From IMG/VR virus record IMGVR_UViG_3300017986_000030, positions 1 through 50,131 of that record: a stretch of DNA of 50,131 bases; one strand, 5' to 3'. The position numbers and the translations under genes were made by a program. This document shows positions 1 through 50,131 of the stretch, piece after piece (the first letter of the stretch is position 1; each line of letters opens with the position of its first letter). This DNA comes from a virus. Under the pieces are notes generated by a model. It was not told the origin of the DNA. It saw only the letters and a list, made by a program, of their open reading frames with translations, and did not search any database.

Positions 1-312
1 ACCAATTATAAATGTAAGTTCTGAACCTTCCTTAATAGTTCTGTGAACAGTTTTGAAACTGACTTTAGAGTCTGTATTAATTGGTAAAACACAATTTAAA
101 TCAGTTTTCCAAAATTTACCGGCTTTTTTGTCAAGGATTATCATTGAATCTTTTGTCATAACTGTCGTGTGGTCAATGTGTTTAATATTGACTTCGTTTG
201 CAAAAGCCATTGATGGTAAAAGAAGGAGTGTTGCTAGATACTTATTGGCAATCTTAAAGAAATCACCAGATTTCATTAGGTTATCAAATTTTTTAAAAAA
301 ATCATTTAGCAT
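1..312 (-). CDS. Partial secreted or periplasmic-type protein of unknown function (C-terminus beyond window)
   Basis: The reverse frame is open from the ATG at 312-310 to the left edge (104 codons). A Shine-Dalgarno AGGAG lies about 8 bases upstream. The N-terminus is MLNDFFKKFDNLMKSGDFFK, then a short hydrophobic stretch LATLLLLPSMAFA followed by NEV. This looks like a signal peptide with an AFA cleavage site near residue 40, though the charged leader is long. The rest is mixed beta-like sequence with no motif I recognise. A T4-like late promoter sits 36 bases upstream (348-355). The overlapping plus-strand frame at 53-328 has no ribosome site and is a shadow. Function unknown; that it is a gene is fairly sure because of the RBS, promoter and signal-like segment. 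Confidence 0.7.
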   Translation of the reverse strand, partial: MLNDFFKKFDNLMKSGDFFKIANKYLATLLLLPSMAFANEVNIKHIDHTTVMTKDSMIILDKKAGKFWKTDLNCVLPINTDSKVSFKTVHRTIKEGSELTFIIG

Positions 313-323
313 TGTATTTCTCC

Positions 324-331
324 TATAAATA
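324..331 (+). promoter_or_regulatory. T4-like late promoter, plus strand
   Basis: TATAAATA matches the T4 late consensus exactly. It lies 64 bases upstream of the small gene at 395 and forms a divergent pair with the minus-strand copy at 348-355. Confidence 0.6.
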
Positions 332-347
332 TTTTGTATATACTTTT

Positions 348-355
348 TATTTATA
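348..355 (-). promoter_or_regulatory. T4-like late promoter, minus strand
   Basis: The plus strand reads TATTTATA, so the minus strand reads TATAAATA, the T4 late consensus. It lies 36 bases upstream of the minus-strand gene starting at 312. Confidence 0.6.
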
Positions 356-394
356 CAACTATGTGACATTCATGTGACAAAAAGGTTAACAATT

Positions 395-544
395 ATGAAA
401 AAAGATGATACTTTAATAGTTAAAATCAATAAAGAACAAAAGAAAGAATTCATACAGCTTTGTAAAAGTGATGATACTTCGGCATCCAGAGAAGTACGAC
501 ACTTTATCAAACAATTTATTGCACAAAAAGCAGAAGCTGTATAA
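395..544 (+). CDS. Small ribbon-helix-helix-like protein, 49 aa
   Basis: The ORF begins ATG AAA AAA GAT GAT with AAAGG about 9 bases upstream and encodes 49 residues. A short beta-strand-like start (TLIVKINKEQ) is followed by two predicted helices (KKEFIQLCK and SASREVRHFIKQFI). This is the size and pattern of Arc/CopG-type DNA-binding proteins, including antitoxins. Its stop codon overlaps the TATAAATA promoter of the next gene. It could act as a small transcriptional regulator in infection, but the fold is inferred only from the pattern. No toxin gene lies beside it. Confidence 0.6.
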   Translation: MKKDDTLIVKINKEQKKEFIQLCKSDDTSASREVRHFIKQFIAQKAEAV

Positions 545-547
545 ATA
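540..547 (+). promoter_or_regulatory. T4-like late promoter for hsp20
   Basis: TATAAATA matches the T4 late consensus exactly. It lies 89 bases upstream of the hsp20 ATG and overlaps the preceding stop codon, giving hsp20 its own structured leader. Confidence 0.7.
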
Positions 548-553
548 AATTTT

Positions 554-631
554 GCATATGCCGAAAGGGTATGCGAAAACGGTGATGGGTAAAAACCATC
601 AAATATTAATATCTAGCTTAATTAAGGAGAT
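554..631 (+). promoter_or_regulatory. Structured hsp20 5' leader, candidate RNA thermometer
   Basis: Three hairpins can be drawn. Positions 554-574 give a stem with one bulged G closed by a GAAA tetraloop. Positions 583-601 give TGATGG paired with CCATCA. Positions 611-631 give ATCT (611-614) paired with AGAT (628-631), plus CTT (617-619) paired with AAG (624-626) around an AATT loop. The third, weak hairpin includes the Shine-Dalgarno AAGGAG (624-629). Weak SD-occluding hairpins are known heat-sensing elements of small heat-shock genes; the role here is inferred. Confidence 0.45.
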
Positions 632-635
632 AAAA

Positions 636-1082
636 ATGACTGGATTAAATATAAACCACTTAACCCCTTTTGCTGTCGGATTCGACAGAGTTTTTGATAG
701 ACTGGTCGAGTTCCCTCAAACTCATGCAGCAACAGGATTCCCACCTTATAATATCAGACGAAATCAAGATGGTGATAAGTTCACAATCGAACTTGCACTA
801 GCAGGTCTTGATATTAATGATGTGGATATTGAAGTTAAAGAAGATGTTCTTACAGTAAAATCTACTTGGGACGAAAAACCAGAAGATGAATCTGTAGTTC
901 TTCACAAAGGAATTTCACACAAGAAATTCACAAGAAGCTTTACACTTGCCGATGATTTAGAGGTGATTGGAGCTAACTTCAAAAATGGTCTATTGGTCAT
1001 TGCTCTTGAAAGGATTATTCCAGAAGAGAAACGACCAAAGAAAATCAAAATTGACAACAAGAAGGAATTCTTAGTAGGTTAA
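636..1082 (+). CDS. hsp20: Hsp20 small heat-shock protein (IbpA-like), 148 aa
   Basis: The protein has an alpha-crystallin domain at about residues 33-140. It starts near PPYNIRRNQDGDKFTIELAL, continues through AGLDINDVDIEVKEDVLTVK and ends with the GLLVIALER segment typical of IbpA-type proteins. Such proteins form oligomers that hold unfolding proteins without using ATP. I chose the ATG at 636 because AAGGAG lies 6 bases upstream; the longer in-frame reading from 552 runs through the structured leader. Hsp20 genes are common in T4-like marine phages, where they are thought to help fold or protect virion or host proteins late in infection. Here it is next to a peroxiredoxin gene, suggesting a small stress-protection unit. 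Confidence 0.93.
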   Translation: MTGLNINHLTPFAVGFDRVFDRLVEFPQTHAATGFPPYNIRRNQDGDKFTIELALAGLDINDVDIEVKEDVLTVKSTWDEKPEDESVVLHKGISHKKFTRSFTLADDLEVIGANFKNGLLVIALERIIPEEKRPKKIKIDNKKEFLVG

Positions 1083-1095
1083 TTTTACTTTAATC

Positions 1096-1118
1096 CGGGA
1101 GAGTGCAATGCTCTCCCG
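1096..1118 (+). terminator. Intercistronic hairpin between hsp20 and peroxiredoxin gene
   Basis: CGGGAGAG (1096-1103) pairs perfectly with CTCTCCCG (1111-1118) around a 7-base loop. No strong U-run follows (ACTTTAG), so it may be a weak terminator or an mRNA-stability hairpin rather than a full stop. Confidence 0.55.
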
Positions 1119-1137
1119 ACTTTAGAAAGGATATATT

Positions 1138-1650
1138 ATGAATAGAGTACCTGACGTCACTTTTAAATTAAGAGAAAGAAATGTAGAGACTGGAGAGTTC
1201 GAATGGACAAATCCTACTACTGAATCGTTCTTTGGTGGAAAAAGAGTTATAGCTTTTTCACTGCCTGGAGCTTTCACTCCAACATGTTCTAATTTCCAAG
1301 TTCCAGCCTTTGAAGGGTGTTTTGACCAATTTCAGGAACAAGGTATTGATGAGATTTATTGTATTTCATGTAATGATGCTTTTGTTATGAATGCTTGGGC
1401 TCAAGACCAAAGAGTAAGAAATGTTAAATTTATTGCTGATGGCTCTTGTGAATTTACTGCTGGTATGGATATGCTGGTAGCAAAAGACAATTTAGGGTTT
1501 GGAAAAAGATCTTGGAGATATGCTATGATTGTAAATGATGGTGTTATTGAAAAGATGTTTGTCGAGCCTGGAAAGGCAGATGATTGCGAAGATGACCCTT
1601 ATGGAGAAACTTCACCAGAAACAATAATGGCTTATTTAAGAGGCGAATAA
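1138..1650 (+). CDS. Peroxiredoxin, Prx5 type, 170 aa
   Basis: This is a thiol peroxidase of the AhpC/TSA superfamily that reduces hydrogen peroxide and organic peroxides. The active-site motif PGAFTPTCS is intact at residues 43-51, with peroxidatic Cys50 and the supporting Pro43 and Thr47. The conserved Arg lies in RSWRYAM (Arg127). Cys150, near the C-terminus, is in the place of a Prx5 resolving cysteine. The length fits the family. The start is supported by AAAGGA 8 bases upstream. It follows hsp20 in the same direction and ends at a strong terminator. It is not a virion gene by family; it is probably an auxiliary gene that limits oxidative damage in the infected cell. The glutathione or thioredoxin partner cannot be told from sequence. 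Confidence 0.92.
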   Translation: MNRVPDVTFKLRERNVETGEFEWTNPTTESFFGGKRVIAFSLPGAFTPTCSNFQVPAFEGCFDQFQEQGIDEIYCISCNDAFVMNAWAQDQRVRNVKFIADGSCEFTAGMDMLVAKDNLGFGKRSWRYAMIVNDGVIEKMFVEPGKADDCEDDPYGETSPETIMAYLRGE

Positions 1651-1656
1651 AATTAC

Positions 1657-1678
1657 AAAGGGGCTTCGGCCCCTTTTT
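1657..1678. terminator. UUCG-tetraloop terminator shared by convergent operons
   Basis: AAAGGGGC TTCG GCCCCTTT forms a GC-rich stem with the very stable UUCG loop, followed by TTTTT on the plus strand. A run of A on the left makes it work for the minus strand too. It lies between the peroxiredoxin stop (1650) and the tape-measure stop (1677-1679). Confidence 0.9.
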
Positions 1679-3548
1679 ATCCTAGAGCTACCTGTTCTCC
1701 AGAACCACCTGTTGCATTATCTACAATAACCTGACCTTGACTCCAATTATTTCTTGAGTTTTGAACGAATTGATTATTGTATGTATTATTAATAACCTGA
1801 GTATTAACAAAAGCACCACCGCCAGCAGAAGCAAGGGAAGCTAATGTTTCTGAGGCACTTGTATTATCTAACATTGCTATTGGTTGCATGCCAATTGATT
1901 CCAAGAATTCATTTCTTCTTTTATTGGCCATTTCTTGTATTTTTATAGTATTTTGAAGCTGACTATAAGGAGTTGCTATATCCTTTTCTATTTTGTTTAT
2001 TTGCTTTTCTAAATCCTTTCGCTTTTTCTTTGTCTCTTCATCGGTGCCATCACCAACACTTTCTAATCTGGTTCGTAAATCGGTAAGTTCGGCTAAAGGT
2101 TCGGCAAGTTGATTTTCCAATGTTGCTCTTGTTTCGGCAATTTCCTTAGCAGTTGCATTTAGTTTAGTTGCCATATTTTCGGGAGTTAAACCCTCAGAAT
2201 CCATTAGTGTGATTTCTCTTTTTAAGGCCTTCTCCACCTTATTTGGTATATCGTCAATACCTAAATCAGTAAAGCTATCTTGATATAGTTCGACTGTGGA
2301 TCTGGCAACACCACTAAGAAATCCCCATACGCCACCAGATACAGCACCAGCAGTAGTTCCAAGACCGGGAACAACACTACCAACACCAGCACCAACACCG
2401 ATCGAAATACCTGTTTCTAATGCAATATCTCCTAAACCAGTTCTGGCCGATTGGTCAAATTCTCCTGTGGCCAAAAGACCCAGAACTTCTCTATCAGTCA
2501 AAGTTTTTGCGTCAACACCATTCATTGCAATATCAGTTGCAATGACAGCAGGACCTACAATAGGCGTTCCTTTAACGATATTTTTTCCTGTAGTCACTAA
2601 TCCTTTTTTGGCAAGCTGTAATGGGTCAGGCTTTCTCGCGATATTTGGATTTGGTTTGCCTTTACTATCAAACAACTCATCTTGTCTGGCATTATTCATA
2701 TTGACTTTAGGCTTAGGCGGGTCTTTCTTTGGAGGAGCAGGAGGACCCATTTTTTTCTTAGGAATATATTTCTTTGCTCTATCATATAATGTTAAACCAA
2801 ATCTGCCTAGGCCTGTGAATGCAGATATTATAGACGCTAAACCCAATGCTCCCACCAAACCAAGAAGTATCTTTGTCCACGTTGACTCTTGGATATTTTC
2901 TATCATATTTGTTATGTCTTTAACAGCTGGGTCTTGAAGAGCATTATTAATACCCTGTTGAATTCCGTCGTTTATACCCTTGGTTATGCCATCTTGAAGG
3001 TCTACTTTTAGTCTTTCACCAGCGTCATCTAGAAATTGATTTCCTCTGGTCTCCATGGCCTTAATAAAACCACCTTCACTTTCAAACTTTTTATCTAAAG
3101 CTCCTAATGCAATATTACCAGCAACAAATCCAATAGCTCCAATAATGGCAGCATTTTTTAATAATTTTTTAGTATCACTTTCTTTAAATTTTGCAAATAG
3201 GCCAGGACCTTTGGCATCTCTTAATTCTTGTTTTGCTCTTAATGCGTCTGCCTTTGCTCGAAGTTCTGCTGCCTTTGCTTTATCTTTTTGTGTGAGTTCA
3301 TCAATCTCGCCTTGACGACGAGCTCTTTCTGCTTCTTCCTTTTTAATCTTATTTTCGATATCGGAAGCTTGTTTTATTACAGCTGTATTATTGAGCATAG
3401 CTGCATTAATTGCTTTAAAAGTAGTATGCAATTTATCAAGATTAATATTGACTTGCTTTATAGAATTTTTCCCACTATTACGAATTAAATCGCCTTCATT
3501 TTTAAGACGTTTTAAAATAGCTTCTGTTTCTAGGCTCATTTCTGCCAT
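1677..3548 (-). CDS. 29: Tape-measure-like tail protein (T4 gp29 position), 623 aa
   Basis: The N-terminal 120 residues are charged and helical (coiled-coil like, rich in K/E/A). Hydrophobic segments follow at about 131-155 (KNAAIIGAIGFVAGNIALG) and 225-255 (KILLGLVGALGLASIISAF). A glycine-rich patch lies near 375-415 (IGVGAGVGSVVPGLG), then a second coiled-coil region (about 450-560) and an Asn-rich tail. This mix of coiled coil and buried hydrophobic stretches is typical of tape-measure proteins, which set tail length and are ejected through the tube. At about 1.5 angstrom per residue it would specify a tail near 93 nm, as in T4 (590-residue gp29). It is last in the minus operon, 3 bases after the gp26 frame-extension ORF, the usual place for a tape measure. 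Assignment rests on architecture and order. Confidence 0.65.
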   Translation of the reverse strand: MAEMSLETEAILKRLKNEGDLIRNSGKNSIKQVNINLDKLHTTFKAINAAMLNNTAVIKQASDIENKIKKEEAERARRQGEIDELTQKDKAKAAELRAKADALRAKQELRDAKGPGLFAKFKESDTKKLLKNAAIIGAIGFVAGNIALGALDKKFESEGGFIKAMETRGNQFLDDAGERLKVDLQDGITKGINDGIQQGINNALQDPAVKDITNMIENIQESTWTKILLGLVGALGLASIISAFTGLGRFGLTLYDRAKKYIPKKKMGPPAPPKKDPPKPKVNMNNARQDELFDSKGKPNPNIARKPDPLQLAKKGLVTTGKNIVKGTPIVGPAVIATDIAMNGVDAKTLTDREVLGLLATGEFDQSARTGLGDIALETGISIGVGAGVGSVVPGLGTTAGAVSGGVWGFLSGVARSTVELYQDSFTDLGIDDIPNKVEKALKREITLMDSEGLTPENMATKLNATAKEIAETRATLENQLAEPLAELTDLRTRLESVGDGTDEETKKKRKDLEKQINKIEKDIATPYSQLQNTIKIQEMANKRRNEFLESIGMQPIAMLDNTSASETLASLASAGGGAFVNTQVINNTYNNQFVQNSRNNWSQGQVIVDNATGGSGEQVALG

Positions 3549-3551
3549 ATA

Positions 3552-3719
3552 TTATTTCTCTTTTTGTGACTCCAAGAAGTTAATTAACATTTGGAAATAC
3601 AAATCCCTTTCGTAAGGTAATAAATTTTCTATTTCTGTTATTGAGTATTTATGGTGCTGTACCAAACTAAATATCATTTGATAATACTCGCTAAGAGTAA
3701 TGTGGCACAGCGCTAGATA
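3552..3719 (-). CDS. -1 frame extension of gp26, 55 codons (putative tail-assembly chaperone tail)
   Basis: This ORF lies in the -1 frame relative to gp26 and runs from the slippery site to the TAA at 3554-3552, three bases before the tape-measure ATG. It encodes YLALCHITLSEYYQMIF and then a well-formed helical protein ending LINFLESQKEK, with a central TEIENLLPYERDLYFQ segment that looks like real coding sequence. It has no ATG near its beginning. The first ATG (3677-3675) would cut off the first 14 codons and has only a weak upstream purine run. The simplest reading is that it is made as a 287-aa gp26 fusion by -1 frameshifting at 3725-3719. A non-ATG start or the internal ATG remain possible. 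Confidence 0.6.
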   Translation of the reverse strand, partial: YLALCHITLSEYYQMIFSLVQHHKYSITEIENLLPYERDLYFQMLINFLESQKEK

Positions 3720-4414
3720 AAAAAACTTCTAGTACCCTCAACAACAAATGTTTGTTCCTTTCCTTCCTTATTTGTGTAAGGTATTTCATGCCTTAATTTT
3801 GGCATTGTTTCGAAAAACTTTACAACTTTATTTAAAACATCGCTAGATAAACTATTCATAAATTCTTCTGTTTCTTCATCAGAATAATCTTTAAAATATT
3901 CAATTTCATCTTCCGATGCAACCTTATCTAAACAACTTGTCATAATATAATATGAAGTTAACGAATCACCAAATCCCATCTGAACAACCCTTACAAAAGA
4001 TTCAATTGTAGGATATTTTAAAAATAATGTATAATCATCATTTAATTTAATTTCCTTTGAATGTTCTGCCTCGTTTGTAAGTTTAACCTCATCTAAATTT
4101 AGTTCCAATTCTACTTTTTCTTCTGTATCTGGGTCAGAAACTACAAATTTTAATATATTATCTACAGAAGCAGACCTTAAAACCATAATTAAATATTCCA
4201 AATCAAACATTGGTATTTCATCAATATCTAAATTAACAAAACAATTATTGACAATTTGTTTCATTGCCAATATTTCTGCTGCCGGGTCGTCTGCCTCCTG
4301 AGCAACAAGAAGAACTTTTTCTTCCTTAACCGTAAACGGTCTATATTTTACTTTTTCACCCGTTGATGGTTGTACACATTCCATTAACGGTAAATCAATT
4401 TTTGGCAAAGCCAT
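3713..4414 (-). CDS. 26: Baseplate hub / chaperone protein gp26 family, 233 aa
   Basis: The N-terminus reads MALPKIDLPLMECVQPSTG and then VKYRPFTVKEEKVLLVAQE, the typical opening of the T4 gp26 family (T4_baseplate, PF12322). The rest is a mixed helical domain of the expected length (T4 gp26 is 208 aa). The start has AGGAG 8 bases upstream. In T4, gp26 is needed for baseplate hub assembly. Here the gene lies between a tail-tube-fold gene and the tape measure, the place that tail-assembly chaperones hold in other phages. Its last codons are AGT TTT TTT ATC TAG, which creates a T7 slippery run just before the stop and leads into a conserved-looking -1 ORF. That suggests gp26 may be the short form of a gpG/gpGT-like pair. 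Confidence 0.85.
   Translation of the reverse strand: MALPKIDLPLMECVQPSTGEKVKYRPFTVKEEKVLLVAQEADDPAAEILAMKQIVNNCFVNLDIDEIPMFDLEYLIMVLRSASVDNILKFVVSDPDTEEKVELELNLDEVKLTNEAEHSKEIKLNDDYTLFLKYPTIESFVRVVQMGFGDSLTSYYIMTSCLDKVASEDEIEYFKDYSDEETEEFMNSLSSDVLNKVVKFFETMPKLRHEIPYTNKEGKEQTFVVEGTRSFFI
3719..3725 (-). other. Candidate -1 ribosomal frameshift site (T TTT TTT)
   Basis: On the minus strand seven T residues are read as (AG)T TTT TTT ATC TAG in the gp26 frame. Both tRNAs could re-pair perfectly after a -1 slip, the classical X XXY YYZ arrangement. The gp26 stop is only one codon later. A CGCT/AGCG stem with a 16-base loop can be drawn downstream (3712-3709 with 3692-3689) but is weak. Confidence 0.55.
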
Positions 4415-4431
4415 AATATACTCCTATTTTA

Positions 4432-5199
4432 TCAAATCACATCAGAAACACGACCTACCGCGTTTCTAAATCTACTTATTCTGTTTATAGCATCTTGGAT
4501 GCTTGTTGGACGACCACCTTTTTTAATTCCTCGGATTGTGTCTGCAAGACCACCAAGTCGCCCTAATAAATCTAAGAATCCACCACCACGACCACGTCGG
4601 CCATCTGTCGGCGAACCTGTCTTTTCTCCAGTCACCTGCATTTCATCATAATTAAATGATACTGCAGATGTTAGGAATGAATCGTTATTGTTCCAGGCCA
4701 AATCTAAATCACTAATTGCGTTTGGCCATACACCAGTAAATTTCCACTCGTAATATTTGTCATCAAAACTTTCTGTGGAATAATGTCTTATTGTTAATGT
4801 GCAAGAATAATCATCTTTAAACCCAACCTCGTGTGGATATCTACCATCCACCTCTGAATATGCTCCACCTGATGTACTATAGTTTACAACTTGTTGCAAC
4901 CAACCATGGAAAAATTTAATCATTTCATGGTCAGAATCAATTAATATATTACAAGATAAACCATCATTTGAAACTGTTGTGGGGAAGGACCTAGGCAAAG
5001 CTCCTACTGGAGCATAGTCTGCTGTATTAATACTAATCGAAGGAATTGTGACAGCATTACAAAAGAATGTAAATTCTCTTAATGGGTCAAATTCTGCATC
5101 TGCTGAATTTTTTGTAAGAATGACTTCGAATAAAGATTCAAGCGCAACACCACCTCTTCTATCCATTGCCGATTTAAATTTATTAATATTGAATGGCAC
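4432..5199 (-). CDS. Tail-tube-fold baseplate protein (gp19 family; gp54 position), 255 aa
   Basis: The sequence carries the T4 tail-tube (gp19, PF06841) pattern. Residues about 45-75 read FFCNAVTIPSISINTADY then PRSF. The hallmark near residue 150 is EWKFTGVWPNAISDLDLAW followed by NNND, then SFNYDEMQV. The C-terminal 60 residues are Gly/Arg-rich and extra to the tube fold. In T4 the initiator gp54 and cap gp48 are related to the tube, so this gene, placed with gp26 and the tape measure, is probably the tube initiator rather than the major tube protein, which normally sits beside the sheath. The start is GTG (5199-5197), supported by GAGGA with 7-base spacing. The preceding C-terminal half of the split gene ends only 4 bases away. 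Confidence 0.7.
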   Translation of the reverse strand: MPFNINKFKSAMDRRGGVALESLFEVILTKNSADAEFDPLREFTFFCNAVTIPSISINTADYAPVGALPRSFPTTVSNDGLSCNILIDSDHEMIKFFHGWLQQVVNYSTSGGAYSEVDGRYPHEVGFKDDYSCTLTIRHYSTESFDDKYYEWKFTGVWPNAISDLDLAWNNNDSFLTSAVSFNYDEMQVTGEKTGSPTDGRRGRGGGFLDLLGRLGGLADTIRGIKKGGRPTSIQDAINRISRFRNAVGRVSDVI

Positions 5200-5203
5200 T
5201 TAA

Positions 5204-5617
5204 TTATCCTCTTACTATTTTTCTTGAATCAGCCCAAACTTTCTGTTTACTTGCACCAACAAATTCTTGTAATGGTAAAAATAATGCAATATCCCATTCT
5301 GAAGGATTCATATACACAAATCTGGTCTTAACGTGTTTCCCTAGATAATGTTTAATTGTTGGCTTAAATAATTTAAATTTTTTCGCCTTGTTTAAAATGT
5401 CATACGAAATTTTTAGCCTCGTAGTTTCATCAAACTTTTTATTTGACACTGTACTATAAAGAGCATCCATAAGTTCTGCTCTTAACATCGGTGGCAAATA
5501 ATGCATATTAATACCTAAAAAGCCGCCTTTAGCTTTATTTATTGGAAAAACCAGTGGATACCTATCATAATATGGTAGCGTATCTTTATGTTTTGGGTCA
5601 TATCGGAACAAATACAT
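5204..5617 (-). CDS. C-terminal part of a split T4-like conserved protein (gp2 position), 137 codons from the first ATG
   Basis: The protein begins MYLFRYDPKHKDTLPYYDRY and contains GGFLGINMHYLPPMLRAEL and SEWDIALFLPLQEFVGA, which I recall as a conserved T4-like marine phage protein. Its ATG (5617-5615) has no Shine-Dalgarno. Upstream in the same frame eight sense codons (AKQVVGN-like) precede a TAA at 5644-5642. The sequence just upstream in the other frame (5539-5829) looks like the natural N-terminus. The intact gene probably spans 5829-5204 with a -1 frame change at 5618-5641. In T4, gene 2 (DNA end protector) lies beside gene 4, and this is the corresponding position, but the identity with gp2 is only positional. 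Confidence 0.65.
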   Translation of the reverse strand: MYLFRYDPKHKDTLPYYDRYPLVFPINKAKGGFLGINMHYLPPMLRAELMDALYSTVSNKKFDETTRLKISYDILNKAKKFKLFKPTIKHYLGKHVKTRFVYMNPSEWDIALFLPLQEFVGASKQKVWADSRKIVRG

Positions 5618-5829
5618 ATTGCCGACAACTTGTTTCGCTGTTTAGATTTGGAACCAGATGTTTTTAGGATATTCTCACCAGTAATTGTACCTTCTGTGTT
5701 TAAATCCTTTGCTGAATTTGCTCTTCTAGCCTGGTTTCGATACCATTCTCGTGCTTTTTCTGTACGTGCTGGGACTTGACCCGAGCGGATACCTTTTGCT
5801 AAAATATCAGTAAATAGTCTTGCTGCCAA
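5539..5829 (-). CDS. N-terminal part of the split conserved protein, starts with TTG
   Basis: The real coding part is about residues 1-68: (M)AARLFTDILAKGIRSGQVP, then ARTEKAREWYRNQARRA and a basic linker. After about 5640 this frame overlaps the downstream part and its final residues (SDMTQNIKIRYHIMIGIHWF) look like out-of-frame translation. The TTG start at 5829-5827 follows the gp4 stop (TAA 5832-5830) directly, with AAGG just upstream, so translation is coupled to gp4. Reading on in the -1 frame would join it to MYLFRYDPKH. The split could be a base error, a real mutation, or a translational event. Confidence 0.55.
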   Translation of the reverse strand: MAARLFTDILAKGIRSGQVPARTEKAREWYRNQARRANSAKDLNTEGTITGENILKTSGSKSKQRNKLSAICICSDMTQNIKIRYHIMIGIHWFFQ

Positions 5830-6291
5830 TTACCTTGCTCCCGGTATGTGATGTTCTGTCATAATTGTAAATTGCCAACCTCTATCAGCACAAAAATTCT
5901 TTGCGGCCTTCCATTTGGCTTCATTTATCCCGTATCGTTTCACTTCGTTTAGATACCTTCTTGATATTCTGCCCGTTTTAGTTTTATTTTTATTCTTAGG
6001 GTCCGGTGGTCTACATTGAGCACTCGGTTTAATCTCAATCATAATAGTTTGAGGATTCCCTAAGCCATCCCTTTTATGCACAATTACATCAGGGAAATAC
6101 CTATGTATTTTTCCATCAATCGGCGAACGATATGGAACAATCACTTCTTCCGATTGCCACCATATCACATCATTGTGTAAATCAAGCCATTTAAAAACTT
6201 TAAATTCCCATAAAGACCTATAAATAATCTTTGTTGGGTCGCCTTTATACTTAGCCGGATTCTTGGGACGAAATCGTCCTTTATATGCCAT
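5830..6291 (-). CDS. 4: Head completion protein gp4 family, 153 aa
   Basis: The sequence closely follows T4 gp4 (gp50/65): GRFRPKNPAKYKGDPTKIIY, RSLWEFKVFKWLD, SEEVIVPYRSPIDGKIHRYF and PDVIVH, with a later EIKPS. The family has a PD-(D/E)XK, TnsA-like nuclease fold. The residues E (in WEFK), D (in YFPD) and E-x-K (in IEIKP) are present. gp4 completes DNA-filled heads before tail joining, perhaps by trimming packaged DNA. Length matches T4 (150 aa). It is the first gene of the minus operon, about 50 bases downstream of a late-promoter-like GATAAATA (6349-6342), and is tightly coupled to the next gene. Confidence 0.92.
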   Translation of the reverse strand: MAYKGRFRPKNPAKYKGDPTKIIYRSLWEFKVFKWLDLHNDVIWWQSEEVIVPYRSPIDGKIHRYFPDVIVHKRDGLGNPQTIMIEIKPSAQCRPPDPKNKNKTKTGRISRRYLNEVKRYGINEAKWKAAKNFCADRGWQFTIMTEHHIPGAR

Positions 6292-6312
6292 AATCTAGTA
6301 CCCGCTTTTGTA

Positions 6313-6320
6313 TATAAATA
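6313..6320 (+). promoter_or_regulatory. T4-like late promoter for baseplate operon
   Basis: TATAAATA matches the late consensus exactly and lies 69 bases upstream of the gp48 ATG, in the divergent region between gp4 and gp48. Confidence 0.75.
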
Positions 6321-6341
6321 ATCCAATATATCCTTAAAAGA

Positions 6342-6349
6342 TATTTATC
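6342..6349 (-). promoter_or_regulatory. T4-like late promoter for minus-strand operon
   Basis: The minus strand reads GATAAATA, matching the NATAAATA form seen in T4-like marine phages. It lies 50 bases upstream of the gp4 start and crosses the plus-strand promoter, so the two transcripts overlap at their 5' ends. Confidence 0.6.
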
Positions 6350-6389
6350 CAATCCAACAAAAAGTATGGAAGAAACATAGGACACTAAA

Positions 6390-7568
6390 ATGGCATTATC
6401 ATTTGGCGAAGGTAGTAGACCAAGAAAAGGTAAAAGTAAGACAAATAGACCTGGACCTGCTATAGAATCAGTAAGACGCGCAAGACAACAATCAGCACAA
6501 ATTTTAACATTCCCAGTAAAGCCTTTGTCTCCTCATGGAATTCAATTTATTTTTAAAGAATATAATTTTGCAGCATTTGTTGCATCAAAAGACGGTAGAT
6601 ATGGTACTACAAGTCCTTTGGCTAAATATCAAAAAACTGTTAATAAAAAAAAGGTCGATTTAAAATCAACTCTTACCATTGAATTACCCTTTCCAACTTC
6701 TCTTACTGACGCAACAGGTCTTACAATTTCTGGGATTGAAAGAGACTTAGTCACTGCAGCTGTTGGTGATAGTCTTTCTCAAGCTTTTGCAGAGAGTCCA
6801 GAACAAGGAGCGGGACTTGTTAAAAGTCTTGCAAATCAATTACAAGGTCTTGGGACCGAATTAGCAAACAGCTATCAAACCGGCTCTGCAGATGGTGGAT
6901 TCGCGGGAGGTGCATCAGCTGTTGCATCCAATATCTATGACAAATTAAAAAGCACATTAAATATTTCCATGGAAGGTGCAAAATTGCTTGGTTCCTATTT
7001 GGCCAGAGATTTTTTAGGTGATATTAGTAAAACAATAGCAATGGATTCTGCATTTGCAATTAATCCGCAAGAAACTTTATCATTTGAAGGTGTAGAGCTT
7101 AAGACATACACATTTGATTGGGAATTATATCCTAGTAATAAAGCAGACTCAGATAGAATTAAAGAATTAGTACGAAAGATAAAATCAAGAATTTTACCAA
7201 AAATGAGTGGTGGTGACTTTGAGGAATCTCTTGCCAACTTACTTAACTCTACAGACGGAATAAATGTTGAACGTTCAGCTGTGGGTAGGCTTTTCTTAAG
7301 TTATCCGGATACTGTAATTATGAATTTGGTTGGAGTTGATGAATCTCATTGGCCATTATTTAAACCGGCTATGTGTACTGGAATTGATGTTGATTATGCC
7401 GGAGGTGGTGATATGGTTATTGCAGAAGGTGGTAGACCAGCTGCTGTCACATTATCAATGTCATTCAGTGAACTAGTTATTCATACTCAAGATGATTATG
7501 AAGATACTCCTACAATTAGCCCGCCTGATGTTGAAAATAAAGGTCCGAAATTCGGAGGATTTAGGTAA
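6390..7568 (+). CDS. 48: Baseplate tail-tube cap gp48-like, 392 aa
   Basis: The protein has a basic N-terminus (RPRKGKSKTNRPG), a central Ala/Gly-rich helical insertion (about 130-215) and a tube-like C-terminal region. The last includes ELKTYTFDWELYPSNKADSD, YAGGGDMVIAEGGRPAAVTL and MSFSELVIHTQDDY. In T4, gp48 (364 aa) joins the baseplate to the tail tube and is related to the tube protein; length, order (immediately before gp53) and the C-terminal pattern fit this. It is the first gene of the baseplate operon, with the late promoter at 6313. Its stop overlaps the gp53 start (TAATG), so the two are translationally coupled. Confidence 0.78.
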   Translation: MALSFGEGSRPRKGKSKTNRPGPAIESVRRARQQSAQILTFPVKPLSPHGIQFIFKEYNFAAFVASKDGRYGTTSPLAKYQKTVNKKKVDLKSTLTIELPFPTSLTDATGLTISGIERDLVTAAVGDSLSQAFAESPEQGAGLVKSLANQLQGLGTELANSYQTGSADGGFAGGASAVASNIYDKLKSTLNISMEGAKLLGSYLARDFLGDISKTIAMDSAFAINPQETLSFEGVELKTYTFDWELYPSNKADSDRIKELVRKIKSRILPKMSGGDFEESLANLLNSTDGINVERSAVGRLFLSYPDTVIMNLVGVDESHWPLFKPAMCTGIDVDYAGGGDMVIAEGGRPAAVTLSMSFSELVIHTQDDYEDTPTISPPDVENKGPKFGGFR

Positions 7569-7942
7569 TGAAATATTTTGAAAATTTCCCATTAATTGAT
7601 TATCAAGGGCGCCGTGTAAGAGATATATCGCGACGCAGTTCTTTTTTAACAGCAGTCCAAAATAATCCATATCTTTATTATCCATATACTGTCAAAGCAA
7701 ATGAAAGGGCAGAGGATGTTGCAAATGCATATTATGGTTCAGTAGATTTTGTATGGTTAGTTTATTTGGCAAATAATATTATTGACCCATATCACGAGTG
7801 GCCTATGGACGAAAATACTTTTAATGATTATCTGGTTGACAAATATGCAGAACAATCAGGCGAAACTGGTGAAGATGTTATTGATTGGATTCGTGATGAT
7901 GCAAATGACCAGAATATTATCTATTATGTGAGGCAGGTATAA
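7568..7942 (+). CDS. 53: Baseplate wedge protein gp53, 124 aa
   Basis: The N-terminus KYFENFPLIDYQGRRVRDIS and the segment YYPYTVKANERAEDVANAYY followed by VDFVWLVYLANNIIDP are characteristic of gp53, whose LysM-like part helps bind wedges together around the hub. It is shorter than T4 gp53 (196 aa) but similar to marine T4-like homologues. It overlaps gp48 upstream and the next gene downstream by TAATG junctions. Confidence 0.9.
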   Translation: MKYFENFPLIDYQGRRVRDISRRSSFLTAVQNNPYLYYPYTVKANERAEDVANAYYGSVDFVWLVYLANNIIDPYHEWPMDENTFNDYLVDKYAEQSGETGEDVIDWIRDDANDQNIIYYVRQV

Positions 7943-8208
7943 TGGCAGTTGATGATATTTTACTAGCGCCGGAATCGTTTCAGACGATTTACCTTCGTAG
8001 AGAAGACCGCGTTATTTTAAGAACAGAACGAGGTGAGAAAATCATTATTAAGAGAATCATTCCAGAGGAATGGGTACCTTATAGAATTTATGATTATGAA
8101 CTTGCACTCAACGAAAAGAAAAAGGAAATATTTTTATTTGATAGATCTTTTGCAGCTCAAATTAGTGGCGAATTAAGAAGAAATTTGCTTGAAGCAAATA
8201 CGGAATAA
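7942..8208 (+). CDS. Small conserved baseplate-operon protein, 88 aa
   Basis: The protein is charged and starts MAVDDILLAPESFQTIYLRR, with a central KIIIKRIIPEEWVPYRIYDY. No catalytic motif or membrane segment is visible. It is coupled to gp53 by TAATG and followed 3 bases later by the hub gene, so it is probably a structural or assembly factor of the baseplate. I do not recognise a named family; the operon position is the main clue. Confidence 0.7.
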   Translation: MAVDDILLAPESFQTIYLRREDRVILRTERGEKIIIKRIIPEEWVPYRIYDYELALNEKKKEIFLFDRSFAAQISGELRRNLLEANTE

Positions 8209-8211
8209 TAA

Positions 8212-9597
8212 ATGGGCGGTGAATTTAATCCAACGCGCTGTATTGTTGAAAGTGCGATTGTTAAAAATAAAGCTGGTGATACGAAGGATATCACCGCTAT
8301 TATTGGTGAGTTTTCTTTATCTCAAGGTATTAACAGAATAGCAATAAATGGTATATTGACATGTCTTGATGGTGTTGGAGTTTTGGAAAATTATGGTTTG
8401 CGCGGCGAAGAAGAACTTGACATTGTTTTTAGATCGTTTGATTTCAATACCAAAGTTCGATTGAAGGCTCAAATTTATCGTATTGATGGTGTACAAAGAT
8501 CTGAAGATGGTGGTTCATTAAAATATAATTTATATTTTGCCACAAGAACATCATATAAAGCAGATTTAAGAAAAGTCACTGAAGCGTATAGAGAAAAGAC
8601 TGCAGGCTATATTGCTGAACAAATATTTAAAAAGAATTATTCCGAACTTAAATCTACAACACCTCGCAGCGATGGTCAAGAATTACCAGGAAGTTTTAAA
8701 TCAAAGAAATATAGATTAGCAGCCGATAGGGAAAGATTTTTTTATGTGCAAGGAACCTATGGCAATTTAGATTTGGTTGTACCTACATTTAGGCCATCAA
8801 GAGCATTGGAATTAGTGGCTGCGAAATCATATAGTAAAGAAAGTTTAAGTAATTCATATAGATTCTTTGAAAATTTTGACGGCTATCATTTTGTGACTGA
8901 TGAATATTTACTTGAAATGGGCAAAGCAAATCCTGGTATGGTCCATGATTTATTTTATTTTCCAGTTATGAATAAAACGGTTGAAGATGCTGAAATGCAA
9001 AGAAGGTCAATCGAAACATTTACAAACTCAAGAAGAGCACATACGGGACAAGATTTATATAATGGTGCTTATATGAATAAAGTTGTAGAAATAGACCTTT
9101 TACAACATAAAGTAAATTTCCGTACATTTAACTATCTTGAAGATGCCGATTATTATACAGGTCAAGGAAAGGCTGTTGTTCGCGATGATGTGCATACAGA
9201 AGATTTTATAAAAGACACATTTTTAGAAAGTAATGCAAAACAATTTATGGTGTTTAGAGATTATTCAGGACCAGAACATATACATCCGGAACCACCATTA
9301 AGACCATCAGTAAAAACTGACCAATATTATGCTGAAATTAAAGCAAATAGAACAGCTTATGGAGAACACGTAAAATCAAATACGGTTGAAATTGGTTTAA
9401 AAGGAAGACTTGATATACAAGCAGGTCACTGTGTAAATATTATTATGCCAGAAATTAATATTGATTCTGTAAGAATGGAAAACCAAACAATGGTAGGAAC
9501 ATACTTAGTCACAGGAATTACACATATTGTTAAAGAAGGTGTTTGCGATACAAAAGCACAATTAGTAAAATATGGTCATGTAGGACTTATCTCATAA
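8212..9597 (+). CDS. 27: Baseplate hub protein gp27-like, 461 aa
   Basis: The N-terminal 120 residues include VESAIVKNKAGDTKDITAII, INGILTCLDGVGVLENYGLR and then a beta-rich run ending YNLYFATRTSYKADLRKV. This is the pattern of the gp27/VgrG-type hub domain, which forms a pseudo-hexameric ring under the tail tube. T4 gp27 is 391 aa, so this version is longer. A late segment, EIGLKGRLDIQAGHCVNIIM, fits the second tube-like domain. It is followed by the gp5-like spike, its binding partner in T4, with a TAATG overlap. Name assigned from fold-like pattern and gene order. Confidence 0.68.
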   Translation: MGGEFNPTRCIVESAIVKNKAGDTKDITAIIGEFSLSQGINRIAINGILTCLDGVGVLENYGLRGEEELDIVFRSFDFNTKVRLKAQIYRIDGVQRSEDGGSLKYNLYFATRTSYKADLRKVTEAYREKTAGYIAEQIFKKNYSELKSTTPRSDGQELPGSFKSKKYRLAADRERFFYVQGTYGNLDLVVPTFRPSRALELVAAKSYSKESLSNSYRFFENFDGYHFVTDEYLLEMGKANPGMVHDLFYFPVMNKTVEDAEMQRRSIETFTNSRRAHTGQDLYNGAYMNKVVEIDLLQHKVNFRTFNYLEDADYYTGQGKAVVRDDVHTEDFIKDTFLESNAKQFMVFRDYSGPEHIHPEPPLRPSVKTDQYYAEIKANRTAYGEHVKSNTVEIGLKGRLDIQAGHCVNIIMPEINIDSVRMENQTMVGTYLVTGITHIVKEGVCDTKAQLVKYGHVGLIS

Positions 9598-11105
9598 TGG
9601 ATATTGCAGGAATTAAAGACCCTTTATTTTTTATTGGTGTCGTTGAAAATAATGTTGACCCTCGTAATGAGGGACGCGTCGCTGTTCGTGCATTTGGTAT
9701 TCATGGTAAAAACAATGAAGAAACAGGTGGAGTAAAAACAGCCGATTTACCTTGGGCGATTTGTGCTCAAGGAAACTATGACCCAAATAATCCACCACCT
9801 CCATTAAATTCGTTCGTATATGGAATGTTTCTTGATGGAAGAAGCGCACAACATCCATTAGTGTTAGGATTAATTCCTTCTCAATATGCTTCTGAACATG
9901 ACCCGGCAAAAGATGGCTGGGGTGTTGTAGTACCAAAAGATGCTGAAACATTAGCGAAAGGTATGGACCCAAGAAGTTATGGTTTACCACAACAATCAAA
10001 ATTGGCAACTGGTGAAAATCTTGGAGAAACATTTATTTTAGAACAAGATTTAAATAGAGTACACAGCCAAAGAGTTGCAAATTCAGATGATACTTGGGCA
10101 GAACCTCCATCAGCATATTCTGCAAAATATCCATATAATAGAGTTATCGAAACAGGTCAACACAGTATAGAATTAGATGACACACCTGGTGGTGAGCGAA
10201 TCATGATTCACCACAAATCTGGAGCATATGTTCAGATAGATGCCAAAGGAACTGTCACAGAAAGGGCGGAGGCTGATAGGTACGAAGTTAATATTGGTAC
10301 TAAACACGAATCATCTGGTCATTCAGTAGTGACGATTAATGGTAATGCTCATGTATATGTAAAAGGTAATAAAACAGAAGAGATTGAAGGTGATTATAAT
10401 CTTTTAGTTCACGGTAATTCTCATTTTGGTACTGGTGGTCAATTTAATATTAATGGTGGTGAACAACTTCAGATGAGAGCTGGAGATGTTAAAATTGATG
10501 CAAATGTTGGTATAATGAATTTATTTGGTAAGGAATCTATTGTTATAGATGGTGGTCAACAATTTATTGCAAAAGCAAATAATATGAATTTAACCTCAAT
10601 ACTTGATATGGAATTATATTCAACACTTGCTATGAAAGTGACATCAGTACTTGATTTTACAGTTTCCAGTAATGATGTAAACTTTAATACAGGAACGGGT
10701 GGCTTTAATATTTGGGGTGTTGGTCCTACAACTATTGATTCGCCTTTTGTTAAGGCAATTGGTACACTTCAGGCAAAAGCAGTTAAAGGTATTAGAGGAG
10801 ACTTTACAACATTAGGAGCTCCATTGCCAACAGGTTCTGTATCATATAATACGTTATATTTGGCTCCATTGGATGTTCCAACAGAGTTATTATTTACTTT
10901 ACCAGAATTAAACTTTGCATTACCCGCCGTATTCGCAGGCTCACAAGCTGAAATGCCAGAACCTCCTTCAAAATCTACTTCGATTTTCCCAGGTGGTTAT
11001 TTTGCAAAAGGCTTTGTATCTGGTTATGTAAATACTCCACTATCAGATAGTGCAAAAAGTGTTGTTTCATCTTTGGCTAAAAAGATTGGAGGAATTTTTG
11101 ACTAA
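9597..11105 (+). CDS. 5: Baseplate spike gp5-like protein lacking lysozyme domain, 502 aa
   Basis: Residues 1-130 form the gp5 OB-fold region (KDPLFFIGVVENNVDPRNEG, GRVAVRAFGIHG). From about 195 on there is a VgrG-like spike: IELDDTPGGERIMIHHKSGA, YVQIDAKG, then repeated short beta segments (NGNAHVYVKGNKTEEIEGDY) characteristic of the trimeric beta-helix needle. T4 gp5 carries a lysozyme domain between these parts; here only about 60 residues separate them and no lysozyme catalytic motif is present. The C-terminal 100 residues are Pro/Ala-rich and not helical-spike like. The start at 9597 (MDIAGIK) overlaps the gp27 stop as TAATG; a longer in-frame reading from 9543 would lie inside gp27. It pierces the outer membrane during infection. 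Confidence 0.85.
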   Translation: MDIAGIKDPLFFIGVVENNVDPRNEGRVAVRAFGIHGKNNEETGGVKTADLPWAICAQGNYDPNNPPPPLNSFVYGMFLDGRSAQHPLVLGLIPSQYASEHDPAKDGWGVVVPKDAETLAKGMDPRSYGLPQQSKLATGENLGETFILEQDLNRVHSQRVANSDDTWAEPPSAYSAKYPYNRVIETGQHSIELDDTPGGERIMIHHKSGAYVQIDAKGTVTERAEADRYEVNIGTKHESSGHSVVTINGNAHVYVKGNKTEEIEGDYNLLVHGNSHFGTGGQFNINGGEQLQMRAGDVKIDANVGIMNLFGKESIVIDGGQQFIAKANNMNLTSILDMELYSTLAMKVTSVLDFTVSSNDVNFNTGTGGFNIWGVGPTTIDSPFVKAIGTLQAKAVKGIRGDFTTLGAPLPTGSVSYNTLYLAPLDVPTELLFTLPELNFALPAVFAGSQAEMPEPPSKSTSIFPGGYFAKGFVSGYVNTPLSDSAKSVVSSLAKKIGGIFD

Positions 11106-12646
11106 TGGCTAGTAATTGTGTAGATAAAACAGACCAAACTACGGTAAATAAATTAGCGTTAAATAATGGCGTTATGACAGATGACGTTGGTCGTTATACA
11201 TTAAATCAAATAGATGTTTTTGCTCAAGAACTTATTGATAATATTGCTAGTGAAGCTGAAACAAATCCTGTCGCGATTATGTTTAACAAATATGGTCAGG
11301 AATTGTATGATGCAAATGCCTATGTCAATGCATTACGAGATACATTAGATACAACAGATTATCCTGATTTGGATCGAAGATGGTCAACTGGTGCAATTTC
11401 AGATATAGAATTTGCAGACTTTATTAACTCATACAATTATACTCCAAGTGGTGTGATAAATGGACAAAATGTTGTATTGGCAAGAAATCTAGATGCTTAT
11501 TATAAAGATACATTTAGTGAAAGCGTATTGGGTGGTTTCTGCAGAAGAATGCCACAAATTTTTGGTCAAATCGACGCATTTTTTGAATTGCTTGATGAAA
11601 TAGGTGGGGTGATTAAAGACGCATTAGAGTTCATGAATAAAATTAGGTCGTATGAAGGCTTTGCAAAAACAGGAGAGCAAGCAATTATACGAAAATTATT
11701 AAAAGAACTTAAAAAGAAACTGATTGAAGCAATTGATAAAATTTTCCAAAAAGTTGAAGACGCTATCGCACAGTTTGATATTTCTGGAATAATTGGAGAC
11801 GCACAAACTTTCTATAGAAAAGGAGTATCAAAACCAATTATGACGGCAAAGGAGGAAATGTGTGCTTTCTTTACAAAGGAAAATAAAAAGAAATTAAAAG
11901 ATAAATTTAAAGCATTAATTGATTATGCAATAAGTTTATTTGAAAGTCCAAATTTAGAAGCTGTTCAATTCTTTATTGCAAGATTCTGTGCCTTTATTAC
12001 AAACATCGAAGGTTTACTTAATGACATTAAAAATCCATTAGATGATTATACAGTAAGGTTCCAATCAATTGCAAACCGACTTAACGCAATATCAAATGTA
12101 AATACATCAACAGCAATCCGTGCAGGTGCAATTCGTTTTTCCCCATCAGCCCGAAAAGAAGCAATAAATAGATTAGAGGCAAGAGCTATTGATGAGGGTA
12201 TGAAAGATTATTCTCCAACAGGTCAAATAGAAACTGTGCCGGAACCTACAGCAGAGGAATATGGTAATCTACCTAAATGTGGTGCTGTATTCTCAGGAAG
12301 TGATTCTACATTTAAAGTAGAAGGTGATTCATTTGATGAGAAAGAAGGTGTAGGTATATACGGGTACATAAGAATAGATTTAGATGTAAAAGTTTACTTG
12401 CACAGAGTACAAAAAGATATAGGTGGTACTTTAACAATCACTGAAGGTTGGATAAGTAAGAAATATAACGAAGCTCAAGAAGGTGATGAAAATAATGCTC
12501 ACTTGAGTGGTTTAGTTGTTGACATTAAAAAGGATATGGCTGACCCTGCTGCATTTATGGAATCCGCATTAAAAAATGGATTTAAATATGCAACAGAAGC
12601 TGATGATTTCATTCACCTAGACATACGAGAGATACCAGGACAATGA
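11105..12646 (+). CDS. Baseplate-operon protein with C-terminal M15-like peptidase domain, 513 aa
   Basis: The first 370 residues are largely helical and unrecognised. The last 100 resemble Peptidase_M15_3 / VanY-like zinc carboxypeptidases that cut peptidoglycan stem peptides. Visible elements are ITEGWISKKYNE, then AHLSGLVVDI with candidate zinc ligands His466 and Asp473, and FIHLDIREIPGQ at the extreme C-terminus with His504. The typical catalytic acid before the last His may be Asp500 or Asp501. The gene directly follows the gp5-like spike that lacks lysozyme, and overlaps gp25 by ATGA. An attractive inference is that this protein supplies the wall-cutting activity to the baseplate. Assignment to the peptidase family is by motif only. 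Confidence 0.65.
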   Translation: MASNCVDKTDQTTVNKLALNNGVMTDDVGRYTLNQIDVFAQELIDNIASEAETNPVAIMFNKYGQELYDANAYVNALRDTLDTTDYPDLDRRWSTGAISDIEFADFINSYNYTPSGVINGQNVVLARNLDAYYKDTFSESVLGGFCRRMPQIFGQIDAFFELLDEIGGVIKDALEFMNKIRSYEGFAKTGEQAIIRKLLKELKKKLIEAIDKIFQKVEDAIAQFDISGIIGDAQTFYRKGVSKPIMTAKEEMCAFFTKENKKKLKDKFKALIDYAISLFESPNLEAVQFFIARFCAFITNIEGLLNDIKNPLDDYTVRFQSIANRLNAISNVNTSTAIRAGAIRFSPSARKEAINRLEARAIDEGMKDYSPTGQIETVPEPTAEEYGNLPKCGAVFSGSDSTFKVEGDSFDEKEGVGIYGYIRIDLDVKVYLHRVQKDIGGTLTITEGWISKKYNEAQEGDENNAHLSGLVVDIKKDMADPAAFMESALKNGFKYATEADDFIHLDIREIPGQ

Positions 12647-13056
12647 CAATAAATGTTTTTACACCACGAACCAAAAAGGTAAATCTTTATTCTGATTTTT
12701 ATAAGGATTTAAGAACTAGTCCTATCTCAAAGGACCTTGCCTTATTAAAGGACGAAGACGCTGTTAAAAGAGCAATTCGTAATTTAATTTTAACAGACCC
12801 AGGTGAAAGATTAATGCAACCAAACCTTGGTGCTGGTATCCGTGAAATGTTATTTGAAAACATGACACCTGGTACTTTAAAACTTATCGAAGAACGTGTT
12901 GTAGACACAATAGAGATTTACGAACCTAGAGCAGAGTTAATTGATGTAGCTGTAGAACAAATTGATGAACAACAGGTCAATGTGACCGTATTATTTTATG
13001 TGACAAACGAAGAGCAACCAATTCAGCTAGATGTTATTTTAGAAAGGAATAGATAG
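12643..13056 (+). CDS. 25: Baseplate wedge protein gp25 (GPW/gp25 family), 137 aa
   Basis: The sequence contains the family core AVKRAIRNLILTDPGERLMQ, PNLGAGIREMLFENMTPGTL and a late YEPRAELIDVAV, all hallmarks of GPW/gp25 (PF04965), which resembles the sheath end and nucleates sheath polymerisation on the baseplate. Length matches T4 gp25 (132 aa). The start overlaps the previous stop as ATGA, and gp6 begins 3 bases after its stop, so the three are co-translated. Confidence 0.95.
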   Translation: MTINVFTPRTKKVNLYSDFYKDLRTSPISKDLALLKDEDAVKRAIRNLILTDPGERLMQPNLGAGIREMLFENMTPGTLKLIEERVVDTIEIYEPRAELIDVAVEQIDEQQVNVTVLFYVTNEEQPIQLDVILERNR

Positions 13057-13058
13057 AG

Positions 13059-14924
13059 ATGGCCAATCCAAAAACTCCAATAACCGAACTGGATTTTGAT
13101 TCAATCAAATCCCAGCTTAAAGTATATTTACAAACACAAACACAATTTAAAGACTATAACTTTGAAGGAAGTAATATGTCTGCATTGCTGGATGTGCTTG
13201 CTTTTAATAGTTATCAAAACAATTTTTATACCAATATGGCACTTAACGAAATGTTTCTTGACTCGGCCGTCCTTAAGAACAGCGTAGTTTCTCATGCCAA
13301 AGAATTAAATTATATTCCTCGCTCTCGTAAATCAGCAACAGCAACAGTTCGAGTCACAATTACTGACCCAACATTGCAAGATTCAACTGTGACAATTCCA
13401 CAGTATAGTAGTTTCTCTGCTACATACCAAGGTGAAACATATAATTTTATTACGAATGAAGTTTATGTAGCAAGACGTGTTGAACCTGGAAAATATGTGG
13501 CCGAAAATGTAGTTATTTTTGAAGGTCAAATGTTAACAAGTTTCCAAAGAGAAGGCTTTATTGTAGACGCTGACGGAGTGCTCAGAGTTCAGTTAACAAA
13601 TGATGAAGTTGACACCGACTCTATTGTTGTATTCGTTGACGCAGAGGCTACTGAGGACCAGAATGTGTTTAATAGGGCTACAACAATCTTTGGAGTCGAG
13701 CCACAGGATAAAGTATTTTATTTAGAACCATATCTTGATAACAGATACGCAATTTATTTTGGTGGTAATAAATTTGGATTACAACCAGAAGAGTTCGAAG
13801 ATGTGCGTGTAAGGTATCGTATTTGTTCTGGTGATGAACCAAATGGAGCAGCAAGTTTTACAACAGCATTTTTAGATGGTGCGACAATTAATGTGGAGAC
13901 AATTGTTGCTGCAAATGGTGGTGCTGAACGTGAATCATTAGAAAGTATTAGATATTTTGCTCCTAAAGCATTACAAATTCAAGAACGTGCTGTGACCACA
14001 TCTGACTATGAAGTATTATTAAAACAAAGATTCCCAGAACTTACAGCTGTATCGGCATACGGCGGCGAAGAACTTGACCCACCTCAATATGGAAAGGTAG
14101 CAATTTCTGCATATCTTGCTGATGACGCGCTTTTAATTTCCAACACATTGGCTCAAGCATATATTTCTTATTTGTCAGAAAAGAGTCCATTAGGTATTGA
14201 ACCTATTTTTGTACAGACAAAATTCTTATATGCTGATATCACAGTTGACGCAACATATACTACAAAGAATACTCAAAAATCCGCTCAAGAACTTGAATCA
14301 CTTATTAGAGCTCAAATCCAAACACATTCAGATTCTAATTTGGAAGACTTTGATAAAACATTACGATTATCAAAATTGAATGCTGAAATCGATACATTAG
14401 ATGATGGTATTCAAAGTAATAGTATTGCTGTATTACCAATTATTGAATATGCTCCAGCATTAAATATTGAAACAAATCCAACATTTAAATTCTCTGCAGA
14501 ATTAGTCAAACCATATCCATATAAGAGTACAAATGGATTTAAAGACTTTAAACCTTCTATTAAAAGTAGTGTATTTGATGATATAAATGGTACTTGTGTA
14601 TTTTTACAAGACGATGGTACTGGCACAATGATGACAGTGACTGATGATGACACAAACCAACAAATTATTAACCCAGCAGCTGGTACAGTTGATTATGCAA
14701 CAGGTGAGGTAAGACTTACAAAATTTGTTGTTTCTGCATATACTGGCGCAGGGATTAAAATATGTGCAAATACTAAGAGAAGTGATATTACGGCTCCAAA
14801 AGGTAGAGTATTCATAATCAGAGATGCTGACGTAAAAGTAAATATGACAGCAGAAAGTATAGGTGCAACATCAAGTCAAATTTCTTCCACCACAACATCG
14901 GGCAGTGGTGGTAGTACATACTAA
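13059..14924 (+). CDS. 6: Baseplate wedge protein gp6 (gpJ-like), 621 aa
   Basis: The start has an upstream AAAGGAA. The N-terminus (TPITELDFDSIKSQLKVYLQ) and the segment NMSALLDVLAFNSYQNNFYT with MALNEMFLDSAVLKNSVVSH are typical of gp6, the wedge protein that forms the inner ring around the hub and shares a core with P2 gpJ. The ERAVTTSDYEVLLKQRFPEL segment (about 310-330) is the conserved gpJ/gp6 motif. Length is close to T4 gp6 (660 aa). The C-terminal 30 residues are Ser/Thr/Gly-rich. It lies directly after gp25, its structural neighbour. Confidence 0.93.
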   Translation: MANPKTPITELDFDSIKSQLKVYLQTQTQFKDYNFEGSNMSALLDVLAFNSYQNNFYTNMALNEMFLDSAVLKNSVVSHAKELNYIPRSRKSATATVRVTITDPTLQDSTVTIPQYSSFSATYQGETYNFITNEVYVARRVEPGKYVAENVVIFEGQMLTSFQREGFIVDADGVLRVQLTNDEVDTDSIVVFVDAEATEDQNVFNRATTIFGVEPQDKVFYLEPYLDNRYAIYFGGNKFGLQPEEFEDVRVRYRICSGDEPNGAASFTTAFLDGATINVETIVAANGGAERESLESIRYFAPKALQIQERAVTTSDYEVLLKQRFPELTAVSAYGGEELDPPQYGKVAISAYLADDALLISNTLAQAYISYLSEKSPLGIEPIFVQTKFLYADITVDATYTTKNTQKSAQELESLIRAQIQTHSDSNLEDFDKTLRLSKLNAEIDTLDDGIQSNSIAVLPIIEYAPALNIETNPTFKFSAELVKPYPYKSTNGFKDFKPSIKSSVFDDINGTCVFLQDDGTGTMMTVTDDDTNQQIINPAAGTVDYATGEVRLTKFVVSAYTGAGIKICANTKRSDITAPKGRVFIIRDADVKVNMTAESIGATSSQISSTTTSGSGGSTY

Positions 14925-14937
14925 TTAGGAAGTAGCT

Positions 14938-17900
14938 ATGGCAACTCAAGGCGAAATTGATAAGAATATAGCCTTTTTTATTAAACACCAATTTCCTGGC
15001 ATATACAGGGAAGATGGGCCTGAGCTAGTCCAATTAGTAGAAGATTACTACAAATTCGCAGAAACACAAACCAACCAACACGTTTACCTATCAAGAAGAT
15101 ATTTTGATATAAAGGATATTGATTCCACATTATCAAACATGATTATCTTCTTTAAGAAAAAGTTCCTTGCAGATTTACCTCTTAAAGAAGATGTTATTAA
15201 GTTTATTGTTAAAAATATTCTTGACCTTTATCGCAGAAAAGGAACAGCAGCAGGTATTGAATTATTTTTTGCAATTTTCTTTGAAGAGTTTGATGTCGAA
15301 CTTGTTTATCCAGCAAAAAGAATGCTCAAGGCTTCCAACAGTAGTTGGAACCAAGGAATATATCTTCAATTATTTCCAAACAATGGATTATTTCTTTCAA
15401 AAACTGAGAAACAATATAGCTATAAAGATCTAGTTTCGCTGAACATTACAGGTTCTGCATCTGGAGCAATGGCAGCTGTTTCAAAAATTAACCTTGTTGT
15501 ATTAAATGGTATCGAAACTCCAATTATTTACATTGATGAAGTTCGAGGAACATTCTTACGATATGATAATATTCTTACAAACATTGCAGGCGAAGTTGTT
15601 TCATTTGGTCAAGTAAATGGTTCATTAAGTGGAATTAATGTTGATACAAAATATCCAGAAGCCACAACAGGAAATCAGATTGGGGATATTCTTGATGTGG
15701 AATATGAATATGGTTCTGGTGGTAAGGCAATTGTCACAGAGCTTTCAAACGAAGTCACTGGTGAAGTACGATATAATGTAGAGGATGGTGGGTTTGGTTA
15801 TACAATAGATAACACTAGGTTATTAGTATCAAATCAGTCAATTATTTTAGATAATCCAGATTTAAGTTTTGTTGTTGGAGAAACATTACGAGATTCTGCA
15901 AATAATACCGGTACCGTAATTGGTCAAAATACATCAAGTGTTGGCGTATACATGACCAGCGGTTCGTTTGATGTGGCCAGAATTATATCCACAGTTGATA
16001 GAGATACAAATATTAATATCAGCCCTATTAATCAAATTACGCCTTTAAATAATTCGTCGCCGGGACCATTATATCCGGATGGTGGAAATGCAAATACAAA
16101 TGTTATTGTTTCAAGTTTAACTAATTCAACAGTCGTTTCAGTAATTACAGACCCGGTTGCTCCATTTGTAAATGCAAATAATGTTCCATTCAATTCAGCT
16201 GATTATGAGGCTTTTGGTCCTATGTCAGGTTCTGCTTCACCGGTAAATTCTAACACGGCGATTGAAGATGCATTCGATATTCAAGATTTAACGATAGGTA
16301 CTATTGTTGATTTTGATAATATTAATCCAGGTTCCGATTACGTAAATGATGTATTTGCAATTGCACAAGATGATGTATTTAAAAACTTTGAAAGAAAAAA
16401 TCAAATTTTAAGATTCAGTGAACCAGGTATCGCAGGAAACTTTACAGTTGGTGAAGTTATTAGAGATGCAGATAATCTCTCTTTAAGTGGTTTGGTAATG
16501 TCAACCGATACTGAATTTGGTTCCATTACGGTTCGCCCTTACAGTTATTATGGATTTACTGAAACAGAAACAATTCGAAGACCAAATGATGACGATTACA
16601 CAGTCACTGGTATTACAATAGATTATAGCGACCCTAAATCATACGGTGATAATGCAATTATTAATACTGATACAGAATTTGCTGTTGGTAAAATTTTGTC
16701 TGTGGGTATTGAAAATTCAGGTTTAGGTTATGTCGATACAACAAATAGAGTAATTGATTTCAATAATACCGATACATTTGCAACTTTAAATAACGCAAAT
16801 GGAATTCCACAGGCTGCTGGTACAGTTATAGCAAATACACAAGGAAAAACAGAGGGTTTCTGGGCTGATTATTCTGGACATATTAATGGATATATCGCAT
16901 CAGCAAATGGTTCTGTAAATTATTATGAATCAGGTCAACGAATTCAGGATAGTGACTTTTACCAAGAATATTCATATCAAATTAAATCAACACTCGGTAA
17001 AGAACAATACGAAAAATTATTAAAAGAAAATGTACACTTAGCTGGTACAAAAATGTTTGGTGATTTTATCTATAAATCTAAAGTAGATGATACGACCAAG
17101 GCAAGATTCCTAAGATTATTTAATGACGATGGAAGTGGCTCACCTCTTGATATTGCAAATATTGCAGACTTGAGAGCTTCGGTCACAAATTATACAGCTG
17201 ATAGTACATTTGTTTCTGCAGACCATGAACCAGGTGGAACTGGTGGATTAACATTAAATATTAATTCAGGTCCAGATTTAACTGTGCAGAAAAATTGGAG
17301 TCAAGGTTTCTATGATTACACAGTGACGGTAGGTATGCCATCTACTGGAACTGGCCCATATCCAGTAGCAATATTATTACACGGTTCTGGTGGTAATGGA
17401 ACAGCAACAGTTGCTGATTGGGCAGCTGATTTACCGGGTCATATTCTTCTTGGTATTGATGGATATGATAATTCATGGAACATTTCAAATGAATCAAGTA
17501 ATGGTCCAGATATTGAAATGCTTGAAGATTTAATTGATAAACTCAAGCTTTATAATAATGTTGACGAAACCAAAATACGAATTTTAGGTATAAGCAATGG
17601 TGGTGCTCTCGCATTGAGAGCTGCTGTAGAAATTGATGATACAGCTGTTGATGCAATTGCTTGTATAATCTCACAGACAAATGATGACCAATATAGATCT
17701 GGAGATTTCTTCTATCCATCTGACCACGAACAAACAGGTGATGCTTATGCGAACGATGGATATGATACGGCACAATTAAATATGCCACAAAGAAAGATTT
17801 TACAATTAAACGGAAGGAACGATAATACCGTTCCATATAATGGTGGTGCATTTGTTGGAATGAACTTCTTATCTGCAGTGGATTCTGCATTCAGATTTGC

Positions 17901-18081
17901 TGAATCGCAAGGATATGCTGGAACACAGGCGTTAACTGGAACAGCCTATGGTTCTGCTAGTTTCTTAGCAGATTATGGAGATGTAATTTTCTTAAATGAT
18001 AATGTAGGACATGCTGTGTCCACAGACATGAGAAGATTAATCCAAAAGTTCTTTGAAAACAATTATGACATCACTTACTAG
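14938..18081 (+). CDS. gp7-position baseplate wedge protein with fused C-terminal alpha/beta hydrolase, 1047 aa
   Basis: The N-terminal 150 residues (FPGIYREDGPELVQLVEDYY, STLSNMIIFFKKKFLADLPL) match the wedge-type protein that follows gp6 in marine T4-like phages; T4 gp7 has a similar size (1032 aa). The middle is repetitive beta sequence. From about residue 785 a complete serine-hydrolase domain appears: oxyanion-loop HGSGGNG at 815-821, nucleophile elbow GISNGG with Ser886, Asp962 in NGRNDNTVPY, and His1025 in NVGHAVS. This is the order of the catalytic triad in PHB-depolymerase/LpqC-like esterases. RBS AGGAAG precedes the ATG. The hydrolase probably acts on an ester of a cell-surface polymer during attachment; substrate unknown. 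The gp7 label is from gene order only. Confidence 0.75.
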   Translation: MATQGEIDKNIAFFIKHQFPGIYREDGPELVQLVEDYYKFAETQTNQHVYLSRRYFDIKDIDSTLSNMIIFFKKKFLADLPLKEDVIKFIVKNILDLYRRKGTAAGIELFFAIFFEEFDVELVYPAKRMLKASNSSWNQGIYLQLFPNNGLFLSKTEKQYSYKDLVSLNITGSASGAMAAVSKINLVVLNGIETPIIYIDEVRGTFLRYDNILTNIAGEVVSFGQVNGSLSGINVDTKYPEATTGNQIGDILDVEYEYGSGGKAIVTELSNEVTGEVRYNVEDGGFGYTIDNTRLLVSNQSIILDNPDLSFVVGETLRDSANNTGTVIGQNTSSVGVYMTSGSFDVARIISTVDRDTNINISPINQITPLNNSSPGPLYPDGGNANTNVIVSSLTNSTVVSVITDPVAPFVNANNVPFNSADYEAFGPMSGSASPVNSNTAIEDAFDIQDLTIGTIVDFDNINPGSDYVNDVFAIAQDDVFKNFERKNQILRFSEPGIAGNFTVGEVIRDADNLSLSGLVMSTDTEFGSITVRPYSYYGFTETETIRRPNDDDYTVTGITIDYSDPKSYGDNAIINTDTEFAVGKILSVGIENSGLGYVDTTNRVIDFNNTDTFATLNNANGIPQAAGTVIANTQGKTEGFWADYSGHINGYIASANGSVNYYESGQRIQDSDFYQEYSYQIKSTLGKEQYEKLLKENVHLAGTKMFGDFIYKSKVDDTTKARFLRLFNDDGSGSPLDIANIADLRASVTNYTADSTFVSADHEPGGTGGLTLNINSGPDLTVQKNWSQGFYDYTVTVGMPSTGTGPYPVAILLHGSGGNGTATVADWAADLPGHILLGIDGYDNSWNISNESSNGPDIEMLEDLIDKLKLYNNVDETKIRILGISNGGALALRAAVEIDDTAVDAIACIISQTNDDQYRSGDFFYPSDHEQTGDAYANDGYDTAQLNMPQRKILQLNGRNDNTVPYNGGAFVGMNFLSAVDSAFRFAESQGYAGTQALTGTAYGSASFLADYGDVIFLNDNVGHAVSTDMRRLIQKFFENNYDITY

Positions 18082-18089
18082 AATAAATA
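18082..18089 (+). promoter_or_regulatory. T4-like late promoter before fibre genes
   Basis: AATAAATA lies 1 base after the previous stop and 33 bases before the next ATG. It matches NATAAATA and has the same spacing as the other late promoters here. Confidence 0.6.
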
Positions 18090-18121
18090 TTAAATTAAAG
18101 ATTTTTAATTAAGAGGAAGCT

Positions 18122-19459
18122 ATGGCCAAGCAAACTATTAACATCGGTGCATCCGCTAATGACGGGACAGGTGACCCGCTAAGAAATGCATTCGATAAAA
18201 CAAACGACAATTTCAACGAAATATATCTAGCGATAGGTAATGGTACAAACGCTACTGGATTATTTGATTCAAATAGCAATATTGATTTGTATGGACGACC
18301 ACACAAGATATCATTTTATTACAATACACTTGCAGAATTAAATGCGGTTGACCCAGGTACATATCACGGTTGTATAGGACACGCACACGATACCGGAAAA
18401 TTATATTACGCCCACGCTGGAAGTTGGATTGAACTTGCAAATCAATCAGATTTAGGTTCTGGTGGTGGCGGAGGCTCCGCAAATACATTTGGTACAATAG
18501 CTGTTTCTGGCCAAAACAGTGTTGTTGCTGATAGTGCTACTGATACTCTTAATTTTGTAGGTGGTTCAAATATTACCATTACAACTGACCAAAATACTGA
18601 CAGCGTCACATTCGCTGCAGCTGTTGGAAATGCATTTGATAAAATTGCAGTTGCTGGTCAAACCACAGTTGAAGCTGATAATTCTAGCGATACTCTTACA
18701 TTAATTGCTGGTTCAAATATTACAATATCAACGGACAATACATTAGACACAATTACAATTGATGCTTCTGGAAGCGGAGGCGGCAGTGGTACTGATTTAA
18801 ATAGTGTCACCGCTGAAACAGTTGATGTCGCATCTGATAGTTTTGGTTTCATTGATAGTTCTGATGGTAATAATACCAAAAAGGCAACAATCGCTAGTCT
18901 TGCTACTGCTCTTGCTGGTAATAATATTACAGCTAGTAATGGTGTATTAAGTGCTGCTGCTGGATATGCAAATGCTGATGTTGATTCTCATTTAAATACA
19001 TCTGGTGCAGGTGCTAATGAATTCTTACAATGGAGTGGTTCTGATTACCAATGGGCTTCTGCTGGAGGTGGTGGTTCTGCTGCTACTCGTGTGACAGAGG
19101 CTGAAACAACTTCAAGTATTGCAGACGGAGCTTCTGGTGACCTCACATTTGCAGATTTAGGAAAATCATTTGCCCTTTATACAGTAGTTGTAGATAAAGC
19201 ATCATGGATAAGAATTTATTCTGATACAGCATCAAGAACAGCTGATGCAAGTAGAACACAAGGTCAAGACCCATCAGAGGGTGCTGGTATTATTGCTGAA
19301 TTTGTTGCAACAGCACCAAACACAACATTTAAAGTGACACCAGCAGTTTTCGGATATATTGATAACGGAGAAAATACATTACCAGTTGCGGTACAAAATA
19401 ACTCGGGAAGTGCCGGGACAGTACAAGTTTCATTAACAGCATTAAAATTAGAGTCCTAA
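18122..19459 (+). CDS. Tail fibre-like virion protein, 445 aa
   Basis: The N-terminus (TINIGASANDGTGDPLRNAF, DKTNDNFNEIYLAIG) is a common attachment module of marine-phage fibres. Residues about 120-215 hold two copies of a beta module (GTIAVSGQNSVVADS and DKIAVAGQTTVEADN, each continuing DTLTL..AGSNITI). The same module occurs twice near the end of the collagen-like fibre at 45790-46090. Gly/Ser linkers separate the parts. The C-terminal 110 residues (WIRIYSDTASRTADASRTQG, GAGIIAEFVATAPNTTFKV) look like a small globular tip found in many marine fibres. RBS AGAGGAAG gives a clear start. Probably a receptor-binding or decorating fibre. Confidence 0.72.
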   Translation: MAKQTINIGASANDGTGDPLRNAFDKTNDNFNEIYLAIGNGTNATGLFDSNSNIDLYGRPHKISFYYNTLAELNAVDPGTYHGCIGHAHDTGKLYYAHAGSWIELANQSDLGSGGGGGSANTFGTIAVSGQNSVVADSATDTLNFVGGSNITITTDQNTDSVTFAAAVGNAFDKIAVAGQTTVEADNSSDTLTLIAGSNITISTDNTLDTITIDASGSGGGSGTDLNSVTAETVDVASDSFGFIDSSDGNNTKKATIASLATALAGNNITASNGVLSAAAGYANADVDSHLNTSGAGANEFLQWSGSDYQWASAGGGGSAATRVTEAETTSSIADGASGDLTFADLGKSFALYTVVVDKASWIRIYSDTASRTADASRTQGQDPSEGAGIIAEFVATAPNTTFKVTPAVFGYIDNGENTLPVAVQNNSGSAGTVQVSLTALKLES

Positions 19460-19462
19460 TCT

Positions 19463-21685
19463 ATGGATAAACATATTTACACGGTTATTCTTCAACCAGG
19501 TACAGACGAAGCAGCATTTTTAAGCACTGGTCCAGGTGCTGGTTTAGAAGTCGTATCCAATCTAAATATGTTTGATAGTTTAATCTCTATGAGATTGACA
19601 GAGGACGAAGTTTCAGCATTACACGAAAGTGATTTAGTTATAGATGTTGAACGTGAATATGATGTTTATGAAGCAGCATATCCAACTACTCCTGAATACT
19701 CTAGAAACACTACTCTCGAAACACGTAATACACCATCTGGTACAAACGGAGCAGATTATTCTCCAACAAGTTTTTGGTTTCATGGTGGAGTAGATATTAC
19801 ATCAAATACAGGACCCGTAGGATTCTTTACAACTGATGGAGAAGATGCAGAAGTTTCAGCAACAATAAAACAAAATTTTGCTGGTGAATATGTTGATATT
19901 GTAGCTGTTGAAGCAGGTACTCCTTTAAACACATACGATTCATATGCATATACCCACCCAGATTTTTTAGACGAAAATAATAATCCAAGATTTGTAAAAA
20001 CAGACTGGACAGACTATGATTCTGGTCTAGTTGATAATGACCAAGCTTCGGCAAATAATACATTTTTTAGTGCTCATGCGATTGGTGTTTTAAGTGCTGC
20101 TGGCGGGAAATATTGTGGTTGGAGTAATGTTTCAAGTTTACGAGTTGTATATCTTTCAAATGGTGTTGCTGCAGCATATAATGGTGTTTTAGATTTTCAT
20201 CAAAATAAACCTGTCAATCCAGAAACTGGTATTCGTAATGCCACAGTTGTCACAGGAGCCTGGGGATTTGTAGGAGTTGATTTAACTGGTGCTGTTCCTA
20301 TTGAAGATATTTACAAAATAGATACTTATGATAGCGAAGGTAATTTAACAACAATTAATAGGCCAGGACCTACAACAAATCCGCCACAAACATTTAACAA
20401 TACGGTCACAGCATCTGGTTCTTCAAATTATGAAATGACTGGTGGCCACAGAGGTGGAAATTTTGTTGGTGCTCAATCAGACCCAACATTAGATTTAGTT
20501 GTTGGTGATACATTAAATATTACAAATAATGTTTCTGGTGCTCACCCATTATACATTAAAACATCTCAAACAACAGGAACTGGAGACCAAGTTTCTGGCG
20601 TAACTGGACAAGGTTCAGCTAGTGTATCTTGGACTCCAACAACACCTGGAACATATTATTATATTTGTGAATTCCATGCATCAATGGTTGGTACAATTAA
20701 TGTCACAGAAGTAATACCAGATGGTTGGGGAACTGATTTTACTCCATTTGTCAATAATCTCATGATACCTCGTGTAATTCAAGACCCAGCTGATAACCAG
20801 ACAAAATGGATGATTGCTTGGAATATTGGTTCAAGATATACTACACTTGATACGATTATGTCAAATTTTAATAATGCTGGTGGTATATATCATTTCCAAA
20901 GCGCTGGTAATAATTCTATCGTAGGTGTTGCTGAAACCGACCCAAGAAAAGATAATATGCTTTATATTGACCCAGGCGCAAATTATGTAGATATGAATAT
21001 TGATGGATTTGGTAGATATGATTTTTCTTCAGCGACTGCACCAAATAGTCCAACTGTGACATCAGCTAGACCTTGCCGAGTATATGCTGGAGGTGGGGAT
21101 AACCAATTTACAATTGCTGCATGTCAACAAAGTACTATAAATCCAGTATTAGATGATTATAGTAGTAGAGGTCCGATGGTTGATGTTGCCGCAACTGGCG
21201 CATATACATGGACAGCATACCCAACCATATCAAAATCTGATGGTCAATGGGGATATTTTAGTGGAACATCTTGCGCAGGACCAGTTGCTGCAGGAACGGC
21301 AAGTATTATGATTTGTGATTTCTATATTAAACGAGGAACATATCCAACAATTGCACAGTTAAAGGAAATTGTCACAAATAACGCCAAACCAAATTTAGTT
21401 AGTGAAGGTTTAGTAGATTTTTCAAATGCTCCAACGGCAGCAAATTTTGCATCAAATAAATTATACTCATCATCTAATGTTTTTGCAATTGTAGATGGAG
21501 ATTCTCAAAATGGTGGTTCTGATTTAAGTGATTTATTTCAAACACCAACAGATATCATTAATATTCCTTATGGTATCCGATTGAGTACCGGAAAATATAT
21601 TAATCCAATACGCCAGCCCGATTTTGGAAAACGTCCAGCTAGTGGCCAAATATATCCTCGCAGAAAGATACGCATAGGAACATAG
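19463..21685 (+). CDS. Subtilisin-like (S8) protease with inserted cupredoxin domain, 740 aa
   Basis: Residues 1-75 (HIYTVILQPGTDEAAFLST, LTEDEVSALHESDLVIDVER) resemble the inhibitor-I9 propeptide of subtilases. The peptidase body keeps the His motif SAHAIGVLSAAGG (His205) and the nucleophile GTSCAGPVAAG (Ser603), plus SSRGP before it. At the usual catalytic Asp position the sequence reads DIVAVEAG, with Glu150. Between His and Ser lies an insertion (about 315-415) with a type-1 copper pattern: His361 in GAHPLYI, then Cys402, His405 and Met408 in YICEFHASMVGTINV. It starts 3 bases after the upstream fibre gene, suggesting a virion part. Whether the protease is active is open because of the Asp-to-Glu change; the cupredoxin-like domain may be purely structural. 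Confidence 0.78.
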   Translation: MDKHIYTVILQPGTDEAAFLSTGPGAGLEVVSNLNMFDSLISMRLTEDEVSALHESDLVIDVEREYDVYEAAYPTTPEYSRNTTLETRNTPSGTNGADYSPTSFWFHGGVDITSNTGPVGFFTTDGEDAEVSATIKQNFAGEYVDIVAVEAGTPLNTYDSYAYTHPDFLDENNNPRFVKTDWTDYDSGLVDNDQASANNTFFSAHAIGVLSAAGGKYCGWSNVSSLRVVYLSNGVAAAYNGVLDFHQNKPVNPETGIRNATVVTGAWGFVGVDLTGAVPIEDIYKIDTYDSEGNLTTINRPGPTTNPPQTFNNTVTASGSSNYEMTGGHRGGNFVGAQSDPTLDLVVGDTLNITNNVSGAHPLYIKTSQTTGTGDQVSGVTGQGSASVSWTPTTPGTYYYICEFHASMVGTINVTEVIPDGWGTDFTPFVNNLMIPRVIQDPADNQTKWMIAWNIGSRYTTLDTIMSNFNNAGGIYHFQSAGNNSIVGVAETDPRKDNMLYIDPGANYVDMNIDGFGRYDFSSATAPNSPTVTSARPCRVYAGGGDNQFTIAACQQSTINPVLDDYSSRGPMVDVAATGAYTWTAYPTISKSDGQWGYFSGTSCAGPVAAGTASIMICDFYIKRGTYPTIAQLKEIVTNNAKPNLVSEGLVDFSNAPTAANFASNKLYSSSNVFAIVDGDSQNGGSDLSDLFQTPTDIINIPYGIRLSTGKYINPIRQPDFGKRPASGQIYPRRKIRIGT

Positions 21686-21693
21686 AAGATGAG

Positions 21694-21701
21694 AATAAAT
21701 A
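21694..21701 (+). promoter_or_regulatory. T4-like late promoter for gp8 and following genes
   Basis: AATAAATA lies in the 50-base gap after the protease gene, 34 bases before the gp8 ATG, the same promoter-to-start spacing as at 18082. Confidence 0.6.
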
Positions 21702-21735
21702 AACTTAACCATTCTAATTTACAAATGAGCTCACA

Positions 21736-23394
21736 ATGGCAGAAGTATTAAGCAACAGTTTTAAAAGTGATGTCACAAGATTATTTCTTGCAGATGTAAG
21801 AGATAATCAAGACTATTATTTGTTTGTGTCATCTATTGGCACATTCGACCCATCTGATACACATAAATCTAAAAACGAATTTTTAGAAAAAACTTTGTTT
21901 GGTAAGAAAATTCAAAATAGTGATATTCATTTTTGTATTCCTTATTATCCATGGCAGGTCGGTTCAGTTTATGCTGAATATGATGATACAGTAGATTTAA
22001 CAGGACAAAATTTTTATGCTGTTGTAGGGCCTACTCAAAACGATACAGGTGATTATAGAATTTATAAGTGTCTGGATAATAATAACGGTGCAACAACATC
22101 AAATCCTCCAAACTATAATGCTACTACTACAAATCAGATTTATAAAACAGCAGATGGTTATGTTTGGAAATATATGTACAGACTTACGGATTTAGAATTT
22201 GAAGCTTATAATGCTTTAGGTTTCATTCCATTATTAAACATTTCAGCTAATACAGCTGTAATATCTCCGGCCACTGGTGGTGGTTCTACGGTATCAGATA
22301 TTATTGTAGAAAATCCCGATATTAATGCTGGTTATACAGTAGAAACCGGTGGTATGGTAGGTAATCCTTTTACAACTGGTGTTATGATTGTAGACCCATT
22401 TACTACGTGGAGTCCTATTCCTCAATATTATGCTGGACAATTCATTTATACAACAAACCCAAATGGTGTTTCAAGATTATTTGAAATAGAATATTATGAA
22501 TATTTCCAAACATCTGGTAATGCTGAAATTCGTGTGGGTAGAGAACTTTTAACCGGCGCTGCAAATCCTGTTGCTGCTGGTGTGCAAAGTAATGCATCTT
22601 TCCAAATTTTACCTAAATTGGAAATTAAAGGTGATGGAACTGGTGCCGCACCTAATGCAACCTCTGCCGTGGGTGTACCTAATATTCAAAATGGTTCAAT
22701 TAAATCAATCACAGTTTTAGACCAAGGACAGGGATATAATAATATTACAGCTAGGATTGTTGACCCATCTTATGATTTTGACCCAGAAGATGAAACAACA
22801 ACTGATGTGCGAGCAGTAATCAGACCTGTATTATCACCAGATGGTGGTCATGCTTATAATTTAATTGACGAATTTAAATGCAGAAACTTTAGTTTTTATG
22901 CATACATTTCGGCTGAGGATAATACAAACATTGGAGATACAAATACTTACGGCTCTGTTGGTGTTGTAAGGTCACCAAGTTTTGCAAATACAGCCCCAGC
23001 TATTTTTGATAACAGAATTGCAATTACAACAAACGATTACGATAAGCTTACAGCAAATACTACAATTATACAACTTGATTCTAATAATGAGACCACATTT
23101 TCTGCAAAAATACATGAAATTGATGCGACAGCAAATACAATTTATCTAGCAGAATATATGGGACCATATACGAATAATGCAAATACAGGTAATGGAGATG
23201 TTTCATTAGACCTAACTTTGCCATTTAGAAACGACACAGGACAAATAATCTCGATAAATACTCCTATAAACAACAATATTGTATTTCCGGAATATTTACA
23301 GAGAACTGGTGAAGTGTATTTTATGGAAGATTTCTTCCCACTGGCCAGAACAGACCTTTCAAGGGAAGAATTTAAGTTTGTATTGGAATTTTAA
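21736..23394 (+). CDS. 8: Baseplate wedge protein gp8, 552 aa
   Basis: The N-terminal half follows T4 gp8: SFKSDVTRLFLADVRDNQDY, YYLFVSSIGTFDPSD, DYRIYKCLDNNNGATTSNPP and the near-invariant KTADGYVWKYMYRLTDLEFE. gp8 is a wedge protein that binds gp7 and gp10 in T4. It is longer than T4 gp8 (334 aa) because of beta-rich additions in the C-terminal half, as in marine relatives. No strong RBS is seen, but the late promoter 34 bases upstream and the start MAEVLSNSF fit the family. Confidence 0.85.
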   Translation: MAEVLSNSFKSDVTRLFLADVRDNQDYYLFVSSIGTFDPSDTHKSKNEFLEKTLFGKKIQNSDIHFCIPYYPWQVGSVYAEYDDTVDLTGQNFYAVVGPTQNDTGDYRIYKCLDNNNGATTSNPPNYNATTTNQIYKTADGYVWKYMYRLTDLEFEAYNALGFIPLLNISANTAVISPATGGGSTVSDIIVENPDINAGYTVETGGMVGNPFTTGVMIVDPFTTWSPIPQYYAGQFIYTTNPNGVSRLFEIEYYEYFQTSGNAEIRVGRELLTGAANPVAAGVQSNASFQILPKLEIKGDGTGAAPNATSAVGVPNIQNGSIKSITVLDQGQGYNNITARIVDPSYDFDPEDETTTDVRAVIRPVLSPDGGHAYNLIDEFKCRNFSFYAYISAEDNTNIGDTNTYGSVGVVRSPSFANTAPAIFDNRIAITTNDYDKLTANTTIIQLDSNNETTFSAKIHEIDATANTIYLAEYMGPYTNNANTGNGDVSLDLTLPFRNDTGQIISINTPINNNIVFPEYLQRTGEVYFMEDFFPLARTDLSREEFKFVLEF

Positions 23395-23409
23395 GGAAAA
23401 TTATTAAAG

Positions 23410-26400
23410 ATGCCTATTAACACAAACCTCAATCAAGCTCCATACTTTGATGATTTCGATCAAGAAAATCAATATTATCGCGTTCTATTTAAACCAGGAT
23501 TCGCTGTTCAAGCTCGTGAGCTGACACAACTTCAAACTCAGCTTCAAAACCAAGTAGAACAATTTGGTGATAATATCTTTAAAGAAGGAAGTATTGTAAA
23601 AGGTTGCAACTTTACAGAACTTGATGACCTTCAGTTTGTTAAAATGATTACAATTCCTGGGTTCAACCCAACGAATTATGTCAGCACGAGAGTCACAGAA
23701 AATATTGGTGGACAAGATGTAGAGTTAGACTACGTATACGAGGTTGTAGGTGGAACAACTGGCCTTAAAGCTAATATTATTCAAGCTTCTCTTGGTTATG
23801 AATCAAGACCACCAGATTTAAATACATTTTATATCAATTATACAAACACGTCAAGTATTTACAAACAATTTCTTAATGGTGAAAGTCTTACTATTAATCT
23901 TTACAAATTTAAAGTTGGTACAACATCACCTGTAGCTGATATTCCAGATGTTGCAAATACAAGAGATAGTATTACAGGTATCGAGGTAGCTGAACCTACA
24001 TCTGGCAACCCACATGTTGGCCAATCCTTCGGTTTACAAGCTGCGCCTGGAGTTGTATTCCAAAAAGGACATTTCCTATTCGCTTCTGACCAAACACTTG
24101 TTGTAGAAAAATATAGTAATTCTCCTAATGGTGTTTCGGTTGGTTATAGAATTACAGAAGAATTAATAAGTGCATTACAAGATTCAAGTTTATATGATAA
24201 TGCAAATGGTTCAAATAATGAAAATGCGCCTGGTGCCGATAGACTGAAACTGGTACCTCAACTTGTTGTCATACCAACAGGAGAAGCTCAGGCCGATTCA
24301 AATTTCTTTACACTTGTCAGATACGAAAATGGTAATGCTGTCACAGTAAGAGATGTTTCTCAATACAATGTTCTGGGTGAAGAACTTGCAAGAAGAACTT
24401 ATGAGGAATCAGGCAATTATGTTTTAAGAGATTTCCCATTACAAACAGATGACCGTATTCCTGAAGGAACCGCAAATAATGAGGTTCATGTTTTAGTTGG
24501 TCAAGGTGTTGCTTACGTAAAAGGTTATAGGGTAGAAAATTCCGGTGATAGAGCATTTAAGATTGACCAAATTTCTTCAACAGAAGTAGTAAATGCACAG
24601 TCTGTTGCTCTTGATTATGGTAATTATTTAGATGTCGTAAGTGTTCAAGGTACGGTAAACATTGACTGGACTTCAGTATCCTTAGAAGATAGTGGTGGTT
24701 CTAATATAGGTTCTGCAATTGCAATTAACCTAACGCCTTCTAGAATTTATCTCACAGGTATTGTATTGACTGGTGCTTCGCCTATATCTGATGTTGATAG
24801 AGTTTCAGATGGTTCTGGATTTATACAAGTTGATAGTTCTAGATTAAAAGAAGTAGGTCGTAAGGCTCTGATTTTTGATACAGGAATGAATAGTTTATTT
24901 GATACAGATGATACACTTATTCCTACTCGTATTCAAGAAGCAGCAACCCATACAGGTAATGTAATTACACTTACAGCAAACCCTGGTGAGGATTTTGCTT
25001 GTACAAATACTGCTGAAGATATTCTAGTTGTTGATAGTACAAATACAAAAATTGGTATCGTAGGAACGCCTACAACGTCGCTAAATAATAGTGTATTGAC
25101 CATTAATTTGGACCCAGCAGACTCTCCTGCGACGAATGTGACTGTGTACTATAATAAAAGATTAATTGGTTCACTAAATGGTGTAGACCCATACAATAAA
25201 ATTTCACATGAAACTTATGTCAAAGTTGCATATAATCCTAGCCAAACAAAATACAATTTAGGTTTCCCTGATGTATATCAAATCGTAAGTGTTGTAGATG
25301 CTTCAGGCAATGACTTTACAAGTAGTTTCAGATTAAACACAAACCAAAAAGATACTTACTACGATTTATCCTATATGGAATCAATCGTCGGCAGACCAGA
25401 ACCTTCTGGTACATTGACAGTTCGACTCAAGGTATTCCAACCTTCTGCTGCAACAGGCGAATATTTCTTTACAATTAATAGTTATCCAAACACAGTTGAT
25501 AGATATGATATCCCAGTTCATGTTTCAGAATCTGGTATAAGATATAATTTAAGAGATTGTATTGACTTTAGACCTTATCGTGATAAAGACCCATTGGCGG
25601 ACTTTGGTGCTACGGCTGGTACTGCTCCAACAATTTCTGGAACGGTAGGTTTTGCACCACCATCATTTAGTGATTATGGAACACCACTTATTCCTGCATT
25701 CGGCAATAATATCACAACTGACATTGAATATTACTTGTCACGAGTAGATACAATCGTTGCAGACTCTTATGGTGAGTTATCACTTATTAAAGGAGAGGAA
25801 GAAAGGTTTGCAGTTCCACCTCGTGTAGGAACTGACCAATTGGCAATCGCGCAAGTTTCAATTCCAGGTTATCCTGCAATATCCAGAAAAACAGCTGATT
25901 CACAGCGTAAAAATGAATACGCGATTAAGGCAAAGGCTACTGGTATTAAAGCATTTACAATGAAGGATATGCACGACCTCGATAAGAAAATTGATAATCT
26001 TGCATATTATATTTCTCTTAACCAATTGGAAGCAGATACACAAAATCTTGTTATTACAGACGAAAATGGTTTATCAAGATTTAAAAATGGATTTATTGTA
26101 GACCCATTTAATGATTTAACACTGGCGGAAATTGAAAATCCAGATTTCAGTGCTGCGATTCCATTTAATCAAAGAATTTTAACACCTTCAGTAAAAACAT
26201 ATCCAATTAATTTAAAATATAAGACAGCTACAGGTTCATCAATTTTCCCATCTACCGGAAACGCAAAAGTCGGAACATTATCTCGTGATTCAAATGTAAA
26301 TATTATTTCACAACCTTATGCTTCTAATATTAGAAACTGTGTAAGTAATTTCTACAAATATGTTGGTGATGGTATTATTTCACCACCTTACGATGCAGCA

Positions 26401-28821
26401 TATGATACAACAACAAATCCAGTTTCTATTGATATTGATTTAACTACTCCATTCCAGGATTTTGTAGATAGTATTCAGCAATTCTTGCCGATGACTGATA
26501 CTACAGCTGTGACCACATTTGACCCAGATCCAGGTAGAGCTGGCAGACGTGGTGCTGGAACAGAATTTACAACAATTACAACAAGAACAAGTGAAATTAA
26601 TGTTGAACCAGGAAGTACTACAACATCATTTGTAGGTGATTTCCTTACTAATTTCCAATTTGAGCCATTCATGGCTGGACGCGACATCGCCGTTTACATG
26701 TCCGGTCTAAGACCAAATACAAGACATTATTTCTTCTTTGATGGTGTTAATGTTGATTCACATGTTATTCCTGGAACACCAGCTGACCGTGCCGATGAGG
26801 TTGGCAGATTTGGTAATAAAGGGGATGCTGTTTCAACAGACGCGAATGGTGTATTAAGAGCTGTATTTGCATTACCTGAAGAAACATTCTATGTTGGTGA
26901 TAGAGTATTACAAATTGCTGACGTTTCTACAATTGCTGATATTGACTCTGCTGCAACATCAAGAGGCTTTGTCACATATCGTGCATATAACTTTAGTGTA
27001 GAGAAAACATCACTCACAACTTCTACCAGAGCACCTGATTTTGATGTCAATACAACAACGACAACAAGAAATGTTGCCAGAAGGAGACGAGGACGTGACC
27101 CACTTGCTCAAACATTCTTTGTTAAGAAAGGTATGGGACAAGGTTCAAATTCTGTTTATCTATCAGAGGTTGATGTATTCTTTAAACGTAAGCCATCTGG
27201 CAGTGAAGGTTTAAATGGTATTTCACTTCAGGTAAGAGAAGTTGTAAATGGATATCCGGATATTAATATTGTTCCATTCTCTGTTGTACATAAATTACCT
27301 AGTGCAATTAATGTATCAGATGATGCTTCTGCTGCAACAACATTTGCATTTGAAGCTCCAATCAGACTTGATGTAGAAAAAGAATATGCAATTGTATTAC
27401 AACCAGATGCTTCTGACCCGAATTACTTAGTGTTTACATCTAAGGTTGGTGGTACTGACTTAACACCTGGTGATACTCAAGGTTCAGCTATTGTTCAAGA
27501 CTGGGGAGATGGTGTTCTCTTCACATCAACGAATAATAGTGCTTGGAAATCTTACCAAGATGAAGATCTTAAGTTTACACTAAAACGCCATAACTTCAAT
27601 TCATCGTCTGGTACAATTACACTTACAAATGATGACCACGAATTCTTATCAATTAATGATTTCAATGGAAGATTCAGATTAGGTGAAACGGTTTATCAGA
27701 TTAAAGATCTTCAGGGTGCTACTGCAAATACAATTAGTATTACTCAAGGTTCTGCTGTTGTCACTGGTGCTGACCTTGACGATACATACAGTGCTGGTGA
27801 TTTTGTAAAAATTGATAATTTAAGTGGCGATTACGACTTATTTGAAGTTCAATCAGTAGATAGTGCAATTCAGATTACACTTACAAGACCTTGGGGCTTT
27901 GCAGATATTACAACTGGTGGTTCTATGCTTCCTGTTGTAAAAGGTACATTATCATATTACGATAAAAATAATCCTTACACAATTCATCTTGAGGATAGTA
28001 ATGCTACAGCAATACGACCATTTGCTGCCAATACTGATATTGTAGGACTTGATAGTGAAATTACTGCAAATACTGTAAGTATTGATAACATTAATTTAAG
28101 TTATGTTCAGCCAATGATTATGAGAGCTGCAGACTCCGTTTCAAAATTAAATTTAAGTGGTACATTTGTTCCACCTGATGCTGTAAATACAACTTACGCA
28201 CAACCAATGAAATTTAATGATAATAACCACTTCAGTAAAGATGGTGTTATAATTTACAGTAAATCAAACGACCCTGCACGTTCAAAGGTATTTGATATTA
28301 ATGTAGGATTGGAAAATGCTGGCAATGTCACATCGACTCCATTCTTAGATATCGAAGCATCTAAACTACTTGCATACGAATATAATATTACAAATGACTC
28401 TGCAACCACTTCAAAATATATCAGTAAGAAAATTGAACTTGCTGCTGATTTGGATGCCGAGGATATTGAAGTAATTGTATCTGGATACAGACCTCAAAAT
28501 ACAGACATTAAAGTTTATATTAAGGCGAAACATGCCTATGATAATGCTGAATTTAATGTTCTTGATTGGACTGAATTAGAATTATTTGAAGGTGTTGGTG
28601 TATTCTCAACCACAACAAATATTAGAGATTATAGGGAATTTAAATATAGAATTCCTGCTGCGAATAAGGTTGGTGGACTTGCAACTGGTGCTTTTACATA
28701 TACAAATACAAATGGTGTATTTGATGGTTTCAGAACATTCGCAATTAAAATAGAATTATTATCTAATAATGTGCATAATGCTCCTACGCTTTTAGATTAT
28801 AGAGCAATTGCCTTAACATAA
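23410..28821 (+). CDS. Large DUF4815-type baseplate or tail-fibre protein, 1803 aa
   Basis: The N-terminus is the DUF4815 signature: INTNLNQAPYFDDFDQENQY, YYRVLFKPGFAVQARELTQL, QTQLQNQVEQFGDNIFKEGS. Such proteins are among the largest structural proteins of T4-like marine phages and sit next to gp8, where T4 has gp10 and other wedge-periphery genes. Much of the body is beta-rich with few helices. Residues around 1220-1330 (SNSVYLSEVDVFFKRKPSG, ISLQVREVVNGYPDIN) form a recurrent phage-fibre beta domain. It lies in one transcript with gp8 (15-base gap, RBS TAAGGAAAA). The precise role, probably linking fibres to the wedge, is inferred. Confidence 0.8.
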   Translation: MPINTNLNQAPYFDDFDQENQYYRVLFKPGFAVQARELTQLQTQLQNQVEQFGDNIFKEGSIVKGCNFTELDDLQFVKMITIPGFNPTNYVSTRVTENIGGQDVELDYVYEVVGGTTGLKANIIQASLGYESRPPDLNTFYINYTNTSSIYKQFLNGESLTINLYKFKVGTTSPVADIPDVANTRDSITGIEVAEPTSGNPHVGQSFGLQAAPGVVFQKGHFLFASDQTLVVEKYSNSPNGVSVGYRITEELISALQDSSLYDNANGSNNENAPGADRLKLVPQLVVIPTGEAQADSNFFTLVRYENGNAVTVRDVSQYNVLGEELARRTYEESGNYVLRDFPLQTDDRIPEGTANNEVHVLVGQGVAYVKGYRVENSGDRAFKIDQISSTEVVNAQSVALDYGNYLDVVSVQGTVNIDWTSVSLEDSGGSNIGSAIAINLTPSRIYLTGIVLTGASPISDVDRVSDGSGFIQVDSSRLKEVGRKALIFDTGMNSLFDTDDTLIPTRIQEAATHTGNVITLTANPGEDFACTNTAEDILVVDSTNTKIGIVGTPTTSLNNSVLTINLDPADSPATNVTVYYNKRLIGSLNGVDPYNKISHETYVKVAYNPSQTKYNLGFPDVYQIVSVVDASGNDFTSSFRLNTNQKDTYYDLSYMESIVGRPEPSGTLTVRLKVFQPSAATGEYFFTINSYPNTVDRYDIPVHVSESGIRYNLRDCIDFRPYRDKDPLADFGATAGTAPTISGTVGFAPPSFSDYGTPLIPAFGNNITTDIEYYLSRVDTIVADSYGELSLIKGEEERFAVPPRVGTDQLAIAQVSIPGYPAISRKTADSQRKNEYAIKAKATGIKAFTMKDMHDLDKKIDNLAYYISLNQLEADTQNLVITDENGLSRFKNGFIVDPFNDLTLAEIENPDFSAAIPFNQRILTPSVKTYPINLKYKTATGSSIFPSTGNAKVGTLSRDSNVNIISQPYASNIRNCVSNFYKYVGDGIISPPYDAAYDTTTNPVSIDIDLTTPFQDFVDSIQQFLPMTDTTAVTTFDPDPGRAGRRGAGTEFTTITTRTSEINVEPGSTTTSFVGDFLTNFQFEPFMAGRDIAVYMSGLRPNTRHYFFFDGVNVDSHVIPGTPADRADEVGRFGNKGDAVSTDANGVLRAVFALPEETFYVGDRVLQIADVSTIADIDSAATSRGFVTYRAYNFSVEKTSLTTSTRAPDFDVNTTTTTRNVARRRRGRDPLAQTFFVKKGMGQGSNSVYLSEVDVFFKRKPSGSEGLNGISLQVREVVNGYPDINIVPFSVVHKLPSAINVSDDASAATTFAFEAPIRLDVEKEYAIVLQPDASDPNYLVFTSKVGGTDLTPGDTQGSAIVQDWGDGVLFTSTNNSAWKSYQDEDLKFTLKRHNFNSSSGTITLTNDDHEFLSINDFNGRFRLGETVYQIKDLQGATANTISITQGSAVVTGADLDDTYSAGDFVKIDNLSGDYDLFEVQSVDSAIQITLTRPWGFADITTGGSMLPVVKGTLSYYDKNNPYTIHLEDSNATAIRPFAANTDIVGLDSEITANTVSIDNINLSYVQPMIMRAADSVSKLNLSGTFVPPDAVNTTYAQPMKFNDNNHFSKDGVIIYSKSNDPARSKVFDINVGLENAGNVTSTPFLDIEASKLLAYEYNITNDSATTSKYISKKIELAADLDAEDIEVIVSGYRPQNTDIKVYIKAKHAYDNAEFNVLDWTELELFEGVGVFSTTTNIRDYREFKYRIPAANKVGGLATGAFTYTNTNGVFDGFRTFAIKIELLSNNVHNAPTLLDYRAIALT

Positions 28822-28832
28822 GAGATTTATGA

Positions 28833-29015
28833 ATGAATTTCGAGAGAGACAAGAAAAGTAAAGCAGTACTGAACACGGATAAGGCTGCTTTAAATAAATA
28901 TAAGATTGAAAGGTCTTATTATCGTAAAGTCGATGTTATACAACAAGACATTCTTGAAATCAAAAGAAGCTTAATAACTATCTGGGAAAAGATAGAAGAA
29001 TTGGAAAACAAATAA
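28833..29015 (+). CDS. Small coiled-coil protein between fibre genes, 60 aa
   Basis: The sequence MNFERDKKSKAVLNTDKAAL, NKYKIERSYYRKVDVIQQDI then LEIKRSLITIWEKIEEL is highly charged and strongly helical, with a heptad-like C-terminal half. Similar tiny proteins of this opening occur beside fibre genes in marine T4-like phages. The gene is real by position: 11 bases after the DUF4815 gene, and its TAA directly touches the next ATG. It may be a fibre assembly factor or a small structural trimer; function unknown. A nearby ATG at 28829 is out of frame and encodes only ten residues. Confidence 0.75.
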   Translation: MNFERDKKSKAVLNTDKAALNKYKIERSYYRKVDVIQQDILEIKRSLITIWEKIEELENK

Positions 29016-30296
29016 ATGGCTAAACCTTCATTAGGAAATTTAAACACTACGCAGACATTTCAAAATTGGTTTGATAAGACTAATGAGATTGTAAGTCTAC
29101 TTAAGAGTGATGTAGTCACAGCGTCAACCGCTGGTGCTGGTGATACAACCGACGGAAGTGCAGCCATTACTGGAACATTTACTGCAGCAACAGTGATTGG
29201 AAGTACATTAGTAAAAGCTGATGATATTGCTCCAAATACGGAAACGGTTGTAAATTTCCAAAGTCCAATCACAGTCACAAGTAATGCCAAGGCGGCGGCA
29301 ACATTTAATTTTGGTTCTGGCGGACAAGTTAATTTTACTGATGGTTCATTAACATGGGCTGCTGGTATTGAGTCAAGTAATCCAGGTAATTTTGTAATTG
29401 ATACTGGAACTTCTCCAACAAAATTTGAGTTATCTCCAGCTGGTACATTAACAGTTCCAGATGCTGTTGTCACCGGAAACTTGACGGTAGGTACAATTAC
29501 GATTGGCGGTGGAGGTAGTGGTTTAACTACTGATGATGTTTCAGAAGGTTCGACTAATCTTTACTTTACACAAGCAAGGGCAAGAGGTTCCTTCTCAGGT
29601 GGAGATGGTATTAATATCAGTTCAACTGGTGTAATTTCTTTTGATGGCGAAGGCGAATTAAGTACATATACTGGTAATCAATTCATTGCTACACCTTCAG
29701 TAGGTACCGGAATTAAGGCATATATGTCTGGTTTCCAACAAAGTGGTGTGCCGATTGGTTATTTACAAGTAGATTATGGTGGAAGTACATATACTCCACT
29801 ATCATGGAACAATGCAGGTATTACTGTTTCTGGAACAATTACAACATCTGGTGGTTCAGGTATAGCTTCAGATGGTGATGTTGATATTGATGGCGATCTT
29901 ACAATTAAAGATGGCTCTACTCCAAAAATTGGATTGTATCAATCATCAGGCGATATTATTGCTGTTGGAGATATTACAACAAATGGTTCCGTATCAGATG
30001 AAAGATTAAAAGAAAATGTTGTAAGAATTAACAACGCGATAGATAAAGTTTCACAAATAAATGGCTATACATTTAATTATAAAGACAGACCAGATGAGAC
30101 TCTTCCAGGTGTTCTTGCTCAGGAAATTGAGAAAGTATTACCTGAGGTAGTTTATGAATTTGAACAAGAACATGAAGAAAATTCCGAGCATTACAAGGCT
30201 GTTCGTTATGCACATATCGTTCCATTACTTATTGAAGCGATAAAAGATTTGAAAGGAAAGGTAGATGATTTACAGGACCAGATAAATAAGAGTTAA
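29016..30296 (+). CDS. Tail fibre with C-terminal S74 intramolecular chaperone, 426 aa
   Basis: The N-terminal 90 residues (LNTTQTFQNWFDKTNEIVSL) form a fibre attachment module. The middle is beta-rich, Gly/Ser/Thr-rich, including GLTTDDVSEGSTNLYFTQAR, a motif common in marine fibre proteins. The last 100 residues are a Peptidase_S74 domain: SDERLKENVVRINNAIDKVS, GVLAQEIEKVLPEV and YAHIVPLLIEAIKDL, ending in a coiled coil. In this family the chaperone trimerises, folds the fibre and cuts itself off before the Ser of SDxRLK; here the Ser-Lys pair is Ser327 and Lys332, so cleavage after residue 326 would release the mature fibre. Confidence 0.85.
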   Translation: MAKPSLGNLNTTQTFQNWFDKTNEIVSLLKSDVVTASTAGAGDTTDGSAAITGTFTAATVIGSTLVKADDIAPNTETVVNFQSPITVTSNAKAAATFNFGSGGQVNFTDGSLTWAAGIESSNPGNFVIDTGTSPTKFELSPAGTLTVPDAVVTGNLTVGTITIGGGGSGLTTDDVSEGSTNLYFTQARARGSFSGGDGINISSTGVISFDGEGELSTYTGNQFIATPSVGTGIKAYMSGFQQSGVPIGYLQVDYGGSTYTPLSWNNAGITVSGTITTSGGSGIASDGDVDIDGDLTIKDGSTPKIGLYQSSGDIIAVGDITTNGSVSDERLKENVVRINNAIDKVSQINGYTFNYKDRPDETLPGVLAQEIEKVLPEVVYEFEQEHEENSEHYKAVRYAHIVPLLIEAIKDLKGKVDDLQDQINKS

Positions 30297-30334
30297 GGTG
30301 TAATTGGTCGCATAAGGAATAAAGGATAAGCTAA

Positions 30335-33300
30335 ATGGCAAAAATTTCAGAACTAGGTTCAATTACAGGTGCTAATACCAGGTCGGAAGACCTATTCGTT
30401 ATTGTCAACCTTGTTCAAGGTGATGACGGTACCAAGAACATTACTAGAAAAGAACTCGTACAAGCTATTCAGTATGAGGTCTTTAACCGTATTACTATTA
30501 CCGGAGGTACAATCTCTGGCGTGGTCATGCGCGATTCACGTCTTGATAATGTAGTCATAGATAACTCAGATATTGAAGATACCTCATTCATTCGTGGTAA
30601 TATTGACAATACAACAATCACAAATTCTACTGCAAACAATATTACAATTACATCTTCATCGTTCTCTCAAGGCACATTAGATGATGTTGATGGTACTGAT
30701 GTTCGTTTAGTTGACTCAACAATTGATGACAGTGCGATTGCAAATTCATCGTTTATTGAAGGTACAATATCCAATACAGCAATTTCAACATCTACATTTA
30801 CTGATGGTGATGTTCTTGATTCAAGAGTAGCAAATACAGCAATCACAACTTCTACATTTGCAGACGGTGATGTTTCAAATACAACAATCACAACTTCTAC
30901 AATTACAGATTCCATTGCAAATAATGTTGTCATAACACAATCAGAATTTAACGATGGCACTGCAAATAATTCTACAATTACACAATCAGTATTTGATAAT
31001 GGTCAGTTAACAAATTCTACTGGTGAAAATTTAGATATTGCCAATTCTGATATTGATGATTCCAGAATTACAAATTCTACTGCAAATAATGTAGCAATAA
31101 CCTCTTCTACTTTCACAAGTGGAGATATTTTTGACAGTAATGCAAATAATGTAATCATTACAAATTCCGAATTCAATGACGGAACTGGTAATAATGTAGT
31201 ACTTACAAATTCAACCATTGATGATTCTACATTTACAGATGGTACAATATCCAATACCTCATTTACAGGTACAATGGATAATGTTGTAGCTACTGATATG
31301 ACAATCAGAAGTTCATCTGCTGATGGATTATCTTCTAACAATTCAAGTTTCGAGAATGGTACTGTTTCAGGTTCTGTTTTTGATGGTGGTACAATAACAA
31401 ATTCTAATCTTGTTGACTTTGACATGGAGCTCAATAATGAGTTCGAACCACCTATTGATGATGAAAGTTATTTTGCAATCCGAAATGAGAAAACAGGTGA
31501 AACAGAACAAATTAGTTTTGGTGCTTTATATGACGAAGTTTCTAAGAAAACTGCACAAGCACTTAAGGTTCACGTAGATGCGGGATCTGGTGATGATTCA
31601 AATCCTGGTACACAATTACAACCTGTTCAAACATTGGAAAGAGCTTTTGAACTTTGTTTAGAAAAGGCTGGTGGTGACCTTAACAGAAACGCAGTGAATA
31701 ATTCTGTACACATTTCTGCGGGTCCAGGAACATATTACACAAAAGGTAATCTTGCACTTCCAGATGATTGTTCAATGACTTCAACAGCTGGACAATATGC
31801 TACTGTAATTGAAGCATTACCTGGATATGAAAATAATAACGCTATTCTTGTTGGTTCGGGTTGTTATGTTCAAGGTTTCTCATATCAGAATTGGAAAATT
31901 GATAACTTTGATTTCCCAGAAGGTGGATTTGCTATCGCATACAGACCAGGTGCAAAACTCCTGCGTTCTCCATACCTAAGAGATAGTACTCAGTTATCAA
32001 ACTTCTTAAGACAAGATGTTGAACCACCTTTAAATCCTTTTAACTCAAAAGGTACACTTGCTGACCTAGGTCAACAATTCTATCTTGAGCCAGGACACAG
32101 TGGAACATTTGCCGAAGATGATGAAATTAAATTCAGTTCTGGTGCTGTAGGTTATGTCAGTTATGTAGATGAACTTGCTACCGCTGATGAAATTTATGTC
32201 AGAAACCTTAAAAATGGACAAGGCTTTGCTGTCGGTGACACTATTACTTCAGAATCTGGTGGTACTGGTGTAATCCAATCAATTGGTATTGACGACTTCC
32301 CTAACAGAGAGGTTGGCCGTGGTGGTGGTTGTGTACTTGCTGATAGGCGTGTACTTGACCCTGATTCACTTTATACCTATGTACTTTGTTTTGGTTTCAC
32401 ACCTAGAACACAAAATGGTATAGGTTATGTAGCCAGAGATGGTGCTGGTGTTAATGGTATTGGTTCTCTATCCATCTTCGTTCGTATTGCATTCTATGCA
32501 TTGAATGGTGGTCAGATGACACTGAACAACTCAGGTACTCAGTTCGGTGATATCTCAATGAGAGCAAAAGGTTCGACCAATGTATTCCAACCAAGAAATA
32601 CAACGGCAACAATTATTGGTAATACTGCTTTCGCTGATACTATCGATGCTCAGGCTGATACAATTATTGATGATATGGTTGACTACCTCTCTGCAAACAC
32701 AGCTCAAGGTGGCTTAGACTATACATTCTACGATGCGGATAAATGTGAAAGAGACAGTGGTATCATTTTAGATGGTGTCGGTTATGACATTGCTCTAGAT
32801 ACAAACTACTGGTCACGACTTGCTGGTATTACATATCGTTCACCAATCAGTTCAAAAGTTATCGGTGAACAGCTTGATGCAACTCTTGGTGCAAACCAAT
32901 ATTTACAATCTCGTGTTGAGAATATATTCTCTGGTGCAAGTTCAGATATTAATGAACGTGCAAATACTTCGTTCCAGGAACTTTACAATGTTGTAGAGTA
33001 TGGCGAAGAGAATATGAATCCAATTATTTGGAGAGATACTTCGGTTCCTTATGTTGCTGCTAGAGAATTAATCCAAGATAATAGAGCATTTATTACAGAT
33101 GAATTAATTGACTGGATTGAAAATAATGATGAGTTCTATGCTTACGATAGTGTTGCTTGTCGTAGAGATATCCAGGATTATATTTTACCGGCTGTTCAAA
33201 ATGACATGTTATATGATACAAACTATAACTCTGTCACAGCTGGTCGTGCTTATTACATGGCGACTGCTAAAAAGGTTATTCAACAACAGAATAATGAGAC

Positions 33301-36300
33301 TGTCGCGGCATATAAGAGATTAAAAGACCAAACAAACGAATTAATAGATGGCGATTCATATCTTGCTTCACAAAGGCTTGATGACGGATATGATGAAATT
33401 ATCAAAATTTTAGAAAATTCAGATACTCAATTTACACCAACAAACGCTACATATGATGCTGAAACAGGTAAATCAGTTATTACACTTGGTTCTGGACACG
33501 GTATCACAAAAGGTAGTAAAATTCTTCTTAAAACTGGTGGCTTAATATTCACTTGTGATAGAGATAACAATACTTCTAGAACAGGATATCCTAGAGCTTC
33601 TGACCCAGCTGCAGGAACTCCTATTGAAGTTATTGGTGCAAATGCTACAAGTATTACAGTTTATGTTGGTGCTTCTGCTATCGTAGATGACCATACATTT
33701 GTTGAAGCATTACCTAATTCAGTTTCAAAACTTGGTTCAGAAATTATATGGAGTGATTCTACAAGTATTGATGCAGATAAGAGAAATGCTAGAAAACAAT
33801 TACAGGCAAATAAAGAGTTCATTCAAGAACATATGCTTGGTTATATTGACTACAACTACTTCAGATATGATTCTGACAAGTGTCGTAGAGATGTCACACA
33901 GTACATTTTACCGGCAGTAGAAAGAGACATTTTAACTGGTACAAACTATAATGCAATCCAAACAGGTCTTGCATATAGAAGTGGAACAACTCTTGCTGAT
34001 AATGTAATTAATGAACAATTAGTAGAGACAACTGGAGCGATTGAGGAACTTAGAGATTTAGTTGCGAATACAGAAATTGGAAGTACATTTACTCCAACTG
34101 ATGCTTCATACGACCCAACAACTGGTCAATTTACAGCTGTCATCGGCGAACATAGTTTAGAACCTGGTGATTATGTAAGTTTCCTAGAAGGTGCTGTCAC
34201 ATTTAGTTGTGATACAGGTTCTGGTCCTACAAATGATTCTGTACCAGTTGCAGGACATCCTTTCTATAACCACCCATGTCAAATTGAGTCTGTCACAAGA
34301 AATTCAATTACAATGAATGTGGGGACTGGTGGTTCTAATGAACACACATTTGTAAGTGCTCTTACTGATGGTATTAGAGAGGTTATTGGTTTATCTGATA
34401 ATGCTTCTGAATTCAGATCTAACGAGTCATTTAATGAAATCTTAAATATCATGAATGACCGAAATAAAACATATTCAACATCAAATGCTACTTATGACCC
34501 AGCATCTGGATTGACAGTATTAACAATTGGTAATCACGATTTCCAAGTTGGAGACCAGATTTTAATTGCGCCTGATAGTTTAACATTTACTTGTGCTCTT
34601 GATGGCAATGCTACACAGCACACATACCCAACAACAACAATTTCAACATTTACACCTACTGGGGCTACTTATGACCCTGCAACAGGTGTATTTACAGCTA
34701 CAATCGGCGCACATAAATTACAAATTGGTGACTTGGTAGAAATTGCACCTGAAAGTATTACATTTACTTGCGACCTTGATGGTAATGTCACACAACATGC
34801 TTACCCAGAACCACACCACCCATTCTATAAAAAGAAAATTGCATTGACTGGTGTCACATCAACAACTATAACAATGAATGTTGGTGCAGCAATTAATGGT
34901 GGCGGAACTCATACATTTGTAAGTGCTCTTGCAAATAGTATCGAAGGGGAAAGAAGACATCCTGCCTATAAGGCTCCTGTCACAATTTCTGCTACAGCAG
35001 CAAGTACAATTACAGTAAATGTTGGTCCTTCTAGTGATACATCTACTCACACATTTGTAAGTGCTACTGCTGATAATATTAAACCTGCAGAATATACATC
35101 TACATATACACCTACTGATGCTACTTATGACCCCGCAACTGGAGTATTTGTTGCAACAATTGGCGAAGGCCATAACCTTGTGGCTGGTGATTATGTAATG
35201 CTGAAACCTGAAAGTGTAGTATTTACTTGTGTTCTTGATGGTAATGCAACTGAACATGCTGTTCCAGAAAGACATCACCCATTCTATAGAACACCAGTTA
35301 AATTAGATTCGGTCACCAATAATACAATTACAATGAATGTTGGTGCTGGACCTGGTGGTGCTCACACATTTATAAGAGCTGAGACTGGTGCTATTGATTC
35401 TGATGCTATTGTATTTACTGACCCAGCATCATATGTAAGTCATTATACACCGACAACTGCTACTTATGACCCTGCGTCAGGTATTTCAGTAGTCACAATT
35501 CCAGGACATGATTTAACAACTAATGATTATATTGAGTTTGCTCCATATTCATTCACATATACTTGTGCTCAAGATGGAAATGCAACTGAACACTCATATC
35601 CAAGAAAAGGTGATTCAAATTATAGAACACCTATGTTAATTACAAATGTAGCTGGTGATGATATTACAGTTCAACTTGCTACAAGTTCCGGTGGAGCTCA
35701 TACATTTGTATCGGTTGAAAAACATGCTGTGTCTAAAGTGACATATAATTCACAAGGACAATACGCAAGAGAACAATTACAAGACAATAGAGAATTCTTA
35801 CAAGAAGAAGTTGCTTCATATTTACAAAGTCAATATTTTGTATATGATGGCGATAAGTGTTCAAGAGATACAGGATATATTCTTGATGCTGTAAGACGTG
35901 ATGTTGCTACTGGTTCTAATTATCCTTCTGTCTTTATGGGACTAGGATATCAGATTGGTACAAAAGGTTCAAACGAAGTTGTCACCGACCAATTAACACA
36001 AACAGTTGGTGCTATTAATTACCTTAAGGGTGAGATTGGTTCCGAACTTACTGGTACCGCTCTATCCAGAGCCAATGCTGGTTTCGATGAAATTATCGAC
36101 ATTATGAATAATGGTTCAGGTAATGCAAATGCTTTACAATTCGGAACAACAGCTGCGCCTAGTGCCAACCATACAGTTGCTAGAACTGCATTACAATTAA
36201 ATAGAGACTTTATTATTGCTGAAGTCACTGCATATATTGCTCAAGAATTCCCAACATTAACTTATGATATTGCAAAATGTGAGAGAGATACAGGTTATCT

Positions 36301-39300
36301 TGTTGATGCAATTTCTTGGGATATCCAATATGGTTCAAATGCTGGTTCAATTAACTTTGCAAGATTATATTACGAAAATGCAATTAGTGTTTTACCAGAG
36401 GACCAAAAATTACCAACAGCAAAAACTTGGGAACATATAGCTGAAGTTGCATATCAGATTGTAAGAGACCAAGCAGTCACAAAAACATCTGGAAATGCTG
36501 AAACACAAGATGTATCACAAACTGATGCTGGTATTGTGGTTGGTAATGCAGTAAGAGATGGAATTAATATTACAACACAAATTATTAGAGATGATAATTT
36601 AGATAATTTACCTGCTTATGTAGAACCTACAAATCCAGAATTTGGACAAGAGGTTGACATCATTGATGGTTATACAGAAAATCTACAATCAAGTGTCATT
36701 GATTTCCTTGCTGATGAATATAATGGATTGGCTTATGACGAGAATGTATGTAAACGTGATGTCGGTCTATTGGTTGATGCTGTTTCAAGAGATATTGAAT
36801 ATGGTGGAAACGAAAATACACTTGAAGTATTGGATTACTACTTTAGACGATTTGACTCTGAATCAGCTGATTACGAACAACTCAGATCTGTAAATGTTTT
36901 ACCGATTGAAGTAAAAGGACAATTCAGAACATTATCTGATTATGATGATAATGCTAATGTTGCAGGTCTTCGCGAAAAAATTAATGTTCTACCTTACGAA
37001 CAAAGAGAAGCTACAAGATTGGCATTTGGCCACTTAGCAGATGTTGCTGAAAAGGTTGTTAAAGAAGTTGCTCATGCGACAACATACAACACATTTACTC
37101 CAACAAACGCTACATACGACCCTGCTACTGGTGTGTTCACGGTCACAGTTGGTTCTCATGATTTAGTTCCAGGTGACCAGGTTTGGTTAAAAGACAATGC
37201 CTTTACATTTAGTTGTGATATGGGTAGTGGTGCTGCTAACCATACTTCACCTCAAGCACATCACCCATATTATCAGAAACCTGTCACAATTACAGCTGTG
37301 ACTCCAACTGTGCTTACAATGAATGTGGGAACTGGTGGTTCAGGTCAACAACCTCATACATTTGTATCTGCACTTGCTAATTCGGTAAGTGAAGGACCAT
37401 ATCAAAGTACTGATGGTACTCCTGCTGATGCTACAACAGGAACAGCTGTTCATGATTTATTCAATGTAATTGCTGAATTGGTTGATGATACAAATATTGA
37501 AACTGCTCAATTGCCAACTCTAACCAAGGCTTCATTCGATCCGAATAGAACTCTTGCTAGAAAACAATTACAGCGTAATAGAGATTTCATTATTGAGGAA
37601 GTACAGGCATACATTAAGGACAGATATTACACATTCGATGGCGATAAGTGTAAGAGAGATATTGGTTTGATTCTTGATGCTGTCAAGGCTGATGTATTAA
37701 CAGGTTCTAATTTCAACGCAGTATTTAATGGACTTGCATATAGAATTGGAACAACTGGTGCCGATGCTGTAATTAATGAACAATTAACAGAAACTGTATC
37801 TGCAATTAAATACGCAAAAGGTCTTGCAGTTGCTGCAGTGACTGATACAGATGCAAAAACAAGAACGGAAGCTGCATTTGATGAAATTATTGACATTATG
37901 ACTAATGGTTCTGGTAATGCTGATACAATTACATACACAGGAACAGCTTCAATTAATAATAGAATTAATGCAAGAGCTCAATTACAAAATAACAAGGCAT
38001 TCTTACAGGCTGAAATTACAGCTTGGCTTGCAGCAAATAGACCTTCATTAACTTATGATGTTGCAAAATGTGAAAGGGATTTAGGATATCTTATTGATGC
38101 AATTTCTTTTGACGCGCAACACCAAGGTAATTTTGCTACAATTAACGACGCAAAACTTTACTTTGAAAATGCTGTAAGTGTCTTACCTGAAGACCAAAGA
38201 GAACCAACGGCTGCCGCCTTTGCTCACATTGGTGATTGTGCTGAATTGGTCGTGCAAGATACAGATATTGCTGGATTAAAATCTGCTGGTAATGGTGTAT
38301 CGCAAGACTTTAGTTCTGCAAGTGCTGGTGCTGCTATGGGTGCAGAGGTTGAAGGATTATTTGATATTGTTGCTAATGCAATTTCTAATAATACATTATT
38401 ACTTGCTCCTCCAGTTTCATTCCCAACATTAAGTACATACGATGATGAATATGTAGCTGCATTTGGTGAAATTGAGAGTGTTAAGGAAACTGTTCAAAAT
38501 GGAGTGTTGGCTCACCTTGCTAAATACTTCGAGGTATTACCTTATAACGAAGCAAAATGTAGACGTGATACAGGATATATTGTAGATGCAGTATCACACG
38601 ACATTCAGTATGGTGGTAATTCTGCAACAGTACAAACAGCTGGTATGTATTTTGAAAATGCTGTAAATACTGGATTACAAATTGAACAAAGAATGGGTTC
38701 AAGAGATGCATTCCTCCACATGGCAAAAATTGTAGAGCATGTTGTCGGTGGTAAAGCAATTACAACAACTGAATTCCCAAGATCTAAAACATATTACACA
38801 GGTGATATTTTAACACAATACGATTATTGGAATGGTTTACATTCTTATCAGACAACAGAAGAACAGGATTTCCATGTACATGGAGCAAATCCAAAAACAT
38901 CAATCGCTGCAAAAGCTCTTGTAGAAATTGTTGCAAATGCTGTTGATGATAATAAAGAGGTTGATGCTACAATTCCTGATATGATTGGTGTTGACCAATC
39001 CTGGATGGCTGATAATTATGTCGCATCGAAGGAAGCATTAGAGAAACAAAAAGTCACATTATCTGAAAATGTAATTAGTTATCTTTCAAATGTTCAGAAT
39101 GGACTCAGCTTCAAGAACGCAAAATGTAGACGTGATATTGGATATCTGGTTGATGCAATCAGTCACGATATACAACACGATACAAACTTTGCTATTAGAC
39201 AATCTGCTGGAATTTATTTCGAGAATGGAATTTCTGTATTACCAGTTGATACAAGAAACCAAACAGCAGACATTTACAATTATCTAGGAACTCTTGTTTC

Positions 39301-40870
39301 TGATGTTGTACAAGAAATTGATGCTGCAAATACTGTTTACTCAATCTATCCACAGGATACTTCAGGTACTCCTGCAACTGCAGTAGAGGGTGCTAGGGTT
39401 TCCGAATTAATAGGTTATGTTGAGGATGTTATCCGTAATGACTCTCTAGCAGGACTACCTGGACTTGAACAGGCAAATACAGCTTGGGTTGATTCCGAAC
39501 TCACAAGTGCTCAAATTACACTTGATGATAATTCAGAAGAACTTGCTACAGATGTCACAGAGTTTATAAACAGCAACTTTAATGTACTTGACTATAACAA
39601 AGATAAGTGTAGACGTGATACAGGTTATCTATTAGATGCCTTCAGCTTTGACTTAAACTTTGGTGGTAATACTGCCTCTAGATGGAATGCAGATTTCTAC
39701 TTCTGGAACTCAGTATACAGATTACCAGAGGACCAAAGAATTCCAACCGCAAAATCTTATAGACAACTCGGTAGAATTTGTAAGGATATTGTATTAGGCA
39801 AGTATGAAGGTCAGGTTGTATTAGGTGATGTTGCAACAGAAATTGAATCTAAAAAGGTTCAAGGTCTGGCAGATATATTCTATAAGACACAATTATATAA
39901 CGACACGAAATATCTACCTGTAAAACAAGAACCTGATTATACATATGCAGATGCTAGTGCTGTTGATGCTCAAGGTGTATTATCATCAAATAGAACAGCT
40001 CTTGCAATGGATACCGTAAGATATGTAGGTTCAACTTATAAATATATTGATGAAAAACTGACCAGAAGAGATGCAAGAAATCTTCTGACAGCTATACAGA
40101 ATGACTTCAAGTATGAAGATGTTTCGGTTCCTGCTCCAAGTTATACAACAAATGGAAATCAGAATGCAACCAAGACATATACTGCTGCATTCTTTGACTT
40201 TAACGGTAAGCATGTATTCCCTGTATTCAATCCATCTAACCCGGATCTGAAATATCAAGGAAGTGTACAAGGACCAGTATCAAATGGAAACCTTGCTGCA
40301 CTTACTGGAATGAAGCCAAATCACGCTTATATTGTTGCAGACGATATGAATGTAAACTACTATGAAGGCGATATCTATTATTGGGATGGCTCAGCATGGC
40401 AACTTGATGGTCCTAACAATACTGATTTATTGGATTCATTTACTGGTGCTTGGGATAGAATGAGAGATTATATTGTTAATAATCTATCACCTAACTCAGA
40501 ACACACCATTATGCTTGAAGGTCTGTTTAATGATTGCTTGAAAGGCAACGTATTAAGACCTAATACATTGGTATTTGGTTCACTGGTTGAATCCATTGCT
40601 CACCAGTTTAATGGTGCTGGTGCTGGTGTTAACAGAAACGCCCTACCATTGAACTTCAGAAACCTCGGTGGTGCTGTATCTGCTGTTGCTTCGGTACTGA
40701 ATGAGGATGGAGGAAGAATCAGATGGTCAGGTGCTGACGAATTGAATAACCAGTACTTTGCTAGAGGATTGAGGATTAATGGTAGAACAGGAAGAATTGA
40801 AGGTCGACCATTTACATCATCTGTAAGAAAACTTGCAAGACGTGCTTCTAATAGTAGAGCTCAATTATAA
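30335..40870 (+). CDS. Giant repeat-containing virion fibre protein, 3511 aa
   Basis: The frame is open for 10.5 kb. Residues 1-60 are an attachment module (AKISELGSITGANTRSEDLF). Residues about 75-365 are a pentapeptide-like run (NSTANNITITSSSF, DSTIDDSAIANSSF). Near 420 (HVDAGSGDDSNPGTQLQPVQ) a pectate-lyase-type beta-helix begins. From about residue 800 a module with the core KC-x-RD-x-G-x-x-x-DA recurs eleven times plus one degenerate copy. Seven copies of a second beta domain (YDPATGVF, HPFY, ITMNVG, HTFVSAL) are inserted between them. The C-terminal 250 residues are unique (YYEGDIYYWDGSAWQLDG, SSVRKLARRASNSRAQL). Proteins this large are known as virion components of marine T4-like phages; the exact place on the virion is unknown. 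Start MAKISE lies after AAAGGATAAG. Confidence 0.85.
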   Translation: MAKISELGSITGANTRSEDLFVIVNLVQGDDGTKNITRKELVQAIQYEVFNRITITGGTISGVVMRDSRLDNVVIDNSDIEDTSFIRGNIDNTTITNSTANNITITSSSFSQGTLDDVDGTDVRLVDSTIDDSAIANSSFIEGTISNTAISTSTFTDGDVLDSRVANTAITTSTFADGDVSNTTITTSTITDSIANNVVITQSEFNDGTANNSTITQSVFDNGQLTNSTGENLDIANSDIDDSRITNSTANNVAITSSTFTSGDIFDSNANNVIITNSEFNDGTGNNVVLTNSTIDDSTFTDGTISNTSFTGTMDNVVATDMTIRSSSADGLSSNNSSFENGTVSGSVFDGGTITNSNLVDFDMELNNEFEPPIDDESYFAIRNEKTGETEQISFGALYDEVSKKTAQALKVHVDAGSGDDSNPGTQLQPVQTLERAFELCLEKAGGDLNRNAVNNSVHISAGPGTYYTKGNLALPDDCSMTSTAGQYATVIEALPGYENNNAILVGSGCYVQGFSYQNWKIDNFDFPEGGFAIAYRPGAKLLRSPYLRDSTQLSNFLRQDVEPPLNPFNSKGTLADLGQQFYLEPGHSGTFAEDDEIKFSSGAVGYVSYVDELATADEIYVRNLKNGQGFAVGDTITSESGGTGVIQSIGIDDFPNREVGRGGGCVLADRRVLDPDSLYTYVLCFGFTPRTQNGIGYVARDGAGVNGIGSLSIFVRIAFYALNGGQMTLNNSGTQFGDISMRAKGSTNVFQPRNTTATIIGNTAFADTIDAQADTIIDDMVDYLSANTAQGGLDYTFYDADKCERDSGIILDGVGYDIALDTNYWSRLAGITYRSPISSKVIGEQLDATLGANQYLQSRVENIFSGASSDINERANTSFQELYNVVEYGEENMNPIIWRDTSVPYVAARELIQDNRAFITDELIDWIENNDEFYAYDSVACRRDIQDYILPAVQNDMLYDTNYNSVTAGRAYYMATAKKVIQQQNNETVAAYKRLKDQTNELIDGDSYLASQRLDDGYDEIIKILENSDTQFTPTNATYDAETGKSVITLGSGHGITKGSKILLKTGGLIFTCDRDNNTSRTGYPRASDPAAGTPIEVIGANATSITVYVGASAIVDDHTFVEALPNSVSKLGSEIIWSDSTSIDADKRNARKQLQANKEFIQEHMLGYIDYNYFRYDSDKCRRDVTQYILPAVERDILTGTNYNAIQTGLAYRSGTTLADNVINEQLVETTGAIEELRDLVANTEIGSTFTPTDASYDPTTGQFTAVIGEHSLEPGDYVSFLEGAVTFSCDTGSGPTNDSVPVAGHPFYNHPCQIESVTRNSITMNVGTGGSNEHTFVSALTDGIREVIGLSDNASEFRSNESFNEILNIMNDRNKTYSTSNATYDPASGLTVLTIGNHDFQVGDQILIAPDSLTFTCALDGNATQHTYPTTTISTFTPTGATYDPATGVFTATIGAHKLQIGDLVEIAPESITFTCDLDGNVTQHAYPEPHHPFYKKKIALTGVTSTTITMNVGAAINGGGTHTFVSALANSIEGERRHPAYKAPVTISATAASTITVNVGPSSDTSTHTFVSATADNIKPAEYTSTYTPTDATYDPATGVFVATIGEGHNLVAGDYVMLKPESVVFTCVLDGNATEHAVPERHHPFYRTPVKLDSVTNNTITMNVGAGPGGAHTFIRAETGAIDSDAIVFTDPASYVSHYTPTTATYDPASGISVVTIPGHDLTTNDYIEFAPYSFTYTCAQDGNATEHSYPRKGDSNYRTPMLITNVAGDDITVQLATSSGGAHTFVSVEKHAVSKVTYNSQGQYAREQLQDNREFLQEEVASYLQSQYFVYDGDKCSRDTGYILDAVRRDVATGSNYPSVFMGLGYQIGTKGSNEVVTDQLTQTVGAINYLKGEIGSELTGTALSRANAGFDEIIDIMNNGSGNANALQFGTTAAPSANHTVARTALQLNRDFIIAEVTAYIAQEFPTLTYDIAKCERDTGYLVDAISWDIQYGSNAGSINFARLYYENAISVLPEDQKLPTAKTWEHIAEVAYQIVRDQAVTKTSGNAETQDVSQTDAGIVVGNAVRDGINITTQIIRDDNLDNLPAYVEPTNPEFGQEVDIIDGYTENLQSSVIDFLADEYNGLAYDENVCKRDVGLLVDAVSRDIEYGGNENTLEVLDYYFRRFDSESADYEQLRSVNVLPIEVKGQFRTLSDYDDNANVAGLREKINVLPYEQREATRLAFGHLADVAEKVVKEVAHATTYNTFTPTNATYDPATGVFTVTVGSHDLVPGDQVWLKDNAFTFSCDMGSGAANHTSPQAHHPYYQKPVTITAVTPTVLTMNVGTGGSGQQPHTFVSALANSVSEGPYQSTDGTPADATTGTAVHDLFNVIAELVDDTNIETAQLPTLTKASFDPNRTLARKQLQRNRDFIIEEVQAYIKDRYYTFDGDKCKRDIGLILDAVKADVLTGSNFNAVFNGLAYRIGTTGADAVINEQLTETVSAIKYAKGLAVAAVTDTDAKTRTEAAFDEIIDIMTNGSGNADTITYTGTASINNRINARAQLQNNKAFLQAEITAWLAANRPSLTYDVAKCERDLGYLIDAISFDAQHQGNFATINDAKLYFENAVSVLPEDQREPTAAAFAHIGDCAELVVQDTDIAGLKSAGNGVSQDFSSASAGAAMGAEVEGLFDIVANAISNNTLLLAPPVSFPTLSTYDDEYVAAFGEIESVKETVQNGVLAHLAKYFEVLPYNEAKCRRDTGYIVDAVSHDIQYGGNSATVQTAGMYFENAVNTGLQIEQRMGSRDAFLHMAKIVEHVVGGKAITTTEFPRSKTYYTGDILTQYDYWNGLHSYQTTEEQDFHVHGANPKTSIAAKALVEIVANAVDDNKEVDATIPDMIGVDQSWMADNYVASKEALEKQKVTLSENVISYLSNVQNGLSFKNAKCRRDIGYLVDAISHDIQHDTNFAIRQSAGIYFENGISVLPVDTRNQTADIYNYLGTLVSDVVQEIDAANTVYSIYPQDTSGTPATAVEGARVSELIGYVEDVIRNDSLAGLPGLEQANTAWVDSELTSAQITLDDNSEELATDVTEFINSNFNVLDYNKDKCRRDTGYLLDAFSFDLNFGGNTASRWNADFYFWNSVYRLPEDQRIPTAKSYRQLGRICKDIVLGKYEGQVVLGDVATEIESKKVQGLADIFYKTQLYNDTKYLPVKQEPDYTYADASAVDAQGVLSSNRTALAMDTVRYVGSTYKYIDEKLTRRDARNLLTAIQNDFKYEDVSVPAPSYTTNGNQNATKTYTAAFFDFNGKHVFPVFNPSNPDLKYQGSVQGPVSNGNLAALTGMKPNHAYIVADDMNVNYYEGDIYYWDGSAWQLDGPNNTDLLDSFTGAWDRMRDYIVNNLSPNSEHTIMLEGLFNDCLKGNVLRPNTLVFGSLVESIAHQFNGAGAGVNRNALPLNFRNLGGAVSAVASVLNEDGGRIRWSGADELNNQYFARGLRINGRTGRIEGRPFTSSVRKLARRASNSRAQL
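30560..31400 (+). repeat. Pentapeptide-like repeat tract in giant fibre
   Basis: About 280 codons repeat short units around NSTI-DD, TITNSTANN, STFTDGDV and the like, with Asn/Asp/Ser/Thr facing outward and Ile/Val/Phe inward. This suggests a right-handed quadrilateral or triangular beta-helix. DNA repeats are imperfect (for example ACAATCACAAATTCTAC-type units). Confidence 0.7.
32735..40090 (+). repeat. Eleven-plus-one KC-RD-DA modules in giant fibre
   Basis: Copies begin near 32736, 33145, 33870, 35845, 36270, 36735, 37640, 38065, 38550, 39118 and 39602, with a degenerate copy near 40050 (LTRRDARNLLTAIQNDF). The core reads like YDGDKCSRDTGYILDAVRRD, usually followed by a TGSNY or YGGN element. 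Several copies continue YFENAVSVLPEDQRE. Each module has one conserved Cys (KC); the second copy reads AC. Confidence 0.8.
33420..37390 (+). repeat. Seven copies of an inserted beta domain, one nested in another
   Basis: Copies lie at about 33420-33725, 34083-34380, 34470-34635 plus 34946-35085 (one copy in two halves), 34636-34945, 35095-35400, 35440-35740 and 37080-37390. Each has TPTNATYDPATGVFT, a GD turn, TF-x-C, a HHPFY-like loop, ITMNVG and HTFVSAL. The third copy is interrupted after QHTYP by a complete fourth copy and resumes at RRHPAYKAPV. Confidence 0.75.
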
Positions 40871-40888
40871 AAATAGGATAAAAGAAAA

Positions 40889-41332
40889 ATGCCAATAAAC
40901 ACAATTACAACTTCTCAAGCTCCCGACGCGAAACCGGTTGCCGTTAATAAGGTTGTCTCTACCAATTGGCAAGTTTTGATTGATGTTCCTCAATATGAGG
41001 TTCCGGAACTTGTTTTCGGTGGGTCAACAACTGTTGAGCCAGGTGTGGGCGAAGTTATTTCGCCACTTGTTTTATGTAATACAACAGCAAATACTGTTAA
41101 TGTTGATGTCAGAACTCATCGTGAAAATGATAGCAATGGCAATTATATTAACCAAGAATTTTACATATTAAGAAATTTACCACTGCCTGCTTACGAGACC
41201 ACAGCAATTCCATTAAACGGACAGTTTTTAAAGACTGGTGACACACTTGAAATTATAGCTGATACGGATTTAGCGGTACATTGTACATTGTCATTTACTC
41301 TAGGTCAATCTGAAGAAGATGATGTAGTTTAA
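40889..41332 (+). CDS. Small beta-rich virion protein, 147 aa
   Basis: The sequence (INTITTSQAPDAKPVAVNKV, PLVLCNTTANTVNVDVRTHR, LPAYETTAIPLNGQFLKTGD, TLEIIADTDLAVHCTLSFTL) reads as a single beta sandwich with an acidic tail. Similar small proteins lie between fibre genes in marine T4-like phages and are usually reported as structural. It follows the giant fibre gene by 18 bases, with AAAAGAAAA before the ATG. I do not recognise a named function; it may be a fibre-joining or capping protein. Confidence 0.72.
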   Translation: MPINTITTSQAPDAKPVAVNKVVSTNWQVLIDVPQYEVPELVFGGSTTVEPGVGEVISPLVLCNTTANTVNVDVRTHRENDSNGNYINQEFYILRNLPLPAYETTAIPLNGQFLKTGDTLEIIADTDLAVHCTLSFTLGQSEEDDVV

Positions 41333-41336
41333 TGAT

Positions 41337-41344
41337 AATAAATA
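41337..41344 (+). promoter_or_regulatory. T4-like late promoter for collagen-like fibre gene
   Basis: AATAAATA lies 33 bases before the ATG at 41378, in the 45-base gap after the small beta protein. A purine-rich GGAGAA ribosome site follows at 41363-41368. Confidence 0.6.
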
Positions 41345-41377
41345 TATTATTATAATGATAAACGGAGAATAATTTAA

Positions 41378-44300
41378 ATGTCCTTTGGAACAACATCAGG
41401 AAAGAATAAGTTTATTGGGTTCGGTATACCACAAGCCTTTCCAATTACATTAGACGCCACAGTCTATGAAGGCGCAGTTCTCTATGCTGAAAATGATAAA
41501 TTATATGTTTCTGATGGTACCTCTTGGGTAGAAATTGGGGCTGGTCCTCAAGGTATCCAAGGTTTAACAGGTATTCAAGGAACACAAGGTGTTCAAGGTG
41601 CGTATGGACCTGGATTCACAATTATCGGTTCAGTTGCTGATGTTGATGTAGACCCACCCAATGACCCACAAGCAACTCTTAATGCAGCATTCCCATCTGC
41701 CAATACTGGTGCAGGTGTTATTGATGAAGCTGATGATGAGTTATGGATTTATGTTGGTTCAAGTACTTGGGTTAATATTGGTTCATTTAGAGGTGTTCAA
41801 GGTTTCCAGGGCGTAACTGGTCCACAAGGTTTGCAGGGTCCTTTAGGTAATGAAGGTATCCAGGGTGAACGAGGATTTAGAGGTTTCCAAGGAGAGGCTG
41901 GACCACAGGGTGCTCAAGGTATCCAAGGTGATTTAGGTATTCAGGGTATCCAAGGGCGAAGAGGTCCTCAAGGTGTTCAGGGTATTACTGGTATCCAAGG
42001 TGATTTAGGTATTCAAGGAACACAAGGCCGTGCTGGTCCTCAAGGTACAACAGGTATCCAAGGTGATACTGGTATTCAAGGTGTTCAAGGCTATACAGGT
42101 TCTTATGGTGGTGTATCATTTGAGTATGATTTTGATACATCTGTAGTAGTTGCAGACCCAACTCAATCCAAATTTAGATTTAATAACGTCTTAGCAGACC
42201 AAACAACAATTATTTCCATTGACGCAATCGCTAAAAACTTAGGTGATATTACAGAACTTTTTGATTCACTTGATGATGTCGCAGGACCAGTTAAAGGTTA
42301 TATACAGATTACAAATATTGCTGATAATCAGAAGTTTATCACTTATGAGATTACAGAAATTACAGACAATGGTGGTTGGGCGCAATTTAATGTTAATTAC
42401 TTAACAGCAACAGCAACAGTTGGAAATCTGACTGCTGACCCAGCATGTATTATTTCATTTACAAGAACAGGTACTCAAGGAACTCAAGGAGTTCAAGGTA
42501 CTACTGGTATTCAAGGTTTTACAGGTATTCAAGGTGAGATTGGCCCACAAGGAACTCAAGGAGTTCAAGGTACAACGGGTATCCAAGGTGATGTTGGTAT
42601 TCAAGGCTCTACTGGACCTCAAGGTATTCAAGGTACAACAGGTTCTCAAGGTCTACAAGGAAATCAGGGCGTCCAAGGCTCAACTGGTGACTTTGGTGGT
42701 ATAACATACGATTACGATTATGATAACAATACCACAGATGCTGACCCAGGTCCTGGTACAATCAGATTTAGTAATGTCAACCTAGCTAATACTGACATTA
42801 ATCTATGGATTGATGATGTTGATGATAATGGCTTGACAGTTATGGACGACATTGGTGCTGAATTAAGTGCTGTGACTGGTGGTCCTAAAGGTTATGTAAG
42901 AATTATAGATGCAACTGACCTAGGTACACAAGCATTATTTAGAATTGATGCAGTTGCAGACAAAACAGGTTATTGGCAATTAACAGTAAATCATCTCGTT
43001 GGTGCAACAGCTCTTGCAAACGGTTCAGATGTTCGTGTATCATTTATCAGAAATGGTGACCAAGGTGTGCAGGGTGTCCAGGGTGTCCAGGGTGTTCAAG
43101 GTAATTTTGGCCCACAAGGTGTACAGGGTGTTCAAGGTGATTTCGGACCACAAGGAGTTCAGGGTGTTCAAGGTGATTTCGGACCTATAGGACCTCAAGG
43201 TGTTCAAGGTATAACAGGTATCCAAGGTGAGCGAGGTCTCCAAGGCGATACTGGTGCAACAGGTTTACAAGGAATCCAGGGAACAACAGGTACTCAGGGT
43301 GCTACAGGTATTCAAGGTCTCCAAGGACTTCAGGGAGAGCAAGGCCAATATGGTGGCTTAACATTTATTTGGAACTTTGTTAACAACACAATCGGTGGTA
43401 CTGACCCTGGTACAAACAATTTTAAATTTAATAATGCCAACCCACAATCAGCTAATTTAATTACAATAGATGATATTCCTGCTGACCAATATAACCAGGA
43501 GGTAGATGACTTCTTTGATTTCATTGCTGGCCAACCTGGTACAGTTAAAGGTTATCTCAAAATACAAGAAGGTAATTACGATGATGGAAATGGCCCTGCT
43601 GGCCACCATTGGTTAGTTTATGAAATTACTGGCTGGACATGGGACGGTGTCGGTAAAAACTATGGTTATTTTGATGTTAACTTTGTTGATGGTAATGTCA
43701 CAAGTTGGGAAACATCTGTTAACCAAGTACATGGTCCTGCCACATTAATTACATTCGTTCCAAGAGGTCCTGCAGGTATTCAGGGTCCTCAAGGTACAAC
43801 AGGTATCCAAGGTTTACAAGGTAGAACTGGTGCTGGTGTTCAAGGACCTCAAGGTTTACAAGGTACCGATGGTTTACAAGGTACTGAAGGTTCATTTGGT
43901 GGTATTACATTTGACTATACATTCTTAACAGATACACTGAATAACAGACCACAAGCTGGTAATTTAAAACTTAATAATAGTACATACGCATCGGCAACAG
44001 CATTATATATTGACGATAGAGATGATAACTTTGTTAATATTGAGCCTTTCTTAAGAACAATTGATGATTCTACAAGTCCTATTAAAGGTCATTTTAGAAT
44101 TACAAAGAAATCACAGCCTGAAGTATTCCAAATCTTTACAATTTCTGCTCTTACAGAATTAACAGGCTACTTTAATGTCACTTGTGCATTTGTAAGTGGT
44201 AATGGTACATTTGTTGACCAAGAAGATGTCACAATTACATTTGCCAGAACTGGTGATGTTGGTGCTACTGGTCCTGCTGGCCCACAGGGTGTTCAAGGTT

Positions 44301-46525
44301 TCCAAGGACCTGGCGGATTACAAGGTTTACAAGGTTCTGACGGTGCAGGTGCTCAAGGTGCTGCTGGTGCTCAGGGTGCTGCAGGTATTCAAGGTTCAGA
44401 TGGTGCTGATGGTGCAGTAGGTCCTCAAGGTATCCAAGGTTTACAAGGTTCTGATGGTGCTCAGGGTGCTGGAGGTTTCCAAGGTCCTGGAGGTACTGGT
44501 GCTCAAGGTATTCAGGGTATCCAAGGTTTAACTGGTTCACAAGGTATCGGTGGTGTTGGTTCTGATGGTTTCCAGGGAACACAAGGTATTCAGGGTCCTG
44601 AAGGTCCTGATGGTGCTCAAGGTTTACAGGGTGCTGATGGTGGAGATGGTCAACCTGGTCCAAGTGGCCCGCAAGGTCCTGCTGGTCCTCAAGGTTTACA
44701 AGGTATTCAAGGTCCGGCCGCGCCAGGTGCTCAGGGTGTTTTAGGTAATCAGGGTGTTCAAGGTTTACAGGGGCCGCAAGGTCTTCAAGGTTTATTAGGT
44801 CCACAAGGTGCTGGAGGCACAGGTCCACAGGGTATTCAGGGTCCATTCGGTCCACAGGGTATTGGTGGAGACGGAAACCAAGGTGTTCAAGGTATTCAAG
44901 GATTCCAAGGTGTTCAGGGTGGTCCAGGTGTTGGTGCAGATGGTCCACAAGGTCCACAGGGACCTCAAGGTTTCCAAGGCCCAGCTGGTGACCCAGGTGA
45001 TGGTGGTGTTCAGGGTGCTGATGGAGCGATTGGTCCTCAAGGTGTTCAAGGTTATTCTGGTTCCGGTTTACAAGGTATTCAAGGTGGATTTGGACCACAA
45101 GGACCTCAAGGTTTAGCTGGTTCTGGTGGTGGAGATGGTCCACAAGGTCCTAGAGGTTTCCAAGGAGATGCTGGTCCACAAGGTGCTGGTGGTGGTGTCG
45201 GTGGAGAAGGTCCACAGGGTCCTGCCGGTCCTCAAGGTGAGCAAGGTTTAGGTGGATTTGGACCACAAGGTATTCAAGGACCTCAAGGTCAAGCTGGTGC
45301 TGGTGGAACTGGCCCACAGGGTATTCAGGGTATAACAGGTGAACCTGGCCCAGGTGGTGGTGAAGGTACACAGGGTGCTACTGGAGCAATTGGTCCACAA
45401 GGTGCTGGCGGTACAATAGGTTCAACTGGTCTCCAAGGTGTCCAAGGTCCTCAAGGTACTAGAGGTATTCAAGGCTTTATCGGTCTAACTGGTAATCAAG
45501 GTCCATTAGGTAATCAGGGTGTTCAAGGACCTGCCGGATCTGGTAATGCTACACAAATTCAAACAAATAATATTCATGGTTCAGCATTAGATGCAACACC
45601 TATGTTCCTCACATTTGTGCAGGATAGTTCAACTGCTAGACCATTATATGCCACAACTGGTCCAAACCCAGGTGGTCATTCTAACTTCTTCTACACAAAT
45701 AATATTGACGAATTACAGTTAGAGAATATTACAATTCAAGGTTCTGCTACACTTGGTGGGTCAACAATTACTTCATGGCCTTCAGGTGGTGGTTCACAAA
45801 ACTTATTTGATAAGATTGCTGTATCTGGTCAAACAACGGTTGCTGCAGATAATACTGCTGATACATTGACATTTGTTGCTGGTACTAATATGACCATTAC
45901 AACAGATGCTACAACTGATGAAATTACATTCGCATCATCTGGTGGAGGTGGTTCACAGAATGTATTCGATAAGGTTGCTGTGGCTGGTCAAACAACAATT
46001 GCAGCCGATAGTACTACTGATACATTGACATTTGTTGCTGGTACAAATATTACTATTACAACTGATGCTACCACTGATAGTGTGACAATTAACTCCACTG
46101 GTGGCGGTGGCGGTATTTCTGATGTTGTATCAGATACAACACCTCAGTTAGGTGGAGATTTAGACTTAAATAGTAGTGATATTACTGGAACTGGTAATAT
46201 TGATATTACGGGAACTATTGACTCTACTGGTACTATTACTACCGGTGGTGATTTCAATACAACATCTGACAGAACATTAAAAGAAAATATAGAGACAATA
46301 CCTAATGCATTGGATAAAGTTCTTGCATTACGAGGTGTTAACTTTAATATGATTGGCCAAGAAGAGAGAAAGGTTGGTTTAATCGCGCAGGAAATTGAGG
46401 AAATTTTACCTGAGGTTGTTAACACAAATGAAGATGGTATTAAATCAGTTAGTTATGCTAATATTGTTGGATTGCTTATCGAAGCAATAAAAGAACAACA
46501 AGAAATTATTGAAAAACTAAAATAA
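41378..46525 (+). CDS. Collagen-like tail fibre with S74 chaperone, 1715 aa
   Basis: The N-terminus (FGTTSGKNKFIGFGIPQAFP, LYAENDKLYVSDGTSWVEIG) is an attachment domain. Gly-X-Y tracts follow, dominated by Gln in the Y position (GPQGVQGIQG). Four copies of a roughly 120-residue globular domain (FGGITFDYTF, KGYV or KGHF, VTITFARTGD) interrupt them. The longest uninterrupted triplet run is about 425 residues (44262-45545). Near residues 1470-1570 two copies of the module DKIAVSGQTTVAADN occur. The C-terminus is an S74 chaperone: TSDRTLKENIETIPNALDKV, GLIAQEIEEILPEV, ANIVGLLIEAI. Its Ser-Lys pair is Ser1630 and Lys1635, so the tip is probably self-cleaved. The collagen helix would make a long rod. 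It is transcribed from its own late promoter and ends at a terminator. Confidence 0.9.
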   Translation: MSFGTTSGKNKFIGFGIPQAFPITLDATVYEGAVLYAENDKLYVSDGTSWVEIGAGPQGIQGLTGIQGTQGVQGAYGPGFTIIGSVADVDVDPPNDPQATLNAAFPSANTGAGVIDEADDELWIYVGSSTWVNIGSFRGVQGFQGVTGPQGLQGPLGNEGIQGERGFRGFQGEAGPQGAQGIQGDLGIQGIQGRRGPQGVQGITGIQGDLGIQGTQGRAGPQGTTGIQGDTGIQGVQGYTGSYGGVSFEYDFDTSVVVADPTQSKFRFNNVLADQTTIISIDAIAKNLGDITELFDSLDDVAGPVKGYIQITNIADNQKFITYEITEITDNGGWAQFNVNYLTATATVGNLTADPACIISFTRTGTQGTQGVQGTTGIQGFTGIQGEIGPQGTQGVQGTTGIQGDVGIQGSTGPQGIQGTTGSQGLQGNQGVQGSTGDFGGITYDYDYDNNTTDADPGPGTIRFSNVNLANTDINLWIDDVDDNGLTVMDDIGAELSAVTGGPKGYVRIIDATDLGTQALFRIDAVADKTGYWQLTVNHLVGATALANGSDVRVSFIRNGDQGVQGVQGVQGVQGNFGPQGVQGVQGDFGPQGVQGVQGDFGPIGPQGVQGITGIQGERGLQGDTGATGLQGIQGTTGTQGATGIQGLQGLQGEQGQYGGLTFIWNFVNNTIGGTDPGTNNFKFNNANPQSANLITIDDIPADQYNQEVDDFFDFIAGQPGTVKGYLKIQEGNYDDGNGPAGHHWLVYEITGWTWDGVGKNYGYFDVNFVDGNVTSWETSVNQVHGPATLITFVPRGPAGIQGPQGTTGIQGLQGRTGAGVQGPQGLQGTDGLQGTEGSFGGITFDYTFLTDTLNNRPQAGNLKLNNSTYASATALYIDDRDDNFVNIEPFLRTIDDSTSPIKGHFRITKKSQPEVFQIFTISALTELTGYFNVTCAFVSGNGTFVDQEDVTITFARTGDVGATGPAGPQGVQGFQGPGGLQGLQGSDGAGAQGAAGAQGAAGIQGSDGADGAVGPQGIQGLQGSDGAQGAGGFQGPGGTGAQGIQGIQGLTGSQGIGGVGSDGFQGTQGIQGPEGPDGAQGLQGADGGDGQPGPSGPQGPAGPQGLQGIQGPAAPGAQGVLGNQGVQGLQGPQGLQGLLGPQGAGGTGPQGIQGPFGPQGIGGDGNQGVQGIQGFQGVQGGPGVGADGPQGPQGPQGFQGPAGDPGDGGVQGADGAIGPQGVQGYSGSGLQGIQGGFGPQGPQGLAGSGGGDGPQGPRGFQGDAGPQGAGGGVGGEGPQGPAGPQGEQGLGGFGPQGIQGPQGQAGAGGTGPQGIQGITGEPGPGGGEGTQGATGAIGPQGAGGTIGSTGLQGVQGPQGTRGIQGFIGLTGNQGPLGNQGVQGPAGSGNATQIQTNNIHGSALDATPMFLTFVQDSSTARPLYATTGPNPGGHSNFFYTNNIDELQLENITIQGSATLGGSTITSWPSGGGSQNLFDKIAVSGQTTVAADNTADTLTFVAGTNMTITTDATTDEITFASSGGGGSQNVFDKVAVAGQTTIAADSTTDTLTFVAGTNITITTDATTDSVTINSTGGGGGISDVVSDTTPQLGGDLDLNSSDITGTGNIDITGTIDSTGTITTGGDFNTTSDRTLKENIETIPNALDKVLALRGVNFNMIGQEERKVGLIAQEIEEILPEVVNTNEDGIKSVSYANIVGLLIEAIKEQQEIIEKLK
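41540..45545 (+). repeat. Collagen-like Gly-X-Gln triplet tracts with four interrupting domains
   Basis: Triplet tracts lie at about 41540-41610, 41790-42110, 42470-42690, 43065-43350, 43770-43890 and 44262-45545. At DNA level they repeat units such as GGTATTCAAGGT, GGTGTTCAAGGT and GGTCCACAAGGT. Globular domain copies lie between them at about 42100-42470, 42690-43060, 43350-43770 and 43890-44250. Confidence 0.88.
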
Positions 46526-46573
46526 ATTCATGATTAAGTGAGAGTGACATGCTCTAAATCGCAATAAGATATG

Positions 46574-46602
46574 AGGGGCATTTTAAATGCCCTTTATGTT
46601 TT
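46574..46602 (+). terminator. Rho-independent-like terminator after collagen fibre
   Basis: GGGCAT pairs with ATGCCC around a TTTAA loop (46576-46592), extended by A/G with T pairs, followed by TTTATGTTTT. It lies 50 bases after the fibre stop. A smaller hairpin AGAG/CTCT precedes it near 46540-46554. Confidence 0.7.
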
Positions 46603-46616
46603 ATAGAGCATTAAAT

Positions 46617-46624
46617 AATAAATA
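46617..46624 (+). promoter_or_regulatory. T4-like late promoter for the last operon
   Basis: AATAAATA lies 33 bases before the ATG at 46658 and directly after the terminator, so it starts a new transcript. Confidence 0.6.
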
Positions 46625-46657
46625 GAATAATAACAGAGAGAAAAAGGTTTCATCGCC

Positions 46658-46990
46658 ATGGCATCGAGAGCAAATATTTACATAGACAAAGGAATGGACT
46701 TCCGAACAACGCTAGACTTGTTCGACGAAGACGACCAAGAGTTGGTGATAACAACCTACAATTTTTATAGCGGGATAAAGAAACTTTATTCTAGCTCTAA
46801 TACAATTGCGGACTTCACGATTGAGAAGGCAAATAATGATATCACACTCGTCCTCACAGACCAGCAGACTGATGCGTTAGTGCCCGGTAAGTATCAGTAT
46901 GATGTAATAATGGAAAAAACAACAGGAGAAAGATCCAAAATAGTTGAAGGCTTAGCAATCGTAGTTGACACTATTACGGAGGTTGCGTGA
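46658..46990 (+). CDS. Small conserved virion protein, 110 aa
   Basis: The opening ASRANIYIDKGMDFRTTLDL and the body (FTIEKANNDITLVLTDQQTD, VPGKYQYDVIMEKTTGERSK) form an Ig-like or BppU-like beta domain. Such proteins are conserved in marine T4-like phages next to fibre genes. It is expressed from its own late promoter and its stop overlaps the next start as GTGA, so it is coupled to the long fibre gene that follows. It may be the fibre attachment protein for that gene; function inferred from context only. Confidence 0.75.
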   Translation: MASRANIYIDKGMDFRTTLDLFDEDDQELVITTYNFYSGIKKLYSSSNTIADFTIEKANNDITLVLTDQQTDALVPGKYQYDVIMEKTTGERSKIVEGLAIVVDTITEVA

Positions 46991-49900
46991 GCATAAAAGT
47001 TAAGGTAAACGCCTCTAAGAGTATTAGGGCGGTACCGAAACAACATACTACTACTCCTATTGTCGCACCAGCAGAACGTAAACCAACAATCGTTCCAGAT
47101 TCAGTCGTTCTTGGTATTGATACTATTGGAGCATATGTACAGGATATTGATGCTGGTCCTGGTATCATTATTACGCCAGAAACTGATACAGAACTTTCCA
47201 ATGTAGTTGTTTCACACGCTAATACTTCGGTAGAAGTTAGTACAAATAATGATGTTCTCACATTTTCGCGAAATGTAGATATTGACCAGTTTGGTCATAT
47301 TACATCTTTCTATAATACAAGTTTAACTTCTCTTAATTTTACAGCCAATAATACTGTAATCCAAGCTAATGATTTTACGCTTGGTAATACATCACTTACA
47401 ATTGGTGAATCCACAAACGAAATAGTAGGTTTAACTAACTTTAATGTTGGTGAGCTTACAATTACACAAGATGGTATTTTTGGTACTGATGATATCAGAA
47501 TTGTTCCTGCGACAACAGCAGAAACTCTTAACCTTACAGACCACAGAATTTCTAACCTGCGTGACCCATTATTTCCACAAGACGCGGTCACAGTAAATTA
47601 TTTAGAACAAGAATTGGGGCAAGTCGGTGACCCGGTTGACCCAGAAGATGTAGCAAATAAACGATATGTAGATAATTCCGCTATTGATATGGCAAGACGT
47701 CAAATCGTTCTTGCAGCTAGTACTCAGGATTTGAGTGCATACGGAGCCACATTCTCTAGTGGTAATACTTCATATTCTGCTACATTTACCCTATCACCTT
47801 CAACTACTCTTGATGTTGATGGTGTTGTAGATTGGGAGCTTGGCGATGGGCTCCTAATCAAAGACCAGGCGAATCCAGAAGAGAATGGCCGTTATGAATT
47901 AATCCAGGTCGGCGGTATAGGCGACCCTTGGATTTTCCAGAGATCTCGATATGACGATGAAACCTCTGAGTATGGACTTACTCAGTCAGAGATAGCTGGG
48001 TCGTTTGTATTTGTTTCTGACGGTACAAATAACGGCCAAACTGGTTGGGTCGCTACTGTTGCTGACGCCGAGACCTTTACTGTAAATACTGATGCGATTG
48101 TATGGAAACAGTTCCAAGGTCAAGGCTTTGATGGTAGAGGAATTACTCTTACTGATGGTACTAGACTAGATCTGGATTATACTCAAACATTTGAAAATGT
48201 TATTGGTAAAGACGATAGTCTTATTATAACATCAGATGTGGTAAATGTCAACAGTACTGGCGCAATTATTTTGCCAGATGGTACAACTTTGGAACGACCT
48301 ACTCCTGCAAGAGGAATGATTCGTTTCAACACTTCAGATACTCAATTTGAAGGTTATGATGGCTCTGCTTGGAAGGGACTTGGTGGTGTAATCGATGTCG
48401 ACCAAGATACAAAAATTCTGGCAGAGGACACTCCCGGTTCAGATAATGACCAATTAAAATTCTTTACTGGTGGAACCGAAAGGTATAGAATTCATTCAGA
48501 TGGTGATTTCCAGTATGGAGATGGCCTTAATAAATTTACAATTGATTGGCAGACTGGTGATACTAACATCGCTGGTAATACTGACATTCAAGGTACGCTG
48601 AATGTTGTTGGTGATACAACAATTATTGGTGACATTGACTTTACTGGTGAGCTCGAGGTTGATAGTCTCAAAGTCACAGATCTGACAAATGATAGAGTAT
48701 TACTTGCTGGTGTCAATGGTGCAGTAGAAGATGATGCCAATTTTACATTTAATGGGACAGACCTGAATTTAACTGGTAATCAAAATATTACCGGTTCATT
48801 AGATGTTTCAGTTCAGGCTGTACTTGCAAGTGCTCGTGTTGAAGATTTAACAACACAAAGACTTGTATTCGTAGGAACAAATGGTAAACTTGTAGATAGT
48901 AATGCATTACGATATGATGGTGCAACACTTTCGATTGATGGCGATACTGATATTACTGGAAACCTTACTCTCGGTGGTAATATCCGAATTGGTGATGCTG
49001 ATGTAGATACTATTAATGTTGTTGCTGATTTTACAAGTGATTTAATACCTGATGACGATGTCACATATGATTTAGGTACAATTGGAAAGCAATGGGCTCG
49101 TATTTTTGTCCCAACAATTAAATCAGATTCTGGTATCGTCACAATTGCAGAAACAGGTGCATTAACTTTACCAATTGGTGGCACAGGCGATAGACCTACT
49201 GCTTCCACTGGTATGATTCGTTATAATACTACTGACCAAAGATTTGAAGGTTATGATGGTAGTATTTGGGCTGGACTTGCCGGTTCAGTTATTGACGTTG
49301 ACCAAGATACAAAAATTATTGCTGAAACAAGTCCAAATTCAGATAATGACCAACTACAATTCTTTACATCTGGCGAATTAAGAGCTCAAGTTAATGCTGA
49401 TGGTAAATTTAAGGTTTATGATAGTTTAGTATTACCTACAGGAAATACAGCTCAAAGATATACTCCTGCCGAACAAGGTTCTATAAGATATAATACAGAA
49501 GATAGCTTATTTGAAGGTTATGATGGTTCTGTTTGGAAAGGTTTAGGCGGGACAATTGATGCAGACCAAGATACATTTATATCAGCTGAATCCAGTCCGG
49601 GTGCTGATAATGATGAATTAAGATTCCAAACTGCTGGTGTAGAAAGATTCTATATCTCTAATAATGGTGTAATTACCACAGCTGCAAACACAGACCTTAC
49701 ATTTGATATAGGTGGTAATATCAGTGTTGGTAATACTATTATAACAGACTTGGCCGACCCTGTCAACCCCTCTGACGCAGTAAATTTAAGATTTATTAAT
49801 GATAATTTCAGCTCAAATTTGGATATCCAAGATGGTGCAAATAGTGGTGTTATTGATTTACTTGATTCTCCTACAATTCATGTTGGTACGGGTTTAGAAT

Positions 49901-50131
49901 TAGGTGCAAATACAGCTCTAGCAAATAACGAATTTGAAATCGGCCTTGAAGATACTGGCGTAACTGCAGACCTATATGGTACTGATGGATTTACTCCTCG
50001 TATCCGAATTGATGCTCAAGGTCGTATTACATTCGCGACAGAAATACCAGTAGAATTACAAGCTAACGCGATTCCTGACTTTACCGAAACAACCCACGAC
50101 CTTGTGGGCGAAATGATGAGGAATAATACTG
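46987..50131 (+). CDS. Long tail-fibre protein, GTG start, C-terminus beyond window
   Basis: The frame is open from GTG at 46987 to the right edge (1048 codons) with no stop. GGAGG lies 4 bases upstream and the start overlaps the previous stop (GTGA). No in-frame ATG occurs for about 230 codons. The start reads (M)SIKVKVNASKSIRAVPKQHT, then a beta-rich repetitive body (LNLTDHRISNLRDPLFPQDA, NKRYVDNSAIDMA). Three copies of a module IRFNTSDTQFEGYDGSAWKG followed by IDVDQDTKI lie at about 48295, 49190 and 49455. The many short T/N/D/G-rich strands and the repeated module are typical of long tail-fibre shafts. It is probably the main fibre of this last operon. Confidence 0.82.
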   Translation, partial: MSIKVKVNASKSIRAVPKQHTTTPIVAPAERKPTIVPDSVVLGIDTIGAYVQDIDAGPGIIITPETDTELSNVVVSHANTSVEVSTNNDVLTFSRNVDIDQFGHITSFYNTSLTSLNFTANNTVIQANDFTLGNTSLTIGESTNEIVGLTNFNVGELTITQDGIFGTDDIRIVPATTAETLNLTDHRISNLRDPLFPQDAVTVNYLEQELGQVGDPVDPEDVANKRYVDNSAIDMARRQIVLAASTQDLSAYGATFSSGNTSYSATFTLSPSTTLDVDGVVDWELGDGLLIKDQANPEENGRYELIQVGGIGDPWIFQRSRYDDETSEYGLTQSEIAGSFVFVSDGTNNGQTGWVATVADAETFTVNTDAIVWKQFQGQGFDGRGITLTDGTRLDLDYTQTFENVIGKDDSLIITSDVVNVNSTGAIILPDGTTLERPTPARGMIRFNTSDTQFEGYDGSAWKGLGGVIDVDQDTKILAEDTPGSDNDQLKFFTGGTERYRIHSDGDFQYGDGLNKFTIDWQTGDTNIAGNTDIQGTLNVVGDTTIIGDIDFTGELEVDSLKVTDLTNDRVLLAGVNGAVEDDANFTFNGTDLNLTGNQNITGSLDVSVQAVLASARVEDLTTQRLVFVGTNGKLVDSNALRYDGATLSIDGDTDITGNLTLGGNIRIGDADVDTINVVADFTSDLIPDDDVTYDLGTIGKQWARIFVPTIKSDSGIVTIAETGALTLPIGGTGDRPTASTGMIRYNTTDQRFEGYDGSIWAGLAGSVIDVDQDTKIIAETSPNSDNDQLQFFTSGELRAQVNADGKFKVYDSLVLPTGNTAQRYTPAEQGSIRYNTEDSLFEGYDGSVWKGLGGTIDADQDTFISAESSPGADNDELRFQTAGVERFYISNNGVITTAANTDLTFDIGGNISVGNTIITDLADPVNPSDAVNLRFINDNFSSNLDIQDGANSGVIDLLDSPTIHVGTGLELGANTALANNEFEIGLEDTGVTADLYGTDGFTPRIRIDAQGRITFATEIPVELQANAIPDFTETTHDLVGEMMRNNT
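48295..49640 (+). repeat. Three copies of a fibre module in the terminal fibre gene
   Basis: Copies begin near 48295, 49190 and 49455. Each has the order R-P/Y-T, M/S-I-R-F/Y-N-T, FEGYDGS-x-W, ID-x-DQDT and SDNDQL- or ADNDEL-like, over about 60 codons. The first two are separated by about 240 codons of other beta sequence, the last two by about 25. Confidence 0.75.

Follow-up and report, generated by a model that had tools for sequence, protein, structure and literature searches.

The question raised by this locus is whether gp26 and the small open reading frame (ORF) that follows it are two genes, or one gene that is read in two frames. The locus lies in a stretch of viral DNA of 50,131 nt (IMG/VR record IMGVR_UViG_3300017986_000030, positions 1 to 50,131), referred to here as the window, which belongs to a marine-type relative of phage T4. 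The features under discussion, in the order in which they are transcribed, are the following:

4432 to 5199, minus strand: upstream neighbour, a protein of the tail-tube type (gp54/gp19-like); match to phrog_45 (tail tube), E 6e-37
3713 to 4414, minus strand: gp26, the predicted short product (TAC-N-like), 233 aa; PF12322 T4_baseplate and phrog_150
3735 to 3739, minus strand: Shine-Dalgarno (SD)-like GAGGG, candidate upstream stimulator; its GAGG ends 10 nt before the heptamer
3719 to 3725, minus strand: T TTT TTT, the slippery heptamer, in phase with the gp26 frame
3656 to 3711, minus strand: downstream stem-loop, candidate 3' stimulator; 5' arm 3711-3703 GCUGUGCCA, 3' arm 3664-3656 UGGUACAGC
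3552 to 3719, minus strand: -1 frame extension (gp51 or TAC-C-like), 55 codons and a stop; phrog_634
1677 to 3548, minus strand: candidate tape measure gene, 623 aa, next downstream; assigned by position and synteny only

The gp26 gene runs from an ATG at 4414 to a TAG at 3715-3713 and is made up of 233 codons. Its product matches the family profile PF12322 in Pfam with an E-value of 2e-51 (175 bits against a cut-off of 24.5) and the PHROG profile phrog_150 with an E-value of 8e-57, and tblastn finds matches to it in 572 phage records, mostly from cyanophages. The 3' end of the gene reads AGT TTT TTT ATC TAG. An earlier note on this DNA had proposed that gp26 and the ORF behind it form a -1 frameshifted tail-assembly chaperone pair, with a T TTT TTT heptamer at 3725-3719 one codon before the stop, and this placement is exact to the base, the single codon being ATC at 3718-3716. 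Read in the -1 frame from 3719, the sequence encodes YLALCHITLSEYYQMIFSLVQHHKYSITEIENLLPYERDLYFQMLINFLESQKEK over 55 codons and closes with a TAA at 3554-3552, so that the frame is open, as the note had it, to within three bases of the ATG at 3548 that begins the 623-aa gene. Joined to 232 residues of gp26, these 55 would give a predicted long product of 287 aa.

Conservation of this arrangement was followed at 103 loci, made up of the window, 80 loci from viral contigs and 22 from named phages. Redundancy was removed by clustering gp26 at 70% identity, which gave 69 clusters having the site. At 102 of the 103 loci, gp26 closes with an in-phase T TTT TTT, T TTT TTC or T TTT TTG and the -1 ORF is open behind it, the layout of a G/GT-type pair in which a short gene is extended by a predicted frameshift close to its 3' end. 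The -1 ORF is 54 to 66 codons long in all clusters. It is not a chance opening of the frame, because its product matches phrog_634 ("baseplate hub assembly catalyst") with an E-value of 5e-21, tblastn finds matches to it in 560 phage records, mostly from cyanophages, and the heptamer accompanies it in phase in nearly all relatives. The heptamer is present in 69 of 69 clusters with the site, against 22.8 expected from their own codon usage (log10 P -36.5, an index and not a probability, as the clusters are phylogenetically non-independent). The codon 5' of the heptamer is always AGT, ACT, GAT, TCT or AAT in these clusters and never a synonym ending in C, and at other F[FL] dipeptides of gp26 the T TTT form is used in only 15 of 145 cases. 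The site is therefore an X XXY YYZ heptamer that is in phase and kept beyond codon usage, the pattern looked for in a programmed -1 site. From the sequence evidence, we hold with high confidence that the predicted frameshift site is real.

Several loci depart from the window in the layout around the slip site. In HTVC008M (locus L098, 3190-3210) and Melnitz-2 (L099, 3185-3205), the sequence is TTT TTT TAA, with the stop directly after the heptamer, and gp26 ends on the slip site itself. Pelagibacter phage Mosig (L004, 1492-1525) has eight sense codons in the gp26 frame between the heptamer and the stop, which overlap the -1 frame. The sole exception among the 103 loci is Vibrio phage 1.255.O (L100, 3119-3160), listed under Ackermannviridae, where the gp26/gp51 pair has a TAATG start and no heptamer, a possible switch to restart.

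Signals of the kind expected to stimulate slippage lie on both sides of the heptamer. The window stem, of 9 bp, starts 7 nt past the heptamer; the fold of 88 nt that contains it is predicted at -18.8 kcal/mol (z -2.8). Across the 69 clusters, the 75 nt downstream of the heptamer fold better than synonymous recodings in which the -1 frame peptide was held fixed (mean z -2.28, Wilcoxon p 7e-13), compared with a mean z of -0.02 in the next 75 nt, which served as a control. Within the clade of the window, an 11-bp helix has 88% of its cells paired and shows 29 double-sided changes versus 15.3 after shuffling and 0 to 3 when slid by 1 to 3 columns, counts that were made after the stem (9 to 11 bp) had first been recognised by eye. 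At one pair of the helix, 13 of 30 sequences have U-A or U-G in place of A-U. RNAalifold returned no consensus structure for the same 30-sequence alignment. The P-SSM2-type lineage has a different stem (GTATGGCTCA/TGAGTCATAC), and S-PM2 has another of 14 bp, both at about the same distance from the heptamer. At the level of sequence, the downstream element is thus a stem that is kept beyond what protein coding asks for and that covaries, and it is a candidate stimulator.

On the upstream side, 63 of 69 clusters have a GGAGG, GAGG or AAGGA whose end lies 7 to 10 nt from the heptamer. SD matches of at least 5 nt occur in 54% of clusters versus 31 ± 5% in synonymous simulations, although the element follows in part from conserved E-G residues. 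The glutamate at this place is encoded by GAG in 28 of 49 cases; the share of GAG over the whole gene is 28%.

Of the competing explanations, the one that fares best concerns only the stem, which may serve another purpose, for example masking a start codon or acting as a terminator, while frameshifting would need the heptamer alone. In some clusters the ATG that overlaps the gp26 stop does sit in the 5' arm. The stem is equally present where there is no ATG at all (the window and loci L032, L042 and L065), however, and the stems begin 5 to 7 nt after the heptamer, inside the 5 to 9 nt at which stimulatory structures of -1 sites are looked for, and carry a large branched loop with no U tract. 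We consider such an alternative role unlikely.

A second possibility is that gp51 is a separate protein, made by termination-reinitiation at a TAATG or TGATG or from an internal start, and that the T-run is merely coding. This is how public records present it: cyanophage entries give the ORF as a gene of its own, gp51, with inconsistent starts, and the records of S-MbCM100, S-WAM2, AS-szw and S13 omit it. An ATG overlaps the gp26 stop in 22 of 69 clusters, and Vibrio phage 1.255.O pairs such a start with the loss of the heptamer. An SD-like sequence of at least 4 nt at a usable distance is found at only 1 of these 22 overlapping ATGs, however, and conservation of the heptamer far beyond codon usage would be hard to place if the run were only coding. 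In the window, codons 1 to 14 of the -1 ORF contain no ATG, GTG or TTG; the first ATG is codon 15 (3677), which bears out the earlier observation that the ORF has no ATG near its beginning. Codons 1 to 14 are likewise free of ATG in 37 of 69 clusters, and codons 1 to 10 are free of ATG, GTG and TTG in 23 of 69, the window and 22 others. The peptide encoded there is conserved nonetheless. With three divergent phages set aside, histidine at codon 6 and leucine at codon 9 are invariant in the remaining 20 of 20 start-less clusters, and differences among these 20 peak at the third position of the -1 frame (0.36/0.41/0.61). T4, moreover, encodes the gp51 domain fused to a gp26-like domain. Restart may add some separate gp51 in the 22 clusters with an overlapping ATG, and on the sequences compared it cannot explain expression of the gp51 ORF across the whole family. 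As the sole source of gp51 it is very improbable. The earlier note had asked whether relatives keep the T-run and the -1 ORF without a start codon; the T-run and the ORF are kept at 102 of the 103 loci, and a start codon is not conserved. The opposite case it named, a clear ATG and ribosome-binding site with no slippery run, is approached only in part and by one distant phage, Vibrio 1.255.O.

The least probable of the three, that the long form arises from transcriptional slippage on the T-run, draws on the seven T of the window and of 49 of 69 clusters. It is judged very unlikely, since the run is down to six T, with C or G next, in 20 of 69 clusters, and the strict reading-frame phase and a stem 5 to 7 nt downstream are the layout of ribosomal -1 frameshifting.

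It is very likely, in our judgment, that gp26 and the "gp51" ORF make up a single gene for a tail-assembly chaperone, which would give a short and a long form through a -1 slip before the stop. T4 itself organises these parts differently. T4 gp26 (208 aa) is a PF12322 domain alone, and the 3' end of its gene, GAG TTC TTT GAG TTA CTA TAA, holds no heptamer. T4 gp51 (249 aa) is made up of a second PF12322 domain (residues 1-201) followed in frame by a phrog_634 piece (E 1e-23 for gp51 against that profile). This C-terminal piece is homologous to the -1 ORF of the window, with an aligned stretch of LSEYYQMIFSLVQHHKYSITEIENLLPYERD and onward (hhalign E 6e-5, probability 64). Genes 26 and 51 are divergently transcribed neighbours in T4, 44RR, ZZ1 and Krischvirus G5211. 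T4 thus has two divergently transcribed paralogous genes and no slip site, whereas the window has one gene with a heptamer, and the PF12322 domain is common to both. In a tree of these proteins, a branch with support of 98/94 has all gp26 proteins of the frameshifting kind on one side, and the gp51 proteins group together (100/99). Support for the gp26 group is weak and there are long branches, and the tree sets neither the root nor the direction of change. Judged by these domains, T4 is a phage that splits the putative short and long forms between the paralogues 26 and 51, and the most economical account is that two forms which had been products of frameshifting came to be encoded by separate genes in the T4 core group. 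The claim of a G/GT-type frameshifted gp26 pair is supported by the conserved site and -1 ORF and by the lack of a conserved start, with the qualification that T4 itself has no frameshift.

T4 gp51 is required for assembly and is absent from the particle (PMC3004832). Sullivan et al. (2010) described cyanophage gp51 as about 20% of the usual length, lacking the first ~200 residues and aligning only with the C-terminal region. They regarded it as a gene of its own that had been reduced, and did not mention a frameshift (PMC3037559). The two-gene reading of T4 26 and 51 accounts for this short cyanophage gp51. It may also bear on Aeh1, in which gp51 has been reported missing. The Aeromonas phage AS-szw, which we take to be close to Aeh1, has no gp51 gene in its record and does have the frameshift ORF, and the same ORF may explain the absence in Aeh1.

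Two further phages show unusual gp51 loci. In Enterobacter phage EC-F2 (L107, 2501-3794), a long gp51-like gene and a gene of 185 aa stand in tandem, in that order; the end of the second product, RGLEAFLKVVG, is similar to gp26, perhaps another arrangement of the duplicated pair. The gp51 of Acinetobacter phage ZZ1 (L106, 2501-3255) is annotated as short (191 aa), and tblastn needs two pieces to cover it; an error in sequencing or a change of frame within gp51 is suggested by this.

The 623-aa gene is a candidate tape measure by position and synteny; its product gave no sequence match to the tape measures of relatives in Pfam, in PHROG or among the proteins of Cr30, phiM12 and HTVC008M. AlphaFold2 models were built from gp26 and the extension as separate halves. 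Both models are good: that of gp26 (pLDDT 89.6) has a short helix at the slip-site end, and the extension (pLDDT 81.5) is modelled as three helices. A Foldseek search of the gp26 model against the PDB gave no fold match with E below 0.001 and matched no solved TAC, and when solved structures were searched by sequence, neither gp26 nor the extension had a convincing relative. Named matches of the gp26 model in BFVD are mostly gp26-type hub proteins. Folds like that of gp26 also occur there inside much larger phage proteins (e.g., A0A8S5TGZ1, 669 aa), so that some phages may have this domain in fusion with other tail proteins. By eye, two plus-strand genes beside the tail cluster resemble known proteins: the one at 1138-1650 of the window a peroxiredoxin, and the one at 552-1082 a small heat-shock protein of the Hsp20 type.

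Under the single-gene reading, most ribosomes would stop at the gp26 stop and release the 233-aa short form. A minority would be paused by the stem 5 to 7 nt downstream and, with help from the upstream SD-like element, would slip by -1 on U UUU UUU to yield the 287-aa long form with its 55-aa helical C-terminal domain. By analogy with lambda gpG/gpGT, both forms probably coat the tape measure protein, recruit tail-tube subunits and then leave. In T4 and the Straboviridae core group, the same two products would come from the paralogues 26 (short) and 51 (long, an in-frame fusion). We infer frameshifting in this host and the chaperone mechanism; position and homology point to the chaperone function.

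A review of 2016 still listed T4 as an exception (PMC5009743). Vladimirov, Gautam and Davidson (2022, Virology 566:9-15) then described TACs in T4-like phages, with poly-T frameshift signals in the TAC-N genes, as cited in PMC12846349. The gp26/gp51 frameshift in T4-like phages was already published in 2022, so the main claim is not new, and the frameshifted T4-family chaperone that the earlier note proposed has this precedent. The abstract of the 2022 paper reportedly states that several groups of T4-like phages have kept frameshifting and that T4 uses genes 26 and 51 separately. What is possibly new is the pairing of stimulatory signals and the reason that cyanophage gp51 looked "80% truncated". 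Probably, a dnaX-like cassette of SD-like element, U UUU UUY and covarying stem is under selection in most of the sampled T4-like lineages, marine and other, with the T4 core using two genes and a few lineages an overlapping start. If true, this would form a natural series in which to study the gain or loss of recoding, and would explain the "truncated" cyanophage gp51. Hundreds of phage records with a separate or missing gp51 would be corrected, the likely product being a gp26-gp51 fusion (287 aa here), and T4 gp26 and gp51, which have for long been catalogued as hub chaperones with an unclear function, would be unified as short and long forms of a tape measure chaperone. Because the signals are conserved, the ratio of short to long form can be tested directly by reporters.

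A related arrangement is that of lambda, where one gene gives the tape measure chaperones gpG and gpGT, a short and a long form, through a -1 frameshift near its end (PMC5009743). Both lambda gpG/gpGT and the proposed gp26/gp51 pair are short and long forms from one gene, with no sequence similarity found between them. The slippery sequences differ as well, the lambda heptamer being G GGA AAG and the one here T TTT TTT. The dnaX gene of E. coli has an SD-like element some 10 nt upstream of its heptamer, with a stem on the 3' side. The gp26/gp51 site appears to share this layout, with an SD-like element upstream and a stem downstream, while its heptamer is U UUU UUY in contrast to A AAA AAG in dnaX, and its stem encloses a large branched loop.
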